Positions 1-64,000 of a stretch of DNA of 64,000 nucleotides are shown one piece after another; positions within the stretch are counted from its first letter, which is position 1; each line of letters starts with the position of its first letter. This stretch comes from Selenomonadaceae bacterium. GTDB taxonomy: Bacteria > Bacillota > Negativicutes > Selenomonadales > Selenomonadaceae. The position numbers were made by a program, and so were the translations under genes. The DNA is taken from NCBI GenBank assembly GCA_017476005.1, contig JAFVEM010000048.1, positions 62,001-126,000 of the forward strand. Reading direction: 5' to 3'. The notes beneath the pieces are model-generated. The model was not told the DNA's origin. It ran no database searches and saw only the letters and a program-made list of their open reading frames with translations.

Positions 1-303
1 CACCCCGAAATTCTCTTGGGAGTGGCCAGATTTTTCTTTGCCTACATGCTGGTAGATATTGGTTTTGCCTTGTGGCTGATGCTGGGCGGCCTGTCCATGG
101 TGGATGGGGTAAGCGTCAGCATCGCCACCATGGGCAGCGTCGGCCAAGGATTTGGCATCGCCGGCGCCATGAGTTCCTACGAACTTCTGCCCACCTTCGG
201 CAAGATAGGGGCTATTTTTGTCATGTTCCTAGGCCGTTTGGAAATTTTCACGGTGCTGGCCTTGTTCCTGCCGGAATTTTGGAGCAAGAAACGGGGCTGG
301 TAA
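1..303 (+). CDS. trkH: TrkH/KtrB-type potassium transporter, C-terminal part (5' end outside window)
   Basis: The reading frame is open from base 1 and stops at 301-303, giving the last 100 residues of a membrane protein. The visible part has two hydrophobic segments and ends with GRLEIFTVLALFLPEFW, the typical end of TrkH/KtrB, the K+-translocating subunit of Trk/Ktr uptake systems in the cytoplasmic membrane. The preceding GSVGQGFGIAGAMSS stretch resembles the last selectivity-filter repeat of the family. The partner TrkA/KtrA (NAD-binding regulator) would be expected upstream, outside the window. The assignment rests on the C-terminal signature only. Confidence 0.85.
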   Translation, partial: HPEILLGVARFFFAYMLVDIGFALWLMLGGLSMVDGVSVSIATMGSVGQGFGIAGAMSSYELLPTFGKIGAIFVMFLGRLEIFTVLALFLPEFWSKKRGW

Positions 304-360
304 GGCAGGAATTTGGGGCGAGGCGTCGAAAAAATATACGGTTGGTACATGGAATATATA

Positions 361-485
361 TGGGGTGCAGGGGCTTTAAGTCCCTGCCAGAGTCCAGAGA
401 CATAAGCAGAGAGCCGCAGGTTTACCTGCGTGCGAATCGCTTATACAAAGTAGCGTCTCTGGTGGGGTTTGGGGCAAAGCCCCAA
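361..485. repeat. Intergenic palindromic repeat, family A, copy 1
   Basis: The gap between trkH and the EAL gene holds two short palindromes: GCAGGG..TCCCTGC (367-387) and TTGGGGCAAAGCCCCAA (469-485), with less regular sequence between. A very similar composite occurs upstream of trxA (39373-39449), and parts of it recur near 3375, 28644, 32109 and 33660. The ribosome binding site of the next gene follows directly, so this copy is probably transcribed into a 5' leader. Confidence 0.6.
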
Positions 486-500
486 CTAGAGGAGTTAATA

Positions 501-3371
501 ATGATGAATTATCGTTCGGTGGCGACGGCGCTGCTGGTTTCCCTAACCTTGGGGCTAAGTTCGGCGACGGCGGCGCCTCAGCATCTGCGGGTGGGTTACA
601 TACCCGGCACCGGTTTTTGGACGGAAGATATTCCCGGACACGTCAGCGGTTACGGGTATGAGTATATGCAATTTTTGTCGCGCTACGGCGATTGGGAATT
701 TGAATACGTCCCCAGTCGCACTTGGCAGGAGTCCAACGAAAAATTGCAAAGCGGCGAAATTGACATCTTGCCGGCCATGCCGGGAGATTACAAGACGCTA
801 AACAACGTGGTACGTACCGATCATGTGGTTGGTCGTTTGCCCATGGAACTCATCTTGGCCGACGGCACGCCCAAAGCTCATCTGCGTCTCGGCAATATTC
901 CCGCCAATCCGCCGTTGCCTTCTTTACCGCGTATCGCTCAGGGCGAAGGTTTTACCTACGAGCTAATCAATTATCCCCTCTTTTACGACATGGAGGAGGC
1001 GTTTAGGCGCGGCGAAATTGACGGCTACATCGCCCCCAGACTGCATACCGGGGACGATAAATTTGTGTTGGCGCACTTCGACCGACAAAGTTATCGCCTG
1101 TTGGTGCGTCCGGACAGGCAGGATTTGCTCGCCGATCTCAACGAATCCATGGATCAGATGCTCATGGATCAGCCGGGCATTCGCGACAGACTGACCAATA
1201 AATACTACTTAGCCGGTGGCGGCCCTCTCATTTTGAACCACCAAGAAAAAAATTATCTGCAAGAAAAGGGAGAGCTTACCGCCGTCATTTTTGCCCGGGA
1301 ACGTCCCTACTATTACCGAGAAGGCAGTGCCGAACTGGGAGTTTACCCGGAGCTGTCGCGGCAGATTGAAAAGGATTTGGGCGTAAAGATAAACTTGGTG
1401 ACGGCTGATTCCGCCGAAGAGGCAATACAAATGCTGAAAGCCGGAAAAGTAGATTTTGTGGTGGATGCGGTTTGCGATTTCAGTTGGTGCGAGAGCATCC
1501 ATGTGGCGCCTACCCAGTCTTACCTTGGCATCGAGTATGTGCCGGTGATGCGTCGCGGCCATGAACTGACAGAGGCTAGGCGCGTTGCTTGCGATCCCAG
1601 ACTCCTGCATGTAAAGACCTATATTTTTTCGCATTACGATGAAGCCAACCGGCTCTTGGTAAATTCATTGGAAGAAGGGTTCAAGGCGGTGGGGGATGGA
1701 CGAGCCGATGTGGTCTATGTGCCGCGCAGCGCCGTTTCCTATCTCATGGATGCCACGGGAGCTTACAATTTAGAAGTGGTTTCGGAAAGCGCCTTTACCG
1801 ATCCCATCAGCTTGGGCGTGAATTTAGATGCCGACAGTCGTCTGTGGCGTATCCTGAACAAAGAAGTCAATCACTTCGACGCCAATAAAGTCCGGAATAT
1901 GGTAAATATGGGCGCCAAGACGGCTCCCGTGGTATTTAGCCCCAAGTGGCTTGTGTACCACTATCCCCTGCACGCGTTGGGGGTTGCCATTCTCGTTTTG
2001 CTTTTTATCGCCTTTGCCTCGTGGTATCGTATGCGCCTCCGAAAAGACCATTTGGCGGTGGTGCAACGCATGGCCTACACCGATTTGCGTTATCAACTGC
2101 CCAACCTGTTGTGGTTAGAGGAACATGGGCCGGAACTTTATCGCCAAGCGCAAAACGACCACAGCGAAATTTTTGCCGCCGTCTTTGCCATGGACAATCG
2201 CGCCGGGGTGGCGTTGCCTTACGGCAGAGAACTACTGGACAAACAGTTGCAAAACATGGCCGCGCAACTTACTCAGTCCGACTGGATAATCACCACCGTA
2301 GCCGGTAACAACGTGGGACAGCTAGTTTGCCTCTGCCGCGCCGAAAGCGAAAATACTCTCTCCAGGCTGGCCTTAAACGTGGTGAGTAAGCACGGTTACA
2401 TAGTCACCAAGGAGGCGCGAATTTGGCTCCACATGCACGTGGGCTTGTGCAAACTGGAGGCCGGCGACGAAAGCGGCATCATGCAAGCGGTGGAAAAAGC
2501 GCAGACCGCCGCTCAAGAGGCGCAGGGCAAGGACATAGACCTCCAAATTTTCGACGAGGATTTGGAAAAAGAACTCACCCTTACGCAACAGATGGAAAGT
2601 CACATGGAAAGCGCCTTGGAAAACGGCGAATTTCAAGCGTGGTATCAACCCAAATACGACATTCGCACCCACAAAATCACCGGCGCCGAAGCTCTCGTCA
2701 GGTGGCAAAGTCCGGAGCTGGGCTTCTTGCCCCCGGGGCGGTTCATACCTCTCTTTGAGAAAAACGGCTTTGTCATTCCCTTGGATTATTTTCTTTTGGA
2801 GTCGGCCTGTCGTTTGCAAAAAGCCAGGCTGGCGGAGGGTAAACCCGTAGTCCCCATTTCCGTCAACCAGTCGCGGCTCCACATTACCGAAGAAGATTAT
2901 TTGGAAAAAATTCATGCCGTGGTAAAAAAATACAACTTGCCCCCGGGACTTTTGGAACTGGAACTCACGGAAACGGTCTTCGGGGATTTTGACCAAGCGG
3001 AAACGCGAGAACGCGCCAGAGGCATTATCCGCAGTCTGCACAGCATGGGCTTTAAGATTTCCGTGGATGATTTCGGCTCCGGCTATTCCTCCTATATGTT
3101 GCTTAATTATTTGCCCTTGGACGTGATGAAAATCGACCGCTCCATGCTCACCGCCTCCGACGATTCGGAACGGATGCGCGCCATTTTGGGCAATATTATC
3201 CAGCTGGGTGAAATGCTGGGCATGGAAGTTCTGTGCGAAGGCATCGAAACCCCGGAGCAGGAAAAATTGTTATTGGAACTGGGCTGTTGTTACGGCCAAG
3301 GCTATTTAAATTCTAAGCCCCTGCCGGAAGCGGATTTCATCGCCTTCTGCGATGCGCGGCAGGCCGGGTAG
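501..3371 (+). CDS. Membrane c-di-GMP phosphodiesterase: periplasmic solute-binding domains, degenerate GGDEF, EAL
   Basis: A 956-residue protein. ATG 501 is chosen because AGAGGAG lies 6 nt upstream and a signal peptide follows (MMNYRSVATALLVSLTLGLS). Two extracytoplasmic domains resemble family 3 solute-binding proteins (about residues 30-235 and 240-475), followed by a membrane segment (about 482-506). A GGDEF-like region begins AYTDLRYQLPNLLWLEE but lacks the GGDEF signature, so cyclase activity is unlikely. The C-terminal EAL domain (about 700-945) keeps EALVRW, ISVNQS, ELTET, DDFGSGYSS, KIDRSM and CEGIET, so hydrolysis of cyclic di-GMP is expected. The binding domains probably sense an amino-acid-like ligand (inference). 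A receiver-only protein follows after 45 nt and may be the next step in the same pathway. Confidence 0.88.
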   Translation: MMNYRSVATALLVSLTLGLSSATAAPQHLRVGYIPGTGFWTEDIPGHVSGYGYEYMQFLSRYGDWEFEYVPSRTWQESNEKLQSGEIDILPAMPGDYKTLNNVVRTDHVVGRLPMELILADGTPKAHLRLGNIPANPPLPSLPRIAQGEGFTYELINYPLFYDMEEAFRRGEIDGYIAPRLHTGDDKFVLAHFDRQSYRLLVRPDRQDLLADLNESMDQMLMDQPGIRDRLTNKYYLAGGGPLILNHQEKNYLQEKGELTAVIFARERPYYYREGSAELGVYPELSRQIEKDLGVKINLVTADSAEEAIQMLKAGKVDFVVDAVCDFSWCESIHVAPTQSYLGIEYVPVMRRGHELTEARRVACDPRLLHVKTYIFSHYDEANRLLVNSLEEGFKAVGDGRADVVYVPRSAVSYLMDATGAYNLEVVSESAFTDPISLGVNLDADSRLWRILNKEVNHFDANKVRNMVNMGAKTAPVVFSPKWLVYHYPLHALGVAILVLLFIAFASWYRMRLRKDHLAVVQRMAYTDLRYQLPNLLWLEEHGPELYRQAQNDHSEIFAAVFAMDNRAGVALPYGRELLDKQLQNMAAQLTQSDWIITTVAGNNVGQLVCLCRAESENTLSRLALNVVSKHGYIVTKEARIWLHMHVGLCKLEAGDESGIMQAVEKAQTAAQEAQGKDIDLQIFDEDLEKELTLTQQMESHMESALENGEFQAWYQPKYDIRTHKITGAEALVRWQSPELGFLPPGRFIPLFEKNGFVIPLDYFLLESACRLQKARLAEGKPVVPISVNQSRLHITEEDYLEKIHAVVKKYNLPPGLLELELTETVFGDFDQAETRERARGIIRSLHSMGFKISVDDFGSGYSSYMLLNYLPLDVMKIDRSMLTASDDSERMRAILGNIIQLGEMLGMEVLCEGIETPEQEKLLLELGCCYGQGYLNSKPLPEADFIAFCDARQAG

Positions 3372-3416
3372 GTTGGGGCAAAGCCCCGTGATTTTATATT
3401 TGAAAGGTGATGACCA

Positions 3417-3878
3417 ATGAACGACAAAGAAAACGCTCCCACGATTTTGATTGTGGATGACGATGAAATGATGCTCCAAATGGCGGAGACGATTTTGCAC
3501 AAATACACTAAGTACCGTACCCTGCGCGCCAATTCCGGGTTGCAGTGCATTGACCGGGTGCAACAGGAAAAAATCGATCTTATTCTCCTCGATATTCAGA
3601 TGCCGGGCATGAACGGCCTCAAGACCTTGGAGCTTATCCGCAAACGGGAGGACGGCAAGAACCTGCCGGTGATTTTCCTCACGGCTTCCTCCGATAGGGA
3701 TACGGTGGTGAAAGCCGGCCTCTTAAAAGCCGCCAATTACATAAAAAAACCCTTTCTACCGCAAGATTTGGTAGATAGGGTTAATAACGTCCTCGCCAAT
3801 AAATTGTTAAGCGACCCGGCCATTACGGGAGTTTTGGATAATTTGGATGCCCTCATGCCCCAAGGCGGCGCTAAATAA
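3417..3878 (+). CDS. Single-domain response regulator (CheY-like receiver) with short C-terminal tail
   Basis: A 153-residue protein made almost entirely of a receiver domain. The acidic pocket D14-D15-D16, the phospho-acceptor D59 (in LILLDIQMPG), T89 and K111 (in KKPF) are all present, so phosphorylation by a histidine kinase is expected. There is no DNA-binding or enzymatic output domain, only about 25 extra residues, so it probably acts by protein contact. It lies between the EAL phosphodiesterase and the UDG-like gene, with 3 nt before the latter, so the three are likely co-transcribed. No cognate kinase is in the window. Confidence 0.88.
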   Translation: MNDKENAPTILIVDDDEMMLQMAETILHKYTKYRTLRANSGLQCIDRVQQEKIDLILLDIQMPGMNGLKTLELIRKREDGKNLPVIFLTASSDRDTVVKAGLLKAANYIKKPFLPQDLVDRVNNVLANKLLSDPAITGVLDNLDALMPQGGAK

Positions 3879-3881
3879 ACC

Positions 3882-4502
3882 ATGGCCAATCCCCTGCATG
3901 ACGACATAGTGAGTTGCAACGAGTGCGCTCTGCGGAAATTGCAAGAGCCGATAATAGACGATGAGCCGAAAGGCGACAACATTATCATGTTCGTCGATCT
4001 TTCGGCCATCAAAGTACGGGATGCGCGCTCGCCCTTGGCTCGTCCCTTTTCCCTCCTCACGCCCACCGGCAAGATTCTTGCCAGAGCCGAAGAGGCGCTG
4101 TCCGAACACGGTTTTTCTTTTTACCACACGAATCTTGTCAAGTGTCCCCCTTTGGATAACGGACACCTCCGCAATCCCACCAACTACGAAACCGAAGCGT
4201 GTTTTGACAATCTCCTCATGGAAATCGACTACTACCTGCCCACCGCCGTTTTTCTCATGGGGCAAGGGGTCTATATGCCGGTACTAAACCTCTTGGGGCT
4301 AACCTTCCGCCAGTGGAGTGGGTATTATTTCGAGATTTATACCGCAGAGGATATTTGCTATATTCCCACATGGCACCCAGAGTACATAAACTTGCAACAA
4401 AAACGTAACATCAACACCTACATCGACGGCCTCATCAATGCCGTAAAGCGTTGCGACCCTGCCGCCTTCGAGCCGAAACCAAAGGCGCGTTCGCGGTGGT
4501 AG
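3882..4502 (+). CDS. Divergent uracil-DNA glycosylase-like (family 4/5 fold) protein
   Basis: A 206-residue protein. The order of elements resembles family 4/5 uracil-DNA glycosylases: an N-terminal CNEC (C12, C15), PFSLLTPTGKILARAEEAL (like the PF-G-G-L helix of the family), YHTNLVKCPP (C88), NYETEAC (C107), then VFLMGQ and TWHPEYI (H165). The four cysteines match the iron-sulphur cluster ligands of that family. The usual first catalytic motif (GExPG) is not visible; FVDLSAIKV is found where it should be. The protein may therefore bind DNA or another substrate without classical glycosylase activity (inference). Co-directional with the receiver gene, 3 nt apart. Confidence 0.65.
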   Translation: MANPLHDDIVSCNECALRKLQEPIIDDEPKGDNIIMFVDLSAIKVRDARSPLARPFSLLTPTGKILARAEEALSEHGFSFYHTNLVKCPPLDNGHLRNPTNYETEACFDNLLMEIDYYLPTAVFLMGQGVYMPVLNLLGLTFRQWSGYYFEIYTAEDICYIPTWHPEYINLQQKRNINTYIDGLINAVKRCDPAAFEPKPKARSRW

Positions 4503-4508
4503 CTACCC

Positions 4509-5603
4509 TTACGGGTTAGCAATATCTCGGCTGACGGCGGTGTGGCGGATTATATCCTCCACGCGCAAATCTATTTCCAGCTCCAATTTGTGTAGCGATT
4601 CGGCGGTGTCATATTCGGCGGTGTTATCGTGTTTCAGTCCCAAAATAAAATGTTGCCACGCGCTGATGCTCACTTCGGTGCAGTCGGCGCGTTGCTTGGC
4701 CAGATAAGCGGCGCCCTTGGGAACCGGCACCTCGTTTAACCGTTGCTGTCTTTTTTTCAGCGCCGGGATGACGTTGCCTTCGATGAGTTTCGCCAGCGCC
4801 TCCCGCTGATTTTCGCTTAGTTCCCCGTCGCCGGTTTGCGCGAGTGATTGAAATTCCGCTTGGTAGCCGCGAAAGACCTCGTTATAAGAAGTCACTATTT
4901 CCGCCGTGGCGGCGATGTACTCGGTGAGGTCTTTGTTTTGCAGCGGCGCTACGGCGTTAAGATAGTCCTTGTAATTTTGCACATAGGCCACTTGCCAGTC
5001 CCCGGTTTCGCTTTCTTCCAAAACCAGTTGCAAGGTGAATGGCGTGTCCGTATATTCGTCCAGCACGTTCACCACCGCCGTGGCCGTCGTCCCCTGATGC
5101 TGAATATCCCCCAGAGACACAAAGGACGTGTTCCTGATTTGACTGCGTTCCAAAAAACGTTCGTAGTCGATGCCCAGTTGCCGCCCCTTGAGAATTTCCG
5201 TCCCCGTGGGCAAGCTCCACTCCCCATTTTCCACTCGATCCAGGATGGTGGCGGCAGTGCCGGCGGCCATTTGAGGTTTTATGAGCATATAGAATTTCTC
5301 GAACATGACCTTGGTTTGGGGCGTCAGGGTGGCGTCGTAGGCAAAGAGATCCAGCGTCAAATCGTCGTAGGCTTTGGCGGTGAGCAGGTCTAAATTCACA
5401 TAACGACGAAAGGCATCCCCGTCTTGTTTTTCGATGGCGTGTTGCGCCTGTTCCAAGGCGTAAAGAGGCGTGCGCGTATAAATAAACCAGTACCAAATGC
5501 CGGTGCCGATAACAGCGGCCAGCACAAGAAAAATAAAAAATCCCTCCCGGCGTTTTTTGGCATGGCGTTCATCCAGCTTTTGTTGCCAAGTGTAATCGTC
5601 CAT
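4509..5603 (-). CDS. Membrane-anchored protein of unknown function (DUF2939-like)
   Basis: A 364-residue protein. The start codon at 5603 is chosen because GAGGAGGT lies 5 nt upstream on the minus strand. A charged cytoplasmic N-terminus (about 20 residues) is followed by one membrane helix (about 22-42), then a long soluble extracytoplasmic part. The opening TPLYALEQAQHAIEKQDGD resembles the start of DUF2939 domains, but I am not certain of the family. No catalytic motif was recognised. It converges on the UDG-like gene and shares a short divergent promoter region with the zinc-ribbon gene at 5702. Confidence 0.6.
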   Translation of the reverse strand: MDDYTWQQKLDERHAKKRREGFFIFLVLAAVIGTGIWYWFIYTRTPLYALEQAQHAIEKQDGDAFRRYVNLDLLTAKAYDDLTLDLFAYDATLTPQTKVMFEKFYMLIKPQMAAGTAATILDRVENGEWSLPTGTEILKGRQLGIDYERFLERSQIRNTSFVSLGDIQHQGTTATAVVNVLDEYTDTPFTLQLVLEESETGDWQVAYVQNYKDYLNAVAPLQNKDLTEYIAATAEIVTSYNEVFRGYQAEFQSLAQTGDGELSENQREALAKLIEGNVIPALKKRQQRLNEVPVPKGAAYLAKQRADCTEVSISAWQHFILGLKHDNTAEYDTAESLHKLELEIDLRVEDIIRHTAVSRDIANP

Positions 5604-5701
5604 TGATACCTCCTCGCAAGAATCGGAGGTAATTATAACACAGACAAAAATCAATGGACAACACAAATATTGCCACCGTTGGAGGGAGAGGAGGTGAGGA
5701 C

Positions 5702-6499
5702 ATGGGCAGGGTACATGTCAGGAGAAATGAAATTAACGGCCGTTGCTGGCGGTGCGGCGCTAAGGAGCTTACCGTTACTTGGATCGGCGGTAGGGAGCCG
5801 CAGGTAGCGGTAGGTTGCCCTAAGTGCGGTCTGCACTCGCTGGGGACAGCGGTGCCGGAAGCGCTTGCCCGTTGGAACGGACTTGCGGGCGTGAAAGGCC
5901 AAAAGTTTTGGTGGCTGACGGGCGGTTTAGCGTTAGGCAGTCTGCTCTCCTTTTTCTTTTCCCCCGTGCTGATGCTCTTGCCCTTGGCCGGTTGCGCAGG
6001 TTGGAATTTTTTCCGTGCCAAACAAGCCCAAAAATTTTACCTGACCGAAAACCAGTTGCCCTCGCCGGAAACGGACAGCGAAACCTCCGAGTTAGAACTC
6101 TCCGCGCCGGATTTGGCGCGCCGCACCCACGCTACACTGACCGCCGTCACCGAAAATATCGAGCGCGTAAGTGTAACGGCGGCAGTGAAAGCCTCGCGCC
6201 GTTTTGTCAAGGCCGTAACGCGCGCCGCAGGGATAGACAGTCGCGCCGCCGTCAATCAACACCGGCTTTACACCGAAGAACTGGTTAATATTCTGGACAA
6301 ACTTACCAAAGACCGCAAACTGCTCGCCGCCTCCAACGAAGGATTGGATCAGGCTTGTCGCGCCTACGCCGATTTTTGTCAAAGATTATGCTTGAGCCTT
6401 AAAGGAGCCGCCGTAGAAGACGTGCGCGTAGATTTAAAAGTTTTCACCGATGTGTTAAACGGTGGGGGAGAACATGCCCGTTTGCGCGACGGGGTATAA
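5702..6499 (+). CDS. Zinc-ribbon membrane protein of unknown function
   Basis: A 265-residue protein. ATG 5702 is preferred to the upstream ATG 5654 because GAGGAGGTGAGG lies just before it and because 5654 overlaps the divergent gene's leader. A CWRC..CPKC zinc ribbon (about residues 15-45) is followed by a hydrophobic hairpin (about 68-105), then a mostly helical, charged C-terminal half that may form coiled coil. It resembles Firmicute membrane proteins with an N-terminal zinc ribbon, but no specific family was recognised. Confidence 0.6.
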   Translation: MGRVHVRRNEINGRCWRCGAKELTVTWIGGREPQVAVGCPKCGLHSLGTAVPEALARWNGLAGVKGQKFWWLTGGLALGSLLSFFFSPVLMLLPLAGCAGWNFFRAKQAQKFYLTENQLPSPETDSETSELELSAPDLARRTHATLTAVTENIERVSVTAAVKASRRFVKAVTRAAGIDSRAAVNQHRLYTEELVNILDKLTKDRKLLAASNEGLDQACRAYADFCQRLCLSLKGAAVEDVRVDLKVFTDVLNGGGEHARLRDGV

Positions 6500-6531
6500 T
6501 GCCTTACTCCTCCCTGCCGTTTTGCGTCTGT

Positions 6532-6609
6532 CCCCCTCATCACCTAGTAGGGGGGCTTTTTTCTATCCTAGCCCTGACCCACTGGTTAGCCTCCCTCCCA
6601 GAGGGAGGT
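6532..6609 (+). terminator. Terminator-like hairpins after the zinc-ribbon gene
   Basis: A C5/G5 hairpin followed by six T (6532-6562) fits a Rho-independent terminator. It is followed by a second hairpin, CCTCCC..GGGAGG (6591-6609), with no T-run. Both belong to the C-tract/G-tract intergenic repeat family seen at 20290, 25185, 31129, 33044 and 53480. Confidence 0.5.
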
Positions 6610-6646
6610 GCCCGTAGGGCAGAGGGAGTAAGCGAGGTGATAAAAT

Positions 6647-7324
6647 TTGTGGGAGGCTCTGCTGTCCTTGCTCTTTCCGCCGCGTTGCCCCGGTTGCCGC
6701 GAATATACGGAAAACAAAGGGGACTGGTGCCAAAAATGTCTCGGCGCCACGCTGAAAGTTCGTTCGCTGCCGCTGTCGAAACAGTTGCGGTCAACGGTTG
6801 TTGCCGTCTATGCGTTGGGGGAATACCACGGAGTTTTGCGCGAACTCATAAAGAAGCTAAAATATCATGGCCAAAGGAACCGACTGCCCTACCTCGCCTC
6901 TTTCTTGCAACAGGCTGCGCCCCAAATTCCTTGGCCGCCGGAAAAACTGTTGGCCGTGCCGATACCCCTGAGCCGAAAGCGGGAAAAAAGTCGCGGTTTT
7001 AATCAAGCGGAACTTATCTTTGCCGACTGGCTGAAAAGTTTGGGTGTGCCTCTCGCCAAAATTTTAGAGCGTACCCTCGACACGGCTCCCATGTACAATC
7101 TGTCCCCCAAAGAACGCCAAGCCAATTTGCAGAATGCCTTTGCCCTAGCCCCACAAGCGTCCGTCAGCGGCCAAAACATTCTCCTCCTAGACGATATTTT
7201 CACCACCGGCGCCACAATTTTTGCCTGTGGGCAGGTACTTCGCCGCGCCGGAGCGAATAAGATATACGGGTTAGTGCTGGCCAGTGATCGAGGGAAAATG
7301 ACGGTAAAGGGAGATGAGCCATGA
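6647..7324 (+). CDS. comF: ComF-family phosphoribosyltransferase-like protein
   Basis: A 225-residue protein starting at TTG 6647, with GAGGTGA 6 nt upstream. The N-terminus carries the four-cysteine zinc site CPGC..CQKC (about residues 14-31) of ComF. The middle has YHGVLRELIKKLKYHG and PIPLSRKREKSRGFNQA. The phosphoribosyltransferase loop ILLLDDIFTTGAT (about 180-192) is intact. In competent bacteria ComF helps transformation DNA cross the inner membrane. The GspE/PilT/PilC genes 3.5 kb downstream could belong to the same uptake apparatus. It overlaps the radical SAM gene by 4 nt. Confidence 0.88.
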   Translation: MWEALLSLLFPPRCPGCREYTENKGDWCQKCLGATLKVRSLPLSKQLRSTVVAVYALGEYHGVLRELIKKLKYHGQRNRLPYLASFLQQAAPQIPWPPEKLLAVPIPLSRKREKSRGFNQAELIFADWLKSLGVPLAKILERTLDTAPMYNLSPKERQANLQNAFALAPQASVSGQNILLLDDIFTTGATIFACGQVLRRAGANKIYGLVLASDRGKMTVKGDEP

Positions 7325-8601
7325 AAGGAAAGCGTAAAAATAAAAACAAGAGTCAAATAACCGTACTTTATGCCGACGAGAACGGAGAAATTTTTGACGC
7401 GCCGGGACTTGCGGCGATGGGACGGCAGGGCGAAGAAAACATTCCCTTGCAAAAAGAAGATTTAATTCCCTTGCCGGAGGGCGCCGACCTGATGTTCTTG
7501 CCGGAGCGGCAGCCTTTAGGGCTTGCGGCCACGGGAGAAATTATGCCCGTCAGCGGTCAAGCGGTGGCGGCCATCTTGCCCATGGGCTACACGCGTACCC
7601 GTTTGCCAGCCTATGCCAAAGAAGAAACAGCCAAACCCTTGCCCCTTTTCGGTTACACGGCGGTGGCTCTTTACCAAGACGAACTTTATGCGGCGGCTCT
7701 CTCCACCGATGCGAATACCAAATGGAATCCTTTGCATTACAATACGCACGAACTGAAAAGACTCATTCGCCGCACCCAAAAAGATATTCCCCACAACCCC
7801 ATCGTGGAGCAACTGGCCAAATGCTCGCTGGAGTGGCACTGCCTCACGGCGGAAAATCTTTTCTATCGCCGTTGGGAGGCAGGTCTGCCCACTTCGCCCC
7901 AGTGCAACGCCAAGTGTTTCGGTTGCATCTCGCGGCAAGAGAGCGAGTGCTGTCCTTCTCCCCAAAACCGCATCACCTTTCGCCCCACGGCAGAGGAAAT
8001 CGCGGCTGTAGGCATTTACCACTTAAAAACCGCCCCGGAGGGCATAATCAGTTTCGGCCAAGGTTGCGAGGGCGAACCGGCCTTGGCGGCAGATAATGTC
8101 GCCCCGGCTATCAAGCTCATGCGCGAGGCCACTACCAAAGGCCAAATTAACATGAATTCCAACGCCGGCTACACCGAGGGCATCAAAAAAATCGTGGATG
8201 CCGGTCTTGATTCCTTGCGAGTTTCCATTATCAGCGCCAACGAAGAAAATTATCAAGCCTATTACCGCGCCAATTATACCTTGGCCGATGTTAAGTCCTC
8301 CATCGACTACGCCCTGAAAAACAAGGTGCGCGTCTCCCTAAACCTGCTTTACCTGCCGGGATTCAACGACCGGGAGGAGGAGCTTATGGCGTGGGAAGCA
8401 TTTTTACAAGAAACGCCCATAGAAATGATACAAATGCGTAATCTCAACGTGGATCCCGACGAATTTTTGTCCATTATGCCCAAGGCCAAGGGGAAAATTT
8501 GGGGGACGAGAGTTTTCATAGAGCGACTGAAACAAAAATTTCCCCGGCTGACTATCGGCAGTTTCAGCCATTATTACGGGAGGCGAGATTTCAACGCCTG
8601 A
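7321..8601 (+). CDS. Radical SAM protein
   Basis: A 426-residue protein. Residues 1-170 form a domain without recognised motifs. They are followed by CNAKCFGC (about residues 198-205), the CxxxCxxC loop that holds the radical SAM iron-sulphur cluster. GQGCEGEPAL is a glycine-rich SAM-contact segment, and SLRVSIISANEENYQAYYR and LNLLYLPGFND fit the radical SAM barrel. The substrate is not apparent. The start ATG 7321 overlaps the comF stop by 4 nt, so the two are translationally coupled. A foreign-looking reading frame overlaps its last codons. Confidence 0.85.
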   Translation: MKGKRKNKNKSQITVLYADENGEIFDAPGLAAMGRQGEENIPLQKEDLIPLPEGADLMFLPERQPLGLAATGEIMPVSGQAVAAILPMGYTRTRLPAYAKEETAKPLPLFGYTAVALYQDELYAAALSTDANTKWNPLHYNTHELKRLIRRTQKDIPHNPIVEQLAKCSLEWHCLTAENLFYRRWEAGLPTSPQCNAKCFGCISRQESECCPSPQNRITFRPTAEEIAAVGIYHLKTAPEGIISFGQGCEGEPALAADNVAPAIKLMREATTKGQINMNSNAGYTEGIKKIVDAGLDSLRVSIISANEENYQAYYRANYTLADVKSSIDYALKNKVRVSLNLLYLPGFNDREEELMAWEAFLQETPIEMIQMRNLNVDPDEFLSIMPKAKGKIWGTRVFIERLKQKFPRLTIGSFSHYYGRRDFNA

Positions 8602-8776
8602 GCAAAAAAAATTCTTAGACGGATCTAATTTTTTAACACAAAATGTAACTGTTACAAGGCCAGATGGTAGAAGTGTGACATTGGTATATAACGATGGTAC
8701 GCTGAATAGGCTAGATAGGCTGACAGCCGCCAATTATGGGAGCTATGGAGTTTTGGGAGGGAATATTCGTCGGTAA
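8600..8776 (+). pseudogene. Orphan C-terminal gene fragment
   Basis: In the frame ending at the TAA of 8774-8776, a protein-like stretch of about 58 residues is readable (from ...PEQKKFLDGSN through VTVTRPDGRSVTLVYNDG to GVLGGNIRR). It has no start codon or ribosome binding site and enters the radical SAM gene in another frame. It looks like the tail of a larger protein whose 5' part was lost. The family was not recognised. Low confidence that it was ever expressed here. Confidence 0.35.
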
Positions 8777-8822
8777 AAAAGAGTGTTCAAGCAAAGACTA
8801 AGCGAAAAGGAGATGAAAACTC

Positions 8823-9032
8823 GTGGAAGAAAAGCGCCTGACGTGGGATGAAATCGTAAAAAAATACCCGGATAAGTGGGTGGGTATGTCTAAGATTGAC
8901 TGGGAGGATGCGGCTAATGTGCGTTCGGCAGTTGTTATTGGTGCTAGTGATGATAACGATGATTTTTTGCGCCGCCAGTTTGCCAGAGAAGATGTAGTTA
9001 CCTTGTACACTTTGCCCGACAACCTATACTGA
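8823..9032 (+). CDS. Small conserved-type protein of unknown function (69 aa)
   Basis: Start GTG 8823, preceded by AAAAGGAGATG about 10 nt upstream. The protein is acidic and soluble. Its opening, LTWDEIVKKYPDKWVGM, and a following VRSAVVIGASDD segment resemble small proteins often found beside aspartic-protease-like or toxin-antitoxin genes. This fits the truncated frame that follows at 9042. No catalytic motif is visible. It may be the surviving half of a two-gene module (inference). Confidence 0.5.
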   Translation: MEEKRLTWDEIVKKYPDKWVGMSKIDWEDAANVRSAVVIGASDDNDDFLRRQFAREDVVTLYTLPDNLY

Positions 9033-9041
9033 GGTGAACAG

Positions 9042-9125
9042 ATGAAACAGTTTACTTTGCCCCTTAATGAAGAAGCGCAACGTCCCATCATAAGTGGCAT
9101 GAAGTACTCCGATAGGTTACGTTAG
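9042..9125 (+). pseudogene. Truncated 27-residue frame, possible remnant of a retropepsin-like protein
   Basis: The sequence begins MKQFTLPLNEEAQRPII and stops after 27 codons. It has a reasonable ribosome binding site (GAGGTGA) and lies 9 nt after the previous gene. The start resembles N-termini of small clan AA aspartic-protease-like proteins, but the catalytic D-[TS]-G part is absent. It is probably a decayed gene, although a functional short peptide cannot be excluded. Confidence 0.35.
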
Positions 9126-9142
9126 AAAGGGGCGATAGCATT

Positions 9143-9340
9143 ATGACTACGTTAAGCAAGGTGTTTCTCGTGCTATCTTTTGCGATGGCTTTCTCTGCCG
9201 TATCACTGGCATCCCCTAATAACGCCGATGATACGCAGACGAAAAAGGTCGTGGAGAACCCCAAGACCACTTATTCCCATTATCGGACGCCGCAAGCTGG
9301 GTCTTATCCGGAAAGAAACAAAGTGAAAGTAAAGGAATGA
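9143..9340 (+). CDS. Small secreted protein (65 aa)
   Basis: The start ATG 9143 has GAAAGGGG upstream. A clear signal peptide (MTTLSKVFLVLSFAMAFSAV, cleavage expected after SLA-S) is followed by about 40 hydrophilic residues rich in K, T, N and P. There is no cysteine and no recognised domain. It ends inside the start of the PARG-like gene (4-nt overlap), so the two may be co-translated. Confidence 0.55.
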   Translation: MTTLSKVFLVLSFAMAFSAVSLASPNNADDTQTKKVVENPKTTYSHYRTPQAGSYPERNKVKVKE

Positions 9341-10188
9341 TAAATATGGCAGACAAAGAAGAATTGGCTCTAGTTTTTCAGGATACCGAAGCATGGTATC
9401 AGTCGGAGGAAGATCTCAAACAGGCCATACAGACCTCCATTGACAATACCGCTTTTTATGCCGAACGTGATTTGCCGACATTACCGGCGGCTCGTTATGA
9501 AACTACCATCGTAACGGTCAATGAACATCGCAGTTTGGAGTCGGCCTTTTATTATCGGCGCAAATTTCCCGAAGCGCGCATCGGCATTCACAATTTCGCC
9601 TCGGCTACCAATCCCGGCGGCGGAGTGCGTCACGGCTCCAGAGCGCAGGAAGAAGCTCTTTGCCGTTGCATGACCCTTTTGCCCGTACTGGAAACCGAAG
9701 AAAACAACCGCCGCTATTATCAATTCCACAAAAATCGGCGCGACTTTACCTATACCGACGCTTGTATATACACCCCTGATATTGTGGCTATTAAAAGCGA
9801 CACCGATATTCCCCAAAGACTGCCGAAAAGCGACTGGCAGAAATTCGACGTTTTGACGTGCGCGGCTCCTAATCTCAGGCTTTCCAGCAATATAACTTCC
9901 AGTATGGGCAGAAGATTCTCCACCCATATCACCGACAAGAGTTTACGAGAGATTCACATACGCCGCGCCACACATCTTTTGACCGTGGCGGCGCATCACG
10001 GCATCGACATTCTGATCCTCGGAGCTTTCGGTTGCGGCGCTTTTCACAACAATCCGGAGGCCGTGGCTAGCGCTTATAAAGCGGTGCTGGCTGATTTCCA
10101 AGGACATTTCCAAGAGGTTGCTTTCGCCGTTTTCTGTACGCCGGAAGAAAAAACGAACTATGAGGTCTTTTCTAAGGTCTTGGGCTAG
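9337..10188 (+). CDS. TIGR02452-type (microbial PARG-like) poly(ADP-ribose) glycohydrolase
   Basis: A 283-residue protein (280 if ATG 9346 is used). The motif ATNPGGGVRHGSRAQEEALCR (about residues 88-108) has the GGG...QEE catalytic arrangement of bacterial-type PARG macrodomains, where the glutamate cleaves the ribose-ribose bond of ADP-ribose chains. LILGAFGCGAFHNNPEAVA (about 227-245) is the second conserved macrodomain segment. Such proteins reverse ADP-ribosylation and occur in toxin-antitoxin and phage-defence settings. A DraG-type hydrolase (48068) and an ADP-ribose Nudix enzyme (33112) are also in this window. Confidence 0.85.
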   Translation: MINMADKEELALVFQDTEAWYQSEEDLKQAIQTSIDNTAFYAERDLPTLPAARYETTIVTVNEHRSLESAFYYRRKFPEARIGIHNFASATNPGGGVRHGSRAQEEALCRCMTLLPVLETEENNRRYYQFHKNRRDFTYTDACIYTPDIVAIKSDTDIPQRLPKSDWQKFDVLTCAAPNLRLSSNITSSMGRRFSTHITDKSLREIHIRRATHLLTVAAHHGIDILILGAFGCGAFHNNPEAVASAYKAVLADFQGHFQEVAFAVFCTPEEKTNYEVFSKVLG

Positions 10189-10202
10189 AGGAGGCACTGT
10201 TT

Positions 10203-10766
10203 ATGAGAAGCTCACTGGCATATATTGAGAATTACGAAGAAGCATACGAGTTAATAAACGGGGAGGAGGTTATGATGTCGGCAGCTAGTCTGCCGCATCT
10301 GAAGGTGCAGGGAAAGTTATTCAATACAATATTCAACTTTCTGCGCGGCAAAAAGTGCGAGGTGTTTTTCGAGGCCAAGGTGGTCTTGGATGACAAAAAC
10401 TGGTTGCAACCGGATATTGTGGTGGTCTGCGATAAAAACAAGCAAAAGCATACCTATATAGATGGCGCGCCTGATTTTGTCGCCGAAATCATTTCGCCCA
10501 CTACGCAATTCAGAGACATTGGCGTCAAAAAAGACCTCTATGAAAAATTCGGCGTTAAAGAATACTGGATTATTGACCCAATAGCCAAAAACGTGATTGT
10601 CTATGTGTTGGTTGACGGCAAATTTGCGTTGAAAAGCGTTCATCACAAATTCAGCGAGGAAGAGTGGGAAGGGCTGGATGAAAGACAAAAAGCGCGACAG
10701 GAACTTACCCTGAAACTGAGTTTGTATGATGATCTGGAAATCGGCGTGGATGATATTTTTGAGTAA
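10203..10766 (+). CDS. Uma2-family (DUF820) PD-(D/E)XK endonuclease-like protein
   Basis: A 187-residue protein with GAGGAGG upstream. YELINGEEVMMSAAS, QPDIVVVCD (about residues 74-82) and PDFVAEIISPTT (about 95-106) are the core Uma2 motifs. D and E in these segments form the PD-(D/E)XK-like active site, and the family usually continues with YEKFGVKEYWIIDP as here. The family is common and often multicopy; its role is unclear, with links to mobile or restriction-like functions. It is 14 nt from the PARG-like gene and probably shares its transcript. Confidence 0.88.
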   Translation: MRSSLAYIENYEEAYELINGEEVMMSAASLPHLKVQGKLFNTIFNFLRGKKCEVFFEAKVVLDDKNWLQPDIVVVCDKNKQKHTYIDGAPDFVAEIISPTTQFRDIGVKKDLYEKFGVKEYWIIDPIAKNVIVYVLVDGKFALKSVHHKFSEEEWEGLDERQKARQELTLKLSLYDDLEIGVDDIFE

Positions 10767-10793
10767 AATATTTAGGCTGGCAGGTGAGAAAAT

Positions 10794-12050
10794 TTGCAGG
10801 GAGATGACGGCAGGTTACACCATTTGATGAATCAAGTGCTTCATTCCAATCGCGATATGGCGGAGGACGGGCGTCTTTCCGTAGGCGAACAGGTTCCCAT
10901 TGTGAAACTGGCCAACCGGATTATCGAAATCGGCATTGAAGCCAAGGCCAGCGACATTCACTTAGAACCGTTGAAAGATGGCTTTCGGCTCCGCTATCGC
11001 TTGGACGGTATTCTGTGGCAATGGCCGGAAATTTTTCCCCGTCGGGCGTATGAGCGATTGATAGGTCGCTTGAAAATCATGGCCAACATGGACACCAGCG
11101 ACAGGCGAAAACCGGCGGACGGTCATTTGCGTTACCGCTACCCCAACGGACAGATGGACATTCGCGCCGCCAGTATCCCGGTTAAACACGGCGAATCTAT
11201 GGTGCTTCGGCTCATGCGGAATGAAGAAGAACTAAGGAGCATCGAAGAATTGGGGTTCACGCCGGAAAACGAAGCGCTATTTAGGCGGCTGGTTCACGCC
11301 CCCTCCGGCATGGTTATCGTTTCCGGCCCCATGAATTCCGGCAAAAGCTCTTCCCTATATGCCGCCCTGCAATCGCTGAACGTCACGAGCCGTCATATTA
11401 TGACCATCGAAGATCCGGTGGAATGTGAACTCGACGGCGTAAATCAGGTGGAAGTGAGCGTCAAAACGGGACTGAGTTTTGCCGCAGGACTTAGAGCGGC
11501 TCTTCGGTTGGATGCCAACTGCCTCATGGTGGGGGAGATTCGCGACCCGGAGACGGCGCAGATTGCCATTCGCGCCGCCCTTACCGGCCACATGCTCCTC
11601 ACTACGGTTCACGCCGAAGACAGCGTTTCGACTATTTTTCGCTTGCTGGAAATGGGGGTAGCTCCTTTTATGCTGGCGGCTACCTTATCGGGAGTAGTAG
11701 CGCAACGCTTGGTACGCCGCCTGTGTCCCTACTGCCAAGAAGAGGACACCGAGGCCGAACTGGACGATGAGGAAATAAAAGCAGGAGCTAGCCCCCCCAC
11801 CTTTTATCGGGGGCGAGGTTGCGACCAATGCAGACAAACAGGCTTTTTGGGGAGACTGGCCATTCACGAAATACTCACCGTGACGCCGCCCCTCAAGGAA
11901 GCCATTTTGGCGCGACGAAATATCGAAGAAGTGCGCCGGATGGCTAAAGAGGCCGGGCTACAAACCTTGTATAAAGACGGCCTAGAGAAGGCGCTGTTAG
12001 GCTTAACCACCTTGTCGGAAGTGAGGCGAGTGCTTTATGGAGACGGCTGA
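10794..12050 (+). CDS. GspE/PulE/PilB-family secretion/pilus assembly ATPase
   Basis: A 418-residue protein. TTG 10794 is preferred because AGGTGAG lies just upstream; ATG 10827 is the alternative. The conserved N2 region (KASDIHLEP), Walker A SGPMNSGKSS (about residues 180), the Asp box, Walker B LMVGEIRDPETA and His box TTVHAEDS are intact. The tetracysteine zinc domain CPYC..CDQC (about 311-346) is typical of GspE/PilB. The N1 domain of full-length PilB is absent, so it is closer to ComGA in length. It powers assembly of a pilus or pseudopilus at the cytoplasmic membrane. Confidence 0.92.
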   Translation: MQGDDGRLHHLMNQVLHSNRDMAEDGRLSVGEQVPIVKLANRIIEIGIEAKASDIHLEPLKDGFRLRYRLDGILWQWPEIFPRRAYERLIGRLKIMANMDTSDRRKPADGHLRYRYPNGQMDIRAASIPVKHGESMVLRLMRNEEELRSIEELGFTPENEALFRRLVHAPSGMVIVSGPMNSGKSSSLYAALQSLNVTSRHIMTIEDPVECELDGVNQVEVSVKTGLSFAAGLRAALRLDANCLMVGEIRDPETAQIAIRAALTGHMLLTTVHAEDSVSTIFRLLEMGVAPFMLAATLSGVVAQRLVRRLCPYCQEEDTEAELDDEEIKAGASPPTFYRGRGCDQCRQTGFLGRLAIHEILTVTPPLKEAILARRNIEEVRRMAKEAGLQTLYKDGLEKALLGLTTLSEVRRVLYGDG

Positions 12051-13074
12051 CTGGCAAAATTTGACGGAGGCGGCCATTGCCGCTAGGGTATCGGATATGC
12101 ACCTGACTGCCGGGCAAGCCGTTTTCTTTCGCTCTGACGGGGTCATGCAGAAACAGGATATTCTTTGCACGGAAAATCTGCTGAAGGAATTTTTGGCGGC
12201 CATACTCTCCCCGGCGCAAAAAGAAAAGTTAGCTCGGGAGCTGGATTTGGATTTTGCTTGGAGCTACGGCGCGGCGCGGTTTCGCGGCAACGCTTACTAT
12301 CAACAGGGGCAGATTGCCTTGGCGCTTCGCCTACTGCCGCAGGAAATTCCCACTCTCCGTGACCTCGGCGCGCCGAAGGCGTTGGGGGATATGCTCACTG
12401 CCCGGCAGGGACTTTGCCTCATCACGGGGAAAACCGGCGCCGGAAAATCCACCACCTTGGCCGCCTTTATAGAAACTTTGAATCGACAGTGTAGCGCTCA
12501 TGTTATAACCTTGGAGGATCCCATAGAATTTTTGTACCACCCTAAGAAATGTTTTTTTAGCCAACGAGAATTTTTACGGGATTTTGGGGAGTTTCCTCGG
12601 GCGCTGAAAAGCGCTTTGCGCGAGATGCCGGACGTGATTCTGGTGGGAGAAATTCGCGACGCCGCCACCATGGAAACAGCCATGATGGCGGCGGAAGCCG
12701 GCGCTTTGGTTCTAGGCACCCTCCACACCAGAGGCGCCGCCGAAACGGTGCGCCGGGTGGAAGGTATGTTTCCCTTGGGACAACGAGAGGCGGTGCGAGA
12801 TCGCTTGGCCGGGATTTTTTTAGGCATTTTCTCCCAGTGCCTACTGCCCTCGTTAAGGGGAGGACGGGTTAGCGTCACGGAGGTTCTCTTGAGTACGGCG
12901 GCTTCGCGGAATCTCATTCGTCAGGGAAATTATTCACAACTGGACTCGGTGATGATGAGCGGCGGCACCTTGGGAATGCAGACGATGCAAACAGCTTTGG
13001 AGGACAGAAGGAAAAGCGGCTTCATAGACGGTAAGACCTTGGAGCAAGAACTAAAGCGGAGGCAGGGCGCATGA
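12037..13074 (+). CDS. PilT-family pilus retraction ATPase
   Basis: A 345-residue protein overlapping the previous gene by 14 nt. SDMHLTAG, Walker A ITGKTGAGKSTT (about residues 129-140), the Asp box, Walker B VILVGEIRDAATM (about 199-211) and the His-box segment LGTLHTRGAAETVRRVE are present. The MQTMQTALE segment near the C-terminus matches PilT. The CxxC zinc site of GspE is absent, as expected for PilT. It probably drives retraction of the pilus extended by the upstream ATPase. Confidence 0.9.
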   Translation: METADWQNLTEAAIAARVSDMHLTAGQAVFFRSDGVMQKQDILCTENLLKEFLAAILSPAQKEKLARELDLDFAWSYGAARFRGNAYYQQGQIALALRLLPQEIPTLRDLGAPKALGDMLTARQGLCLITGKTGAGKSTTLAAFIETLNRQCSAHVITLEDPIEFLYHPKKCFFSQREFLRDFGEFPRALKSALREMPDVILVGEIRDAATMETAMMAAEAGALVLGTLHTRGAAETVRRVEGMFPLGQREAVRDRLAGIFLGIFSQCLLPSLRGGRVSVTEVLLSTAASRNLIRQGNYSQLDSVMMSGGTLGMQTMQTALEDRRKSGFIDGKTLEQELKRRQGA

Positions 13075-14273
13075 GTTCCTTTCGGTATGCGGCGCGCACT
13101 CGCGAAGGCAGCCTGAAACGGGGGGAGCTGGAGGCCGAATCCGTAATGGAGGCGGCTCATTTCCTGCGAGAGCAGGGTCTAATCATTGTGGCCTTAAAAG
13201 AAGCGCCCAAAACCAACACCTTGTGGCAGTCACTCCTTACGCCACGCCGACCGGAACAGGCCATGCTGTTTCTAAGGCAACTTTCGCTGATGCTGACGGA
13301 GCAATCCTTGGGAAGTGCCTTATCGTCCTTGGCAAAGCAACCGGGCGATTCAAACTATCGCGCCATGCTTGCCGATATAGCCGAGCAGGTAACTACGGGA
13401 CACCCGTTAGCTGAAGCCTTGGGGAAACACCCACAGGTTTTTTCGTCAGCGGTACGCGCCATGATAGCCGCCGGGGAACAAAGCGGCAGTCTGGCGGAGA
13501 TAGCGGGGAAACTGGCTGATCATTTAGAGGAAAAACACGTCCGTAGGCAAAAACTGCAAACGGCCATGGTCTATCCGATTTTACTGCTACTCACGGTCTG
13601 CGGCGCTGTGGCCGTGATGTTATTTTTCATCTTGCCGAACTTTCTACCCTTGTTTGACGCCCTGCAAGCCGAACTTCCTTGGTCAACTCGCGCTTTGCTT
13701 TATGTGGGAAGTTTGGCGCAAGACCATGGCGGCGAATTTTTTTTGCTCATATTGCTAGCTATGGTGGGGCTAATCTACGCCGGGCGGCAACCAAAAATCA
13801 AGCGTTGGCTAAACGCATGGGAACTAAGACTGCCGATTTGGGGCAAATTTCGCCGTGAAGCCCTGTGGCAGGAGATACTCGGGACACTGGCCATTTTGCT
13901 CCACAGCGGCTTGCGTTTGGATTTGGCTCTGGGACTGACAGCTCCGGCGACCGACAATTTGGCCTTGCAGGAAACCATTAAACGGGCAATGCAGGGAGTG
14001 GAGCGTGGGTACACTCTATCAGCCGCCTTAGCCAAAGAACCGTCCTTTCCCGTGATGCTCCTCGAGCTTGTCGCCGCCGGAGAAAGCACCGGGCGTTTGG
14101 AATTTATGCTCGGTAAGAGCGCCGCCTACTGTGAGTTGGCGGCAGAACATAAGGCGGCTCGTTTACAAGCCATGCTGGAGCCGACCTTAATTTTGGTGCT
14201 GGGGGTTATCGTGTTCTTTTTTGTCCTGTCTATTGTGTGGCCGTTGCTAGAGGCCATGGAAAACATGATGTGA
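13071..14273 (+). CDS. PilC/GspF-family inner-membrane platform protein
   Basis: A 400-residue protein overlapping pilT by 4 nt. Two GspF domains can be read (about residues 65-190 and 265-390), with membrane segments near 170-195, 220-240 and 370-395. The pattern of AMLFLRQLSLMLTEQ, AMIAAGEQSGSLAEI and ELVAAGESTGRLEFML is typical of PilC/GspF. It links the cytoplasmic ATPases to the pilus base. No pilin, prepilin peptidase or PilM-O genes follow; the operon ends at a terminator. Confidence 0.92.
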   Translation: MSSFRYAARTREGSLKRGELEAESVMEAAHFLREQGLIIVALKEAPKTNTLWQSLLTPRRPEQAMLFLRQLSLMLTEQSLGSALSSLAKQPGDSNYRAMLADIAEQVTTGHPLAEALGKHPQVFSSAVRAMIAAGEQSGSLAEIAGKLADHLEEKHVRRQKLQTAMVYPILLLLTVCGAVAVMLFFILPNFLPLFDALQAELPWSTRALLYVGSLAQDHGGEFFLLILLAMVGLIYAGRQPKIKRWLNAWELRLPIWGKFRREALWQEILGTLAILLHSGLRLDLALGLTAPATDNLALQETIKRAMQGVERGYTLSAALAKEPSFPVMLLELVAAGESTGRLEFMLGKSAAYCELAAEHKAARLQAMLEPTLILVLGVIVFFFVLSIVWPLLEAMENMM

Positions 14274-14278
14274 TGCTA

Positions 14279-14316
14279 AACAGCCGGATTTGCTTGTAGG
14301 CAAACCCGGCTGTTTT
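14279..14316. terminator. Bidirectional terminator between pilC and mnmG
   Basis: A hairpin AACAGCCGG..CCGGCTGTT with a GC-rich lower stem and a T-run on the plus strand lies between two convergent genes. On the minus strand it also ends in an A/T-rich flank, so it probably serves both genes. Confidence 0.75.
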
Positions 14317-14324
14317 GGCAAAAA

Positions 14325-16184
14325 TCACAACGCTCGCAAATAAACCGTGAGTACGGACAAGTCCGCCGGGGACACGCCTGAAATGCGTCCGGCCTGTCCC
14401 AAGGTGCGTGGGCGAATGGCTGTCAGTTTCTCCTGCGCTTCTCGGCGCAGTCCCGATATTTGACGATAGTCTATGGTTTCCGGCAAAATTTTGGCTTCTA
14501 AATGCTCTAGGCGAGCCACCTGCTCCTGTTGCTTTTCAATGTAACCGCCGTAAAAGAAATCAATTTCCACCTGCTTCCGCACTTCGTCTGAAAGTCCAGG
14601 CAAAGCGAAAACCTCGCGAATGGTTTCGTAACCGATGCCGGGGCGACGCAAGAGTTCGGCCAGCGGCAGGGGATTGCTCAGAGATTCTAGCCCTACGGAG
14701 GCCAATTTGCTTTGGGTTTCCTCCTTAGGGGTAATAATGGTCTCTTGCAATATTTTTTTGGCTGCCTCAATGGCCTGTTTTTTTTGCGTAAATCTCTCCC
14801 AGCGGTCATCCTTGACCAACCCGATTTTCCGCCCCAAGGGCGTGAGCCGCATATCGGCATTATCCTGCCGCAGAAGCAAGCGGTATTCGGCGCGACTGGT
14901 CATCATCCGGTAAGGTTCGGTGGTGCCTTTGGTCACCAAATCATCAATGAGTACGCCTATATACGCCTCACTGCGTTTCAAAATCACCGGCTCCTTTTTC
15001 TTAACCAAACGAGCTGCGTTTATGCCGGCCATTAGTCCTTGAGCGGCCGCTTCTTCGTAGCCGGAGGTGCCGTTGGCCTGTCCGGCAGAAAAAAGACCGG
15101 CTATGTTTTTTAGCTCCAAATTTGGTTTTAGCTGCAAGGGGTCAAGACAGTCGTACTCGATGGCGTAACCGGCTCGCATGACCTTGGCCTCCTCCAGCCC
15201 CGGTATGGTGTGCAGAAAATCTATTTGCACATCCATGGGCATGCTGGTGGACATTCCCTGCACATAAACCTCTCGCGTGTGCCGTCCCTCCGGCTCCAAA
15301 AATAATTGGTGCCGCTCTTTATCTGGAAAACGCAGGAGTTTGGTTTCAATGGCGGGACAATATCTGGGGCCTATGCCCTCAATGAGACCGTTGGCCATGG
15401 GAGCGCGGTGCATATTGGCGCGGAGGATGGCATGGGTTTTTTCGTTGGTGTAGGTCAGGTAGCAAGGCACCTGCTCCCGGGTAATTTCGTCGCTCATGAA
15501 AGAGAATTTATGGCATTCTTCATCCCCCGGTTGCAATTCCATTTTGCTGTAATCGAGGGTACGCCCGTCTAATCTCGCCGGCGTCCCGGTTTTAAAGCGC
15601 ATGAGACGGATGCCTAGGTCAGCCAAAGAGGCGGAGAGTTTTAAAGCAGCGCGTTGCCCACTGGGGCCGCCCTCGTAGGTATTTTCGCCGATGATGATCC
15701 GCCCTTGCAGATAGGTGCCGGTGGCTAAAATTACGGCTCGCGCCAAATACTCCTCCCCGGTTTCGCAAACAATGCCCGTGACCTTGCCATTTTCAACGCG
15801 CAAAGACTCCACCAAAAGTTGCTTTACGTCCAGATTTTCGGTGTTTTCACAGGTCTCTTTCATGGCGGCTTGATAAAGACGCTTGTCCGCTTGGGCGCGC
15901 AAGGCTTGGACGGCAGGGCCTTTACCGGTGTTCAGCATTCGGAACTGAATACAGGTTTTATCGGCGTTTATCCCCATCTCTCCACCCAAGGCATCCACCT
16001 CGCGCACCAGATGTCCCTTGGCAGGGCCGCCCACCGAGGGATTGCAGGGCATGAGAGCAATATTGTCCAGCGACAAAGTGACCATCAAAGTGCGACAATT
16101 TAAACGAGCCGCCGCCAGAGCCGCCTCCACCCCGGCATGACCGCCGCCAATGACAATGACCTCGTATTCACCCGCTATAAACAC
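14325..16184 (-). CDS. mnmG: MnmG (GidA), tRNA uridine-34 5-carboxymethylaminomethyl modification enzyme, FAD subunit
   Basis: A 619-residue protein of normal length for the family. The N-terminus [19 protein letters not shown] is the FAD dinucleotide-binding motif. [39 protein letters not shown] and [20 protein letters not shown] are family signatures. The C-terminal helical domain (about 540-619), which binds tRNA and MnmE, is complete. With MnmE it modifies the wobble uridine of several tRNAs in the cytoplasm. mnmE is usually adjacent but is not seen here. Confidence 0.97.
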
Positions 16185-16207
16185 TAAGAAGCCTCCCTCT
16201 CCACCGC

Positions 16208-17539
16208 TTAGTCATCGACCTTTACGAACACCGTATTGTTACCCACGCCATCCACGTTGTCTTGCCACATCAGCTCACTCGCGCTGTTTAAGTAAAACTT
16301 ACCGGTGCCGTTTTTATAGACGGTTTCTTCATCGAAATCCTTCGCGTTGTGGTAATTGCGAATTAGGTAGTGACAATGATCGTAATGCAGTACACCCGTT
16401 TCGCCGTTGGGACGAGCCGCCGAAATGTCCCAAATATGTTGGGTGGCTGCACCGTCGCGCCAAGTAATCATTACGTCATAAGTACCTTTCGCCCCCGGAG
16501 TAATAGTGATGACTCCTTGCCCCACTGTTTTTTCTGCCCATTTGCCGAGTAAACTGTCCGCGCTGTAGCCAAGCAATTTTCTGTCCTCTCTCATGGCCAG
16601 CGCCTCATACCACTCTTGCATGATTTTCGCGGCTTTAGTGGAACCGTCGGCGAATTTTAGGCGAAACAGCTGATCCCGACCGCCAACCCACGTTTGACGG
16701 TAAATATTCTCGCTATCCTCCGTCAAAAAGAAGTCGAAGCGAACACTGCCTTGGGGGAACTGTAAACGAATGTAATCCCCTGTGGGCGTAGCGGTATCAT
16801 TTAACGCCTCGGACGTTGCGTTTCGCATCAGTCGCAGAGCGTAGGGGGCAGGATTGATGTCTGGGGAATATAAAGTATTGCCGGTGGAAGTACCCACCGT
16901 ATATTGCGCGTCGTCGGCAAAGGCAACGCGAGCAAGATTCATGTCAAGAGCGGCGTTACCGTAAGTTTCCGATATAAGGCCGGGGTTATCGGCGATGAAC
17001 TGCGCTCGCGCCTCGTTATAAGCCCATTCGTTCAGCATTGTCCAGTCTTGGAAAAGTTCCGGCCGGTCGTAATTATCGCGCACCAAACGCACATCGGTGG
17101 GACGATAATAAACATAATATAAGCCCTCGTTGTCCCTAGCAAAGATTTCCACGCCGGACATATCTTCTTGCAACATCTTTTGGAGCTGAATTTCGCTTAT
17201 AACACCTATGCCAAACAGCCAGCCGGCTCCCTCGCCGCTACCCCCTTGCGCCTTGTCCGCCGCAATGGAGGCTTTTTCGCTGACGGAAAAGAGGCGGCCA
17301 TTCTCTTGAAGGGTATCTACTACCACCAGCTTATCATACTCACGGGGAACAGATAGCCGCAAGCCTTTACTAACGTATATCATCCTCGCGTCGTCCGAGT
17401 TCTCCGGCGCCGCTATAATTTGTCTTGCGGTCGAGGAAACATTTTGTTCGTCGCCGTTGTCGGCGTAGCAGACGTTAAAAGATAAGGCCAAAGTAGCGGC
17501 CAAAAGCGTTCTGCTCCAAAATTTATGTTTTTCGGTCAT
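16208..17539 (-). CDS. Secreted protein of unknown function
   Basis: A 443-residue protein with an N-terminal signal peptide ([20 protein letters not shown], cleavage after YA likely). The mature part is soluble. Residues about 55-200 resemble secreted stress-like sequences with an [20 protein letters not shown] start, and the rest has repeated aromatic/Gly strands suggesting two beta-rich domains. No catalytic or lipobox motif was found. It lies 23 nt upstream of mnmG on the same strand, but a functional link is not implied. Confidence 0.6.
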
Positions 17540-17696
17540 GATGTCAAATCCTTCCCCGTTTTTTTCATAATCATTGTTCCCATCGACTGCATTATACCCC
17601 AGCGCCGTAGGTTTCGCAAGCCGCCCTGAGTAGCTTCTTTACTTTTTGTCTGAAAACTGATAGTCTGAACGAAAAAAGAAAAAGGAGTGACTTATC

Positions 17697-18521
17697 ATGC
17701 CCTCAAAAATAATCGGAGGCGAAAACCAGTGGGTGAAACTCGCGACGGCACTCAAAAAAAGCAAATATCGGGAGGAGAGACAACTTTTTCGCGCCGAAGG
17801 CGTGCGGCTGGCGGAAATGGCTCTCGCCTCTCCTTTGGCGATGGCCTACGCTTTGGTGGAGACGGCGGCTTTGACCGCAGAGCGAGTGCGCCGCTTGGTG
17901 GCTGACTTAGAGGCCAAGAATGTTCCTTGTTATGAGGTGACGCCGACGCTTTATCGCAAAATCAGCGATACCACTTCCCCCCAAGGGGTGATGCTGATCA
18001 TGAAAAAACCAACGCACTCTTTGTCCGACTCTCCCCCCAACTCCGCCGGTTTATGGGTGGCGCTGGAGGGAGTGCAAGATCCCGGCAACGTGGGAACCAT
18101 TATTCGCACGGCTGACGCTTGCGGCGCCGCCGGGATTTTGGCCATGCCGGGGACGGCGGATATTTTTGCCGACAAGGTGGTGCGTGGCTCCATGGGTTCC
18201 GTCTTTAATTTGCCCATTTACGAAGATGTTACCCAAGAGGCGCTACAAGATTTTTGCCAAGCAAAACGCCTCACCCTTTACGCCGCCGCCGTGGATTCCG
18301 AGGCCAAGTCCTGCTACCGCGTTGACTTTGCCGCCGCCACTGTCCTCGCTTTTGGCAACGAGGGGAATGGACTGTCCTCAGAACTTTTAGCACGCGCCCA
18401 AAAGATTTATATTCCCATGTTCGGCCAAGCCGAATCCCTCAACGTGGGCGCCGCCGCCGCCGTGGTTTTGTACGAATGGACGCGGCAAAAGCGCGGCCTT
18501 AGCGCATATCAAGGTGATTGA
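17697..18521 (+). CDS. TrmH/SpoU-family RNA 2'-O-methyltransferase
   Basis: A 274-residue protein with AAAGGAGTGA upstream of ATG 17697. The N-terminal part (KKSKYREERQLFRAEGVRL) matches the SpoU substrate-binding domain of RsmE/RlmB-like enzymes. The knotted SPOUT domain has its three motifs: LEGVQDPGNVGTIIRTADA (about residues 123-141), LAFGNEGNGLS (about 218-228) and IPMFGQAESLNVGAAAAVVLYE (about 239-260). The enzyme should transfer a methyl group from SAM to a ribose of rRNA or tRNA. Exact target unknown. Confidence 0.9.
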   Translation: MPSKIIGGENQWVKLATALKKSKYREERQLFRAEGVRLAEMALASPLAMAYALVETAALTAERVRRLVADLEAKNVPCYEVTPTLYRKISDTTSPQGVMLIMKKPTHSLSDSPPNSAGLWVALEGVQDPGNVGTIIRTADACGAAGILAMPGTADIFADKVVRGSMGSVFNLPIYEDVTQEALQDFCQAKRLTLYAAAVDSEAKSCYRVDFAAATVLAFGNEGNGLSSELLARAQKIYIPMFGQAESLNVGAAAAVVLYEWTRQKRGLSAYQGD

Positions 18522-18555
18522 AATAAGGAGTTGGGGGAATAGTCAGCACAAAAAA

Positions 18556-18585
18556 TTGACAACCACGGCCTTACTGCGATAAGAT
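18556..18585 (+). promoter_or_regulatory. Sigma-70-type promoter for cobI/cbiL
   Basis: TTGACA (18556-18561) and TAAGAT (18580-18585) with an 18-nt spacer lie 27 nt upstream of the cobI start. The same sequence of about 35 nt, with 2 mismatches, is found upstream of the nicotinate phosphoribosyltransferase gene (25862-25891). Confidence 0.7.
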
Positions 18586-18612
18586 ATAAAAAATTTTTTT
18601 CGGAGGAAAACT

Positions 18613-19347
18613 ATGCAGGGAATCTTTTACGGAGTAGGCGTCGGCCCCGGCGATCCGGAGCTGATGACGCTGAAAGCCGTTCGCGTACTGGCGCAGGCGG
18701 ATGTGGTCATCGCCCCCAAAACGGAAAAAAAAGAGGGTAGCGTGGCCTTTGATATTGCCAAACCCTATTTAAAAAAAGACATACAAGTGGCCTACCAAGT
18801 ATTCCCCATGGTGAAAAATTTTGCCGTTGACTCGGTGGATGCTTGGGAGAAAAATACGCGGGAGATTTTGTCTTTTTTGCAGGTGGGCAAAAAGGTGGTC
18901 TTCCTTACCTTGGGGGATCCGATGTTTTACAGCACCTACATTTATATCTTTCAGCGGCTGACGGTAGCCGGAGCTACCATCGAAACCGTTCCCGGGGTAC
19001 CGGCTTTCGCGGCCATCGGCGCCAAACTCGGCTACCCCGTTGCCGAAGGGGATGAAATTCTCGCCGTTATCCCGGCCACCGCTCCCCCCACGAAAATAAA
19101 GGCGGCGCTCCAAGCCACCGACAACGCCGTACTCATGAAGGTTTACAAAAATTTTCCTGCCGTGGTGGAATTATTGGAGCAGGAAGGCATGGCGAAGGAC
19201 AGCATTTTAGTGAGCCGTTTGGGACTTCCCGAGGAGCGTTGCCTCAGGGATATTACCGAGGGGCGACGGGAAAAACTCAATTATCTCTCCACTATCTTGT
19301 GCCGTCGCCAAAGAAACGCCGCTGACGAAATTGGTAAAGAGGAATAA
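18613..19347 (+). CDS. cobI: Precorrin-2/cobalt-factor II C20-methyltransferase
   Basis: A 244-residue protein of the tetrapyrrole methylase family. GVGVGPGDPELMTLKAVRVL (residues 6-25) is the SAM-binding signature of CobI/CbiL, and VVFLTLGDPMFYSTYIYI and ETVPGVPAFAAIGAKLG are the second and third family motifs. It methylates C20 of the precorrin ring in cobalamin synthesis. The other cobalamin genes are absent from the window, so it is a lone gene or the first of a pair with the SufB-like gene 3 nt downstream. Whether it uses the anaerobic (CbiL) or aerobic substrate cannot be told from the sequence. Confidence 0.9.
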   Translation: MQGIFYGVGVGPGDPELMTLKAVRVLAQADVVIAPKTEKKEGSVAFDIAKPYLKKDIQVAYQVFPMVKNFAVDSVDAWEKNTREILSFLQVGKKVVFLTLGDPMFYSTYIYIFQRLTVAGATIETVPGVPAFAAIGAKLGYPVAEGDEILAVIPATAPPTKIKAALQATDNAVLMKVYKNFPAVVELLEQEGMAKDSILVSRLGLPEERCLRDITEGRREKLNYLSTILCRRQRNAADEIGKEE

Positions 19348-19350
19348 CTT

Positions 19351-20277
19351 ATGCTGAAAATGGATGCGATACAAAAGCGAATTTTGCAAGAAGTGGCCGG
19401 ACTGCACGAGATTCCCGAGGGCGCTTATAATTTTCGGGTGAACGGGGAGGGCGCCGGGCGCAACACCACCGCCAATATAGACATTATCTCCAAGGAAAAC
19501 GGCTCCGGCATTGATATTCACATTCGCCCCGGCACCAAAAACGAAAGCGTTCACATTCCCGTGGTCTTGAGCGCCAGCGGCCTAAAGGAAACGGTCTATA
19601 ACGATTTTTATGTGGGGGCGGATGCCGATGTGGTCATTGTGGCCGGATGTGGCATCGATAATTGCGGCGCGGCGGATTCGGAACATGACGGCGTACATCG
19701 GTTTTACCTAGAACCTCGCGCCAAGGTAAAATATGTGGAGAAGCACTACGGCTCCGGCACGGGTACCGGCAAGCGCGTATTAAATCCCGTGACGGAAGTC
19801 ACCTTGGGCGAAAACAGCTCCATGGAGATGGAAATGGCGCAAATAAAAGGAGTTGACTCCACGGAGCGCATCACCACGGCGACACTGGCTGCCGGCGCTA
19901 ATTTGGTGGTGCGCGAAAGGCTGATGACCCACGGCGAGCAAAAGGCCGTCAGCGCCTACAAGGTGACACTCGATGGAGAAAATTCCAGCGCCGACGTGGT
20001 GTCCAGGTCGGTGGCGAGAGACAAGTCGCGCCAAAAATTCGACGCTTTGCTCATCGGCAACGCCGCCTCCCATGGCCATACGGAATGCGATTCCATCATC
20101 ATGGACGAGGGCAAAATTTTGGCCGTACCTTCTCTCGAAGCCAACAATGTGGATGCCATGCTTCTGCACGAAGCCGCCATCGGCAAGATTGCCGGCGAGC
20201 AAATCATAAAGCTCATGACCTTGGGACTTTCGGAAAAGGAAGCGGAAGAACAGATTATAAATGGATTTTTGAAATGA
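19351..20277 (+). CDS. SufB/SufD-family Fe-S cluster scaffold-like protein (short form)
   Basis: A 308-residue protein. VKYVEKHYGSGTGTGKRVLNP, DVVSRSVARDKSRQKFDALL, GHTECDSIIMDEG and LHEAAIGKIAGEQIIKLMTLG (about residues 270-290) match the conserved C-terminal core of SufB/SufD. It lacks the long N-terminal extension of SufB, as in minimal SUF (SMS-type) systems of anaerobes. A cysteine-bearing segment GCGIDNCGAAD lies near residue 95. Its ATPase partner SufC is not next to it; the neighbour is cobI. Function in Fe-S assembly is likely but not certain. Confidence 0.8.
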   Translation: MLKMDAIQKRILQEVAGLHEIPEGAYNFRVNGEGAGRNTTANIDIISKENGSGIDIHIRPGTKNESVHIPVVLSASGLKETVYNDFYVGADADVVIVAGCGIDNCGAADSEHDGVHRFYLEPRAKVKYVEKHYGSGTGTGKRVLNPVTEVTLGENSSMEMEMAQIKGVDSTERITTATLAAGANLVVRERLMTHGEQKAVSAYKVTLDGENSSADVVSRSVARDKSRQKFDALLIGNAASHGHTECDSIIMDEGKILAVPSLEANNVDAMLLHEAAIGKIAGEQIIKLMTLGLSEKEAEEQIINGFLK

Positions 20278-20289
20278 GACTGTGGCTGT

Positions 20290-20316
20290 CCCCCTCTAAG
20301 AGGGGGATTTTTTGTT
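20290..20316 (+). terminator. Terminator after the SufB-like gene
   Basis: CCCCCTCTAAGAGGGGG forms a near-perfect palindrome followed by T6. It is a copy of the C-tract/G-tract terminator-like repeat found several times in the window. Confidence 0.75.
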
Positions 20317-20329
20317 TCTAAAAAATGTC

Positions 20330-20357
20330 TTGCGGGGGGGGGCAGGTGTAGTATAAT
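20330..20357 (+). promoter_or_regulatory. Promoter of terD with poly-G tract in spacer
   Basis: TATAAT (20352-20357) is a consensus -10 element. TTGCGG (20330-20335) is a plausible -35 element 16 nt away, and a run of nine G (20334-20342) falls at its end and within the spacer. Addition or loss of one G would change the spacer length. Confidence 0.55.
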
Positions 20358-20410
20358 CGAAAAAGGCTGTTTGTTATAAATTTTTTAATTTTACATGGAG
20401 GCGTGTTCGT

Positions 20411-20989
20411 ATGGCAGTAAGTTTGCAAAAGGGGCAGAAGGTTGATCTGACCAAGAGCAATCCCGGACTGGCGAAAATTTTGGTGGGGCTTGGTTGGGAC
20501 ACCAACAAGTACGACGGGGGAGCCGACTTCGACCTTGATGCGGCGGCGTTCCTCTTGGGGTCTAACGGCAAGGTGACTTCAGACGGCGACTTCGTGTTCT
20601 ACAACAATTTGAAGCACGCCTCCGGCGCAGTGGAACACATGGGCGATAACCTTACCGGCGATGGCGAGGGTGACGACGAGCAAATCAAGATTGAGCTGGG
20701 CAAAATCCCGGCAAACATCGAAAAGATTGATTTCACCGTGACCATTCACGAAGCCGAGGCGCGGAAGCAGAATTTTGGACAGGTGTCCAACGCCTTCATT
20801 CGCATCGTCGATGACGGCAACAACCAAGAGTTGATTCGCTACGACCTAGGCGAGGATTTCTCTGTGGAGACGGCAGTAGTGGTCGGCGAACTCTATCGCA
20901 ACAACGGCGAGTGGAAATTCAACGCCATCGGCAGCGGTTTCTCCGGCGGCCTCGCGGCTCTGGGGAGGAACTTTGGCGTGAATGTTTGA
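20411..20989 (+). CDS. terD: TerD-family stress protein
   Basis: A 192-residue protein of the length of TerD/TerE. It opens with [20 protein letters not shown], and [21 protein letters not shown] carries the Asp-rich calcium-binding signature. [18 protein letters not shown] and [19 protein letters not shown] are further conserved blocks. TerD proteins are linked to tellurite resistance, phage inhibition and membrane stress. The usual TerC, TerA, TerB neighbours are missing. Instead the gene heads a stretch with lipoproteins and a double-TerD protein. Confidence 0.93.
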
Positions 20990-21047
20990 GGCTCTGACTT
21001 AGCGTAAGGTGGGAGTGCCGCCTGTCGGGGCGGCTCTCCTCTTTCTC
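20988..21047 (+). repeat. Post-terD repeat, copy 1
   Basis: Starting at the last codon of terD, GAGGCTCTGACTTAGCGT is followed by a GC-rich hairpin (GGAGTGCCGCC..GGCGGCTCTCC). A related copy sits at 21923-21978 after the first lipoprotein gene. The hairpin plus following T/C-rich tract may act as a terminator or attenuator. Confidence 0.5.
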
Positions 21048-21088
21048 AAAGCCAACGGGCCAATCGCCGGAAAGGAGGCGGACACTAA

Positions 21089-21895
21089 ATGATGTCAACC
21101 CATAAACTCCCTATCGTTTGTATCGTATTTACTATGGTAGCCTTGTTATTGACCGGTTGCGGCGGTAGCAGTAATAGCAATAAGCAGGTAGCCAACAGCA
21201 ATAAGGAGGCGGAGGCTCAACAGAAGAAGTTGGATGCCTGGGATTTGACCAGTTATGCCAATCAATGTAGAGAAACTATTGACGGTAGTAGTGATGCTCA
21301 GGAAGTGAATGCGGCCAAAAAGCTACTGGTCGTGTTCGTGAAACACCATGATGCAGATGACCATCCCACGAATGCTCAGTTATCTAAAGAGGCACAAGCC
21401 GTTTCCGATGAAGAGGCCGAAGCGTTCTACCAGAATGATTTGGCAAAGAATATGGTTTTCTATCCCAATAAGAAAAAGGCGGCCGGAGCTAAACAAGTTG
21501 ATGTTAAAAAGAACAACAACAATAGCAGAAAGCAGTCTGACCAAACAGCAGCATTGAATGCAGAAAAGGCTGTAAGCGCGATAGTTAATGGAAATGTGGA
21601 GATGGGGAGGAAATATATTGAGGTTGATATGAATTTAAATGGTGGGTTGGATACTTTTATAGGTCGTATGCATAGCGCGTTCTATAGAGTGTGTTTAAAG
21701 AAGAAAATTCAAGGTTTGCGTCAAAGCGATGATACAAATGATTTAATAATATCTCATACTACCATAGAGAATATAGATGCCAACCAAAAGAATGTTACTG
21801 TAACGATTGATGGCGATCCGATTCGTGTTAAAATGCTTAATGTTTCAGGTGAATGGAAAATGTCGATAAAAAGCTATATCGAAAATGGCGTATAA
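21089..21895 (+). CDS. Lipoprotein of unknown function
   Basis: A 268-residue protein. The signal ends in the lipobox LLTGC (cysteine about residue 24), followed by a serine/asparagine linker, so it should be anchored to a membrane by lipid. The mature part is charged and helical, rich in K, N, D and Q, with two or three conserved-looking segments. The C-terminal third (VTVTIDGDPIRVKMLNVSGEWKMSI) resembles the beta-rich end of DUF4878-type or NTF2-like lipoproteins. Its AT content is higher than that of neighbouring genes, which may point to transfer. Confidence 0.65.
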   Translation: MMSTHKLPIVCIVFTMVALLLTGCGGSSNSNKQVANSNKEAEAQQKKLDAWDLTSYANQCRETIDGSSDAQEVNAAKKLLVVFVKHHDADDHPTNAQLSKEAQAVSDEEAEAFYQNDLAKNMVFYPNKKKAAGAKQVDVKKNNNNSRKQSDQTAALNAEKAVSAIVNGNVEMGRKYIEVDMNLNGGLDTFIGRMHSAFYRVCLKKKIQGLRQSDDTNDLIISHTTIENIDANQKNVTVTIDGDPIRVKMLNVSGEWKMSIKSYIENGV

Positions 21896-21922
21896 ATAAG
21901 AGGTTCTTCGGCGCAGCTATTT

Positions 21923-21978
21923 GAGGCTCTGACTTGGCGTGAAGGACGGAGCGTCGTCTATACGGCGGCTCTCCGTGT
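21923..21978 (+). repeat. Post-terD repeat, copy 2
   Basis: GAGGCTCTGACTTGGCGT (2 differences from copy 1) is followed by GGAGCGTCG..CGGCGGCTCTCC. It sits between two lipoprotein genes, in the same position relative to the upstream stop as copy 1 has after terD. Confidence 0.5.
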
Positions 21979-22001
21979 TGTCGAAAGGAAGGACTGAGGC
22001 C

Positions 22002-22658
22002 ATGAGACGCTTAGCAGTTTGTACGCTTATCATCTTTCTTGGTTGTTTTCTTGTGGGTTGCAAAGGCAACGTGTCTAAGCTAATCGGCGCGGTAAAGCGC
22101 GAGGTTAAGCAAGAGGCGGCCATGCAAGTCGTAGAAGGAGTTATTGATTCTCAAGTTGGAAATAAATCATCCACGCCGCAGCCTAGCACTAGAAGTTCCG
22201 TGAAATCCAATTTAAGCAAGGCAGGTGCCTTAGCAGCCGTCGGAGGCGCAGTATCGCAGTTGCCGACCAATAGCGATTTGACGCTGGGAAAAGTCAGTAT
22301 CGGTTATAGTCGCGATGATGTCTATTCCCTAATGGGACGGGAAAGTGAAATTAAAGACCCAAATAACAGCGGCCATCTACGTTATCAGTACCCGGAGATG
22401 GAAGTGGTAATAACTGCCGGCAGAGTCACGGGTTTTGTATCAAATACTGGTGATGTGTCCACGCCGCGAGGTATTCGGCAGGGTGATTCTCTGCAGAAAG
22501 TGCTGAGTAATTATGGCGAACCTTATGCCCAGTCGGATTTCGATGATATGACGCTTTACGAATACAAGATGACTTCCCTTGACAGACGAGAGTGTCTCAT
22601 GCGTTTCGCGGTCAAAAACGGCAGAGTCGATTACATCAGCGCCAGAGTTTTGGAATAA
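22002..22658 (+). CDS. Lipoprotein with SmpA/OmlA-like repeats
   Basis: A 218-residue protein starting at ATG 22002 (GGAAGGACTGAGG upstream); an earlier in-frame ATG at 21939 lacks a ribosome binding site and lies in the repeat. The signal peptide ends FLVGC (lipobox). After a Gly/Ala/Val-rich stretch the mature region has two similar units, each with a G-S/Y-x-x-x-V pattern: IGYSRDDVYSLMGRESE and IRQGDSLQKVLSNYGEP. These resemble the start of SmpA/BamE-like domains. It probably acts at the cell envelope. Confidence 0.65.
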   Translation: MRRLAVCTLIIFLGCFLVGCKGNVSKLIGAVKREVKQEAAMQVVEGVIDSQVGNKSSTPQPSTRSSVKSNLSKAGALAAVGGAVSQLPTNSDLTLGKVSIGYSRDDVYSLMGRESEIKDPNNSGHLRYQYPEMEVVITAGRVTGFVSNTGDVSTPRGIRQGDSLQKVLSNYGEPYAQSDFDDMTLYEYKMTSLDRRECLMRFAVKNGRVDYISARVLE

Positions 22659-22682
22659 ATGCGACGGTGAAAGGAGTATGCT

Positions 22683-22796
22683 ATGCAGTATTACATCCCC
22701 GACAGTTCCTTTTATGTACGCTTATACATAATACAGATGGCAAAAGTGTCGGAGCAGATCGGAGGAATTTTCTCCGACACTTTTGTGGACAGGTGA
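22683..22796 (+). CDS. Short ORF (37 aa), possible gene remnant
   Basis: ATG 22683 has an excellent AAAGGAG at the right distance, and 37 codons follow, starting MQYYIPDSSFYVRLYI and ending at 22796. A long inverted repeat lies in its second half. It may be a leader peptide, a truncated gene or a small protein. No family recognised. Confidence 0.35.
   Translation: MQYYIPDSSFYVRLYIIQMAKVSEQIGGIFSDTFVDR
22741..22785. terminator. 14-bp perfect inverted repeat within the short ORF
   Basis: CAAAAGTGTCGGAG (22741-22754) and its exact complement CTCCGACACTTTTG (22772-22785) are separated by 17 nt. The T-run on one side allows a terminator-like role in either direction. It also overlaps the coding part of the 37-codon ORF. 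Confidence 0.6.
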
Positions 22797-22831
22797 TTTT
22801 CTCTGTTGGACTTGAAAGGGGACTTGGTTAT

Positions 22832-23203
22832 ATGTCGATGTACGATTGCCCTCAATGCGGATCGAGCAATACGCAGAAGGTTTCCATTATGATGCAAGAA
22901 AATGTCTCCGTGAAAGATTTGAACATGATGGCCAAACAAGCCATCGAAGAAATGCCGAAAAAGAAGGATGAGCCCTGGAGCGGTGCTTTCTCTTTCTGCT
23001 TGCTGGGGATAGGTCTGCTGTATCTTTTGGGTGATTATTCTTTCGGGAAATGGGGCGGCCTGATTTTTTTAGCACTCGGTGGATTGATGTTATACGCCAG
23101 TTATTCGGCCCATCAATACAATGCTAACGAATACCCCAGACGTATGGCAGAATTTGACCGTAAGTACATATGTAAGCGTTGCGGCACAGTATTCACTGTT
23201 TAA
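22832..23203 (+). CDS. Small membrane protein with split zinc ribbon
   Basis: A 123-residue protein starting at ATG 22832, with GAAAGGGGAC upstream. CPQC (residues 6-9) and CKRC (about 114-117) at the two ends could form one zinc ribbon around a hydrophobic pair of helices (about 50-90). Both termini would be cytoplasmic. It lies among TerD and lipoprotein genes. No specific family recognised. Confidence 0.6.
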   Translation: MSMYDCPQCGSSNTQKVSIMMQENVSVKDLNMMAKQAIEEMPKKKDEPWSGAFSFCLLGIGLLYLLGDYSFGKWGGLIFLALGGLMLYASYSAHQYNANEYPRRMAEFDRKYICKRCGTVFTV

Positions 23204-23248
23204 CGCGCTTCTTGCCGCAGTTATTGTAGCTCGAAGGGAGTGAGCGTT

Positions 23249-23905
23249 GTGAAAATGCTTCGTATTGGCGTGTGTCTGTTGGCAGTGATATTGTTACTGG
23301 CTAATATGGGTTGCGGTGGGGGAGTAGCCAAGGTTACGCCTAAGGTTGCCCCCAAAGTCTTCGGTGCTCTCAAGCAAGAGGCCAGAGATGCACTTGTCCA
23401 GCAAGGTCTAGAATACGCCGCCGGAGCGGTGACAGGCGGCAACTCCGTGGGCAAAAAAGATAACTACAATTCCCCCTCGGGTACCAAGTCTAAAGCGGCG
23501 GCGGTAGTTGGAGGAGCCGCCGCCGTGGCCGGAGCTACCGCCGGAGTCGTGAATGCTCAAAAGGGAGGAAAGACCTTAGAGGCCGGAAATGTACTGATTA
23601 GCTACTATCAGGCTATCGCCGCCGGACGTATGTCTGAGGCGTACAATTCCCTGTCTTGGGAAATGCAAAACCAACTGGGCACTTACGAAAGTTTTTCCCA
23701 AGGCTACACATCCACGGTTTCCAATGATGTCACAGATATACGGGGTATTGCCGAAGGGGATGACTATGTGGTACTATCCTACGAGCTACATTCCGTCGAT
23801 AACATAAACGGGCGGCTGGTGCGGCAAACCTTTTTAGGGGAGGCCACGTTAGCCCTGCTTAAAGGACATTGGCTGATAACCGATTTCAATGTCAGGGTGA
23901 AATGA
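23249..23905 (+). CDS. Lipoprotein of unknown function with DUF4878-like C-terminal region
   Basis: A 218-residue protein. GTG 23249 is chosen because AGGGAG lies 8 nt upstream; GTG 23240 is the other option. The lipobox LANMGC gives lipid anchoring. A Pro/Val-rich and Ala/Gly-rich region (to about residue 95) is followed by VLISYYQAIAAGRMSEAYNSLS. This resembles NTF2-like/DUF4878 domains, which carry a pattern of helix then YNSLS. It ends in a 4-nt overlap with the double-TerD gene, suggesting that the two products work together. Confidence 0.65.
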   Translation: MKMLRIGVCLLAVILLLANMGCGGGVAKVTPKVAPKVFGALKQEARDALVQQGLEYAAGAVTGGNSVGKKDNYNSPSGTKSKAAAVVGGAAAVAGATAGVVNAQKGGKTLEAGNVLISYYQAIAAGRMSEAYNSLSWEMQNQLGTYESFSQGYTSTVSNDVTDIRGIAEGDDYVVLSYELHSVDNINGRLVRQTFLGEATLALLKGHWLITDFNVRVK

Positions 23906-25146
23906 CTGGGAAAGCGAGTGGTTACATGGAAATGCAAAGGGGTATGCGCGACAAGCTGGCGAAATACTTAGCGCCCGAGCGAGCTATGGAGGTGGAATTA
24001 AGCACCGTAGGCTCCGGGACGTATGATTATGCGGCTTTTGGTTTGGATGCGGCGGAAAAACTTTCCGATGACCGCTATATGGTGTTTTACAATCAACCGA
24101 AGTCCCCCGAAGGAGCCTTGACCTATCGCGAAATTTCCGGCGGCGGTGCTTTTTCTCTGCGGCTTCAAGACCTGCCCGGCAAGATAAACAAGGTGGTGTT
24201 TACCGTCAGCCTCGACGGCAACGGCACTATGGGCGAAATAACAAGCCATCGCGTACTTATCAAGCAAGACGGCCAAGAAATTTTGGCGGCGAAGCTGTCC
24301 GGCCAAGATTTTCAAGCGGAAAAAGCGATTATCTCATTGGCCATATATCGCAAGGGCGAATGGCGGTTTCAAATGGTAGCCAGAGGCTTTAATGGAGGCT
24401 TGGGAGATTTATTGCGCTCCTTTGGCGGCGAGGAGGCGGGGGCTGGTTCGCAGCCTGCGCCGCCGCCTGTGCCGCCCGTTTCCACCGTCAAGGCATCTCC
24501 TGTGCCCCCCGTTTCTGCAAAGCCTCAGCCGCAAAAGGCCGAGAAGGTTTCCCTGAAAAAAGGACAAAAAATTTCCCTCACTAAAAACGACAATAATTCA
24601 CCCATCATCGTGGAAAACGGCTGGACAGCCAAAGGCAAGGACTACGATTTGAAAGCCTTGGTGCGTTACCGGGATGGCCGACTGATTTATGTGGGAGCCG
24701 CCAACGATGACGAGGTACTTATCACCCCGGAAGGCGCGATAAAACACGGCGGCGACGTGAAGAACGCCGGCGATATGGAGCGCATCGAGATAAAATGGCA
24801 CAAGGACATAGCCTCGGTGGCGGTAAGTTCCTATTCGGCGTTGGAGAATGGCACCGGTTCCTTTAGAGAATACGGCGTCTTTGTCCGCATCACCAACGGC
24901 AAGCAGATAGTGGAAATCCCGGCCGCCAGCACCAGTGCAACTTATGACAGCTATACTTTGTGTTTTGGCGAGATACTGTTCGGACAAAATGGAGGGCTGG
25001 AGGTATCGGCTTTGGAAAAATACAGCGCGTCTGGTTCGGAAAGACGCATAGGCTACCAAGGGGACACCGTGGTCATGGACATAGGCCCCGTAGGAAAGTT
25101 TAAGGGTAGCATTGTCGGCTCGTTTTTTAAGTCGTTGTTTTCTTGA
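23902..25146 (+). CDS. Double TerD-domain protein with proline-rich linker
   Basis: A 414-residue protein if ATG 23902 (4-nt overlap with the lipoprotein gene) is the start; upstream sequence in frame lies inside the previous gene. Domain 1 (about residues 20-170) is TerD-like, with VFTVSLDGNGTMGEI, AIYRKGEWRFQMVARGFNGGL, though its calcium motif is weaker. A Pro/Ala/Val linker (about 180-215) is followed by domain 2 (about 218-380), with KGQKISLTKNDN and YDLKALVRYRDGR. The layout resembles TerA/TerD fusion proteins of stress-response loci. It probably acts in the cytoplasm. Confidence 0.8.
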   Translation: MTGKASGYMEMQRGMRDKLAKYLAPERAMEVELSTVGSGTYDYAAFGLDAAEKLSDDRYMVFYNQPKSPEGALTYREISGGGAFSLRLQDLPGKINKVVFTVSLDGNGTMGEITSHRVLIKQDGQEILAAKLSGQDFQAEKAIISLAIYRKGEWRFQMVARGFNGGLGDLLRSFGGEEAGAGSQPAPPPVPPVSTVKASPVPPVSAKPQPQKAEKVSLKKGQKISLTKNDNNSPIIVENGWTAKGKDYDLKALVRYRDGRLIYVGAANDDEVLITPEGAIKHGGDVKNAGDMERIEIKWHKDIASVAVSSYSALENGTGSFREYGVFVRITNGKQIVEIPAASTSATYDSYTLCFGEILFGQNGGLEVSALEKYSASGSERRIGYQGDTVVMDIGPVGKFKGSIVGSFFKSLFS

Positions 25147-25164
25147 GTAGGTTTATTCGCTCAC

Positions 25165-25210
25165 CCCTGCCGCTTCGCGGCTGTCCCCCCTCCAAAAGGG
25201 GGGATTTTTT
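25165..25210 (+). terminator. Terminator after the double-TerD gene
   Basis: CCGCTTCGCGG is followed by a C6/G6 hairpin (25185-25203) and T6. It is a copy of the family that also occurs, inverted, at 33044-33076. Confidence 0.75.
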
Positions 25211-25289
25211 GTTAAGTCACAGATTGTCTATTGAGAAATAGATATGCTTTTGTTATCATACTCTTGGATTCTAGGGAGAGTGAGTTAGC

Positions 25290-25556
25290 GTGCCAGAATT
25301 AAGTCGTTTTGGAGGAATGGTTATCTATATGCTGTTCCGGGATATTGGGCAACACAATAAACCGCACGTTCATGTGTATTATGGCGAATATGAAGCGGCT
25401 ATAGCAATAGATGGGGAGCTGTTGGCAGGATCCCTTCCGCGCAAGCAATTAAAGATTGTGATAGGTTGGCTGGCGTTCCACGAGGAAGAAGCCTATAAGG
25501 CGTGGAACCGTGCTGTTCAAGGCGAACACTTTGAGAAAATATCGCCCATGAAGTGA
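25290..25556 (+). CDS. DUF4160-family protein
   Basis: An 88-residue protein starting with GTG 25290. MPELSRFGGMVIYMLFRDIGQHNKPHVHV and AIDGELLAGSLPRKQL are the two hallmark segments of DUF4160. The family almost always lies next to a DUF2442 gene, as here (10 nt downstream). The pair has been proposed as a toxin-antitoxin-like module, without established mechanism. The H-N-K-P-H-V-H cluster may bind metal (inference). Confidence 0.85.
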   Translation: MPELSRFGGMVIYMLFRDIGQHNKPHVHVYYGEYEAAIAIDGELLAGSLPRKQLKIVIGWLAFHEEEAYKAWNRAVQGEHFEKISPMK

Positions 25557-25566
25557 GGTGACTTGA

Positions 25567-25857
25567 GTGTATGTTCTGAATGATATATGTTACGCCGGAG
25601 AGATGTTGGACGGTATAAAGGTAACAGCTGTTAAGCCCCTGCGCGGTGGCATAATGTTGGTAACATTTTCCACCGGAGAAAAAAGATTGTTTGATACCAC
25701 AGAATTAGAAGGCTCTGCATTTGCGCCGCTAACGGATGAACGGGTTTTCCGCAATCCGGCTTTGTTCCATGGAGTAATTACCTGGAACAATGGGGAAATA
25801 GATATTGCCCCGGAAACGGTCTATCGGGATAGCTATGCTTATGAAGATGCATTTTAA
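25567..25857 (+). CDS. DUF2442-family protein
   Basis: A 96-residue protein starting with GTG 25567, with GAGGTGA at good spacing. TAVKPLRGGIMLVTFSTGEKRLFD and FHGVITWNNGEIDIAPETVY are DUF2442 signatures; the family resembles NE0471-type small folds. It follows the DUF4160 gene and likely forms a functional pair with it. Confidence 0.85.
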   Translation: MYVLNDICYAGEMLDGIKVTAVKPLRGGIMLVTFSTGEKRLFDTTELEGSAFAPLTDERVFRNPALFHGVITWNNGEIDIAPETVYRDSYAYEDAF

Positions 25858-25861
25858 AAAA

Positions 25862-25891
25862 TTGACAACTGCGGCCTTACTGCGATAAGAT
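25862..25891 (+). promoter_or_regulatory. Sigma-70-type promoter for pncB
   Basis: TTGACA (25862-25867) and TAAGAT (25886-25891) with an 18-nt spacer. The spacer GGCCTTACTGCGA is identical to that of the cobI promoter. The transcript would start about 60 nt before the pncB ATG. Confidence 0.7.
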
Positions 25892-25953
25892 ATACGGACA
25901 TAGTTTTCTAGTGTGGGATTTGGGGCAACGACTCAAGCAACGGGGGAAATAAC

Positions 25954-27411
25954 ATGACCCAATTTGACAAACGCAACATCAGCATGATGATGGATTTTTA
26001 CGAAATGACCATGGCCAACGGTTATTTTGCCGGCAACGACAAGGACAAGAAAGTGGCCTTCGATGTCTTTTATCGGCAGAATCCCGATAAGGGCGGCTTT
26101 GCCATCTTTGCCGGCCTAGCGCAGGTCATTGAGTATGTGGAGGGCATGCAGTTCTCCGAGGAGGATGTGGAGTATTTTCGTAAGCAAGGCATCTTCTCCG
26201 CAGCATTCTTGGATTACCTGAAAAATTTCCGCTTCCAAGGGGATATTTACGCCTTCCCCGAAGGAACGGTTATGTACCCCAACGAGCCGATGATGACGGT
26301 GGTAGCGCCCCTCATTGATGCGCAACTGGTGGAAACGGCCATTTTGGCGCAAATAAACCATCAGTCCCTTATCGCTACTAAGGCTCGGCGCATAGTGAGA
26401 GCGGCGGAAGGTCGCGCCGTGTCTGATTTTGGCGCCAGACGCGCCCACAATTTGGATGCCGCCACCTACGGCGCCCGAGCCGCTTATATCGGCGGCGTGG
26501 TGGGGACGGCGACGGTTTGCGCCGGTCAGCAGTTCAACATTCCCGTCAACGGCACCATGGCGCACAGTTGGGTTATGTTCTATGGAGACGAGTACGCGGC
26601 GTTTAAGCATTACGCCGAAACTTATCCCGATGCCACCGTGTTACTGGTGGATACCTACGACGTGATTCATTCCGGCATCCCCAACGCTATTCGCGTGGCC
26701 AAAGAAGTTTTGGCGCCTATGGGAAAACGCTTGGCCGGAGTGCGTATTGATTCCGGGGACTTGGCGTATCTTTCCAAAAGGGTGCGGCAAATGCTGGACG
26801 AAGCGGAGCTTACCGATTGTCGCATTGTGGTGTCCAATAGTTTGGATGAATTTACCATTTCTTCCCTCTTGGCGCAGGGCGCTAAAATAGACAGCTTTGG
26901 CGTAGGCGAAAGGCTCATCACGGCGCGATCAGAGCCGGTGTTCGGCGCGGTGTATAAACTGGCGGCGGTAGGCGAAAACGGGAATTTCACTCCGCGCATT
27001 AAGGTTTCGGAGAACGTGGAAAAAATCACCAATCCGGGGCTGAAGGATATTTACCGGGTTTATGACAAGGACGGTCATGCCGTAGCCGACCTTATGGCGG
27101 TGTGTGGGGAAAAAGTCGATATGAGTACTCCTTTCCGCTATGTGGATCCTCAGAAGCCGTGGAAAAATCGCACCTTCCAAGATTGCACCGTGAAAAATTT
27201 ACGTCGTCTCTATGTGCAAAACGGCAAACGCACCGAGGAGCTACCTTCCTTGGCCGATATTCGCGCTTATGTTAATCATCAGCTGACCCACGAAATTTGG
27301 GAAGAGGAACAGCGTTTCGAGAATCCCCATCGTCATTACTTGGATATGACACCGGATTATTACGAATTAAAGATGGGACTCTTGTATGAAACGCGCAAGC
27401 AACACGGCTGA
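25954..27411 (+). CDS. pncB: Nicotinate phosphoribosyltransferase
   Basis: A 485-residue protein of usual length. MMMDFYEMTMANGYF, SDFGARRAHNLDAATYGARAAY, NGTMAHSWVMFYGDE and VRIDSGDLAYLSKRVR are conserved NAPRTase segments; the histidine in the third is the one phosphorylated in the family. SFGVGERLITARSEPVFG binds phosphate. It converts nicotinate and PRPP into nicotinate mononucleotide in NAD salvage (Preiss-Handler route). It has its own promoter and is followed closely by aroE. Confidence 0.95.
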   Translation: MTQFDKRNISMMMDFYEMTMANGYFAGNDKDKKVAFDVFYRQNPDKGGFAIFAGLAQVIEYVEGMQFSEEDVEYFRKQGIFSAAFLDYLKNFRFQGDIYAFPEGTVMYPNEPMMTVVAPLIDAQLVETAILAQINHQSLIATKARRIVRAAEGRAVSDFGARRAHNLDAATYGARAAYIGGVVGTATVCAGQQFNIPVNGTMAHSWVMFYGDEYAAFKHYAETYPDATVLLVDTYDVIHSGIPNAIRVAKEVLAPMGKRLAGVRIDSGDLAYLSKRVRQMLDEAELTDCRIVVSNSLDEFTISSLLAQGAKIDSFGVGERLITARSEPVFGAVYKLAAVGENGNFTPRIKVSENVEKITNPGLKDIYRVYDKDGHAVADLMAVCGEKVDMSTPFRYVDPQKPWKNRTFQDCTVKNLRRLYVQNGKRTEELPSLADIRAYVNHQLTHEIWEEEQRFENPHRHYLDMTPDYYELKMGLLYETRKQHG

Positions 27412-27450
27412 GAATTGCTGAGGCGGAAACATTTCCTAGGAGTTGATGGG

Positions 27451-28305
27451 GTGTTTACGGGAAAGACCAAAAATTTGGGGATAATAGGCTGGCCGGTGGC
27501 GCACTCCTTTTCCCCGGCCATGCAAAACGCGGCCTTGCAGAAAGCCGGCTTGGATTTTGTCTATGTGGCCATGCCGGTGGAGCCGGCGGATTTAGAGCCG
27601 GCGGTGAACGGACTGCGCAGTTTGAATTTTCGCGGCGTCAACGTCACCATCCCTCACAAAACAGCCATTATTCCCCTTTTAGACGAAGTTACCGAAGATG
27701 CGCAGATGATTGGCGCGGTAAATACCGTGGTCAATGACCATGGTCGTCTAAGGGGTTATAACACCGATGTCCAAGGTTTCATGAAAGCGCTTACGGCCAC
27801 CGGCTTTTCGGCAGAAGGGCTGAATGTAGCGGTATTAGGCGCCGGGGGAGCAGCCAGAGCCGCCTTGTGGGGACTCATCAAGGCCAAGGCGCAACGGGTT
27901 TATTTGGGAGTACGCAATCCCGGGCGCGCCGAACTTTTGGTAAAAGATTTTCGCGCCAAGGGCGAAGTCAAGGCCTACGATTGGTTGTCGGATGAGTGGC
28001 AGGATTATCTTTCCAAAGCCGAGCTAATCATAAACACCACGCCCTTGGGCATGGCGCCCAAGTCGGACGCTATGCCCCCCGTGAACTGGGAAAAGGTCAG
28101 ACCGGGGGCTTTTGTCTATGACGTTATTTATACCCCGGCCAAGACCAGATTTTTGCAAGAAGCCGAGGCCAGAAAGCATCCGATTTTAAACGGCGAGGCC
28201 ATGCTGGTTCAGCAGGGGGCGGCCTCCTTCCGTCTGTGGACGGGGGAGACGCCGGATACGGATTTAATGCGAAAAGTGTTGCGCGAAGCTCTACAAAATA
28301 AGTGA
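27451..28305 (+). CDS. aroE: Shikimate dehydrogenase
   Basis: A 284-residue protein. GTG 27451 is preferred because AGGAG lies 8 nt upstream; TTG 27415 is in frame but lacks a ribosome binding site. IIGWPVAHSFSPAMQNAAL (shikimate binding), NVTIPHKTAIIPLLDEV (with the catalytic lysine and aspartate nearby) and AVLGAGGAARAALWGL (NADPH binding, about residues 128-144) are intact. It reduces 3-dehydroshikimate in aromatic amino acid synthesis. AroH and an aminotransferase downstream fit the same theme. Confidence 0.95.
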   Translation: MFTGKTKNLGIIGWPVAHSFSPAMQNAALQKAGLDFVYVAMPVEPADLEPAVNGLRSLNFRGVNVTIPHKTAIIPLLDEVTEDAQMIGAVNTVVNDHGRLRGYNTDVQGFMKALTATGFSAEGLNVAVLGAGGAARAALWGLIKAKAQRVYLGVRNPGRAELLVKDFRAKGEVKAYDWLSDEWQDYLSKAELIINTTPLGMAPKSDAMPPVNWEKVRPGAFVYDVIYTPAKTRFLQEAEARKHPILNGEAMLVQQGAASFRLWTGETPDTDLMRKVLREALQNK

Positions 28306-28317
28306 GGGGGAGCCATC

Positions 28318-28638
28318 ATGTCACAGCTGGCAGATACCGCTTTCAGCATTATTGCCGCCGCCGGAGAAGGTCGCGCTCACATCTTGGAGGCCTTGAAACA
28401 GGCGCGGCAGGGTGATTTTGCCAAGGCCGACGAGCTGATGAAACGCGCCGAGGAACGTTTGCTTACGGCGCATCGCACCCAGACGGAAAAATTCTTGAAG
28501 CGCGAAGCCGCCGGGGAGATTGATGATTCCATGACGGTTATCGTGGCTCACGCTCAAGATTATGTGATGACCGCCATGACCATGAAGGATATAGCGGTGG
28601 AGTTACTCTATATGTACCGCCGCTTTTCACAGTTATGA
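28318..28638 (+). CDS. PTS lactose/cellobiose-family IIA component
   Basis: A 106-residue protein. The family pattern AGEGRAHILEALKQARQGDFAKADELM and the active-site region VIVAHAQDYVMTAMTMKDIA (histidine about residue 77) match LacF/CelC/ChbA, small helical IIA subunits that receive phosphate from HPr. No IIB or IIC gene lies nearby, so it may serve a permease encoded elsewhere or have a regulatory role. ptsH and ptsI lie 28 kb downstream. Confidence 0.9.
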   Translation: MSQLADTAFSIIAAAGEGRAHILEALKQARQGDFAKADELMKRAEERLLTAHRTQTEKFLKREAAGEIDDSMTVIVAHAQDYVMTAMTMKDIAVELLYMYRRFSQL

Positions 28639-28642
28639 GTAT

Positions 28643-28696
28643 GACGGGGCTTTGCCCCGTTCCCCGGCAGGGGAAATAATTTCCCCTGCACCCCTT
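28643..28696. repeat. Intergenic palindromic repeat, family A, copy
   Basis: ACGGGGCTTTGCCCCGT is followed by a 23-bp palindrome (28667-28689) of the form GCAGGGGAAAT..ATTTCCCCTGC. The same pair is found at 32109-32154 after ispE. It is short and lacks an ORF. Confidence 0.65.
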
Positions 28697-28722
28697 GATT
28701 GATTATAAAATTTTAGGGAGGA

Positions 28723-29097
28723 ATGGCTTTGCGTGGCATACGAGGGGCGACCACCGTCGAAGAAAATACCAAAGAGGCCATCAGTCAGGCAGTGCAAGAA
28801 CTGATGCAGGGTATCGTGACCCAAAATGAGCTATGTCCCGAGGATATTGGCGCCGCTATCTTTACCGCCACCGAAGATATTACGGCGCTTTTCCCGGCGG
28901 CAGGAGCAAGACAGCTCCCCGGTTTTGATCTCGTTCCCCTGTTCGATGCGCGGCAAATGGATGTGACGGGAGCACTCCCTCGGTGTATTCGCGTTTTGGT
29001 GTTGGCCGACGTTGACAAGCCCCAAGCAGCCATTCGCCATGTGTATTTACGCGAGGCTAGGAAACTCAGGCCGGATTTGGTATGTTTACCCAGATGA
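28723..29097 (+). CDS. aroH: Chorismate mutase, AroH type
   Basis: A 124-residue protein of usual AroH length. LRGIRGATTVEENTKEAI (Arg near residue 7 binds chorismate), ATEDITALFPAAGAR and MDVTGALPRCIRVLV (about residues 81-95) are AroH family segments. It converts chorismate to prephenate. It follows aroE and precedes a Lrp regulator and an aminotransferase that could finish aromatic amino acid synthesis. Confidence 0.93.
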   Translation: MALRGIRGATTVEENTKEAISQAVQELMQGIVTQNELCPEDIGAAIFTATEDITALFPAAGARQLPGFDLVPLFDARQMDVTGALPRCIRVLVLADVDKPQAAIRHVYLREARKLRPDLVCLPR

Positions 29098-29114
29098 AAA
29101 CGAAGGAGAAAACT

Positions 29115-29594
29115 ATGCGCGAACTTTTAGAACTGCTGGAGCATGACGCGAGACGACCGGTGAGCGAACTGGCGGCTATGTTGCACCGTAGCGAGTACGA
29201 AGTCGAGAAGCAAATGAAGGAACTGGAGAGGGATAAGATTATCCTCTCCTATAATACCCTAATAAACCGCGATAAATTGGGGGATGATACCGTCACCGCC
29301 ATTATCGAGATAAATTTAACGCCTCAGCGCGAAGTGGGCTTTGATTCCATTGCCGAGCGGATTTATCGTTTTGACGAGGTGCGGACGGTTTATCTCATGA
29401 GCGGCAGTTTTGATTTGCTCGTTATCATCGAGGGAAAATCCCTGAACGAGGTGGCGAATTTTGTGGCTACGCGCCTCTCTACCATCGAGGGCGTGACGGC
29501 TACGCGTAGCCATTTTATGCTGAAAGCCTACAAAAAAGACGGCGTTATTATGAATGACGAAAAAATTGACCGCAGACTGGTGGTGTCTCCATGA
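29115..29594 (+). CDS. Lrp/AsnC-family transcriptional regulator
   Basis: A 159-residue protein starting at ATG 29115 (GAAGGAGAAAAC upstream). A winged helix-turn-helix (residues about 5-55, DARRPVSELAAMLHRSEYEVEKQM) is followed by a RAM ligand-binding domain (about 70-140). Such proteins bind amino acids and control transport or synthesis genes. It overlaps the aminotransferase start by 4 nt, so it probably regulates its own operon. Confidence 0.92.
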   Translation: MRELLELLEHDARRPVSELAAMLHRSEYEVEKQMKELERDKIILSYNTLINRDKLGDDTVTAIIEINLTPQREVGFDSIAERIYRFDEVRTVYLMSGSFDLLVIIEGKSLNEVANFVATRLSTIEGVTATRSHFMLKAYKKDGVIMNDEKIDRRLVVSP

Positions 29595-30775
29595 GCGACA
29601 TCAACTGGCAGGAACGTCTTTCCCCCGGGGTGAACGCTATCGCCCCTTCGGGCATCAGAAAATTTTTTGACATTGCGGCGCAGATGAAGGACGTTATTTC
29701 CTTGGGCGTGGGGGAGCCTGATTTTGTAACCCCTTGGTCGATTCGGGAAAGTTGCGTTTATGGCCTAGAGCAGGGGCACACTTCTTACACCGCTAATCGC
29801 GGTATGCCGGAACTGCGCGAGGAAATCGCCAAACACTTTCAGCGGCGTTATGACCTGACCTACGACAGCAACACCGATGTTTTGGTGACGGTGGGGGTCA
29901 GCGAAGCGTTGGATATAGCCATGCGAGCGGTGGTGGCTCCCGGGGATGAGGTGCTTATCCCGGAGCCTTGCTATGTGTCATATCAGGCTTGCGCCACTCT
30001 AGCCGGTGGGGTGCCGGTGTCGGTGGCGGCGAAAATAGAAAACGAATTTCGCATTACCCCGGCAGAATTAGAACCCTATGTCACGGAACGTACCAAGGTA
30101 CTTCTCATCGGCTATCCCAATAATCCCACGGGCGCCATTATGACCCGTGATGATTTATTGGCTTTAGCGGATTTTGCCAAGAAACACGACCTGATTGTGA
30201 TTTCCGATGAAATTTATGGGGAGCTGACCTACGGCGGCGAGGAACACGTTTGCTTTGCCACCTTGCCGGGAATGCAGGAGCGCACCATTCTCTTGAACGG
30301 TTTTTCCAAGGCTTATGCCATGACGGGGTGGCGCATAGGTTATGCCCTTTCTAATCCCACCATCATCGCGGCCATGACGAAAATTCACCAATATACCATG
30401 CTTTGCGCCCCCATTACGGCGCAGATGGCAGCGGTGGAAGCGTTGCGCCACGGCGAGAAGTACATGAAAAAAATGGTGGCGGAGTACGATCGGCGGCGGC
30501 ATCTTATCTATGACGGCTTTATCAAAATGGGGCTGGAGTGTTTTGAGCCGAAGGGAGCCTTTTACATTTTCCCCAACATCGCCGCCACGGGTTACACCTC
30601 CGACGAATTTGCCGAGGAACTTTTGAAAGCCGAGCATGTGGCCTTGGTTCCCGGTAGCGCCTTTGGGGCTTGCGGCGAAGGTCATGTGCGTTGCTCTTAC
30701 GCCACTTCGGTGGATAAGATTTCTCAAGCCTTGGTGCGCATCGAAAATTTCATTCGGCACCATAAGAAGCGATAG
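29591..30775 (+). CDS. Class I/II pyridoxal-phosphate aminotransferase
   Basis: A 394-residue protein. SLGVGEPDFVTPWSIRE, NRGMPELREEIAKHF, GYPNNPTGAIM and LNGFSKAYAMTGWRIGY (about residues 236-252, the PLP-binding lysine) are all present. GHVRCSYATSVDKI holds the substrate-binding arginine. It is close to PatA/AraT-type aminotransferases that act on aromatic, branched or di-amino acids; the exact substrate is uncertain. Translationally coupled to the Lrp regulator. Confidence 0.92.
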   Translation: MSDINWQERLSPGVNAIAPSGIRKFFDIAAQMKDVISLGVGEPDFVTPWSIRESCVYGLEQGHTSYTANRGMPELREEIAKHFQRRYDLTYDSNTDVLVTVGVSEALDIAMRAVVAPGDEVLIPEPCYVSYQACATLAGGVPVSVAAKIENEFRITPAELEPYVTERTKVLLIGYPNNPTGAIMTRDDLLALADFAKKHDLIVISDEIYGELTYGGEEHVCFATLPGMQERTILLNGFSKAYAMTGWRIGYALSNPTIIAAMTKIHQYTMLCAPITAQMAAVEALRHGEKYMKKMVAEYDRRRHLIYDGFIKMGLECFEPKGAFYIFPNIAATGYTSDEFAEELLKAEHVALVPGSAFGACGEGHVRCSYATSVDKISQALVRIENFIRHHKKR

Positions 30776-30787
30776 AGGACTCGTGCC

Positions 30788-31117
30788 ATGGCCAAACAGT
30801 ATAAAAAATTGCAACAAAAAATTCACCCTCCGAAAAAAACGGAGCCGCCCAAGGCCAAGCCGGGCAAGGATTATCTCCTCATGGCGGTTATCGTCTTTAC
30901 CTTGGGAGTGCTTATCCTCGGTTGGAACTATTTGGACAACATGAACCGCGCTATGTATTTCCTGCTCGTCGCCAGTCTTACCTTGACTTACGCCAACCGC
31001 CACGCGAGACTGACAGCCACCCAGAAAATTTATATGGAGCGAGCCAGCATGGCTTCCATGGGGCTGGCGGTAGCGATGTTTGTAATCCTCTTGGTACAAC
31101 AGTATATTTTGTCGTGA
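30788..31117 (+). CDS. Small membrane protein of unknown function
   Basis: A 109-residue protein. A basic, Pro/Lys-rich cytoplasmic N-terminus (about 28 residues) is followed by three hydrophobic segments (about 30-48, 56-72, 86-107). No motif recognised. It lies 12 nt after the aminotransferase gene and is closed by a terminator, so it is probably last in that operon. Confidence 0.65.
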   Translation: MAKQYKKLQQKIHPPKKTEPPKAKPGKDYLLMAVIVFTLGVLILGWNYLDNMNRAMYFLLVASLTLTYANRHARLTATQKIYMERASMASMGLAVAMFVILLVQQYILS

Positions 31118-31128
31118 GAGTGTGTTCT

Positions 31129-31156
31129 CCCCCCTCTAAGAGGGGGGCTTTTTTAA
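31129..31156 (+). terminator. Terminator after the aminotransferase operon
   Basis: A perfect C6/G6 hairpin (CCCCCCTCTAAGAGGGGGG) is followed by CTTTTTT. It is another copy of the dispersed terminator-like repeat. Confidence 0.8.
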
Positions 31157-31243
31157 ATTTAGGGAGGCGGTTGCTGAAGCAAAAAAAAATTGGTAAAATT
31201 AGGCAAGCTAATTTTTACATGGAAAGATTTAGGGTGTGGTGAA

Positions 31244-32098
31244 ATGATAACAGTAAATGGCTACGCCAAAATAAATTTAACGCTGGACATATTGGGAAAA
31301 CGTCCTGACGGATTTCATGAAGTGGCCATGGTGATGCAATCCTTGGCGCTCAACGATACGTTGACGCTGGAAAAGGACGCTGGCATTAAGCTGACCATCG
31401 AGGGAAGCGATTTACCAGCGGATGACACCAATCTGGCTTGGCGCGCGGCGGATTTAATGCGCCGTGAATGCAATATTGGCGGCGCGGACATAAAACTTAC
31501 CAAGCGCATCCCCATTGCTGCCGGGCTGGCCGGCGGTAGCGCCGATGCGGCGGCGGTGCTCCGGGGACTGAATGAGCTGTACGGTCTTAATCTTTCTTGG
31601 GCGGATTTGGCAAAACTGGGCGCTAAACTTGGTTCCGACATTCCCTTTTGTTTGTACGGCGGCACCATGCTGGCCACCGGTCGCGGTGAAATTCTAACGC
31701 CAATGGACGCCTTGCCTAAAACGCAGATTGTTTTGGCCAAACCGCCCATTTCCATCTCTACTCCTTGGGCGTATCGGGAGTATGACGCTTTAACCGAGGT
31801 CAATCATCCCGATAACGACGCTATGCAAAAGGCCATAGCCAGTGGCAACATTATGGAAGTCGCCAGTCTTTTAGGCAACGTGTTGGAGGGAGTGGCTGTC
31901 GCCGCGTACCCGGTGATTGAGGAATATAAACAGGCCATGCTCTCGCAAGGCGCCATAGCTGCCATGATGTCCGGCAGTGGGCCTACCGTGTTCGCCTTAA
32001 CCAAAGACGAGGTCGTCGCCAACAAAATTGCCGCATATCTAGAAGCCAACACACAGGCGCAAGTGGTAGTGACGCAGACCACGGCTGGCAATTATTAA
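31244..32098 (+). CDS. ispE: 4-diphosphocytidyl-2-C-methyl-D-erythritol kinase
   Basis: A 284-residue protein. ATG 31244 is chosen because residues before it are not family-like, although TTG 31190 is in frame. NGYAKINLTLDILGKRPDG is the substrate-binding start and IPIAAGLAGGSADAAAVL (about residues 88-105) is the GHMP kinase ATP loop. MMSGSGPTVFAL (about 244-255) is the third motif. It phosphorylates CDP-methylerythritol in the non-mevalonate isoprenoid pathway. Confidence 0.96.
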   Translation: MITVNGYAKINLTLDILGKRPDGFHEVAMVMQSLALNDTLTLEKDAGIKLTIEGSDLPADDTNLAWRAADLMRRECNIGGADIKLTKRIPIAAGLAGGSADAAAVLRGLNELYGLNLSWADLAKLGAKLGSDIPFCLYGGTMLATGRGEILTPMDALPKTQIVLAKPPISISTPWAYREYDALTEVNHPDNDAMQKAIASGNIMEVASLLGNVLEGVAVAAYPVIEEYKQAMLSQGAIAAMMSGSGPTVFALTKDEVVANKIAAYLEANTQAQVVVTQTTAGNY

Positions 32099-32108
32099 AA
32101 TTTTATTC

Positions 32109-32154
32109 TTGGGGCTTTGCCCCAAACCCCAGCAGGGGAAATAATTTCCCCTGC
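32109..32154. repeat. Intergenic palindromic repeat, family A, copy
   Basis: TTGGGGCTTTGCCCCAA (32109-32125) and a 23-bp palindrome (32132-32154) nearly identical to that at 28667-28689. It occupies the 204-nt gap between ispE and the GntR gene. The rest of that gap (32155-32302) is AT-rich with no recognised feature apart from another short fold TCCAAAGGGG..CCCCTTTGG near 32245. Confidence 0.65.
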
Positions 32155-32302
32155 ACCTCTCAATAGATGTGTGGTTTTTAACCAAGTATAGTATGAGTGC
32201 TTGATACTCGATACTCGTGAATAGGGAAATTTAACTAGGGTTTCCAAAGGGGATTATCCCCTTTGGCCGCCGGAGGCAAAAAACAAAAAATAGGAGAAAA
32301 GT

Positions 32303-33028
32303 ATGGAGCAAAAACTGGCGCCGATTTGTTTGGATAACTATCAGCCGCTCCGAGAGGTGGTGTGCGCGGCCTTGCGCGATGCCATTCGCAGCGGCATTTT
32401 GGAACCGGGGGAAAGGCTGATGGAGGTGCAACTGGCCGAAGAATTAGGGGTCAGCCGCACGCCGGTGCGAGAGGCGATCAGGAAATTGGAGCAAGAGGGC
32501 TATGTGGTGATGATGCCCCGACGCGGCACCTATGTGGCCAGTATTTCCATTCGCGACATCAGCGAAATTTTTGAGATACGCACGGCTTTGGATTCGCTAT
32601 CCAACGGCCTCGCCGCCGAGCGCATTACCGCCGAGGAATTGGAAAGCCTGCAGCGGCATTTGGTGTTAATCGGTCAACAAATCAAAGACGGCGACATGGA
32701 AAAAATCGTGGCCACCGACATTGAGTTTCACGACCTCCTTTACCAAGCGGCCAGAAATGCGCGACTGGTGGGGATTATTTCCAATTTGCGCGAGCAGCTG
32801 ACCCGTTTTCGCACCCAGTCCATGTCGTATCCCGGTAGGCTGGAGGAAACCTTGGAGGAACACCGCGCCATTGTGGAGTGTATCGCCCAAGGAGATGTTC
32901 GCGCCGCCAAACGCGCCGCCGAAAAACACATGGAGAACTCGGAGAAAACCTTACTCAAGGCCATAGGAGCCTTAAAACCAAAGTCTGCGGCTAAAACTAA
33001 AGCCTCGGTAGCCAAGAGTGATGCGTAG
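32303..33028 (+). CDS. GntR-family transcriptional regulator (FadR-type C-terminal domain)
   Basis: A 241-residue protein. The N-terminal winged helix (about residues 10-75) has PGERLMEVQLAEELGVSRTPVREAIRKLEQEG, the GntR signature. The C-terminal all-helical FCD domain (about 85-210) binds a carboxylate ligand; histidines in FHDLLY and AEKHM could hold metal. It is monocistronic. Its target cannot be read from the context. Confidence 0.93.
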   Translation: MEQKLAPICLDNYQPLREVVCAALRDAIRSGILEPGERLMEVQLAEELGVSRTPVREAIRKLEQEGYVVMMPRRGTYVASISIRDISEIFEIRTALDSLSNGLAAERITAEELESLQRHLVLIGQQIKDGDMEKIVATDIEFHDLLYQAARNARLVGIISNLREQLTRFRTQSMSYPGRLEETLEEHRAIVECIAQGDVRAAKRAAEKHMENSEKTLLKAIGALKPKSAAKTKASVAKSDA

Positions 33029-33043
33029 GCAACAAAATAAAGA

Positions 33044-33079
33044 CCCTCTCCCAGAGAGGGGATGCCGCGAAGCGGCAGG
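33044..33079. terminator. Terminator-like repeat after gntR (inverted copy)
   Basis: CCCTCTCCCAGAGAGGG (33044-33060) is followed by GCCGCGAAGCGGC (33064-33076). It is the reverse orientation of the arrangement near 25165. No strong T-run follows on the plus strand. Confidence 0.5.
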
Positions 33080-33111
33080 GGTGAGTACGAAATTCAGTAG
33101 GAGGAAAACCA

Positions 33112-33654
33112 ATGTACGAGGATTTAATCGAAAAGAAAATCAACAGCGAGCCTGTCTTTGACGGGGTGTTGCTCCATGTAAAGCGAGACACAGTCAGCCT
33201 CCCCAACGGTCATGAAGCCGTGCGCGAATGGATAAAGCATCCGGGGGCTTCGGCGGTAGTGCCGGTTCTCCCCGACGGACGCATTATCTTAGTGCGCCAG
33301 TTCCGTTACCCGGTGGATAAGGTAACTTTGGAAATCCCCGCCGGGAAGCTGGACGCGCCGGGAGAAGATCCCTTGCTTTGCGCCCAGCGCGAACTTAACG
33401 AAGAAACGGGCTACACCGCCGCCAAATGGACGAAACTTACCACCATCGCCACCACCGTGGGCTTTTCCGACGAATATATTCATCTGTATGCGGCGGAGGG
33501 CTTAACTCCCGGCAAGCAACACCCGGATGACGATGAGTTCATCAACGTGGTGAAGGTGGATTTAGCGGAGGCCGTGGCCATGACCCAAGACGGGCGAATT
33601 TTCGATGCCAAATCCGTGGCGGCCATTTTGCTCTTGGCGCGGCACTTAGCTTGA
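33112..33654 (+). CDS. nudF: ADP-ribose pyrophosphatase (Nudix hydrolase)
   Basis: A 180-residue protein. The Nudix box GKLDAPGEDPLLCAQRELNEETGY (about residues 78-101) has the RELNEETG core. The upstream VREWIKHPGASAVVPVLPDGR and ILVRQFRYPVDKVTLEIPAG are typical of the ADP-ribose-specific subfamily. It hydrolyses ADP-ribose to AMP and ribose-5-phosphate. It may remove ADP-ribose released by the PARG-like and DraG-like enzymes also present in this window (inference). Confidence 0.93.
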   Translation: MYEDLIEKKINSEPVFDGVLLHVKRDTVSLPNGHEAVREWIKHPGASAVVPVLPDGRIILVRQFRYPVDKVTLEIPAGKLDAPGEDPLLCAQRELNEETGYTAAKWTKLTTIATTVGFSDEYIHLYAAEGLTPGKQHPDDDEFINVVKVDLAEAVAMTQDGRIFDAKSVAAILLLARHLA

Positions 33655-33708
33655 TTTTTTTGGGGCTTTGCCCAAAAATGAAATTGTTCTCTAAAAATAG
33701 GAGGCAAG

Positions 33709-34335
33709 ATGTTCGATTTTAATTTTATGCAGATAGTGGCCGGACTCCCCGGCCTGATTATTGCCATGGTGATTCATGAATACGCCCACGCCAGAGTGGC
33801 GGTGGCCCTGGGAGATTTCACTCCGAAATTTACCGGTAGGCTCACCCTAAATCCCATGGCGCATATCGATCCCATAGGGCTTTTGATGCTCTTTTTGGTG
33901 CATTTCGGCTGGGCTAAACCCGTGATGATAAACACCTATAATTTTCGCAATCCTCGGCGAGACGATATTTTGGTGTCCGTGGCCGGCCCCGGCGCTAATT
34001 TAATCACGGCCTTTGTCGCCCTTGTCCTACTCCTTGTGTATGACAAGTTCGTGGGGGGAATGTCCACGGGAATGTATTGGGTATTCCGGCTCATTATTGA
34101 GTACAACATCGGTTTTGCCATTTTTAACATGATACCTCTGCCGCCCCTAGACGGCTCCCATATTTTAAAACAACTTTTGCCGCGAGAACTGGCTTATAGG
34201 CTGGATGGTTTGGAACGCTACAGTTTCATTATCCTTATTCTGCTCCTGATGACCCCGGTTCTTAGCATGATACTCGTCCCCTGCCGCGAGCTGGTGTGGA
34301 GCTTGTTTAGTTTGCTCCTCAGTCCCTTTTTTTAA
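33709..34335 (+). CDS. Site-2 protease family (M50) membrane metalloprotease
   Basis: A 208-residue protein of YwhC-like length. MVIHEYAHARVAVALGD (about residues 20-36) contains the HExxH zinc motif. NMIPLPPLDGSHIL (about 142-155) carries the NxxPxxxxDG motif that completes the active site. Four to five membrane segments fit an intramembrane protease. It is followed by scpA after 9 nt, a common gene order in Firmicutes. Confidence 0.92.
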   Translation: MFDFNFMQIVAGLPGLIIAMVIHEYAHARVAVALGDFTPKFTGRLTLNPMAHIDPIGLLMLFLVHFGWAKPVMINTYNFRNPRRDDILVSVAGPGANLITAFVALVLLLVYDKFVGGMSTGMYWVFRLIIEYNIGFAIFNMIPLPPLDGSHILKQLLPRELAYRLDGLERYSFIILILLLMTPVLSMILVPCRELVWSLFSLLLSPFF

Positions 34336-34344
34336 ACCAAAGCC

Positions 34345-35088
34345 ATGGAAGGCAACGGTTATAGCGTAAAGATTGATGTCTTTGAAGGCCCTATGGAGCT
34401 TTTGATGCATCTCATCGAGAAAAATAAAATTGACATCTACGACATTCCCATTGTGGAACTCACGCAACAGTACATGGATTATCTTGACAGGTTCAAAGAA
34501 TTTAACATGGAGGTGGCCAGTGAATTTTTGGTAATGGCGGCCACCCTCCTGCAAATAAAATCAAGAATGATGCTGCCTAAGGCGGAAAAGGAAGAGGCAG
34601 ATCCGGAAGAAGACCCCAGATTGCAACTGGTGCAAAGCATCTTGGAATATCGGCGTTTCAAAGAGGTCAGCGCCCGGCTCCGCGAGATGGCCGACGAGCA
34701 GGAGCGTTTTTTCACGCGCGCTCCCATGCCGATACCTACCAAACACGCGCCGCCGGACAAGATGTCCCTTGACCTCTTGGTGGAAGCCTTCTATTCCGTA
34801 TTGGAGGTAAAGGCGGAATTAAAAATCCCCGACGCGCTGGTGGCGCCGGAGGAATACAACATTCAAGACAAGATGGAGGATATTATGTCCCTGCTGCATC
34901 GCGCCAACGGAAAACTGCTCTTTTCGGAGTCCTTTCGTTCCGGCACTAGGTCGGAGCTTATTGTCACCTTCCTCGCCATGCTGGAGCTTATCAAGCTCAA
35001 ATTGGTGGCGGTAAGACAACAACGGCTGTTTGCGGAGATTTATATTTCGATTATTTTGCCGGAAGAACAAGAAAAAGAGGGAGGCTAA
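34345..35088 (+). CDS. scpA: Segregation and condensation protein A (kleisin)
   Basis: A 247-residue protein. The N-terminal VFEGPMELLMHLIEKNKIDIYDIPIVELTQQYM and FLVMAATLLQIKSRMMLP segments match ScpA, and the C-terminal part (FLAMLELIKLKLVAVRQ) binds the SMC head. ScpA, ScpB and SMC form the bacterial condensin that compacts and separates chromosomes. scpB normally follows, but here hisA begins 3 nt later, so scpB must lie elsewhere. Confidence 0.95.
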   Translation: MEGNGYSVKIDVFEGPMELLMHLIEKNKIDIYDIPIVELTQQYMDYLDRFKEFNMEVASEFLVMAATLLQIKSRMMLPKAEKEEADPEEDPRLQLVQSILEYRRFKEVSARLREMADEQERFFTRAPMPIPTKHAPPDKMSLDLLVEAFYSVLEVKAELKIPDALVAPEEYNIQDKMEDIMSLLHRANGKLLFSESFRSGTRSELIVTFLAMLELIKLKLVAVRQQRLFAEIYISIILPEEQEKEGG

Positions 35089-35091
35089 TAT

Positions 35092-35820
35092 ATGCTGATT
35101 ATACCGGCCATAGACATTCGCGGCGGCAAGTGTGTCCGCTTGGTGAAGGGAGATTTTCAGGCCGAAACCGTTTTTTCCGATAACCCGGCGGCCATGGCGC
35201 AAAAATGGCAGTCGCAAGGTGCAAGGTTCTTGCATTTGGTTGATTTGGACGGAGCCTTAGCCGGTGCGCCACAGAATCTCGCTACGGTTAAGTCAATTTT
35301 AGATGCCGTCAAGATACCGGTGGAACTGGGGGGCGGTATTCGGGATCTCGCTACCATCGAAAAAATTTTAGCCCTTGGCGTAAGCCGGGTTATTTTAGGC
35401 TCCGTAGCGGTACGCAATCCCGATTTGGTGGCGACGGCCTGTAGCAAATACGACGATAAAATCATCGTGGGCATTGACGCTAAGGACGGCATTGTGGCCG
35501 TTGATGGTTGGGGGGTGTCCGGCGACGTTAAAGCCGATGTATTGGCGCAAAAAATGGCGGCGGTGGGGGTAAAGACCATCATTTATACCGACATCAGCCG
35601 CGACGGAACCCTCGCCGGTATCAATGTCGAGGCCACCGCCGCGCTCGCTAAAGCGAGCGGCCTAAACATTATCGCCTCCGGGGGGGCTAAATCTTTGGAG
35701 GACATTCGCGCCCTGAAACAACACGAGACCGACGGCATTGTGGGAGTGGTGCTAGGGAAATCTTTATACACCGGCACGCTAGATTTGCCCCAAGCCTTAG
35801 CCGTCGCGGAAGGAGTGTAG
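35092..35820 (+). CDS. hisA: ProFAR isomerase (HisA)
   Basis: A 242-residue (beta-alpha)8-barrel. IIPAIDIRGGKCVRLVKGD holds the first catalytic aspartate (D8), and IIYTDISRDGTLAGIN (about residues 164-179) the second. It catalyses an Amadori rearrangement in histidine synthesis. The gene is 3 nt after scpA and 3 nt before hisF. Histidine genes hisG, D, B, C, H are not in the window. Confidence 0.96.
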   Translation: MLIIPAIDIRGGKCVRLVKGDFQAETVFSDNPAAMAQKWQSQGARFLHLVDLDGALAGAPQNLATVKSILDAVKIPVELGGGIRDLATIEKILALGVSRVILGSVAVRNPDLVATACSKYDDKIIVGIDAKDGIVAVDGWGVSGDVKADVLAQKMAAVGVKTIIYTDISRDGTLAGINVEATAALAKASGLNIIASGGAKSLEDIRALKQHETDGIVGVVLGKSLYTGTLDLPQALAVAEGV

Positions 35821-35823
35821 CTG

Positions 35824-36582
35824 ATGTACACCAAACGCCTTATACCATGCCTTGACGTAAAAGAGGGTCGCGTGGTGAAGGGGACGAATTTTGTGGGTTT
35901 GCGCGATGCCGGTGACCCGGTGGAACTGGCCAAACGCTACGATGCGGAACGCGCCGACGAGCTGGTTTTTTTGGACATTACCGCCTCCCACGAAAAACGC
36001 GGCACCATGGTGCAAATCGCCAGCGATTGCGCCTCGCAGGTGTTTATTCCCTTTACCGTAGGCGGTGGGATTCGCACGGTGGAGGATATGCGGCGAATGC
36101 TTAAAGCCGGCGCCGACAAAACTTCGGTGAATACCGCCGCCATTAAAAATCCGGACTTGATACGCGAAGGCGCGGCGCGTTTTGGTAGCCAGTGCATTGT
36201 TTTAGCAGTGGATGCCAGACGCAGCGGCGAGAATCGTTGGGAGGTTTATATTAACGGCGGTCGGACACCCACGGGACTTGATTGCCTTGAATGGGTAAAA
36301 AAAGGCGTGGCCTTGGGGGCAGGGGAAATTCTGCTCACCAGTATGGATGCCGACGGCACCAACGAAGGCTACGACATACCCTTGACCCGGGCGGTGTCCG
36401 AGGCGGTTAATGTGCCGGTTATTGCTTCCGGGGGGGCGGGCAAATTGGAACATTTTTATGAGGTGCTGACGGAAGGCAAGGCCGATGCGGTCTTGGCGGC
36501 TTCGGTGTTTCATTATGGCCGTTTCACCGTCAGACAAGTGAAGGACTACCTAAAATCCCGAGGAGTGGAGGTAAGATTCTGA
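35824..36582 (+). CDS. hisF: Imidazole glycerol phosphate synthase cyclase subunit (HisF)
   Basis: A 252-residue barrel. [20 protein letters not shown] (D11) and [16 protein letters not shown] (D about residue 130 region and SMDADG) are the HisF active-site motifs. It receives ammonia from HisH and forms imidazole glycerol phosphate and AICAR. HisH is not adjacent here. The stop overlaps the hisIE start by 1 nt. Confidence 0.96.
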
Positions 36583-37292
36583 TGGAACAAGAAAAACTGG
36601 ATTTATCCATGATAAAATTTGACGCGCAGGGCTTAGTGCCGGCCATCGTACAGGAAGAAAGCGGCCAAGTGTTGATGCTGGCCTACATGAACGAGGAGTC
36701 ACTGAAAAAGACTTTAGAGACGGGCTACACTTGGTTTTACAGCCGCAGCCGCCAAAAACTTTGGCAGAAAGGGGAAACCTCCGGCAACGTGCAGCAGGTG
36801 AAGTCCGTTTCCTACGATTGCGACGGCGATACTCTGCTAGTCATAGTGCATCAAACGGGAGTAGCTTGCCACACCGGCTCGTATTCTTGTTTCAGTGGGC
36901 GGCGTTTGGGGATAAGCGAAAAAGGACTGGCCGTTATTCCGCCGGAAAAACAGCAAAGTTTGGCGCAGATACTGAACGACCTTTATGCGGTGATAGCAGA
37001 CCGTCGCTTACATCCGGTGGAAGGCTCCTATACCAATTATCTGTTCGACAAAGGACAGGACAAAATCCTGAAAAAAGTGGGCGAGGAAGCGGTGGAAACC
37101 GTCATCGCCTCCAAAAATATGCAACGTGAAGAAATTCTCTACGAGATGGGTGATTTGTGGTATCACTGCTTGGTACTTTTAGCCTTCCACCAGCTTTCGC
37201 CGGAAGACCTTTTCGCCGAGCTGATGAAGCGACGCAAAGGCGGCGCCTATCATAAATTCACCGGCAAAACCGGCGAGAGGCCGGATATGTGA
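36582..37292 (+). CDS. hisI: Bifunctional phosphoribosyl-AMP cyclohydrolase / phosphoribosyl-ATP pyrophosphatase (HisIE)
   Basis: A 236-residue fusion. The HisI half (about 1-115) has [44 protein letters not shown] and the Cys/His zinc pair in [12 protein letters not shown]. The HisE half (about 125-230) has the pyrophosphatase helices ([26 protein letters not shown]). It performs steps 2 and 3 of histidine synthesis. Four-nt overlap with recG. Confidence 0.96.
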
Positions 37293-39352
37293 AATCCATG
37301 GAACTCACCGCCGATGTGCGTTACCTGAAAGGCGTGGGCGAAAAAAAAGCCGCCCAACTCAAAAAATTAGGCATTGACACCGTCAATGACGTTTTAACCC
37401 ACTACCCACGGGGCTACGAAGACCAAAGCACCGTCACGCCGATAAATTCTATCGTGGTGGGGGAGAAAGCCACGGTTATGGGGAGGGTAACGCAACTGAC
37501 CGAAAAAACCGCTCGCCGGGGAATGAGCATTTTAACGGCGTTTTTGGAAGATGACAGCGGCTACCTGCAAGTAACTTGGTTTAACCAAAGCTATCTCAAA
37601 AAGAAAATCAAGGTGGGGCAAAGGCTGTTTGTGGCGGGCAAGGTTGGTTATGCCTACGGTGGACAGGGGCAACTTGCCTTATCGCAACTCACCGCTTGTC
37701 ACTTCTTGGAAAAGGACGATGAGGTTCCCGTGGGGATAGTACCCGTTTATCCCACTACGGAGGCCATCAAACAGTCATTTTGGCGAAAACTGCTAGGGCA
37801 AATTTTAGCCGAGGCGAATTTAACGGAATCCATCCCGGAAAACATTCGGGAGAAATATCGCCTAATTACGCGCCGCGAAGCCTTAACGGGGATTCACCGG
37901 CCTACCTCTTTGGCGCAAATAAAAAAAGCCCGGCGGCGGCTGGCTTTTGAAGAATTGTATCTCATACAGTGCGGCTTGCTCATCATAAAAAAACAATACC
38001 GAGACAAGCAAAAGGGCATTCGCCACCTCATGCAGGGCAGTTTAACCACCGGCCTTTTGGCCGCCCTGCCGTTTCAACTCACCGCCGATCAAGCCGAGGT
38101 TTGGCAAGAGATAACGCGCGACATGGAAAGCCCCCTCCCCATGCGACGCTTGGTGCAGGGCGATGTAGGCTCCGGTAAAACCGTTGTGGCCATGCTGGCG
38201 CTCACCAAAACCGTAGAAAACGGTTTTCAAGGGGCGCTCATGGCTCCCACGGAAATTTTGGCGCAGCAACACTACGAAAATTTTACTAAGCAACTCAGTC
38301 CTTTGGGGATTCGCGTGGCGTTGCTGTCGGGGCAACTGACGAAGAAGAAACGGGAAACGCTTTACGCCGAGATTGCCGCCCATGAAGTTGATATTGTTAT
38401 CGGCACCCACGCCCTTATTCAAGAGGGAGTGACCTTTGCGCGGCTCGGTTTGGCGGTAACGGACGAGCAACACCGCTTCGGCATTGCCCAACGGTCGGCG
38501 CTAGAAAAAAAAGGCGCCCTCACCCCCGACGTATTGGTGATGACGGCTACGCCCATTCCGCGCACCATGACCCTGACGGTTTACGGCGATTTAGACGTGT
38601 CCGCCATTCGGCATTTGCCGCCGGGTAGAAAAGCGGTACGGACTTTTTTGCGTCACACCGATAGGCGCGAGCTTATTTACCGCTTTGTCCTCAAAGAAAT
38701 TCAGCATGGGCGACAAGCCTACGTGGTATGTCCCTTGATAGAAATGAACGAGGAAATAGCTTTGCCCTCGGCGGCAGAAATATACGAGGAACTGACCCAC
38801 GGAATTTTTCGGGGGATTCCCTGCAGCCTCATTCACGGCAAACTGAAAAAAGCCGACAAGGAAGAGGTCATGGCGGCGTTCCACGCCGGTAAAATAAAAC
38901 TCTTGGTAGCCACCACCGTTATCGAAGTGGGCATCAACGTCCCTAACGCCAGTATAATGGTCATAGAACACGCCGAACGCTTTGGCCTCGCCCAACTCCA
39001 TCAACTCCGAGGACGCATCGGACGGGGGGAGTATCAATCCTATTGCATTTTGGTGTCGGACAGCCGCACCGACACCGCTAGGGAACGTCTCGCCATCATG
39101 GAGAGTACCGCCGACGGTTTCCAACTGGCCGAGGAGGATTTGAAACTACGTGGGCCGGGACAATTTTTCGGCGAGCGGCAGCACGGTCTGCCGGATCTAA
39201 AAATCGCGGACGTGTTCAGCGACATGGATATTTTATTGGAGGCCAGGCAAGCCGCCGCCGAAACCTTGGCGAGCGAGGCGGCGGTGCGCCATATACTGCC
39301 GCTATTAACGGCACAATACCATGAGCAATTCGCCCATATAACTGCTAATTAA
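37289..39352 (+). CDS. recG: ATP-dependent DNA helicase RecG
   Basis: A 687-residue protein from GTG 37289 (684 from ATG 37298); both overlap or abut the hisIE end. The wedge domain has [15 protein letters not shown]. Walker A is [15 protein letters not shown] (about residues 291-305), the DEQH motif is [16 protein letters not shown] (DEQH rather than DExH, normal for RecG), and [11 protein letters not shown] and [10 protein letters not shown] follow. It remodels stalled replication forks and Holliday junctions. It ends the site-2 protease to recG operon. Confidence 0.97.
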
Positions 39353-39372
39353 GCTGTTCAATAGAATTTTTA

Positions 39373-39449
39373 TTATGGGGTGCAGGGGCGTAAGTCCCTG
39401 CCGGAGTCAAGAGGCAGAGCCTCTTGTGGGGTTTGGGGCAACGCCCCAA
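39373..39449. repeat. Intergenic palindromic repeat, family A, copy
   Basis: It contains GCAGGGGCGTAAGTCCCTGC, AAGAGGCAGAGCCTCTT and TTGGGGCAACGCCCCAA. The outer parts match 361-485 closely, but the middle differs. It lies in the 117-nt gap between recG and trxA, and the trxA ribosome binding site follows. Confidence 0.65.
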
Positions 39450-39469
39450 CAAAATAGGAGGTAAATCAA

Positions 39470-39781
39470 ATGAGTGCCAAACACATCAAACAAGAGGATT
39501 TTGCCGCCGAGGTCTTGCAGGCACCAGGCACCGTGTTGGTGGATTTTTTCGCCCCGTGGTGCGGCCCGTGCCAAAACTTTTCCCCCGTTATTGACGAGGT
39601 GGCCGCGAGGCACCCCGAAGTCAAGGTGGTAAAGCTCAACGTGGACGAAGCGCAAACGGTAGCGCAACAGCACGACATCATGTCCATCCCTACCTTGATG
39701 CTCTTTAAGAACGGTCAAAAAGTGAGCGAATCCGTGGGTTTGCTGCCCGTTGAGCAAGTGGAGAGCTTGCTAGAACCTTGA
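39470..39781 (+). CDS. trxA: Thioredoxin
   Basis: A 103-residue thioredoxin of normal length, with FFAPWCGPCQNFSPVIDEV (WCGPC active site, about residues 28-32), KLNVDEAQTVAQQ and the cis-proline loop SIPTLMLFKNG. It is a cytoplasmic disulphide reductant. AGGAGGT lies upstream. It precedes the LuxR-type membrane regulator by 46 nt; a shared transcript is possible. Confidence 0.96.
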   Translation: MSAKHIKQEDFAAEVLQAPGTVLVDFFAPWCGPCQNFSPVIDEVAARHPEVKVVKLNVDEAQTVAQQHDIMSIPTLMLFKNGQKVSESVGLLPVEQVESLLEP

Positions 39782-39827
39782 AGCGCTAGTCGTGGCACCT
39801 TGTACCCTCCGAGAGGAGATGCTTTCC

Positions 39828-41315
39828 ATGCGAAATTGGCGTCGACCGCTCCTCTACTATGCGGCGGCCATGCTCTACATCTACACCACCTACGCACTGT
39901 CGCAAGGGCAAACATCGCCAACTTTCTTCGGCGATACTCCCTTAAAACGATCTTTAATGCTGTGCTTCTACACCAACAGCTCGGTGGCTGTAGGTTTTCT
40001 CGCCTTCGCCTTCTCCTATGAGCGTTTTCCTCAGACCAAAATCATCCGCTACCTCATGGCGGTGGTGGGGGCGGTGTGTATCCCCTTGACCGCTTCTGCG
40101 GAGACGACCTCCCTGCCGATCCTCGCGCTCGTCATGCTGTCGGTGGGTTATTTTGCCGGCGGAGCGCATTACATAACGGCCATGACTATAGAGGCGCCTT
40201 GGCGCGGCAGATTTTTGGGCGGCGCCATTGCGCTGACGGTTTTGGTGCAATACGGTCTATCTGCCGAGGGTAAAGAAGTACCCACTTGGCTGTTGCTAGG
40301 AATCTTGGCGGCTAACGTCCTACTTGCAGAGCTTTGTTTTCGGCAGCTAGGCAATGCATTGCCTAGACCGTCGGTTGCGTCAGAGGACGAGAGGCGCCCT
40401 CCTCCTTCGCCGCGCTTTCTCGCCATGCTCATGGTTATGGTGGCGACACTGGCTATGCTCCACGGTTGCGGCGACTGTTTGGCCTTGGAGTTTTACGCCA
40501 AATTTGACGAATCTCTTTTCCATGACACGGTGCGACTGTTTTTTCCCGTGGGGATAATTATCGCCGGTTATGTGGCGGATTTGGCTCAACGGCGGTATCT
40601 CTTGCGAGCGACGGCCATCGCCCTGTTGCTACGAGTAGTATCCCTCGTGGTAACGGACACCAATGAGGGCTTTTTCTTGAGTCAAAGCGCCGAATACTTC
40701 GTGGATTCTTTTTGCATCATGAGCTACACCCTGTATTTTTTGGACGTGGCCGCCGATTCATCGCGCCCCTCCTTGTGGGCAGGCATGGGGCGAACCATCG
40801 CCCTGCCGGTGTCTGCCGTGTCCGCCAATGTTTTCGGGCTTATTTGGGCGGATTTTTCCGTGCAGGGTTTTATGGCGGCCTATGTGCTGATACTGGCGCT
40901 CTTGAATCTTTTTTCCTACCACGGCGCCTTTCGCGAATGGCTAGAAATACCGGCCTATGCGGCCCCGGAGATGTCCGGCGTAAGGGACACCCCCACGTCA
41001 AATTTGCCCACGGCTACGCCGGAAAATGCGTCTGCGGAAAAAATATCGTCCATCGCGGTAGCCAGCGCGTCGATGATTCCGGCGGCAATGACGGAGGCCA
41101 AAAACATCGCCGCTTACAAGGAAAGATTCGCCTTCACCGACCGGGAGACGGAGGTGCTAACGCTGATTTTACAAGAGCAAACCGCCGCCGCCATAGCTGA
41201 AAAGCTGGGCATCAAGGAGCGTACCGCCCGCTACCACATAGCCAACATTTTACGCAAAACCGGCACCAAACATCGAGCGGAATTGAGGCTATTGCTTAGT
41301 TTGACGGAGGTGTAA
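39828..41315 (+). CDS. Membrane-embedded LuxR-type transcriptional regulator
   Basis: A 495-residue protein starting at ATG 39828 (GAGAGGAG upstream). About twelve hydrophobic segments (residues 6-400), in an arrangement like MFS transporters, are followed by a linker and a LuxR/GerE helix-turn-helix (about 430-490: FTDRETEVLTLILQEQTAAAIAEKLG). Proteins of this design occur in anaerobic gut bacteria and probably couple sensing of a small molecule to transcription (family knowledge). The csf2 ATG follows the stop after 1 nt, and its Shine-Dalgarno GGAGG lies within the last codons, so it may be co-expressed with the CRISPR genes. Confidence 0.85.
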   Translation: MRNWRRPLLYYAAAMLYIYTTYALSQGQTSPTFFGDTPLKRSLMLCFYTNSSVAVGFLAFAFSYERFPQTKIIRYLMAVVGAVCIPLTASAETTSLPILALVMLSVGYFAGGAHYITAMTIEAPWRGRFLGGAIALTVLVQYGLSAEGKEVPTWLLLGILAANVLLAELCFRQLGNALPRPSVASEDERRPPPSPRFLAMLMVMVATLAMLHGCGDCLALEFYAKFDESLFHDTVRLFFPVGIIIAGYVADLAQRRYLLRATAIALLLRVVSLVVTDTNEGFFLSQSAEYFVDSFCIMSYTLYFLDVAADSSRPSLWAGMGRTIALPVSAVSANVFGLIWADFSVQGFMAAYVLILALLNLFSYHGAFREWLEIPAYAAPEMSGVRDTPTSNLPTATPENASAEKISSIAVASASMIPAAMTEAKNIAAYKERFAFTDRETEVLTLILQEQTAAAIAEKLGIKERTARYHIANILRKTGTKHRAELRLLLSLTEV

Positions 41316-41316
41316 C

Positions 41317-42258
41317 ATGGAAGAAATCAAAGGTATTGTCACGGCCTTATCGCCGGTAATTCATTCCGAGAGTTTCAGTCGGGCGCAAGATGATGAGGCC
41401 AAAAATCGGAGCGACAACACGGAAAACGTTAAGCCTTTTCGCCGTATGCGCTATATTTTTGCCGCTGATAACGGTTACGCCTCGCGCGGCGTGCCGGTAA
41501 TCTCCGGCAATTCCCTGCGCGGCGTGGGGCGTGGCCTTTTGGTGCGTCATAGCCTCGAAGACGTACTCGATATTACCTTGGAGGATATTTTACAGGACGT
41601 AAAGGGTGCCGGTACCGTGGCCAAATTTATGACCATTCTATTCTACAAAGGCGGCGTAACTCCCAAGGGCATCAAGGCTGACGGCAGCGTGAAAGCCGAA
41701 ACTTACCTTGGTGTCCAAAGAGCTATCCCTTGGCTGGATTTGCTGGGGGGTGTCTATGCCGTGCGACATTTCGAGTCGGCCTTGAAAGTTGGTATCCTCG
41801 CCCCTGTCACCTACGAGCTGGCGCCCCTTTTTGCCAAGGATTTTCCCGAAGTGGAGCCGCAATTGAGCCTCGCCGATATTCAGGAAACGGTGGTCAGACA
41901 CACGCGGACGACCATGCCGGGAGAGGACAGCAAAGAGGACTCCACCCAGATGATTTTTGCCGCCGCCACCTTGCCGGCCGGGACTCGCTTCTATTCTTAC
42001 AATGTCTGCCATTCGGAAAGCGAAGGTACTTTACTGGCTTTTCGCGCCATGTTCGCCCTGATTAAGCTGTACGGTTTTGTGGGCGGTATGTCCTCCAAAG
42101 GTTTCGGCCATGTGTCTTGCGACTATAATCTTGACGCCACTAAAGCCATTAGCGAGTACGACGCATATCTTAAAACCCACCGTGAGGAAATTATCGCCTC
42201 TATCCTCAGTATCGCCACCGATTTCGGATATACCCTGTCCGAGAAGGATAAGAAATGA
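41317..42258 (+). CDS. csf2: Type IV CRISPR Cas7-like backbone subunit (Csf2)
   Basis: A 313-residue RAMP/Cas7-like protein. The N-terminus (IKGIVTALSPVIHSESFS) is an RRM-like strand as in Csm3/Csf2, VPVISGNSLRGVGRGLLVRH resembles the PxxxxxSLxG region of Cas7 proteins, and FVGGMSSKGFGHVSCDYN (about residues 252-269) is the glycine-rich loop. Multiple copies would coat the crRNA spacer. The assignment to Csf2 rather than Csm3 is from gene context: Csf1-like and Cas5-like genes follow, with no Cas10. It overlaps csf1 by 4 nt. Confidence 0.78.
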   Translation: MEEIKGIVTALSPVIHSESFSRAQDDEAKNRSDNTENVKPFRRMRYIFAADNGYASRGVPVISGNSLRGVGRGLLVRHSLEDVLDITLEDILQDVKGAGTVAKFMTILFYKGGVTPKGIKADGSVKAETYLGVQRAIPWLDLLGGVYAVRHFESALKVGILAPVTYELAPLFAKDFPEVEPQLSLADIQETVVRHTRTTMPGEDSKEDSTQMIFAAATLPAGTRFYSYNVCHSESEGTLLAFRAMFALIKLYGFVGGMSSKGFGHVSCDYNLDATKAISEYDAYLKTHREEIIASILSIATDFGYTLSEKDKK

Positions 42259-43028
42259 TGGAGGAATTTACCGGGATCCAGCTAATATATAAGGGGCTGA
42301 ATCCTCATCTAAAACTCTGCGCCGATGACAGACGTTGCAGTTTATGCGGCGGTAGGCTGATAGAGGGCTTTGATTACCTAGTTGATAAGGCCATAGGCAA
42401 CAGCTGGACGGACACGGCGCGACAAGAGGCCAAGGATTCTGATTATCTGTGCGCCGCCTGTTGGTACATGCTGAAAAAACAGGGCAAAAATGCCTACTGG
42501 CAAAACCGCAACGCCGTTATCTTCACGCCTACGGTGGTTCGCCCCTTATACACCGATGAGTTTTCTGCCTGTCTCCAAGAGGATTTTCACGAACCCCGTC
42601 TCTTTATGCTACGCGCCGTGGGGGATTCTTCGGTGTTGCAACGTCATTCCGAAATACAGGCCAATCACGCCTTGTCCTACCGTCCCGAAAAAATAAAAAT
42701 ATGCGCTTATAAGCTACTCTTGGGAGATAATATGTATTTGAGCGGCGTAGTGGAAACAAATGCCCCGGCGTTGCTCCAAAAAATTGCCTATTTGGAAAAT
42801 ACGGCGCGGCACTATATCGTCCCTTACATCGACGCGATAAACGCCGAAAAGAAAGGCAAAGACAAATGGAAACCGGGCGGCTGTCGGCTGCACGTTATGT
42901 CGAAACTCAGAGCCGCATACCTGCGCGGCGGCATTTCTTACGGTTCCCCGGCGTTATCGTTGGCCATTTTTTTGGCGGCCTACAACATTTACCCGGAAAA
43001 AAGAAAAGAAGGGGGCGACGCTCCATGA
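42255..43028 (+). CDS. csf1: Csf1-like type IV effector subunit with four-cysteine zinc site
   Basis: A 257-residue protein overlapping csf2 by 4 nt and csf3 by 4 nt. C28-S-L-C31 and C66-A-A-C69 form a zinc-finger-like site, which is a known feature of Csf1, the small 'large-subunit' of type IV systems. The C-terminal half (RLHVMSKLRAAYLRGG) is basic and helical and may contact the crRNA handle. There is no HD or palm polymerase motif, which rules out Cas10. Assignment is by zinc site, size and position. Confidence 0.7.
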   Translation: MMEEFTGIQLIYKGLNPHLKLCADDRRCSLCGGRLIEGFDYLVDKAIGNSWTDTARQEAKDSDYLCAACWYMLKKQGKNAYWQNRNAVIFTPTVVRPLYTDEFSACLQEDFHEPRLFMLRAVGDSSVLQRHSEIQANHALSYRPEKIKICAYKLLLGDNMYLSGVVETNAPALLQKIAYLENTARHYIVPYIDAINAEKKGKDKWKPGGCRLHVMSKLRAAYLRGGISYGSPALSLAIFLAAYNIYPEKRKEGGDAP

Positions 43029-43891
43029 GTACCTGTTATCGTGTGCGTTTTTTCCTCAGCTCGCCCCTTTGTTTTGCCGGGAACAAAGATATTCGCCCCC
43101 TGATGCTGGATGCTATTTTGGCCTACCAATGGATGCGCCAAAATGGTCACTACAAGACTGCGGCAGAAAACATCGCCCAAAATCTTATTTTTCCCGAACT
43201 ACCCCTTGAGCGCGTTGGCAAATGCTACGGCGCCTCCGCCATGGTCATTCCCCAAGAAGCGGTATATATGGCGCAAGACGGCTATGTGCGCCCAGCTGAT
43301 TGGGAATTTGCCCTTGCTCGCCATACCCCGAAGTTTTCCCTGCGTTATGGCGATAGCAGTATCTTTGCTTCTGGTCCACTTAGAGCTTATTTAGAGCCGC
43401 AGTGGCTGATGTCCATGCCCTACGTTGATTTTTACGCCAATGTCATTGACGAAACGGCCTTCAAAAAATTGCTGCAAGCGGCAGTGCGCGGCGGTTTCTT
43501 AGGCAGTAAACGCAGTGCCGGTTACGGTCGCATTGCCAAATGCACCCTAAAAATTATATCTGAAGGAAATCCTCGCTGGGGTTTCTACAAAGACGGCAAA
43601 CCCACTCGCCCTCTGCCCGTTGCCGATTTTGCCGACCAGCTCCCCCAAGACACGACGCGAGGCCGCGCCACCTATTTTGCGCCATACTGGTTCGCGCCAA
43701 ACGAGGCGGAGTGTTTTCTGCCCCCGACAGAACAGTATCTGCCGATTCTCCCCACTAACGACGAAGCTATAGCGCAAATTCTCAAGGAGGATTGGGAAAA
43801 ATATCAGGCGGAGGTCAAGGCCAAGGACGCGGCAGGGAAGAAAGATAAGAAAAGTCAGCGGTCGCGAAGCTCTCGCCAAAAGGGTGTTTAA
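43025..43891 (+). CDS. csf3: Csf3-like (Cas5-type) type IV effector subunit
   Basis: A 288-residue RAMP protein. The start ATG 43025 overlaps the csf1 stop by 4 nt. CYRVRFFLSSPLCFAG at the N-terminus is the first strand of the RRM fold, and GGFLGSKRSAGYGRI (about residues 157-171) is a textbook Cas5/RAMP glycine loop. The C-terminal tail (about 255-288) is rich in K, S and R. Cas5-type subunits bind the 5' handle of the crRNA. The CRISPR array starts 72 nt after its stop. Confidence 0.76.
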   Translation: MSTCYRVRFFLSSPLCFAGNKDIRPLMLDAILAYQWMRQNGHYKTAAENIAQNLIFPELPLERVGKCYGASAMVIPQEAVYMAQDGYVRPADWEFALARHTPKFSLRYGDSSIFASGPLRAYLEPQWLMSMPYVDFYANVIDETAFKKLLQAAVRGGFLGSKRSAGYGRIAKCTLKIISEGNPRWGFYKDGKPTRPLPVADFADQLPQDTTRGRATYFAPYWFAPNEAECFLPPTEQYLPILPTNDEAIAQILKEDWEKYQAEVKAKDAAGKKDKKSQRSRSSRQKGV

Positions 43892-43963
43892 GCAGGGAAT
43901 TTTTTGGTGGTTCGCGAAAATGAGGGTGGTAATGCCGAAAATATAGGGTTGAGCTGTTGGGCT

Positions 43964-44832
43964 GTTTTATCCTCCGTTGGTTGGGGGAGATGAAAAACCT
44001 GATTGCCGTAACCGTCGCCATAATCTCCGGGTTTTATCCCCCGTTAGTTGGGGGAGATGAAAATGCGGCAAACTTTTTCTTTTGGTCGGCAATCCGGTTT
44101 TATCCCCCGTTAGTTGGGGGAGATGAAAAGTGCCAGACGGCATAATGGTCATCATACTCAATGTTTTATCCCCCGTTAGTTGTGGGAGATGAAAACCGAT
44201 GGGACACTCGCAGGTGCAGAAGTGGTTCAGTTTTATCCCCCGTTGGTCGGGGGAGATGAAAAAAAAAGGCCGGGTAGCTGACCACGGTTTCTTTCAAGTT
44301 TTATCCCCCATTGGTCGGGGGAGATGAAAACATATCTCGTAGAGATATGCGGCGCGCCGCAAAGGGTTTTATCCCCCATGCTTGTGGGAGATGAAAAGGG
44401 AAAATATAGATGCGGAAAGAAAGGAGATTGCAATGTCTAACGAAAAAATCATACTTGTGCTGAATAATATCCAGAATGAGATTGTAAGCATGAAAAAAGA
44501 TATTAAAGCTCTGCAACAGAATAATAACATCGAAAACTCTAAACCTCGCCTGAGCCAACAAGAAGCTATAGAAAAATTGAGTAAATTATTATCGCCAGAG
44601 GAAAAGGAATCATTCGGACGGTTTCTGGATGCCGAGGAGGCGAGGAAGGCGGCTTTTTATGGCTGTTGAGTCACCCATCCCCCGTGGTTGGAGGAGATGA
44701 AAAGCATACCTCTTTTAGACCGCCGTTAATTTGGTCGTTTTATCCCCCGTGCTAGGGGGAGATGAAAAGAAGATTGCGTTGAACCCTGCGGCTAGTTCGC
44801 GTTTTATCCCCCACAATTGGGGGAGATGAAAA
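43964..44832 (+). CRISPR. CRISPR array with 10 repeats, interrupted by a small gene
   Basis: Repeats of 32-33 nt begin GTTTTATCCCCC and end GGGGGAGATGAAAA. Starts: 43964, 44031, 44097, 44163, 44230, 44298, 44366, 44672 (5' end decayed), 44737, 44801. Spacers are 32-35 nt (43997-44030, 44064-44096, 44130-44162, 44196-44229, 44263-44297, 44331-44365, 44704-44736, 44769-44800). Between repeats 7 and 8 lies a 274-nt stretch with a small gene. Repeats 2 and 3 are identical; loops of later repeats differ, and repeats 7-10 are 32 nt. The C-tract and G-tract form a hairpin, leaving GATGAAAA (8 nt) on its 3' side, the expected length of a Cas6-made handle. The decay towards the right suggests the leader is on the left, at 43892-43963. 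Confidence 0.93.
44433..44669 (+). CDS. Small coiled-coil protein gene inside the CRISPR array
   Basis: A 78-residue protein with AAAGGAG 6 nt upstream of ATG 44433. It is hydrophilic and helical: IILVLNNIQNEIVSMKKDIKALQQ reads as a coiled coil, followed by SQQEAIEKLSKLL and a short C-terminal end. No family recognised. It is flanked by repeat 7 and a damaged repeat 8, and is more AT-rich than the Cas genes. It may be an inserted gene, an anti-CRISPR-like or antitoxin-like protein, or a regulator of the locus; nothing in the sequence decides among these. Confidence 0.6.
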   Translation: MSNEKIILVLNNIQNEIVSMKKDIKALQQNNNIENSKPRLSQQEAIEKLSKLLSPEEKESFGRFLDAEEARKAAFYGC

Positions 44833-44846
44833 GAGGAGTTCCATTT

Positions 44847-45548
44847 ATGAACACACATCGCTTGGTGATAACATTGAACCGCTTGGGGAAACTGCCCCTT
44901 ACCAGAGATGAAGAAGTCAGTTTGCTGTGGCGGTTGCTGCGAGGGTGGGAGGAGGAGCGGCACGATAACTCCGTGAAGTATTACTGTTGGAATATGACCG
45001 GAGCAGAGGGAACGCCCCTTTACAGTCTGGTATTCTCGGCTGTGGATACGAAAATTACGGCGGCAGTTTGGCAAGCGGCAGAGGGGCTGAAAGCTAAAGG
45101 CAGTGGCATTGAAGTGGTTGGCGGTAGCGTGTGGACGATTTTAAGCGTTATGCCGGTGGAGGATTTTCCCTACCTTGGCGAGGCCGTGTCCCTCATCTCT
45201 ACTTCGGGAATGCTCTCCCATCGCAAACAACGGCGCGAGGGGCGGCGGTCTTATCAGACTTTTTTCCTGAACAATCCTGCGAGCGTAGGCGAATGGATTA
45301 AGCAAATGCAACAACGCTTGGCGCGGCGTACCAATGATTTTTTCGGCACCGACTATGCGCCGGAGGACGTGCTAATAGATAAGGCCAAGCATATCGCCAC
45401 GGAAACGGTCATGTATAAGGGGGGCAAGAGACTGGCTCAATTTGTGCGACTGAAAATACGCGCCCCCCGGGAGGTACTCGTCATGGCTATTTACGGCGGC
45501 ATTGGCACATCCACCGGCTCAGGGTTTGGCATGGTGACTATTTGTTAG
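44847..45548 (+). CDS. cas6: Cas6/Csf5-like CRISPR RNA endonuclease
   Basis: A 233-residue protein. ATG 44847 is chosen because AGAGGAG lies 9 nt upstream, immediately after the last CRISPR repeat. The N-terminal strand THRLVITLNRLGKLPL and the C-terminal glycine-rich loop GGIGTSTGSGFGMVTI (last 17 residues) are the pattern of Cas6 double-ferredoxin-fold proteins. Basic residues and a Tyr/His-bearing segment near 40-60 (EERHDNSVKYYCW) may form the active site. It would cut the repeat hairpin to make crRNA. The recD-like gene follows after 10 nt. Confidence 0.76.
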   Translation: MNTHRLVITLNRLGKLPLTRDEEVSLLWRLLRGWEEERHDNSVKYYCWNMTGAEGTPLYSLVFSAVDTKITAAVWQAAEGLKAKGSGIEVVGGSVWTILSVMPVEDFPYLGEAVSLISTSGMLSHRKQRREGRRSYQTFFLNNPASVGEWIKQMQQRLARRTNDFFGTDYAPEDVLIDKAKHIATETVMYKGGKRLAQFVRLKIRAPREVLVMAIYGGIGTSTGSGFGMVTIC

Positions 45549-45558
45549 GGGAGAGGAT

Positions 45559-48051
45559 ATGATGGAGGCAGGAGAAACTGCGGCGGTACTGGCTACGATA
45601 ACGACCTTGTTTCGTCGCCAAGGAGATGGCAGGAACAATTCCAGCGGCCGACCAACCAAGGAACAAAGGGAGGCGCACGGGCGCGTAACTCCCTTTGTGG
45701 TCATAGCCGGGGACGAAGCACTGTTAAATCAAGAAATAGCGATAAAATTTGCCTTTGACGGCGGTAGCTTGGAACGCCGCTTGCGTCCATTGCGTAAGGG
45801 ATGCGTAGTGCAACTGGTGGGCAGGGTGGAGCCTTTAACCAAGACGAAAAATATATTTGTGGCCGACAAAATGATTGTGGCCTCACCCAGCCAGTTGGCA
45901 GGGGTGGCGAAAAGCAAACTGGGATTTGACCCACAGGACAAAAGAAACTCCATTATCAAGGATAACTTGGGCTTTGCTTTGTGGGATGTACCCATAGTGG
46001 GCGCCGAAGTTTTGGAAACGCAGGAGGTGCAAAGCATTGCCCAGTGGCTGGCGGATATAGGCTATAGCTTCGATATAGATACGGCCTATGCCATAGCGGA
46101 ATTTTTTCACCGCCGCGCTAAAAGCAGGGGATTTGGCGATGTTTACGAGATGATAAAGAAAAATCCCATGGTGCTGGCGGAAATTTCCTATAAAGTCCCC
46201 GAATTGTCTTATGACAAACTTTATCAGCAGTATGAACTTTTTAACCGGGATACGGGACTGGAGAAAATCTCCCTAAAAAATAGCGACAAGGCCAAAGCCG
46301 CCGTGGCCTCTACCCTGCAACGGCTTACCCAGCGAGGCCATGTCTGTTCGCCCATAGCCACGGTAGCTATCCAAGCGCAGAAGGCTTTGAGGGAAGTTAC
46401 CGGCTCTGGCGATGCGCGAAAGTGGATTGAGTACATTATTGGGGAATGCGCCGTGAATGAAGGACGCGAAACAGGCGACGGTTTTGCCTATCGCGGCGGT
46501 TTTGCCCATATTGTAGCGTCCGGCAACGAATCACGACGAATTGGCGGCGGCTATGATAAAGAAGGAATGCTCGCCTTTTACAGCCAAGTCAACTTGCGCC
46601 AAGGGAAAAAACCTGTTTCCGCCGGCTTTGCCCATACGCTGTATTTGCAACAAGCCTTTTTTTCCGAACTAAGAGGCGCCGAGAGGTTGATGGAGCGGAT
46701 AAGAGAAAAGCCGTGGACTGAGTGTTTGGTGGAGTTGGACAGTATCGCCGATTTAGACGACACGCAAAAAAAGGCCCTGCGTATGGCCTTACAGCATAAT
46801 GTGTCCGTAATCGTGGGCGGAGCCGGTACCGGCAAAACTAAGACCATCAGCAAGCTGGTAACTTTGTTGCAAAAGCATGGTTTTCGCTCCGTCATTTTGG
46901 CGCCTTCTGCCAAAGCCGCCGTTAATGCCGCCAAACAAACCGAACGCGAAGGCGGCGGTCGGATAGATTATCAAACGATTCATCGTTTTGCTAGGCTACT
47001 GCCGGAAGACGAAGACATGGGAGAGGGGACGGCGGAAAAGGCTAAGTCGGAGGAAGAACTGCGCGAATTGCGTTGCATTATTGTTGACGAGATGTCCATG
47101 ACGACCATGACGGTTTTTTATCGGTTGCTTTGCGCGGTGGCCGCTCACCCACGGATAAAATTAGTCCTCGTAGGGGACAATAAGCAACTGCCGGCCATTG
47201 GCCCCCGTTTCTTTGATCAACTGGTATCGCCGGGGCTTACCGAGCATATAATCCCCGTAACGAGGTTTCAGCGGAATTACCGCGCCGAGTCGAACCGTTT
47301 TGCGGCTTTTTGCAACGAATTTAGACAGGGGAATTTCGTTTTGCCCGATGACGGGTCGGTGGAGATATACGAGGGCGCTTGGGAGAATTTTTTGCAAGAA
47401 CATAAGGAAACGGCTAAAGACCCTAATACCATGTTTCTGGTGCAGACCACGGAGGAGGAAAAGCAGCTCAACGCCTGTTTGCGACGCTTACGGGGGAACG
47501 ACCTACCGGAGTACCAAATCGGCGACACCATGCTTTACTTGCATGACCCCGTAATAACTACCCAGAATGACTATACGCCTGAGCCGGGAGAGAAGGCAAA
47601 CGCTACGCGCTACCCGGAGCGAAATATCAATGTCTATAACGGTACCGAAGGGGTTATCGAGGAGTGTGGCGATAATGGCGTGGTGACGGTGCGGATGTTT
47701 TCGCCGGAGTTTGAGGAGGAAAAGGGCGTTTTGGTAAAATATCGTTTGCCGGAGCTGACCACCTATCTAAAGCCGGCCTATGCCATTACCGTACACAAAG
47801 CCCAAGGGTGCCAAGCTGATACCGTAGTTTTTGTGGCGACCGGTCGCCAAAGCACTCAAAATTTGGTCTATACGGCTATCACTCGCGCCAAAAAGAAACT
47901 CTATATCATAGGCAGCGCTAGGGATGTGGCAGAGGCGGCTACCCGTCCCGAATCCATTGGCATAGCTAAATTCGCTTTTCGTTTGCGGAAATTGTATCAA
48001 GACGGACAAAAATTGGCTGCAGGTGACGAAGCGGAAGAAGAGATTTACTAA
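45559..48051 (+). CDS. RecD-family superfamily 1B helicase of the type IV (IV-D-like) CRISPR locus
   Basis: An 830-residue protein. The N-terminal half is RecD2-like, with helical repeats of the FGDVYEMIKKNPMVLAEI type. Walker A VIVGGAGTGKTKTISKL lies near residues 418-434, Walker B CIIVDEMSMTTM near 507-518, GDNKQLPAIGPRFF near 538-551, and the C-terminal UvrD-like block AYAITVHKAQGCQADTVVFVATG plus LVYTAITRAKKKLYIIG near 735-778. It is likely a 5'-to-3' DNA helicase. In type IV systems DinG (IV-A) or a RecD helicase (IV-D) acts with the crRNA complex; here RecD follows cas6 by 10 nt. A chromosomal RecD2 role alone is less likely given the coupling. Confidence 0.8.
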   Translation: MMEAGETAAVLATITTLFRRQGDGRNNSSGRPTKEQREAHGRVTPFVVIAGDEALLNQEIAIKFAFDGGSLERRLRPLRKGCVVQLVGRVEPLTKTKNIFVADKMIVASPSQLAGVAKSKLGFDPQDKRNSIIKDNLGFALWDVPIVGAEVLETQEVQSIAQWLADIGYSFDIDTAYAIAEFFHRRAKSRGFGDVYEMIKKNPMVLAEISYKVPELSYDKLYQQYELFNRDTGLEKISLKNSDKAKAAVASTLQRLTQRGHVCSPIATVAIQAQKALREVTGSGDARKWIEYIIGECAVNEGRETGDGFAYRGGFAHIVASGNESRRIGGGYDKEGMLAFYSQVNLRQGKKPVSAGFAHTLYLQQAFFSELRGAERLMERIREKPWTECLVELDSIADLDDTQKKALRMALQHNVSVIVGGAGTGKTKTISKLVTLLQKHGFRSVILAPSAKAAVNAAKQTEREGGGRIDYQTIHRFARLLPEDEDMGEGTAEKAKSEEELRELRCIIVDEMSMTTMTVFYRLLCAVAAHPRIKLVLVGDNKQLPAIGPRFFDQLVSPGLTEHIIPVTRFQRNYRAESNRFAAFCNEFRQGNFVLPDDGSVEIYEGAWENFLQEHKETAKDPNTMFLVQTTEEEKQLNACLRRLRGNDLPEYQIGDTMLYLHDPVITTQNDYTPEPGEKANATRYPERNINVYNGTEGVIEECGDNGVVTVRMFSPEFEEEKGVLVKYRLPELTTYLKPAYAITVHKAQGCQADTVVFVATGRQSTQNLVYTAITRAKKKLYIIGSARDVAEAATRPESIGIAKFAFRLRKLYQDGQKLAAGDEAEEEIY

Positions 48052-48067
48052 CAAAAAAAACAACTTG

Positions 48068-49030
48068 TCAGCTACTGGGTGTGTTGTCCCGTGCGAAAAT
48101 CTGACACAAATCCTCAATCATAGCCCTTTCACGAAGAGAAGCCAGCCACTCTGACGGAATTTCTTCCAGCCCATAGGTAATTCCAGCCAAGCCGCCGACA
48201 ATGGCTCCCACCGTATCGGTATCGTCGCCTAAATTGACGGCTTTGAGTACACAGTCGGCGTAGCTTGCGGTATTCATTAAACACCAGATAACTGCCTCCA
48301 AGGTGTCTATCACATAGCCGCTGCTCTTTATGGATTCTCGTGGTAGCCGAACAAAGGAATCTAAGTCCCAAAGCCGATTATAGGCAAGAACTTCCGATTC
48401 GAATGTCCCTTGGCTGGCGTAAAGTTTTCTCGCCGTCTGTAATCCTGCTCGGATGGCTACGTATAACGATTGCCCTCGCAAGATGTTCACGGCAAGCAAT
48501 GTATAGATGCCGCAAGCCATTTGACTGCGAGGATGAGCGTGGGTCAAGCGCGATAGCGAGTGGGCTTCGTTTAGGCAGTCAGCAACGGGTAAATTCCTTT
48601 CGCAAGCGTAAAGCGCCAAGGGCGCGATCCGCATAAGGGAGCCGTTGCCGTTGTCGTATTCGCCTTTGCCGCCGCAGGAAAGCGGCGGCGCGCCTTGGAG
48701 GTAACGGCTTATCGCCTCATGAGTGGCTATCCCGATGTCAAAAACCTCGCCTGTAGCGGTAAATTTCGACTGTTTCATCCACTTGACAAAATTTTTCATA
48801 ATGTCATCATAGTTAATGGTTTTTAGCCGACCAATGCTCGCTAGGAGGCAAAGAGTCATGCTCGTATCGTCCGACCACGTCCCCGGCGGTTGATTGTGCG
48901 TCCCAAAGCCGCGCATATCCTTCACGGGATTTGCCGCGAGTGACTCCCGTGACATAAATTCCACCGGTACGCCCAGCGCATCGCCAACGGCGGAGCCTAT
49001 TATCATGGCTCTCACTGCTGCTACATTCAT
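48068..49030 (-). CDS. ADP-ribosylglycohydrolase (DraG family)
   Basis: A 320-residue protein. The start at 49030 is supported by GGAGG 8 nt upstream on the minus strand. IIGSAVGDALGVPVEF, TWSDDTSMTLCLLASI and LGDDTDTVGAIVGGLAG carry the acidic residues that hold two magnesium ions in DraG. It removes mono-ADP-ribose from arginine or other residues. It converges on the CRISPR helicase gene (17 nt apart) and is divergent from the MBL operon. It may relate to defence or be unlinked. Confidence 0.9.
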   Translation of the reverse strand: MNVAAVRAMIIGSAVGDALGVPVEFMSRESLAANPVKDMRGFGTHNQPPGTWSDDTSMTLCLLASIGRLKTINYDDIMKNFVKWMKQSKFTATGEVFDIGIATHEAISRYLQGAPPLSCGGKGEYDNGNGSLMRIAPLALYACERNLPVADCLNEAHSLSRLTHAHPRSQMACGIYTLLAVNILRGQSLYVAIRAGLQTARKLYASQGTFESEVLAYNRLWDLDSFVRLPRESIKSSGYVIDTLEAVIWCLMNTASYADCVLKAVNLGDDTDTVGAIVGGLAGITYGLEEIPSEWLASLRERAMIEDLCQIFARDNTPSS

Positions 49031-49138
49031 GAATATGCCTCCATTCGCCAAAATTCATCACTAATTATAGCACAAAGGGGTATGGGGCAAAACCTCATCA
49101 TTTATTACGCTTGATATAAGAGGAGGAGAATAAAGAGC

Positions 49139-50722
49139 ATGACCGCCATTGAAACCATCAAGGAACTCTTCACCCTGAAAGGTGATTTGCTGGAAAGTGC
49201 CGCTAGGTCGGCTGACTTCACCGACGATGAGGCGCTTCTTCGCTCTGTCGCCCAGTGGGCGGCGCAACGGTGCGCAGAAAATGCAGAAACCGTATGGCAA
49301 GAGGCCAAGGTTCTCGTAGCGGAAGATTGGCTTGACTTGTCTTTGCTCAGGGATTTTTTGGAGATAGGACTAAAACCTTGGAAATTCTATGGGCGCATCT
49401 TCGGTTCGAATGAGCAGTATGACGAATGGCGCAGGACTAGGGTTCTGATTACCGTTCATCGTGGCGCGAAGCAAATAGGTGGCAGTATCACCGAGATTTC
49501 CATGGGGCGTACCACCGTTTTGGTAGATTGCGGCAGCGAACTGCCGGGCAGTCGAGGCTCGGTGAGGGATGAGGACATCATCAAGAAGATTTTCGACCAG
49601 CACCGCCGCTATACTGACCATCAGTTAAGCGGCGTACTTTTTACCCACTACCACGGCGACCATGCAGGGCTGATGGAGAAAATTCCCTCCGATATTCCCA
49701 TCTATATGGACGAGGCCATGCGCAAAATTTTACGGGTCTTGCATAAGCATACGGGCAATACCGCCATGCAGGAACTGTTGGCCGATCATAGCGGTCGCAT
49801 TCATACCTTTACGCCGGGGAAACTTTTTCACATCGGCGATATGAACATTGTCCCCTTCTTCGTTGACCACTCGGCCTATCGTGCCACGATGTATCTTTTT
49901 GCCGGGGTGGGGCGTACGATTCTTTTCAGCGGCGATTTTCGTTCTGTGGGTTATATGGGCAAGAGCGTTGCTATTATCCCCAAACTTATCCGCGAAAATT
50001 ATCAGCAGCCAGTGGATGTTCTCTTATGCGAAGGTACGATGCTGACTCGCGACGCAGCAGAGGAACAGCTTCTCACCGAATGGGACGTAAAAAAAGAGGC
50101 CACGGACTTTATGCGTGACCGACGGCAAATTTTCGTCCTCTGCTCCTCTACTAATTTTGACAGCATCACATCCATTTGTCAAGCTGCACAGGCGAATAAC
50201 CTGCCGATTTACGGTAGCGATTACATAGCGGAAATGCTCAAGACTTTTTCCGCTATGGCTGGCGAAAAAATGGGGCTTTATGGTTTGCCGCCGGTGAAAA
50301 GCATCAAAGAATTTTTAGCGAGGAAAGACGGCGAGTATGTTGTCCTCTTAGGCTCCTTGCCCGGGCGAGGAAAGGAAAAGGCGGCAGAACTGTACCGAAA
50401 CTACGGCAAAGGAAAGAGAGAGTATCGTCCGTACTTAATATACTCCCTGTGGCAAGGGTATCTCAATCCTAGGCATCCGGCCTACGATGAAGGTTTGGCG
50501 ACGTTCGTAGGGCAGTTTGACGGACGTTTCAAATACATTCATTCTTCGGGACACGCCGACAGGGATACGCTGGCAAAGTTTATCACGGATATTGCGCCCG
50601 AAAAATACATTGTACCCTTTCACACGGAAAAGGCGGCAGGATTTAAGGAACTTGCCATCGAAGAAAAGTATAGGGATATGGTTATTTTGCCGGAGGACGG
50701 CGATACGATTGAGATTCCGTGA
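49139..50722 (+). CDS. Metallo-beta-lactamase-fold (RNase J/beta-CASP-like) protein with helical N-terminal extension
   Basis: A 527-residue protein with an AGGAGGAG start site. Residues 1-100 are helical and without recognised motif. The MBL domain begins ITVHRGAKQIGGSITEISMG, and FTHYHGDHAG (about residues 179-188) is the HxHxDH metal site, with FFVDHSAYRATMYLF, ILFSGDFRSVGYM and a late FIHS/PFHTEKA (about 500-506) completing it. The last part (FVLCSSTNFDSI to YIHSSGHADRD) looks like a beta-CASP insertion, so RNA or DNA hydrolysis is likely. It is 12 nt upstream of the nuclease-FtsZ-like gene. Confidence 0.82.
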   Translation: MTAIETIKELFTLKGDLLESAARSADFTDDEALLRSVAQWAAQRCAENAETVWQEAKVLVAEDWLDLSLLRDFLEIGLKPWKFYGRIFGSNEQYDEWRRTRVLITVHRGAKQIGGSITEISMGRTTVLVDCGSELPGSRGSVRDEDIIKKIFDQHRRYTDHQLSGVLFTHYHGDHAGLMEKIPSDIPIYMDEAMRKILRVLHKHTGNTAMQELLADHSGRIHTFTPGKLFHIGDMNIVPFFVDHSAYRATMYLFAGVGRTILFSGDFRSVGYMGKSVAIIPKLIRENYQQPVDVLLCEGTMLTRDAAEEQLLTEWDVKKEATDFMRDRRQIFVLCSSTNFDSITSICQAAQANNLPIYGSDYIAEMLKTFSAMAGEKMGLYGLPPVKSIKEFLARKDGEYVVLLGSLPGRGKEKAAELYRNYGKGKREYRPYLIYSLWQGYLNPRHPAYDEGLATFVGQFDGRFKYIHSSGHADRDTLAKFITDIAPEKYIVPFHTEKAAGFKELAIEEKYRDMVILPEDGDTIEIP

Positions 50723-50734
50723 GGAGGAAAGGAC

Positions 50735-51850
50735 ATGAACGGGTATCAGGCATTTTATGAGATGGTGAAAAAGTGGACGGTAAATGATTACCATACCCAA
50801 GGCATCAAGGCGGAGGTCATTCTCGATATGCTTATCTCCGAGTTTATCGAGGAAATGGTGGCGGCAAAAATGCGGAAGAAGCTTGATGCGGTGAAACTTC
50901 TGGCCAAGGAATTTCCCATCCGCACCACCGATAAGAATCTGCGCAATGCCAAGGTTGACTATTTGGTGCAGGTGGAGGACAAAATATATTTGACGGAGCT
51001 AAAAACCACCAACGACAGCTTCCAAGACACGCAAGCAGCTAATATGCAAAATGCCGTCAACCGCAAGGCCGCCGACCTGTGGGATTTTTTCCGGCAAATA
51101 GTCACGAGTAAGGAACAAAACCGTGTCGATAGTCAGAAGTATGCCTTTACGCTAAAGCGCCTAAAAGAGAAAGTCGGGTGGGAGGAAGGCCAGCCCATAC
51201 CTGAATCACTGACGAAGGCCGAACTGGATATTTTATATATCGGTCTGCATGAAACGCCCCAAAGCGGCAAATTCTTTCGGCATGGCCAAAAACATTTTTA
51301 CTTGGAACACCTGTCCGCCAACCGTAACTTTATTGCCGCCTTGGAAGCGCATGGGAAAAACGCGGCTTGGGATAAGCTCTCCGAGATTTTAAGTGCCGTC
51401 CTGGAAGCGGCCGTCAAATTTGAGGGTGGTAAAACTAAACTCATCAAGACTAAAACCTTTGCTAAGAACAATGCCGAGTACCAAAAATTTTACGCAAGTT
51501 TGGTTGCTGAACTCACCGAGCCGGGACTGATTGGCTTGGACGAATATGACCTTGCGCCTCTCAAGGACTTTACGGGCAGCGTTTATATGGGCGAGGCCGA
51601 GGCAGTGGGAGAAAATGCCATCAAGCTGGCCACGAAAGCGGCGTTATCTAAAGCTGAAAACTTGGGTAGCGCCGCATATGTGTTGCTATCCATTTACAGC
51701 AGCGAAGATAAAGTTGATATGTCCGAGGTGAACGAGGCCACAGCTTTTCTTGATGAATTGGCTCCAGAGATGGAGTGCGTTTTTAGTATCCATATCGATG
51801 ATACCTTGGGCGATACGGTGCGAGTCATGGTCGTGGCCAAAATTCCATGA
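50735..51850 (+). CDS. PD-(D/E)XK nuclease-like protein fused to an FtsZ C-terminal-like domain
   Basis: A 371-residue protein, start ATG 50735 with GAGGAAAGG upstream. Residues about 15-125 look like a PD-(D/E)XK nuclease: NAKVDYLVQVEDKIYLTELK, with D75, E88 and K90 in the right spacing. The middle (about 130-275) is helical and unassigned. The last about 90 residues match the C-terminal two-layer sandwich of FtsZ: YMGEAEAVGENAIKLAT, VDMSEVNEATAFLDEL and SIHIDDTLGDTVRVMVV. The FtsZ GTPase domain (GGGTGTG) is absent. It is the second gene of a two-gene operon with the MBL protein. Function unknown; a role in defence or in blocking division is only a hypothesis. Confidence 0.72.
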   Translation: MNGYQAFYEMVKKWTVNDYHTQGIKAEVILDMLISEFIEEMVAAKMRKKLDAVKLLAKEFPIRTTDKNLRNAKVDYLVQVEDKIYLTELKTTNDSFQDTQAANMQNAVNRKAADLWDFFRQIVTSKEQNRVDSQKYAFTLKRLKEKVGWEEGQPIPESLTKAELDILYIGLHETPQSGKFFRHGQKHFYLEHLSANRNFIAALEAHGKNAAWDKLSEILSAVLEAAVKFEGGKTKLIKTKTFAKNNAEYQKFYASLVAELTEPGLIGLDEYDLAPLKDFTGSVYMGEAEAVGENAIKLATKAALSKAENLGSAAYVLLSIYSSEDKVDMSEVNEATAFLDELAPEMECVFSIHIDDTLGDTVRVMVVAKIP

Positions 51851-52056
51851 GACGCGCACTTGTCGGCTACGAAAATTGTACGCGGATGGGCAAAAAGCTA
51901 CGCCGATAGATAGAGGAAAGGGAGGCGGGAATTTTCTCGGGAAGCCCCACCGGACAGGCCTAAAAAAAGGTTGTACTGAAAGCTGTTATGTAATAGAATA
52001 CCCCCCGGAATCCTATCGGATTCCCAAACGATGCCGAATAAAGATGGGAGAGTGCT

Positions 52057-53226
52057 ATGAAACAGCTGAATAGCTTTAAACTTACGCGACAGGAAGTCCG
52101 GGAACTGGCCGAGAAAAACCCTACCCCCTTTTTGGTGGTTTCCTTGGATAAGATAGAAGAAAACTATGAGTTTTTAAGAGAGCATCTGCCTCGCGCCGGG
52201 GTTTACTACGCCATGAAGGCCAACCCCGACAAGGAAATCTTAAAACGCCTCGCCGACCTAGGGGCGAATTTCGACGTGGCCTCCGCCGGGGAAATGGTCA
52301 TGCTTCATGAACTGGGCATTGAGGGCAGTCGCATGATTTACGCCAACACCGTGAAGGACTTCAAGGGACTGGCGGCGGCTCGTGAGTTTGGCGTGCGGCG
52401 TTTTACCTTTGACGACGCGTCGGAAATTAAAAAAATGGCAAACTATGTGCCGGGAGCCGATGTGTTGGTACGCATTAGCGTGAAAAACAGCAAGGCGCTG
52501 GTGGATTTAAATACGAAATTTGGCGCGGAACCATATATGGCCATTCCGTTGCTGAAACAGGCGCAAGAGGCCGGGCTGAATCCCGTGGGCATTTGTTTCC
52601 ATGTGGGGAGTCAATCGCTATCCACGGCGGCCTATGAGGAGGCGTTGCTTCTTTGCCGAGGACTGTTTAACGAGGCGAGGGATGCCGGGCTACAGCTTAC
52701 GGATCTCGACATCGGGGGCGGCTTGCCGGTACCGTCGGCGGAAGGGCTGGCCGTGGATTTGGCCAAAATGATGAGCGCCATCAATAAGCAAATCAATAGG
52801 CTGTTCCCGGATACGGCGGTATGGTGCGAGCCGGGGCGGTACATTTGCGGCACGGCGGTGAACCTCGTCAGCTCCGTTATCGGCAAAAAGGAACGGCACG
52901 GCTCCCTGTGGTACACCGTGGATGAGAGCATTTACGGCGCCTTGTCGGGGATTATTTACGACCACTGGACTTATCCTTTAAAAACCTTTGGTCACGGGCA
53001 AAAACGTAAGTCAACCATTGTAGGCCCCAGTTGCGACGGCATCGATGTTCTGTATAGGGATTTAGACCTGCCGGCCATGGATATCGGCGATTGTATTTTG
53101 GTCTCGGATATCGGGGCTTACGCCTCTGTCAGCGCCACGCGCTTTAACGGTTTTGAAATAGCCCCCACCTTGGTTTATGAAGCTGAAATCCAGCATGGCG
53201 CAATTCCTTGGCGGATTGCCGTCTGA
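52057..53226 (+). CDS. ldc: Lysine/ornithine decarboxylase, Selenomonas type (fold type III PLP enzyme)
   Basis: A 389-residue protein. PTPFLVVSLDKIEENYEFL, YYAMKANPDKEIL (K about residue 53 binds PLP), FHVGSQSLSTAAYEEALL, DIGGGLPVPSA, EPGRYICGTAVNLVSSVIG and GPSCDGIDVLYRDLDLP match alanine-racemase-fold decarboxylases. It resembles the Selenomonas ruminantium enzyme, whose product cadaverine is bound to peptidoglycan (family knowledge). The 206-nt upstream gap (51851-52056) has no recognised feature except GAGTGC just before the ATG. Confidence 0.92.
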   Translation: MKQLNSFKLTRQEVRELAEKNPTPFLVVSLDKIEENYEFLREHLPRAGVYYAMKANPDKEILKRLADLGANFDVASAGEMVMLHELGIEGSRMIYANTVKDFKGLAAAREFGVRRFTFDDASEIKKMANYVPGADVLVRISVKNSKALVDLNTKFGAEPYMAIPLLKQAQEAGLNPVGICFHVGSQSLSTAAYEEALLLCRGLFNEARDAGLQLTDLDIGGGLPVPSAEGLAVDLAKMMSAINKQINRLFPDTAVWCEPGRYICGTAVNLVSSVIGKKERHGSLWYTVDESIYGALSGIIYDHWTYPLKTFGHGQKRKSTIVGPSCDGIDVLYRDLDLPAMDIGDCILVSDIGAYASVSATRFNGFEIAPTLVYEAEIQHGAIPWRIAV

Positions 53227-53238
53227 GGGGGTGAGCTT

Positions 53239-53436
53239 ATCAATTTTCTCAAAACCCACGCCAAAATAATTTCCAATGTTATGGTTTTGCTTTTGGTCCT
53301 GATGGCGATTTACGTCAAGACCAAGGAAGAAGGCATGAATAGCATTTTTCGCCAAGAGGACTTGTATATTGCCGTAGGCGCGCTCTTGGCGCTACTGTTA
53401 CTGAGGCTTTTGTCGCGGCGCAAGACAAAACGCTGA
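53239..53436 (+). CDS. Small membrane protein (65 aa), possible AUC start
   Basis: The frame follows the decarboxylase stop by 12 nt. GGGGGTGA (53227-53234) is an excellent ribosome binding site, and the codon at the right distance is ATC 53239 (rare start). The first ATG in frame is 53281, with no ribosome binding site and 51 residues left. The product has two membrane segments (MVLLLVLMAIYV and YIAVGALLALLLLRLL) and a basic tail (SRRKTKR). No family recognised. Confidence 0.55.
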   Translation: MNFLKTHAKIISNVMVLLLVLMAIYVKTKEEGMNSIFRQEDLYIAVGALLALLLLRLLSRRKTKR

Positions 53437-53479
53437 GAGCGTGGCTTGCGTTCTCCACCCTGCCGACTTCATCGACTGT

Positions 53480-53503
53480 CCCCCCTCTAAGAGGGGGGCT
53501 TTT
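53480..53503 (+). terminator. Terminator after the small membrane protein gene
   Basis: CCCCCCTCTAAGAGGGGGG followed by CTTTTGCTTT. It is another copy of the dispersed terminator repeat. Confidence 0.75.
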
Positions 53504-53607
53504 GCTTTAGATTTTTTCGCTCGCTCCGAAAAAATTTCTACACCTTGCAAGAGACGAAAAAGTATTATACAATATGGCGGCAGATAAAAGCAAAGGAGGG
53601 ACGCGGC

Positions 53608-53793
53608 ATGGGCGATATGGGGATAGCGGCGCTGTCGGTTGGTATGCATCAGAGCCAAGTGCAGCAGGGCCTAAATTTGGCGGCCTTGAAGATTGCCATG
53701 GAAAGCACTGTCGCCATGGGAGATGAATTGCTGGAGGAAATGGCGGTAAATCTCGATCCCAATTTGGGCGGTAGCGTGGATATAAGCGTGTAG
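53608..53793 (+). CDS. YjfB-family putative motility protein
   Basis: A 61-residue protein with AAAGGAGG upstream of ATG 53608. The pattern IAALSVGMHQSQVQQGLNLAALKIAMES fits YjfB, small alpha-helical proteins found near motility genes in Firmicutes. Function is unknown in the family. It is followed 15 nt later by another small gene, probably co-transcribed. Confidence 0.7.
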   Translation: MGDMGIAALSVGMHQSQVQQGLNLAALKIAMESTVAMGDELLEEMAVNLDPNLGGSVDISV

Positions 53794-53807
53794 AGAGGGG
53801 TAGCAAT

Positions 53808-54131
53808 ATGCGGATGTATGGGATAGATTTGGCCGGGCTGGCTTGGAAAGACGATTCCCAGCTGACCAAAAGCGATGCGGCGCTCCGGGGGCGGAACCTC
53901 ACGGAGCGTTTGCAGGAACTGGGACTTTCCTATGTGCAGGATGTGGTTTCCGGCAAAGAGTACGCGGGGATTTTGCCCATGTTTCCTTGGGAGAACGCCA
54001 AGGTCAGCCGGGACATTACCACCATGGGCAACGCCAAGCGTTTCGTGGCGCGGCAGCTCATGAAGGTGTGCAACGACGAGCTGGACGACCTCAAGGCGCG
54101 TATCGGTTATATTGACAACATCAACGAGTAG
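53808..54131 (+). CDS. Hypothetical protein (107 aa)
   Basis: A soluble acidic protein with AGAGAGGGG upstream. MYGIDLAGLAWKDD, GRNLTERLQELGLSYVQDVVSG and ARQLMKVCNDELDDLKARI are predicted helices. No conserved domain or catalytic motif recognised. It ends at a terminator hairpin (54156-54200). Confidence 0.5.
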   Translation: MRMYGIDLAGLAWKDDSQLTKSDAALRGRNLTERLQELGLSYVQDVVSGKEYAGILPMFPWENAKVSRDITTMGNAKRFVARQLMKVCNDELDDLKARIGYIDNINE

Positions 54132-54155
54132 CCTAGGCGGCGCAAAAGGTAGCGT

Positions 54156-54200
54156 AGCGGCGAGGGAGACTTTTCTTCCTTTCGCCGCTCTTCTTTTTTG
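54156..54200 (+). terminator. Terminator upstream of lysC
   Basis: AGCGGCGA (54156-54163) pairs with TCGCCGCT (54182-54189), with GGGAGA/TCTTCC extending the stem, followed by CTTCTTTTTT. It ends the transcript of the preceding small genes. Confidence 0.75.
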
Positions 54201-54209
54201 AAAAGAAAA

Positions 54210-54238
54210 TTGCCACCGATTAAACCCTGTTGTATAAT
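54210..54238 (+). promoter_or_regulatory. Sigma-70 promoter of lysC
   Basis: TTGCCA (54210-54215) and TATAAT (54233-54238) with a 17-nt spacer, 42 nt before the lysC start. Confidence 0.75.
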
Positions 54239-54279
54239 GAGGGACGGTCTATTTACTCTAATACATTAGGGGGAGAATC

Positions 54280-55512
54280 ATGGCGCTTATTGTAAAGAAA
54301 TTTGGCGGTAGCTCCGTGGCTACCACCGAAAAAATTATGGGCGTAGCCAAAAGGGTCTTGGCCGAAAAGGAGCCGGGGGATCGTATCGTCATGGTGGTAT
54401 CCGCCATGGGAGACACTACCGATGACCTCATAAAATTGGCCGAGGGCGTAACTAAAGATCCCTATCAATACACTCGGGAAATGGATATGCTCCTTACCAC
54501 GGGGGAGCAGGTTTCCATTGCGCTGCTGGCCATGGCCTTTAAATCTTTGGGGCAACCGGCCATTTCTCTGACGGGAGCTTTGGCCGGGATGCGCACCGAT
54601 TCGGTACACACCAAAGGCCGCATCGCCGGTATCGAACCGGAAAGGGTTTTACAGGAGCTAAAAAACGGCAATATCGTAGTGGTGGCCGGGTTCCAAGGCG
54701 CCGATAAACTGGGGGATCCTGTTACTTTGGGGCGTGGCGGCTCGGATACTTCGGCGGTGGCGCTGGCCGGTGCCTTAAAAGCCGATACCTGCGAAATATA
54801 CACCGATGTGGACGGTATTTATTCCGCCGATCCTCGTCTTGTCCCCGGCGCGCGCAAGATGAAAGAAATCACTTACACGGAAATGCTGGAAATGGCGCGT
54901 CTCGGCGCCGGCGTGATGCAGCCGCGCTCGGTGGAGGTGGGGCAAGCCTACGGTATTCCCATTCATGTGCGCTCCACTTTCACCACTAAACCGGGGACTA
55001 TCATTAGGGAGGATTATACGATGGAAGAAAAAGATTTTGAGATTCGCGGCGTGGCTCACGATGCCAAAGTGGCCAAGATTGCCGTTTTAGGCATTCCCAA
55101 TACTCCGGGCATTGCCCACGAGATTTTTTCCGCCTTAGCCAAGGCGAACATAGACGTGGATATGATCGTCCAGAGCATTCGGAACATCGAGAAGAACGTG
55201 ACGGATATGGTATTCACCGTAGCCTCCGGGGATTTGTCCCAAGCCAAAAGGGTAGTGGATGAGGTGGCGGCGAAATTAAACGCCGTAGCTGTACTTATCG
55301 AAGAAGACGTGGCCAAAGTTTCCATCGTGGGCGCCGGTATGCTGGGCAGTCCCGGTATTGCCGCCCGTATGTTTGGAGCGCTGGCCAAGGCCAATATCAA
55401 TATCGACATCATCAGCACCTCGGAGATTAGCATTTCCTGTCTCATCAAGGGCGCCCAACTGAACGAAGCGGTAAATTCCATCCACAACGAATTTTTCCCC
55501 CAGCAGGCTTAA
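54280..55512 (+). CDS. lysC: Aspartate kinase
   Basis: A 410-residue protein. IVKKFGGSSVATTEKIMGVA (K3 to S9 motif), FTTGEQ-like MLLTTGEQVSIALLA, GRGGSDTSAVALA and TDVDGIYSADPR are the kinase core. Two ACT domains follow (about residues 265-335 and 345-405), which bind lysine or threonine. It starts the aspartate-derived pathway to lysine, methionine and threonine. The gene is monocistronic, with its own promoter and terminator. Confidence 0.97.
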   Translation: MALIVKKFGGSSVATTEKIMGVAKRVLAEKEPGDRIVMVVSAMGDTTDDLIKLAEGVTKDPYQYTREMDMLLTTGEQVSIALLAMAFKSLGQPAISLTGALAGMRTDSVHTKGRIAGIEPERVLQELKNGNIVVVAGFQGADKLGDPVTLGRGGSDTSAVALAGALKADTCEIYTDVDGIYSADPRLVPGARKMKEITYTEMLEMARLGAGVMQPRSVEVGQAYGIPIHVRSTFTTKPGTIIREDYTMEEKDFEIRGVAHDAKVAKIAVLGIPNTPGIAHEIFSALAKANIDVDMIVQSIRNIEKNVTDMVFTVASGDLSQAKRVVDEVAAKLNAVAVLIEEDVAKVSIVGAGMLGSPGIAARMFGALAKANINIDIISTSEISISCLIKGAQLNEAVNSIHNEFFPQQA

Positions 55513-55528
55513 GCGCCGGCGCACCAAT

Positions 55529-55563
55529 AAAAAGGCCATCCCGGCATGAAGGGATGGCCTTTT
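55529..55563. terminator. Terminator shared by lysC and folB
   Basis: AAAAGGCCATCCC..GGGATGGCCTTTT is a strong, nearly symmetric hairpin between the convergent genes. Confidence 0.85.
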
Positions 55564-55603
55564 GAATAACAGCTGATCTTTTCCTCATAAAGGGGAGATA
55601 AAA

Positions 55604-55966
55604 TCACTGGCGACGACGGGTGGTTTCCGCTTCCACATAGTCGATGGGGCCGGAGATGGGTACAGAGGGCTTGCGGATTTTGGTGGTGACGGCGCTGAAA
55701 TGGGGGTACTTGGCAAGGAGCTTGTCGCCGATGTGCGCCGACAGAGCCTCCAAGAGGGTGAAGCGCTTGTTCTCCGTGGCGTACTTCACGATGTCATAGA
55801 CCGCCGCCGTATCCACGCCGTCCTTGAGGTCGTCGCTTTCGATAGCGGCATCGTCCGGCAACTCAATTTCGAGGTCAAAGAAGAACTTCTGCCCCTGCTC
55901 GCGCTCGTATTCGTAAACGCCATGGAAACCGTAGAACATCATGTTGTGGATTCTTACCTTTGCCAT
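55604..55966 (-). CDS. folB: Dihydroneopterin aldolase
   Basis: A 120-residue protein starting at 55966; AAGGAG lies 9 nt upstream on the minus strand. MFYGFHGVYEYEREQGQKFFFDLEI, the family signature, and the late KYPHFSAVTTKIRKPSVPI with its lysine in the active region are visible. It makes 6-hydroxymethyl-dihydropterin in folate synthesis. Other folate genes are not adjacent. The 238-nt gap upstream (55967-56204) is AT-rich; TTGACA near 56009 is a possible -35 element. Confidence 0.93.
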   Translation of the reverse strand: MAKVRIHNMMFYGFHGVYEYEREQGQKFFFDLEIELPDDAAIESDDLKDGVDTAAVYDIVKYATENKRFTLLEALSAHIGDKLLAKYPHFSAVTTKIRKPSVPISGPIDYVEAETTRRRQ

Positions 55967-56204
55967 GTAAGTCACTCCTTAATATATATAAATACAAAAA
56001 ACGGTTGGTTGACAACTTTTCACTTGCTCTCTTCGACATCAAAAAATTTTTTCCTGCAAAGAATTTGCCGTCTCCGAAAAAAAATTTTTATTTTATCCCA
56101 AAAGTTAGCAGGAATATGGGGGAGGGCGTCGAAATAGGTGATTTGTAAAAGGGATTGCCTTAGGGCGGTCTAAACATAAATGCCAAGAAATGGAGAGGTA
56201 GAAA

Positions 56205-56471
56205 ATGACTGAAGAGACGCTTACGATTGAAAACAAGACCGGTATTCACGCTCGCCCGGCTTCCATCTTCGTACAGACGGCTTCCAAGTTCAAGTCTAAG
56301 GTGCAGATCAAGGCCAAGGGTAAGACCGTTGACGCCAAGAGCATCCTCATGATCATGAGCATGGGACTCGTGAAGGGTACCGAGATCACCATTTGCGCCG
56401 ACGGCCCCGACGAGGCCGATGCCGTGGCGGCTCTCAAGGAACTGGTGGAGTCCAAGTTCGGCGAGGAGTAA
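56205..56471 (+). CDS. ptsH: Phosphocarrier protein HPr
   Basis: An 88-residue protein. GIHARPASIFVQTA contains the phospho-accepting histidine (H15), and DAKSILMIMSMGL the regulatory serine (S46 region) phosphorylated by HPr kinase in Firmicutes. It passes phosphate from Enzyme I to the sugar-specific IIA proteins. A terminator follows, so ptsI has a separate promoter or reads through. Confidence 0.95.
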   Translation: MTEETLTIENKTGIHARPASIFVQTASKFKSKVQIKAKGKTVDAKSILMIMSMGLVKGTEITICADGPDEADAVAALKELVESKFGEE

Positions 56472-56484
56472 GGAACCTTACGCA

Positions 56485-56524
56485 AGAGCCGGCAGGGACT
56501 GTGGATAGTCCCTGCCGGCTCTTG
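56485..56524 (+). terminator. Terminator after ptsH
   Basis: AAGAGCCGGCAGGGACT (56485-56501) pairs perfectly with AGTCCCTGCCGGCTCTT (56508-56524) around a 6-nt loop. The T-run is short. It could terminate or attenuate transcription into ptsI. Confidence 0.75.
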
Positions 56525-56677
56525 TGCCAAAGGCTTGGTTGAATTTCGCGAATATATACTAGATAATGTTAGATCTTTCCGCAGGAAAGTCTTACGTTAT
56601 CTGTATATACCGCGGACGAATAGTCCGAAAAAGGAATAGTTTTTCTTTCGCGAGTATAACAACTTGGGGGAATGGAC

Positions 56678-58387
56678 ATGGCAGAGAAAATAACGGGTAA
56701 AGGCGTTATCCACGGCATAGCTACCGGTAAAATCATGCTGGCCGGGCAGAATCTGGACGGCTATCTCGTAAACTACAAGCCGCTGGATGCCACCACGGAA
56801 AAGGAAAAGGCGCAGAAAGCCATTGAGACCGTGGCCGAAAACTTGCAAAAAAATATCGAGACCTTCCAGGGCAAGGAGGAAATGGCGGCGCAGGCGGCCA
56901 TTATGGAAGCCCACCGCATGATGGTGCAGGATCCGGCCTTGGGCGAAGCCATTGTCAGCATGGTGGAAGAGGTAGGTAGCGCTCCCCACGCCGTGCTTAA
57001 AGCCGCCGAAGCTCAAGCCAAGGTCTTCGAGCAGATGGAGGACGAGTATTTTGCCGCTCGCGCCGTGGATCTGCGGGACGTGGGCAAGCGCATCGCCAAG
57101 TGCATCTTGGGCGTGAAAGAGCCGGAAATCGGCGAGGGCAAAGTCATTCTCTGCGGTCATGAAATCGAGCCTTCCGTTATCGCCGGACTGCCCACCGATA
57201 AAATCGCCGGCGTTATCTTGGGTGCCGGCAGTACCACCGCCCATGCGGTTATTATCGCCAAAGCTCGGGCGCTTCCTACCATCGTGGGCGTAGGCGATGC
57301 CATTTCCCAAATCGCCGACGGGGATGATGTCATTATCGACGGCGAGCAGGGCGACATCCTCATCAGACCCACGGAAACGGATCGCGCCAGCTACAACGAA
57401 AAAATTAAACAGCAAGAAGAACTGAAGGCTCACTACGCCACCCTGAAGGATCTCCCCACCGTTACCACCGACGGTATCCGGGTAGAACTTATGGCCAACA
57501 TCGGCTCCCACATGGATGTAGATAACGCCAAAAGCTACGGTTGCGAGGGCGTTGGCCTCTTCCGCTCCGAGTTTGTTTTCATGGGTCGGGAGGATATTCC
57601 CAACGAAGAGGAGCAATTCAAAGCCTACAAAGAAGCGGTGGAGAAGTGCGAGGGCAATCTCTGCGTCATTCGCACCATGGACATCGGCGGCGACAAACCC
57701 CTGCCCTATCTTAACATTCCCCCGGAGGAAAATCCCTTCTTGGGCTATCGCGCCGTGCGTATCAGCCTGAAGCGTAAAGACCTGTTCCTGCCACAGCTCA
57801 AGGCCATCCTTCGCGCCGGCGTCTATGGCAAGGCCGCTATCATGGTTCCCATGGTCATCAACGTGGCGGAATTTAAAAAGGTCAAAGAGTACATCGAAGA
57901 GGCCAAGATGGAACTGGCGCACGAGGGCAAGAAATACTCCGACAACGTGCAAGTGGGCATCATGGTAGAAACCCCGGCGGCGGCGGTTATGACCCCGGTA
58001 CTCGCGAAGTACGTTGATTTCTTCAGCATCGGCACCAATGATCTGGTGCAATATACCTTGGCCGTTGACCGCGGCAATTCCAGTATAGCTTACCTCTACA
58101 ACCATTTCAATCCGGCGGTTCTCACGCTTATTCAGCGCACCATTACCTCGGCTCGCGAGAACGGCATTTGGGCCGGCATGTGCGGCGAAATGGCCAGCGA
58201 CCCCTACGCCGCCGTGTTGCTTCTCGGCATGGGCATCTCCGAACTGTCCATGAGCGCGCCTTCCATTCCTCGCGTCAAAGAGAAAATCCGCTCCATCAGC
58301 TCCATTAAAGCCAAAGAGATCTTGGCCGACGTCATGAAGATGGAAGACGGCGACGAGGTTAAGGCTTACCTCCATAAGGTTTTGTGA
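56678..58387 (+). CDS. ptsI: PTS Enzyme I (phosphoenolpyruvate-protein phosphotransferase)
   Basis: A 569-residue protein of usual length, with ATG 56678 chosen because GGGGGAAT sits at the right distance; ATG 56672 is the other candidate. GVIHGIATGKIML is the start. The phosphohistidine segment is GAGSTTAHAVIIAKARALPTIVG (about residues 182-204). The PEP-binding barrel has RTMDIGGDKPLPYL, VGIMVETPAAAVM, FFSIGTNDLVQYTLAVDR and GMCGEMASDP. It starts sugar transport phosphorylation in the cytoplasm. Confidence 0.96.
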   Translation: MAEKITGKGVIHGIATGKIMLAGQNLDGYLVNYKPLDATTEKEKAQKAIETVAENLQKNIETFQGKEEMAAQAAIMEAHRMMVQDPALGEAIVSMVEEVGSAPHAVLKAAEAQAKVFEQMEDEYFAARAVDLRDVGKRIAKCILGVKEPEIGEGKVILCGHEIEPSVIAGLPTDKIAGVILGAGSTTAHAVIIAKARALPTIVGVGDAISQIADGDDVIIDGEQGDILIRPTETDRASYNEKIKQQEELKAHYATLKDLPTVTTDGIRVELMANIGSHMDVDNAKSYGCEGVGLFRSEFVFMGREDIPNEEEQFKAYKEAVEKCEGNLCVIRTMDIGGDKPLPYLNIPPEENPFLGYRAVRISLKRKDLFLPQLKAILRAGVYGKAAIMVPMVINVAEFKKVKEYIEEAKMELAHEGKKYSDNVQVGIMVETPAAAVMTPVLAKYVDFFSIGTNDLVQYTLAVDRGNSSIAYLYNHFNPAVLTLIQRTITSARENGIWAGMCGEMASDPYAAVLLLGMGISELSMSAPSIPRVKEKIRSISSIKAKEILADVMKMEDGDEVKAYLHKVL

Positions 58388-58406
58388 TTTTTGCTTTTGT
58401 TTTTGA

Positions 58407-58434
58407 CCGTGGGGCTGCCGCCCCACGGTTTTTT
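58407..58434 (+). terminator. Terminator after ptsI
   Basis: CCGTGGGG..CCCCACGG hairpin followed by T6, just before the methyltransferase ribosome binding site. Confidence 0.85.
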
Positions 58435-58450
58435 AAGGAGAGGCACTCCA

Positions 58451-60388
58451 TTGGAAAAACTCATCGACGTTACCTGCTACCCGGTCGTCCTTGTCTTGAA
58501 CCGCTTGTTGCAAGACAAATCCAACCGACAAAATATTATCTGGGCGACAGACACCTACGCCCCTTGCAACACTCGTTTTCGGGACAAGTCGCCACTGGAA
58601 GCTCGCGCTCTCCTGCGGCATCCCGACATTATCCGCCCACGCATCCAAAAATCCCAAGAAACACAGGCCGAGCGCACGCGCAAAAAAGCCGAGGTCTTTA
58701 CCCCAGCTTGGCTGTGCAATCGTATGAACAACGCTTTGGACACCGACTGGTTCGGTCGCCCCAATGTGTTCAACACCGAAAATGCAGATGCCACCTGGAT
58801 GCCTACGTCGGAAAAAATTTCCTTTCCCCCCGGCAAAACTTGGCAAGACTACATAATTTCTCCCCGGCTGGAAATTACCTGCGGCGAAGCGCCTTTCTTG
58901 GTTTCTCGCTATGATGTTGCCACAGGCGAGCTTATCGCGCCGCCGAAACGCCGTATAGGTCTTCTGGATCGAAAACTGCGTATCGTCAACGAAAACGCTA
59001 CCGATAGCGAGTGGTTGCCTTGGGCTATACGCGCCTTCGAGTCCACCTATGGCTACGAGTATCAAGGCGATAATGTTTTGCTCGCCCGGATTAATCTCCT
59101 TATGACTTTCTGCGATTATTATGAGGAGCGCTTTTGGGAGCCACCGGCTGGGCAGCTCTTAAAGAAAATAGCCGACATAGTTGCCTGGAACATTTGGCAG
59201 ATGGACGGACTGCAAGACACGCCCCCTCTCGGCCAGCCTTATGCGCGGCAGTCCTCGCTTTTTGCCGAGGATCCGGGGGCTGCGCCTTGTCAAATATTTA
59301 ATTGGCGAAAAAATGCTGCGTTGCTGTTTATGGAGATAAAGGGGGGGCGAATCATGGGAGAAAAGCTGTTTGATTATGTGATTGGGAATCCGCCGTATCA
59401 GGAAGATAAAGAGGATAACGGGCGCAAACCGCCCGTTTATCATACTTTTTTGGATGCGTCTTACAAAATAGCTAATGTAGCGGAATTTATAACCCCAGCC
59501 AGATTTCTGTTTGATGCGGGTCACACCCCTAAAGCCTGGAACAGAAAAATGCTTGCTGACGAACACTTCACCGTGCTTTATTATGAATCAGATGGTAGCA
59601 AAATTTTTCCCAACGCTGAAATCAAGGGTGGAATTGCTATCACGTTGCGAGACGATAACAAAAACTATGGCAAAATTGGTACGTTTACACCGTATCCGGC
59701 ATTAAATGCAATAGCTAAAAAAGTATCAACGATAGAGAAAGACCAGCCTCATCTTGATAGCATAATTTCCTCACAGGGAATTTATCGCTTTTCGGATAAA
59801 GCCTTTGTAAAATTTCCCGATATTCGTGATCAAAAGGGAGCAGGGACTGGCAACAAGATTGTGTCAACTGACTTGGAAAAATTTCCGGAGATTTTTCTCA
59901 AACAAGAACCAACACAGGGAGAATATATTAAAATTTGGGGACGAACAGTCCAGGGAAGAGTTTATAAATTTGTGCAACGCGACAACATACAAGAAAACGA
60001 ATACATAGACACATATAACGTCATTTTGCCGGAATCTAATGGTAACGGCGCATTTGAAACTTTAAGTACACCCTTGGTGGCAGAGCCTTTAACCGGATCT
60101 GCTGATACTTTTATCAGTATGGGAACATTTGACAATAAGGATGATGCTGAACACTGCCTTGCCTACATAAAAACTAAATTTGCCCGCGCTATGCTTGGCA
60201 TTAAAAAGGTTACACAGCATAACCCAAAAGCAACGTGGGAGTTTGTCCCTCTCCAAGACTTCACTGCCGCCTCTGACATCGACTGGTCAAAATCAATCCA
60301 CGACATAGACCTGCAACTTTATCGCAAATATGGACTTGATGAGAAGGAAATCGAGTTTATCGAGAAGCATGTAAAGGAGATGGGGTAA
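58451..60388 (+). CDS. Eco57I-like DNA methyltransferase of a restriction-modification locus
   Basis: A 645-residue protein. The start TTG 58451 follows AAGGAGAGG; residues from here read EKLIDVTCYPVVLVLNRLL. EVFTPAWLCNRMNN is the SAM-binding entry and FDYVIGNPPYQEDKED (about residues 308-323) contains the NPPY catalytic motif of N6-adenine methyltransferases. FLDASYKIANVAEFITPARFLF and GIKKVTQHNPKATWEFVP are family-like. No nuclease domain is apparent in this chain. The helicase/GIY-YIG protein at 61462 is the likely partner, with a toxin-antitoxin cassette between them. Confidence 0.85.
   Translation: MEKLIDVTCYPVVLVLNRLLQDKSNRQNIIWATDTYAPCNTRFRDKSPLEARALLRHPDIIRPRIQKSQETQAERTRKKAEVFTPAWLCNRMNNALDTDWFGRPNVFNTENADATWMPTSEKISFPPGKTWQDYIISPRLEITCGEAPFLVSRYDVATGELIAPPKRRIGLLDRKLRIVNENATDSEWLPWAIRAFESTYGYEYQGDNVLLARINLLMTFCDYYEERFWEPPAGQLLKKIADIVAWNIWQMDGLQDTPPLGQPYARQSSLFAEDPGAAPCQIFNWRKNAALLFMEIKGGRIMGEKLFDYVIGNPPYQEDKEDNGRKPPVYHTFLDASYKIANVAEFITPARFLFDAGHTPKAWNRKMLADEHFTVLYYESDGSKIFPNAEIKGGIAITLRDDNKNYGKIGTFTPYPALNAIAKKVSTIEKDQPHLDSIISSQGIYRFSDKAFVKFPDIRDQKGAGTGNKIVSTDLEKFPEIFLKQEPTQGEYIKIWGRTVQGRVYKFVQRDNIQENEYIDTYNVILPESNGNGAFETLSTPLVAEPLTGSADTFISMGTFDNKDDAEHCLAYIKTKFARAMLGIKKVTQHNPKATWEFVPLQDFTAASDIDWSKSIHDIDLQLYRKYGLDEKEIEFIEKHVKEMG
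60368..60383 (+). repeat. 16-bp direct repeat, left copy
   Basis: CATGTAAAGGAGATGG, at the 3' end of the methyltransferase gene. Identical to 61442-61457. A shorter copy, ATGTAAAGGAG, lies at 61209-61219. Confidence 0.75.
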
Positions 60389-60402
60389 AGGAGGTGCCTC
60401 TC

Positions 60403-60753
60403 ATGACCCTACAAACTAAAACCCAAAACCTATTAGAGCAATATGTCAAACTCTTGCAGCCCATCTACGGCTCCCATCTAAAAAACGTCATTCTCTTTGG
60501 CTCCTATGCTCGTGGTGACTACAACGATGATTCCGATATTGACGTGATGATTCTGCTTGATCTTGATGACGATAGCATGAAGTTATACCGAAAAGAGCTA
60601 TGCGCTAATACGAATGATTTCAATATGGATAATGACGTTTTTGTGCAGATCATCACCGTAAATATAAATACATTTACCAAATGGAAGATGGTGCATCCTC
60701 TGTACGTTAATGTCGTTCGTGAGGGGGTGAGTATTTATGATGCAGCGGCCTAA
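60403..60753 (+). CDS. MNT-domain nucleotidyltransferase (MntA-like antitoxin)
   Basis: A 116-residue protein; ATG 60403 has AAAGGAGGTG upstream, and GTG 60394 is in frame but lies on the ribosome binding site. ILFGSYARGDYNDDSDIDVMI (about residues 30-50) is the GSxxRxD...SDxD motif of minimal nucleotidyltransferases. In HEPN-MNT systems MntA adds nucleotides to the HEPN toxin and so blocks it (family knowledge). It overlaps the HEPN gene by 17 nt, as in known pairs. Confidence 0.87.
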   Translation: MTLQTKTQNLLEQYVKLLQPIYGSHLKNVILFGSYARGDYNDDSDIDVMILLDLDDDSMKLYRKELCANTNDFNMDNDVFVQIITVNINTFTKWKMVHPLYVNVVREGVSIYDAAA

Positions 60754-61177
60754 TGATGATGTTGGTGATTTTGAGGACTTAGTTATAGAACGATTTCGTA
60801 TGGCCGAACAATTCATACACGATGCTAAACTTTCCCAAATGAACGGCTCATATAATACGGCGGCTGACCGGGCGTATTATTCTATATTCAAATCACTATC
60901 AGCTTTGCATACTATTGACGGGTATAGCTTTCGTAGTCACAAAAGTCTTCTGGGTAGCTTTAACAAAAATTACATCCATACTGGCCTGTTTCCTAAAGAG
61001 TATGGTGGCCGGGTTTACGATGTGCAAAATCTACGTCACATTAGCGATTATGGTGATTTTCAGTTTCCTACCAATGCAGAAGTTGAAGATGCTATTATGT
61101 GTGCGACGGAAGTGATGTATATAGCAAAAAAATATTGCCAGTCAAAGATGACAAAGATTATCGATAACGAAATATAA
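60737..61177 (+). CDS. HEPN-domain protein (HepT-like toxin)
   Basis: A 146-residue helical protein, GGGGGTGA upstream. FRMAEQFIHDAKLSQMNGSYNTAADRAYYSIFKSLSAL is a HEPN signature helix pair. The HEPN RNase motif RxxxxH is not clear in this family; RHISDYGDFQF lies near residue 105. It pairs with the MNT gene upstream. The pair is AT-rich compared with surrounding genes, which fits acquisition. Confidence 0.82.
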   Translation: MMQRPNDDVGDFEDLVIERFRMAEQFIHDAKLSQMNGSYNTAADRAYYSIFKSLSALHTIDGYSFRSHKSLLGSFNKNYIHTGLFPKEYGGRVYDVQNLRHISDYGDFQFPTNAEVEDAIMCATEVMYIAKKYCQSKMTKIIDNEI

Positions 61178-61228
61178 GGTAAGGTATGCAGATCACGTCG
61201 TGAAAGCTATGTAAAGGAGGAGTCGGAA

Positions 61229-61435
61229 ATGTGTGATGCATTGCGAGATTTGATGAAAGACGAGATACAGGAAGCTGTAAACGAAGCTGTAAATGAAGCC
61301 GTAGATGAAGCTCATAAAGCTTGGGTCAGTGCTACCGCTCGTAATATGATAGGACGCGGTTACGATGATGAGGAGATAGCAGCCATTACGGCGTTGCCGT
61401 TAGATGCCATAGCATTAGAGCGTAGCAACCTGTAG
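61229..61435 (+). CDS. Short protein resembling the C-terminal tail of Rpn-type PD-(D/E)XK nucleases
   Basis: A 68-residue protein. MCDALRDLMKDEI and ARNMIGRGYDDEEIAAITALPLDAIA resemble the last part of Rpn/transposase-associated nucleases. A heptad-like EAVNEAVNEAVDEA, coded by near-identical 12-nt units, lies between. The nuclease core is missing. AAAGGAGG precedes the ATG, so it may be expressed. Either a trimmed gene or an alternative-start product. Confidence 0.6.
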   Translation: MCDALRDLMKDEIQEAVNEAVNEAVDEAHKAWVSATARNMIGRGYDDEEIAAITALPLDAIALERSNL

Positions 61436-61441
61436 AAAACT

Positions 61442-61457
61442 CATGTAAAGGAGATGG
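61442..61457 (+). repeat. 16-bp direct repeat, right copy
   Basis: CATGTAAAGGAGATGG, upstream of the helicase gene, supplying its ribosome binding site. Identical to 60368-60383 at the end of the methyltransferase gene. Confidence 0.75.
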
Positions 61458-61461
61458 CTTG

Positions 61462-64000
61462 ATGGCGGCGCTCAAAATAAAAACTACCTCGCAGGTCGTG
61501 CCGCAGTGCTATGCCTATACTACCCCCGGCGTGCCTAAGCATGACGGCTGGACAAAGATAGGTTTTACCGAACGCGACGTAGAAACGCGCATTAAAGAAC
61601 AGACACATACGGTCGGTATCGCGCACAAAACTTGGTGGGCCATGCGCGCCGCGTTTATGACCGAACCTTACGGTGCCTTTACCGACAGAGACTTCCACGC
61701 CTATCTGAAAAAGCTCGGCGTCTCTCGCGAAACGGGGACAGAATGGTTTCGTATTGAGCCGAATGTCGCTAAAGCAAATTTTGTTGACTTCACTCAAAAT
61801 CATGGCGTGGTGGCCGAGTCAGCGGACGATGTCGTGTTGCCATATACCTTGCGCCCTGAGCAGACGGAGGCGGCGCAGAAGACAGCCGAGTATTTCCAAG
61901 CCAGAGAGAAGGCCGAATTTCTCTGGAACGCCAAGCCGCGTTTCGGCAAAACTTTGACGGCCTATGACCTGTGCTTGCGGCTCGACGCGCAAAATATTCT
62001 TATCGTGACGAATAGGCCGGCCATTGCTAGTTCCTGGTACGGGGATTATGAGACCTTTTTAGGGCCACAGTCCGGCTATATTTTTGTGAGCAAAGTGGAG
62101 GGCATTAAGGGGCGCAAATTTGTTTGCAGCCGGGAAGAATACCTGTCTAAAGTTGATGATGACATAAAAGGCTGTATTGAGTTTGTCAGCTTGCAGGATT
62201 TGAAAGGCTCTATTTATTTTGGCGGCCAATATGACAAGCTGGCGGAGGTCAGCGCCGAGAAGGGACTGACTTGGGATGTCCTCATTGTGGACGAAGCGCA
62301 CGAGGGGGTTGATACCTATAAAACCGACCTGGCCTTTAACCACATTCGCCGCAAATGGACGCTGCATCTTTCCGGCACACCCTTTAAGGCATTGGCCAAT
62401 GACAAATTCCCGGCGCAAGCTATCTATAATTGGACTTATGCCGACGAACAAAAGCGCAAACGAGATTGGGATAACGCCAGCGAAACGGAAAATCCCTATG
62501 CCAATCTGCCGCGCCTGTCCCTCTTTACCTATCAAATGTCCGATATTGTGCGCGACAAGGTGAAAAAGGGGATAGAACTTGCGGAGAAAGTGGAGGAATT
62601 TGCCTTTGACCTCAACGAATTTTTTTCGACAAATGAGGCGGGGAAATTTGTGCATGAGGCGGAAGTGAATAAATTCTTGGATGCGCTGACCCGGCAGGAG
62701 AAATTTCCCTTTTCTACGCCGGAGCTTCGGGACGAACTGAAACACACCTTTTGGCTGCTAAATCGCGTGGCCAGCGCCAAAGCACTGGCGGACAAATTAA
62801 AATTGCATCCCGTACTTAAGGAGTATGAAATTATTTTGGCGGCCGGGGATGGGCAAATAGATGACGCCGACGCAACAGCCACCTCCTATGACCGGGTGAC
62901 GAAAGCCATCCGCTGGCATGACAAAACCATTACGCTGTCCGTGGGGCAACTGACCACCGGCGTGACTATTCCCGAATGGACGGCGGTACTCATGCTGTCG
63001 AATATGTCCAGCCCCGCCCTTTATATGCAAGCGGCCTTTCGAGCGCAGAATCCGTGTCTATTCTTGGCGCGGGACGGCAGTGCGTACCGGAAGCAGAATG
63101 CCTATGTGTTTGATTTTGACCCGGCGCGGACGCTGACGATTTTTGAACAGTTTGCCAATGACCTTATTCCCAGCACCCCCGGCGACCTAGCCAGCCGCCA
63201 GAATAACATCAGGGAGCTCTTAAATTTTTTCCCGGTGTATGGCGAAGATGACGAGGGCGCGATGATAGAGCTGGACGCGGAAAAGGTACTCACGATACCG
63301 CGCCGCATTCACGCTCGGGAAGTGGTAGAACGTGGTTTTATGTCGAATTTCCTGTTTGCCAATATCAGCGGCATTTTCGGCGCGCCCCAAGAGATTATCG
63401 ACCTTATCAACGGTATGCAGGCGTTGGAGGAACCAAAAAAATTAGCCCCCACCGAGGTGGATGAAAACACGGCTGATGACTTAAAACTGAATGAAAATGG
63501 CGAAGTAGAAATTCCGGCGGAGCAGGTTATCGGCACGGCGCAGGAAATTTTTGGCGCGAAGGTGTATGGCAAGGTAGAGGCGGAACTGGACAAGGTAGCC
63601 AAAATCGAAGCGAAACGCCAAGACGACCTGCAAACCTTGCGCGCCAAGTTTGCCCAGCCCATAGCAGATAAACTGCTGGCCACCGCCAAAGCGCAGTATG
63701 GCTCTGCTATAAAGAAGGCCACCCTGAATAAATTGACACGCAAAATCCAAGAAAATACCGCTACGGTAGTGAATCGCGCTTACGGCGATTATAAAATTCG
63801 CGATAATCAGTTGACCAAAGAGGGGGAGACAAAAATTGCGGCCGCCCAGGAATCAGGTGCTACCCTTGCGGAAATAACGCGCCTTGATCGCGAATATGAA
63901 GAACGACGGCGGCAGGGTTATCGCAACATGGTAACCCAAATCACGCAACAACTCAGCGCGGAAGCCACCGTACAAAAAGCGGCGGAAATCATCGTGGAAA
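61462..64000 (+). CDS. GIY-YIG/helicase restriction protein (3' end outside window)
   Basis: The frame is open from ATG 61462 (AAAGGAG upstream) to the window end, giving 846 residues so far. Residues about 12-45 (CYAYTTPGVPKHDGWTKIGF then TERDVETRIKEQ) resemble a T5orf172/GIY-YIG nuclease. The helicase starts at LRPEQTEAAQKT. Walker A is reduced to AKPRFGKTLTAYDL (about residues 156-169), DEAH is at LIVDEAHEGV (about 274-283), then HLSGTPFKAL and LTTGVTIPEW. The long C-terminal part (about 620-846) is helical and rich in Lys/Glu. It is the likely nuclease-translocase partner of the Eco57I-like methyltransferase. Confidence 0.85.
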   Translation, partial: MAALKIKTTSQVVPQCYAYTTPGVPKHDGWTKIGFTERDVETRIKEQTHTVGIAHKTWWAMRAAFMTEPYGAFTDRDFHAYLKKLGVSRETGTEWFRIEPNVAKANFVDFTQNHGVVAESADDVVLPYTLRPEQTEAAQKTAEYFQAREKAEFLWNAKPRFGKTLTAYDLCLRLDAQNILIVTNRPAIASSWYGDYETFLGPQSGYIFVSKVEGIKGRKFVCSREEYLSKVDDDIKGCIEFVSLQDLKGSIYFGGQYDKLAEVSAEKGLTWDVLIVDEAHEGVDTYKTDLAFNHIRRKWTLHLSGTPFKALANDKFPAQAIYNWTYADEQKRKRDWDNASETENPYANLPRLSLFTYQMSDIVRDKVKKGIELAEKVEEFAFDLNEFFSTNEAGKFVHEAEVNKFLDALTRQEKFPFSTPELRDELKHTFWLLNRVASAKALADKLKLHPVLKEYEIILAAGDGQIDDADATATSYDRVTKAIRWHDKTITLSVGQLTTGVTIPEWTAVLMLSNMSSPALYMQAAFRAQNPCLFLARDGSAYRKQNAYVFDFDPARTLTIFEQFANDLIPSTPGDLASRQNNIRELLNFFPVYGEDDEGAMIELDAEKVLTIPRRIHAREVVERGFMSNFLFANISGIFGAPQEIIDLINGMQALEEPKKLAPTEVDENTADDLKLNENGEVEIPAEQVIGTAQEIFGAKVYGKVEAELDKVAKIEAKRQDDLQTLRAKFAQPIADKLLATAKAQYGSAIKKATLNKLTRKIQENTATVVNRAYGDYKIRDNQLTKEGETKIAAAQESGATLAEITRLDREYEERRRQGYRNMVTQITQQLSAEATVQKAAEIIVE

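Follow-up and report, generated by a model that had tools for sequence, protein, structure and literature searches.

The G run in the predicted terD promoter is one copy of an element that recurs before many surface genes of one bacterial class from gut and rumen and changes length between related copies

A run of nine Gs precedes terD in the 64-kb window, the whole stretch of 64,000 nucleotides analyzed here, and the locus raises the question of what such a run does in a promoter. The first-pass annotation had placed the run between TTGCGG and TATAAT, counted a 16-nt spacer, and recognized the classic layout of phase-variable promoters. Direct reading bore out the coordinates of the run and both hexamers (Table 1), and the hexamers are 16 bases apart (20336-20351). 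The layout was correctly described, but the description missed that the terD promoter belongs to a conserved class. We put at roughly 60% the probability that the terD promoter, with the G9 run in its spacer, belongs to a Negativicutes promoter class that is conserved and read by a regulator, with slippage being secondary.

Table 1. Features of the terD locus, in window coordinates.
Feature	Position	Strand	Basis or remark
SufBD-like gene upstream of terD	19351-20277		SufBD domain
Intrinsic terminator of the SufBD-like gene	20288..20308	+	9-pair stem, T tail
Whole promoter element	20320..20359	+	match to model R1, 46 bits
A-rich stretch 5' of the TGTCTTG box	20320..20325	+	read directly and from pooled class sites
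TGTCTTG box	20326..20332	+	common to the class; overlaps TTG of the -35
TTGCGG, -35 position	20330..20335	+	read directly; 3/6 vs TTGACA
G9 run	20334..20342	+	starts in the -35 hexamer (two Gs) and continues into the spacer
TATAAT, -10	20352..20357	+	read directly; preceded by TAG, not TG
GGAGG, ribosome-binding site	20397..20401	+	read directly
terD	20411..20989	+	192 aa, PF02342; ATG at 20411

The terminator has a strong, terminator-like stem and separates the transcription units of the SufBD-like gene and terD. Because the G9 run begins inside the -35 hexamer, this hexamer is poor, and the terD site was therefore not listed by a consensus promoter scan of the window. The TG of an extended -10 is absent at this site, and no inverted copy of the box was seen upstream of the promoter on direct reading. 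Sigma-54 promoters have TGGCAC a few bases ahead of TTGC; TTGC is present at terD, but it is preceded by AAAAAATGTC. The product is a plain TerD protein by Pfam (PF02342, E = 2.6e-87). Inspection found no signal peptide in it, and on that basis it is not a surface protein. Downstream of terD (21089-25146), the window contains two lipoprotein-like genes and genes for a zinc-ribbon-like protein, another secreted protein, and a 425-aa protein with two TerD matches. We know of no description of such a TerD neighbourhood.

The run could have arisen by chance inside an ordinary terD promoter. G8 matched twice in the window, both matches overlapping in the terD run, and shuffled sequences averaged 4.93 matches. 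As a mere run, the terD G run is thus not above chance; its recurrence in a constant sequence setting is. The genome (2.7 Mb, 76 contigs) contains 41 G or C runs of at least 8, and 11 of them share the TGTCTTG...-10 setting, AAAAATGTCTTGC-G8/9-CAGACGTGGTATAAT or near it. Two more sites, with the run broken or shorter, were obtained by a looser search (L183, GCGAAGGGAGG; L198, CCGGGGGGG). A sequence-only model, R1, was built from 13 own-genome sites. At E < 1e-6 it recovered all 13 training sites in this genome and added C30:10510 and C43:8524, 15 sites in total, with G8-9 at 11 of the own-genome sites. Its sole match in the window was the terD site, which is one of the 13 training sites. The class consensus is AAATGTCTTGY-G7-9-(A)CA-nnTGTGnTATAAT, in which the leading A is variable, (A)AATGTCTTGY. 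We defined the class by a TGTCTT box, at least seven Gs within 4 bases of it, and a -10 at a spacer of 15-18, all of which are found at terD. Targets in the genome were mixed. MBOAT genes follow four of the 15 sites (Pfam confirmed two, and the other two were assigned by likeness), and other sites precede genes for an FAD oxidoreductase, a WYL regulator, a DnaA-domain protein, a PDDEXK nuclease, and TerD.

Relatives of terD were examined at 80 loci. G or C runs of at least 6 were present within 400 bases upstream at none of the 80, and model R1 gave no match in these loci (483 kb, E up to 1). The element therefore does not travel with the terD gene. The run-free relatives and the window count agree with a chance run, but the 46-bit class-model match (of a site belonging to the training set) and the presence of the same element at many unrelated loci in many genera speak against it. 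We rejected a chance run, now very improbable, on the recurrence and the genome-wide list of G runs. A mobile element was also dropped. When the 13 sites were compared by eye from -15 to +130 relative to the box start, the element was all that they had in common, apart from two paralogue sets that do share more. A strict version of the element had no exact match in viral contigs. Among plasmids, 1,535 records matched the terD query at 60-80% identity, and none covered 80% of the query in one place.

The distribution of the element was analyzed at three levels. In 189 genomes of the family, the pattern TGTCTTGN{9,20}GTGNTATNNT, which demands no G, gave 125 matches in 71 genomes (reversed control, 10). 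At least five consecutive Gs were present in 57 of the 125 matches, which came from 36 genomes and 13 of 30 genera. We think that the remaining 68 matches, 31 of which have a spacer of 17, are ordinary promoters or arose by chance. The converse search, with G7 and an extended -10 and nothing demanded upstream, matched 50 of the 189 genomes (control, 4). It returned 30 loci, 19 of which had TGTCTT at most 4 bases from the run. Class-wide, 64 of 300 Negativicutes genomes matched (control, 2); the gap limits of this search hide spacers above 16, and its counts serve presence only. Matches that were convincing by eye outside Selenomonadaceae came from four families (f15, f25, f7, and f4). In a draw from the phylum, 11 of 398 genomes matched, five of them from the 14 Negativicutes drawn. 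Outside the class, the 6 matches in 384 genomes were at the background level (control, 5).

Seven of the 11 loci without TGTCTT near the run belong to one genus, g13. The loci of this genus (L310-L316, in genomes G113, G114, G115, G120, G132, G134, and G159) have runs of 9-13 Gs close before the -10 in a different layout, with no TGTCTT box and, in some, a TTGAC-like sequence upstream. Their longer runs make them better candidates for classic spacer phase variation.

The geometry of the element was tightly kept. The spacer was 16 in 34 of the 57 family sites and 17 in 14. Variance was 1.71 for the G length and 1.83 for the rest of the spacer, and 0.60 for their sum. The two parts were anticorrelated (r = -0.83 in the family and -0.73 in other families), partly through single-base exchanges at the run edge. 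For other families, 58 of 106 matches in 23 genomes had a run (control, 38 matches), a share that is biased because these genomes had been picked for earlier matches, mostly in the class-wide search with spacers of at most 16. Their spacer was 16 in 44 of the 58, and 41 of the 58 had G7. Pooling all collected loci with at least seven Gs gave 123 sites, with spacer 16 in 82 and 17 in 25. TG preceded the -10 in 116 (7 were without it), and the -10 was exactly TATAAT in 61. Directly 3' of the run, ACA was found in 37 sites and CAG in 16. A was favoured 5' of the box at -3 to -1 (counts of 90, 89, and 82), and TGTC...GACA occurred in 37. Some sites with interrupted runs retained both the box and the spacing.

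The fixed position of the box at -35 and the TG before most of the -10 hexamers would suit an alternative sigma factor that uses TGTCTTG as its -35 and TATAAT as its -10. The -10 argues otherwise, being the housekeeping consensus, exact in half of the pooled sites. Copies of the box elsewhere also do not fit. GCAAGAC or GTCTTGC was found within 130 bases upstream at 21 of 91 sites, which include paralogues and are not independent; base shuffles gave a mean of 1.0 and a maximum of 4. The 6-base core had 25 upstream hits, 15 of which were inverted copies at -37 to -42. At several loci (L275-L277, L299, L347, L369, and others), the inverted box GCAAGAC is found about 40 bases, or about four helical turns, 5' of the TGTCTTGC box. 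Two ompM-like paralogues of this genome (C16:11982-11990, L152; C36:102532-102539, L163) carry TGTCTTC-Gn-ACA in the 5' leader, with G9 and G8, just downstream of a separate -10. Their flanks are 93.4% identical over 244 columns, and their proteins begin like the SLH porin of L218. Since the box can be at -35, inverted upstream, or after the -10, it looks like a protein-binding site, which fits the ompM-like copies better than an alternative sigma factor does. We consider such a factor improbable.

Pfam scanning was applied to 50 of the 83 listed downstream proteins, picked for length and variety rather than at random and including some paralogues; 24 of the 50 were products of envelope or surface genes. 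They included MBOAT O-acyltransferases, an AlgX-like protein, ShlB/FhaC transporters, YadA adhesins, an SLH protein, sugar transferases (one by its N-terminal CoA_binding_3), polysaccharide export, and other glycan genes. As a control, 28 proteins were listed behind TGTCTTG or TGTCTT sites that lack a long run, and 10 of them were scanned; none was above the cut-off for these groups, and one flagellin match was just under it. Two of the ten control proteins, both without a Pfam match, had signal-peptide-like starts, as did several unmatched proteins of the G-run set.

The scanned set also contained four XRE-type HTH proteins and one diguanylate cyclase. Counting short pieces, 8 of the 24 listed other-family sites had an XRE-type HTH gene immediately after the promoter, in five genomes that all belong to family f15. 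The f15 proteins are small and have similar helices containing SQT (L391, L392, L394, L398, L440, L442, L444, L445, and L435). They are candidates for the regulator of the class and may be autoregulated. Against this, the one match to them in the collected DNA of the terD genome was weak (E = 4e-5).

Possible phase variation, the other claim of the first-pass annotation, found support as well as counterevidence. If the promoters were contingency promoters, the run would be kept for slipping, and random changes in the -35/-10 spacing would switch or grade the surface genes and terD. Homologous promoters were grouped by the similarity of both flanks with a strict gap rule; a looser rule in the all-pairs flank comparison linked unrelated sites and was not used. 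Spacer length differed within 7 of the 9 groups having a run of at least 8, vs none of the 6 with G7 (one of these interrupted, one G5/G7) and 1 of the 7 with shorter runs; the G-poor group L348/L352 looks coding. The contrast between 7/9 and 1/13 had a one-sided Fisher value of 0.0015 (0.0008 to 0.0025 at other thresholds), with the groups of at least eight Gs slightly more diverged in their flanks (identity 0.905, vs 0.938 and 0.947 in the other groups). The strictest flank threshold kept it (6/7 vs 1/11). The clearest pair, G201/G204, had spacers of 16 and 18, with 99 aligned upstream bases identical except for one gap and 97% identity downstream. Two copies in G348 had G9 and G10 and flanks 97-99% identical; since both are near contig ends, they may represent a single locus in two versions. 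In the own-genome pair C61/C62, which counts among the 7 differing groups, the spacers were 15 and 17 and both runs were G8; what changed lies next to the run. A homologous copy of the terD promoter was not found. Such differences between homologues speak for slippage on an evolutionary time scale and do not bear out switching inside a population.

Two more G runs in the genome bear on the same question. Two autotransporter-like genes, so called by eye from a signal peptide, repeats, and an F-ending C-terminus, are broken by a frame change at a G11 (C47:30299-30309) and a G10 (C2:48425-48434) (L463, L465, L466, and L467). In both, a short signal-peptide-like frame stops just past the run, and another frame is open for the remainder of the protein, which is about 2,000 residues long, contains repeats, and has a barrel-like end. 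The parts of these two proteins that were scanned had no Pfam match above the cut-off. They are candidate translational phase-variable loci with the usual look of contingency loci, an appearance that an assembly error within the run would also give. These frame splits make G runs as switches more credible in this organism. A glycosyltransferase gene behind a G9 (C53) was dropped as a frameshift locus, since a start is possible after the run.

Contingency promoters are thus favoured by the group contrast, by pairs such as G201/G204 and the G348 copies, by the surface genes that make up about half of the scanned targets, by the two genes with frame breaks at G10 and G11, and by a layout equal to that reported for porA, fetA, and opc in the accessible part of PMC2791445. 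The narrow spacing, 16 or 17 at most pooled sites and kept by compensation, is instead what a fixed promoter element would be expected to have. G7 was dominant in the other families examined and invariant within its groups, and slippage would need no TGTCTT box conserved across several families. Interrupted-run sites still keep the box and the spacing, C61/C62 changed beside its G8 rather than in it, and the groups with the longer runs are somewhat less identical in their flanks. For terD itself, the non-surface product and the run-free upstream regions of its relatives also count against phase variation. We favour a regulated sigma-70-type promoter over its main rival, slippage as the purpose of the run, which we hold to be possible but doubtful; both can be true.

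Judged from sequence, a G-run element is repeated before many surface genes of this class of gut and rumen bacteria, its length changing between related copies, and the run is probably first of all a conserved part of the promoter class that is read by a protein. In the regulated-promoter reading, RNA polymerase with the housekeeping sigma factor would use TATAAT, mostly with an extended -10. Because the -35 is poor, firing of the promoter would be decided by a regulator that recognizes the TGTCTT box and probably also the G run or the A-like shape of that run. The run would be kept because it is part of the recognized element, and terD in this genome would be placed under a control common to envelope and adhesion genes. 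Spacing stays at 16-17, with changes in G-run length offset by the flanking bases. A run grown to at least 8, as at terD, may slip and shift the spacing by 1-2 bases. This could give, as a by-product, heritable tuning and perhaps phase variation, which lineages could exploit.

A bolder reading, which we advance tentatively, is a class-wide Negativicutes surface regulon in which one element would do two jobs, as the site of a shared regulator and as a slippage switch where the run exceeds 7 Gs. The small XRE-type HTH proteins, which would themselves be transcribed from such promoters, are the candidate regulator. If so, deterministic and random control would act through the same bases, and each target could be detuned individually.

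To our knowledge, little is known about the control of adhesins, porins, and exopolysaccharide in diderm Firmicutes. One recognizable element lists candidate members of a surface regulon in many genomes and names sites at which run length can be scored in existing reads. The step from G7, with no differing groups, to longer runs, with most groups differing, offers a natural experiment on when a homopolymer may pass from binding element to switch.

Searches of open-licence papers, by words and not by sequence, turned up no description of the element. In the accessible portions of two Veillonella parvula adhesin papers (PMC11633186 and PMC7549365), the word promoter occurs, and phase variation, homopolymer, and the other repeat words searched for do not. 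Among TerD-domain proteins (PF02342), the protein itself is ordinary, and its promoter is unlike those of the 80 relatives. CsoR/RcnR type 1 operators, as given in the available part of PMC3902906, consist of one G/C tract, 3-8 long, between AT-rich flanks that form an inverted repeat, e.g., TACT-G6-N-AGTA. The class resembles them in having a G run at a promoter with short inverted flanks (the TGTC...GACA sites). In contrast to them, its flanks are TGTCTTGY and (A)CA rather than TAC/GTA, and its targets are envelope genes rather than metal efflux; the terD run itself is flanked by TGTCTTGC and CAGGTG, which is not such an operator. In nadA of Neisseria meningitidis, the repeat lies between NadR operators, upstream of the core promoter (PMC2791445, accessible part). 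There, as here, repeat length would alter the spacing of protein-binding sites, whereas here the run is in the spacer.

The closest likeness is to porA, fetA, and opc of Neisseria, where, according to the available part of PMC2791445 and reference titles in PMC5084427, a homopolymer lies between the -35 and the -10. Both have a G or C homopolymer in the spacer of a sigma-70-type promoter, a position also occupied at terD. As far as these partial sources go, both also concern mainly surface genes and vary in length between related copies, here the class sites with at least eight Gs. Unlike what they describe, the class has a TGTCTT box by the run that is common to tens of unrelated genes in several families. 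Its run length is offset to keep the spacing. The terD product, by inspection, is not surface-exposed, whereas many other members of the class are surface genes.

Follow-up and report, generated by a model that had tools for sequence, protein, structure and literature searches.

A gene at 50735..51850 on the forward strand of the window (the 64,000-nt stretch of a contig from a gut Selenomonadaceae bacterium analysed here) encodes a 371-residue protein in which a PD-(D/E)XK-like nuclease domain is joined to the C-terminal half of the division protein FtsZ, as seen in the open reading frame, a Pfam FtsZ_C match, the AlphaFold2 model and a second copy of the fusion. Its sequence suggests that the cutting of nucleic acids may be linked to the division machinery. 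Our best explanation, to which we give a probability of about 0.38, is that the FtsZ half docks on the host FtsZ through its T7 surface and ties a predicted nuclease in a probable conflict or stress cassette to the division protein. Phages and the toxins of competitors often target FtsZ, which is known as a complete GTPase. As far as we could search, the fusion architecture appears to be new and its function is a prediction. Literature searches with most subscription papers outside their scope returned no description of an FtsZ C-terminal domain combined with a nuclease, nor of the C-terminal half alone as a portable domain, and queries on FtsZ with WYL and nuclease conflict, on Lmo0067, on FtsZ decoys and on ADP-ribosylglycohydrolase (ARH) with beta-CASP found nothing describing such a combination. 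A preliminary description had recognized the fusion of a nuclease to FtsZ_C and suggested that the protein may bind a tubulin-like partner or oligomerise, but overlooked the conserved cassette around it, with its MBL-fold and ARH genes, and the loci in which the FtsZ half is a separate gene.

The fusion reading frame starts with ATG behind a strong ribosome-binding site (ggaggaa), 12 nt from the stop of the MBL gene upstream. The same fusion occurs at full length and 67% identity in an independent genome, a water-deer rumen MAG (G121, locus L039, identical with L051), and is therefore not an assembly artefact. Between the two fusions dN/dS is ∼0.10 in the nuclease half and ∼0.30 in the FtsZ half, with dS near saturation, and purifying selection acts on both halves; the independent MAG copy and this selection together rule out chance or misassembly as the origin of the gene. 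The two FtsZ halves are 57% identical to each other and evolve faster than the nuclease halves. AlphaFold2, with 18 related sequences as input, models the whole protein at a mean pLDDT of 87.8, with each of its two parts predicted with confidence.

Residues 253-371 (51491..51847, +) are, by sequence and predicted fold, the C-terminal half of FtsZ, comprising the end of helix H7, the T7 loop and the sandwich, an assignment drawn from Pfam, the host FtsZ, AlphaFold2 and Foldseek. The sole significant Pfam match of the fusion protein is FtsZ_C (PF12327), which covers residues 281-368 with profile positions 1-91 of 95 (E=3.7e-6) and, at 27.6 bits, narrowly passes the cut-off of 27 bits. An NCBIfam match to FtsZ takes in this stretch and ∼30 preceding residues and lies far under the whole-protein cut-off. 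Residues 260-368 share 40% identity over 109 residues with the host's own division FtsZ (E=3.7e-15), and among solved structures the FtsZ half matches residues 198-309 of the M. tuberculosis protein (E=2e-10); because both matches begin near the end of helix H7, the FtsZ homology is taken to start there. The preliminary description had located a sandwich in the last ∼90 residues, but homology sets in ∼20 residues earlier and includes the T7 loop. The order of elements in the AlphaFold2 model (beta 282-291, alpha 295-303, beta 315-322, alpha 329-342, beta 347-354, beta 361-370) bears out an FtsZ-like sandwich, and so do the Foldseek matches, every listed one of which is an FtsZ structure (best E=2.2e-10); one of them, 5v68_D, aligns with the FtsZ half across 129 columns at 3.7 A. 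A match to the CbeA antitoxin, whose family acts on FtsZ, fell under the Pfam cut-off (E=0.047) and was disregarded.

The likeness to FtsZ, namely the C-terminal sandwich, the T7 loop and ∼40% identity to the host protein across 109 residues, stops short of a complete FtsZ. A nuclease-like domain stands in place of the FtsZ N-terminus, the C-terminal linker and tail peptide are missing, and the protein ends where the sandwich ends. Pfam gave no match to the tubulin/FtsZ GTPase domain (PF00091, GGGTGTG) and no G-box motif occurs in the fusion protein, which lies outside FtsZ itself on this domain; its absence had been noted from the first. Divergent FtsZ-superfamily proteins joined to other domains have been described as FtsZl1, found in multi-gene operons, and FtsZl2, and these retain the GTPase region at the N-terminus, with GGGTG(S/T)G, and have different C-termini (Makarova and Koonin 2010, PMC2875224), whereas the fusion protein keeps the opposite FtsZ half and is without their GTPase domain. 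Its T7 (synergy) loop, GLIGLDEYDL at residues 264-273 (51524..51553, +; alignment and motif table), retains both aspartates of the NxDxxD motif while the asparagine has become glycine. Across the FtsZ-half family the asparagine is replaced by glycine or serine and the residue after the first aspartate changes from F to E; among the six FtsZ-half copies the first aspartate is present in all six and the second is D or E.

The N-terminal domain (residues 1-230; 50735..51424, +) very likely has the PD-(D/E)XK nuclease fold, judging from the models, and constitutes an undescribed family of that fold. In an alignment of 15 relatives, which come from Lachnospiraceae, Selenomonadaceae and a second family of the latter's class, the polar residues that never vary are D18, S95 and the set E27, K58, E59, D75, E88, K90 and Q100 (window numbering); in L042 and L043, which stand outside that alignment, D75 and K90 are both lost. 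The putative catalytic motif D75 ... E88-x-K90 (50957..51004, +) occupies the positions given for it in the preliminary description, is invariant in the alignment and lies on the predicted nuclease core. The order E, D, (D/E)xK and Q is as in RecB/Cas4-like members of the PD-(D/E)XK superfamily. Modelled alone with AlphaFold2, residues 1-247 reach a pTM of 0.79 and form a helix at 24-46 and strands at 53-62, 72-80 and 83-90, followed by helices and a further strand. The alpha-beta-beta-beta-alpha-beta core of the superfamily is present in the models with the conserved residues placed on it, and the nuclease fold proposed earlier for the N-terminus emerges here as a predicted restriction-endonuclease-like fold with E...D...ExK...Q. 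Foldseek matches to the domain are individually insignificant (best E 0.045; probability up to 0.82, NucS, 2vld); nearly all of the best 50 are PD-(D/E)XK-type enzymes, and the matches include Nt.BspD6I, R2 endonuclease, NucS/EndoMS, MGME1, Cdn1/Can2/Card1, McrC, SduA and RecU. Members of the nuclease family also give sub-threshold Pfam matches to NERD, VRR_NUC, PDDEXK_4, SduA_C and HSDR_N, all of the same superfamily. The domain thus resembles PD-(D/E)XK nucleases in its E, D, ExK, Q pattern, its alpha-beta-beta-beta-alpha core and these weak fold matches, but it differs in having no sequence match to a known member, with nothing significant in Pfam, PADLOC or PDB sequences. Kinship with PDDEXK_4, the nuclease beside an FtsZ-like gene at locus L078, was rejected after a negative profile comparison. 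Nuclease activity is likely, as predicted from sequence criteria.

The fusion gene follows an MBL-fold/beta-CASP nuclease gene of the RNase J / EF2904-like type (49139..50722, +; 527 aa), recognized by Pfam (Lactamase_B_2, E=9.9e-13; RMMBL, 1.7e-8), by NCBIfam and by a PDB match to 2az4. Its metal motif HYHGDH is intact, and HxHxDH is present in the MBL proteins of 10 intact relatives. This motif and the RMMBL domain liken it to RNase J / EF2904-type proteins, from which it differs in a ∼100-residue N-terminal extension and in an NCBIfam RNase J score (2.4e-10) under the model cut-off. Divergent from the MBL gene and ∼90 bp apart lies an ADP-ribosylglycohydrolase gene of the ARH/DraG family (48068..49051, −), present as a single copy in the host genome and belonging to its family with E=8.6e-81 against PF03747. 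The best PDB match of the ARH is Lmo0067 (8za7, 1.6e-75) and the second is 6dre/6drh (6dre, 3.6e-44), which is Tri1, the protein that confers immunity to Tre1, a toxin modifying FtsZ. The Tri1/Tre1 system, reportedly described by Ting and colleagues in 2018, whose paper is reference 25 of PMC11699363, pairs an FtsZ-targeting ADP-ribosylating toxin with an ARH immunity protein. The window is similar in that a Tri1-related ARH adjoins a gene with an FtsZ part, but its ARH is closer to Lmo0067, nucleases are present, and a Pfam scan of the main genes at 45559-53226 found no ADP-ribosyltransferase toxin near the cassette. A RecD2/Tra-like helicase gene with an N-terminal extension (45559-48051, 830 aa) is convergent with the ARH gene and was not seen in related cassettes, and was rejected as a member of the system. 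The cassette is flanked by ordinary chromosomal genes.

Relatives of the nuclease domain were recovered by an alignment query, where a single-protein query of the genome contigs had given none. They amount to 19 loci, of which Selenomonadaceae contribute 12 (from 11 genomes), a second family of the class 2 and Lachnospiraceae 5. The family is rare, and in the class 13 of 380 genomes carry it; related cassettes are found in rumen Selenomonadaceae and Lachnospiraceae. An MBL gene adjoins the nuclease gene in 11 of the 19 loci, once as a fragment, and an ARH adjoins the nuclease domain in 9, as a weak match in L063 and in one of the 9 as the fusion partner of a neighbouring protein. At L048 (6831-9158) a 775-aa protein with a C-terminal ARH domain sits beside a 470-aa nuclease-domain protein. 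Many of the 19 loci also carry a regulator, either WYL-type, HTH or a large protein ending in an HTH. Of all the neighbour associations described here, those of the other FtsZ-derived genes included, the MBL and ARH links of the nuclease family alone seem clearly more than coincidence, because these neighbours are shared by two bacterial classes and the ARH is single-copy in the host. Searches of viral contigs, phages and plasmids yielded no member of the nuclease family, the sole matches being FtsZ-like ones that involve the C half, and a phage or plasmid origin was rejected on that ground. PADLOC-DB holds no match for the window nuclease, MBL or ARH genes, and a known defence family was rejected for that reason; among the relatives it gave none for the nuclease domain and a weak LmuA match (E=4e-4) for one MBL protein. 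With a beta-CASP MBL protein, a PD-(D/E)XK nuclease and an ARH alongside, the cassette is probably a conflict or stress system.

In Lachnospiraceae and at L040, L042, L043, L047, L048 and L049 the nuclease domain and MBL gene stand without an FtsZ part, and the FtsZ half is therefore not essential to the cassette. This FtsZ half was found in five Selenomonadaceae loci only, all of which have the nuclease domain or a remnant of it. It is fused in two genomes (the window and L039) and a separate gene in three. At L041 the FtsZ_C gene is directly downstream of the nuclease gene, after two in-frame stops and with its own ribosome-binding site; at L045 it is near the nuclease gene; at L046 it is kept despite broken nuclease and MBL genes. 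In the tree a single clade on a long branch (support 100/99) holds all six FtsZ-half copies, which makes a single capture by Selenomonadaceae cassettes probable. The two parts of the fusion are joined by a linker with an extra strand, residues 231-252 (KTKLIKTKTFAKNNAEYQKF; 51425..51490, +), delimited by the AlphaFold2 models and the L041 junction. Residues 232-247 are disordered (pLDDT <50) in the nuclease-only model, and residues 233-243 form a strand only in the full-length model, where the FtsZ half is present. Because the tail of the L041 nuclease gene and the head of its FtsZ_C gene both resemble this linker, the sequences suggest that fusion or splitting went through a linker-like stretch. 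A 283-aa protein encoded between the nuclease and FtsZ_C genes of L045 (9772-10623) resembles a full-length FtsZ; it is probably a very degenerate one, with a long branch in the tree, and was left out of the evidence on mechanism.

Apart from two ftsZ genes, the normal one and a second, Selenomonadaceae carry many FtsZ-derived genes, some of which adjoin nucleases. The host genome itself (G000) has a second pairing of FtsZ_C with a nuclease at L087 (6502-7709, contig C47), where a 153-aa FtsZ_C-only gene with a weak match overlaps the end of an NYN-domain nuclease gene. It also has, at L050 (2472-7760, contig C43), a degenerate FtsZ of 380 aa (FtsZ_C E=7e-16) with an extra N-terminal domain, which directly follows a DUF2201 metallopeptidase/VWA gene and has a WYL regulator upstream. 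Pieces of two essential proteins adjoin a nuclease at L078 (5390-10187), which holds a WYL regulator, a PDDEXK_4 nuclease (PADLOC candidate PDC-S26), a DnaA-like ATPase fragment and a GTPase-less FtsZ-like gene, and a DnaA-like gene accompanies an FtsZ-like gene at L095. A RidA/L-PSP domain is fused to an FtsZ C-terminal domain at L100 (7168-8049), and two tandem degenerate FtsZ units per chain are found at L085 (6878-8620) and L086 (6977-8329), in proteins of 580 and 450 aa. A calcineurin-like phosphatase gene precedes an FtsZ-like gene (244-310 aa) at L085, L088, L093, L102 and L104-L107, and at L085 an ARH gene follows this pair. At L083 the FtsZ-like genes have genes for a von Willebrand A protein and a kinase of proteins close by, and in many genomes of genus g11 a GTPase-less FtsZ-like gene stands in tandem directly after ftsZ (L117, 3917-6019, and similar sites).

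Within an FtsZ filament each subunit rests with its T7 loop and C-terminal sandwich on the GTP face of the next. In the docking reading, the fusion gene closes a small cassette of nucleases to which Selenomonadaceae added the lower half of FtsZ, and this half, with its T7 surface, would fit the GTP face of an FtsZ subunit. It would bind FtsZ monomers or exposed filament ends and would cap rather than extend them, because it lacks a GTP-binding face on which a next subunit could sit and its T7 loop is changed; the altered loop might also fail to support hydrolysis. Docking would place or switch the attached nuclease at FtsZ, and cutting would be coupled to the state of division, either as division arrest or as cutting at the septum. 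Both folds are shown at the level of prediction, and the sequences show the catalytic pattern, a gene order that recurs, selection and a single origin of the FtsZ half; from there we infer nuclease activity, FtsZ binding, capping and a conflict role.

Several observations speak for docking: the retained T7 aspartates in what is FtsZ by sequence and fold, the invariant nuclease pattern, the recurrent MBL and ARH neighbours, and an FtsZ half that forms a single clade, accompanies only the nuclease or its remnant and is under purifying selection together with it. Against it count the dispensability of the FtsZ half to the cassette, the lack of a PADLOC match, the ordinary chromosomal surroundings and nuclease fold matches that are individually insignificant (best E 0.045), and the T7 aspartates could be retained for folding reasons instead.

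The main rival to docking, which we consider rather unlikely, is that the FtsZ half is a decoy or sensor, a bait for phage or competitor proteins that attack FtsZ (inhibitors binding the C-terminal half, or modifying toxins). If such a protein bound or modified the bait, the nuclease would be freed and the cell would die or arrest, and the ARH would reverse the modification. Such a role is consistent with the ARH neighbour, whose second-best PDB match is Tri1, and with the other FtsZ-derived Selenomonadaceae genes in cassettes with a DnaA-like ATPase fragment and PDDEXK_4 (L078) or with an ARH (L085). However, the arginine modified by Tre1 is in the GTPase half of FtsZ, which is absent from the fusion protein, the nearest solved ARH is Lmo0067 rather than Tri1, and the scan of the main genes revealed no toxin gene beside the cassette. 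Bait domains of this kind would have a likeness in the integrated decoys of plant immune receptors, of which the FtsZ-half module is proposed as a bacterial counterpart. Still tentative, and only slightly less doubtful than the decoy, is the broader proposal that in Selenomonadaceae FtsZ pieces, either detached or without the GTPase domain, act as portable modules of immune-like cassettes, with the lower half serving as an integrated decoy or a dock that switches a PD-(D/E)XK nuclease when FtsZ is attacked or division stalls.

It is less probable still that the sandwich has been co-opted for structure only, in dimerisation, stability or regulation of the nuclease, its contact with FtsZ having been lost. 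The ordering of strand 233-243 by the C half would fit such a use, and the FtsZ_C-RidA fusion (L100) and the tandem and stand-alone forms in the family point to general tinkering with this domain; yet stand-alone FtsZ_C genes and kept T7 aspartates favour a partner, and we know of no FtsZ-half oligomer of this kind. A housekeeping pair for RNA or DNA processing (MBL and PD-(D/E)XK) with no conflict role and a drifting FtsZ remnant would suit the ordinary chromosomal setting, the loss of the C half in L040 and its faster evolution, but is improbable, as the patchy occurrence (13/380), the decay in L039 and L046 and the variable partners better fit an accessory system and the C half has a dN/dS clearly <1.

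If, as docking predicts, the FtsZ half binds FtsZ, it would be a natural cap or tether for filament ends and a tool for the study of FtsZ dynamics, and it would tie nucleic-acid cleavage directly to division. If the decoy reading were true instead, bacteria would guard FtsZ. The FtsZ-derived genes of the Selenomonadaceae of the rumen and gut would supply many natural variants.
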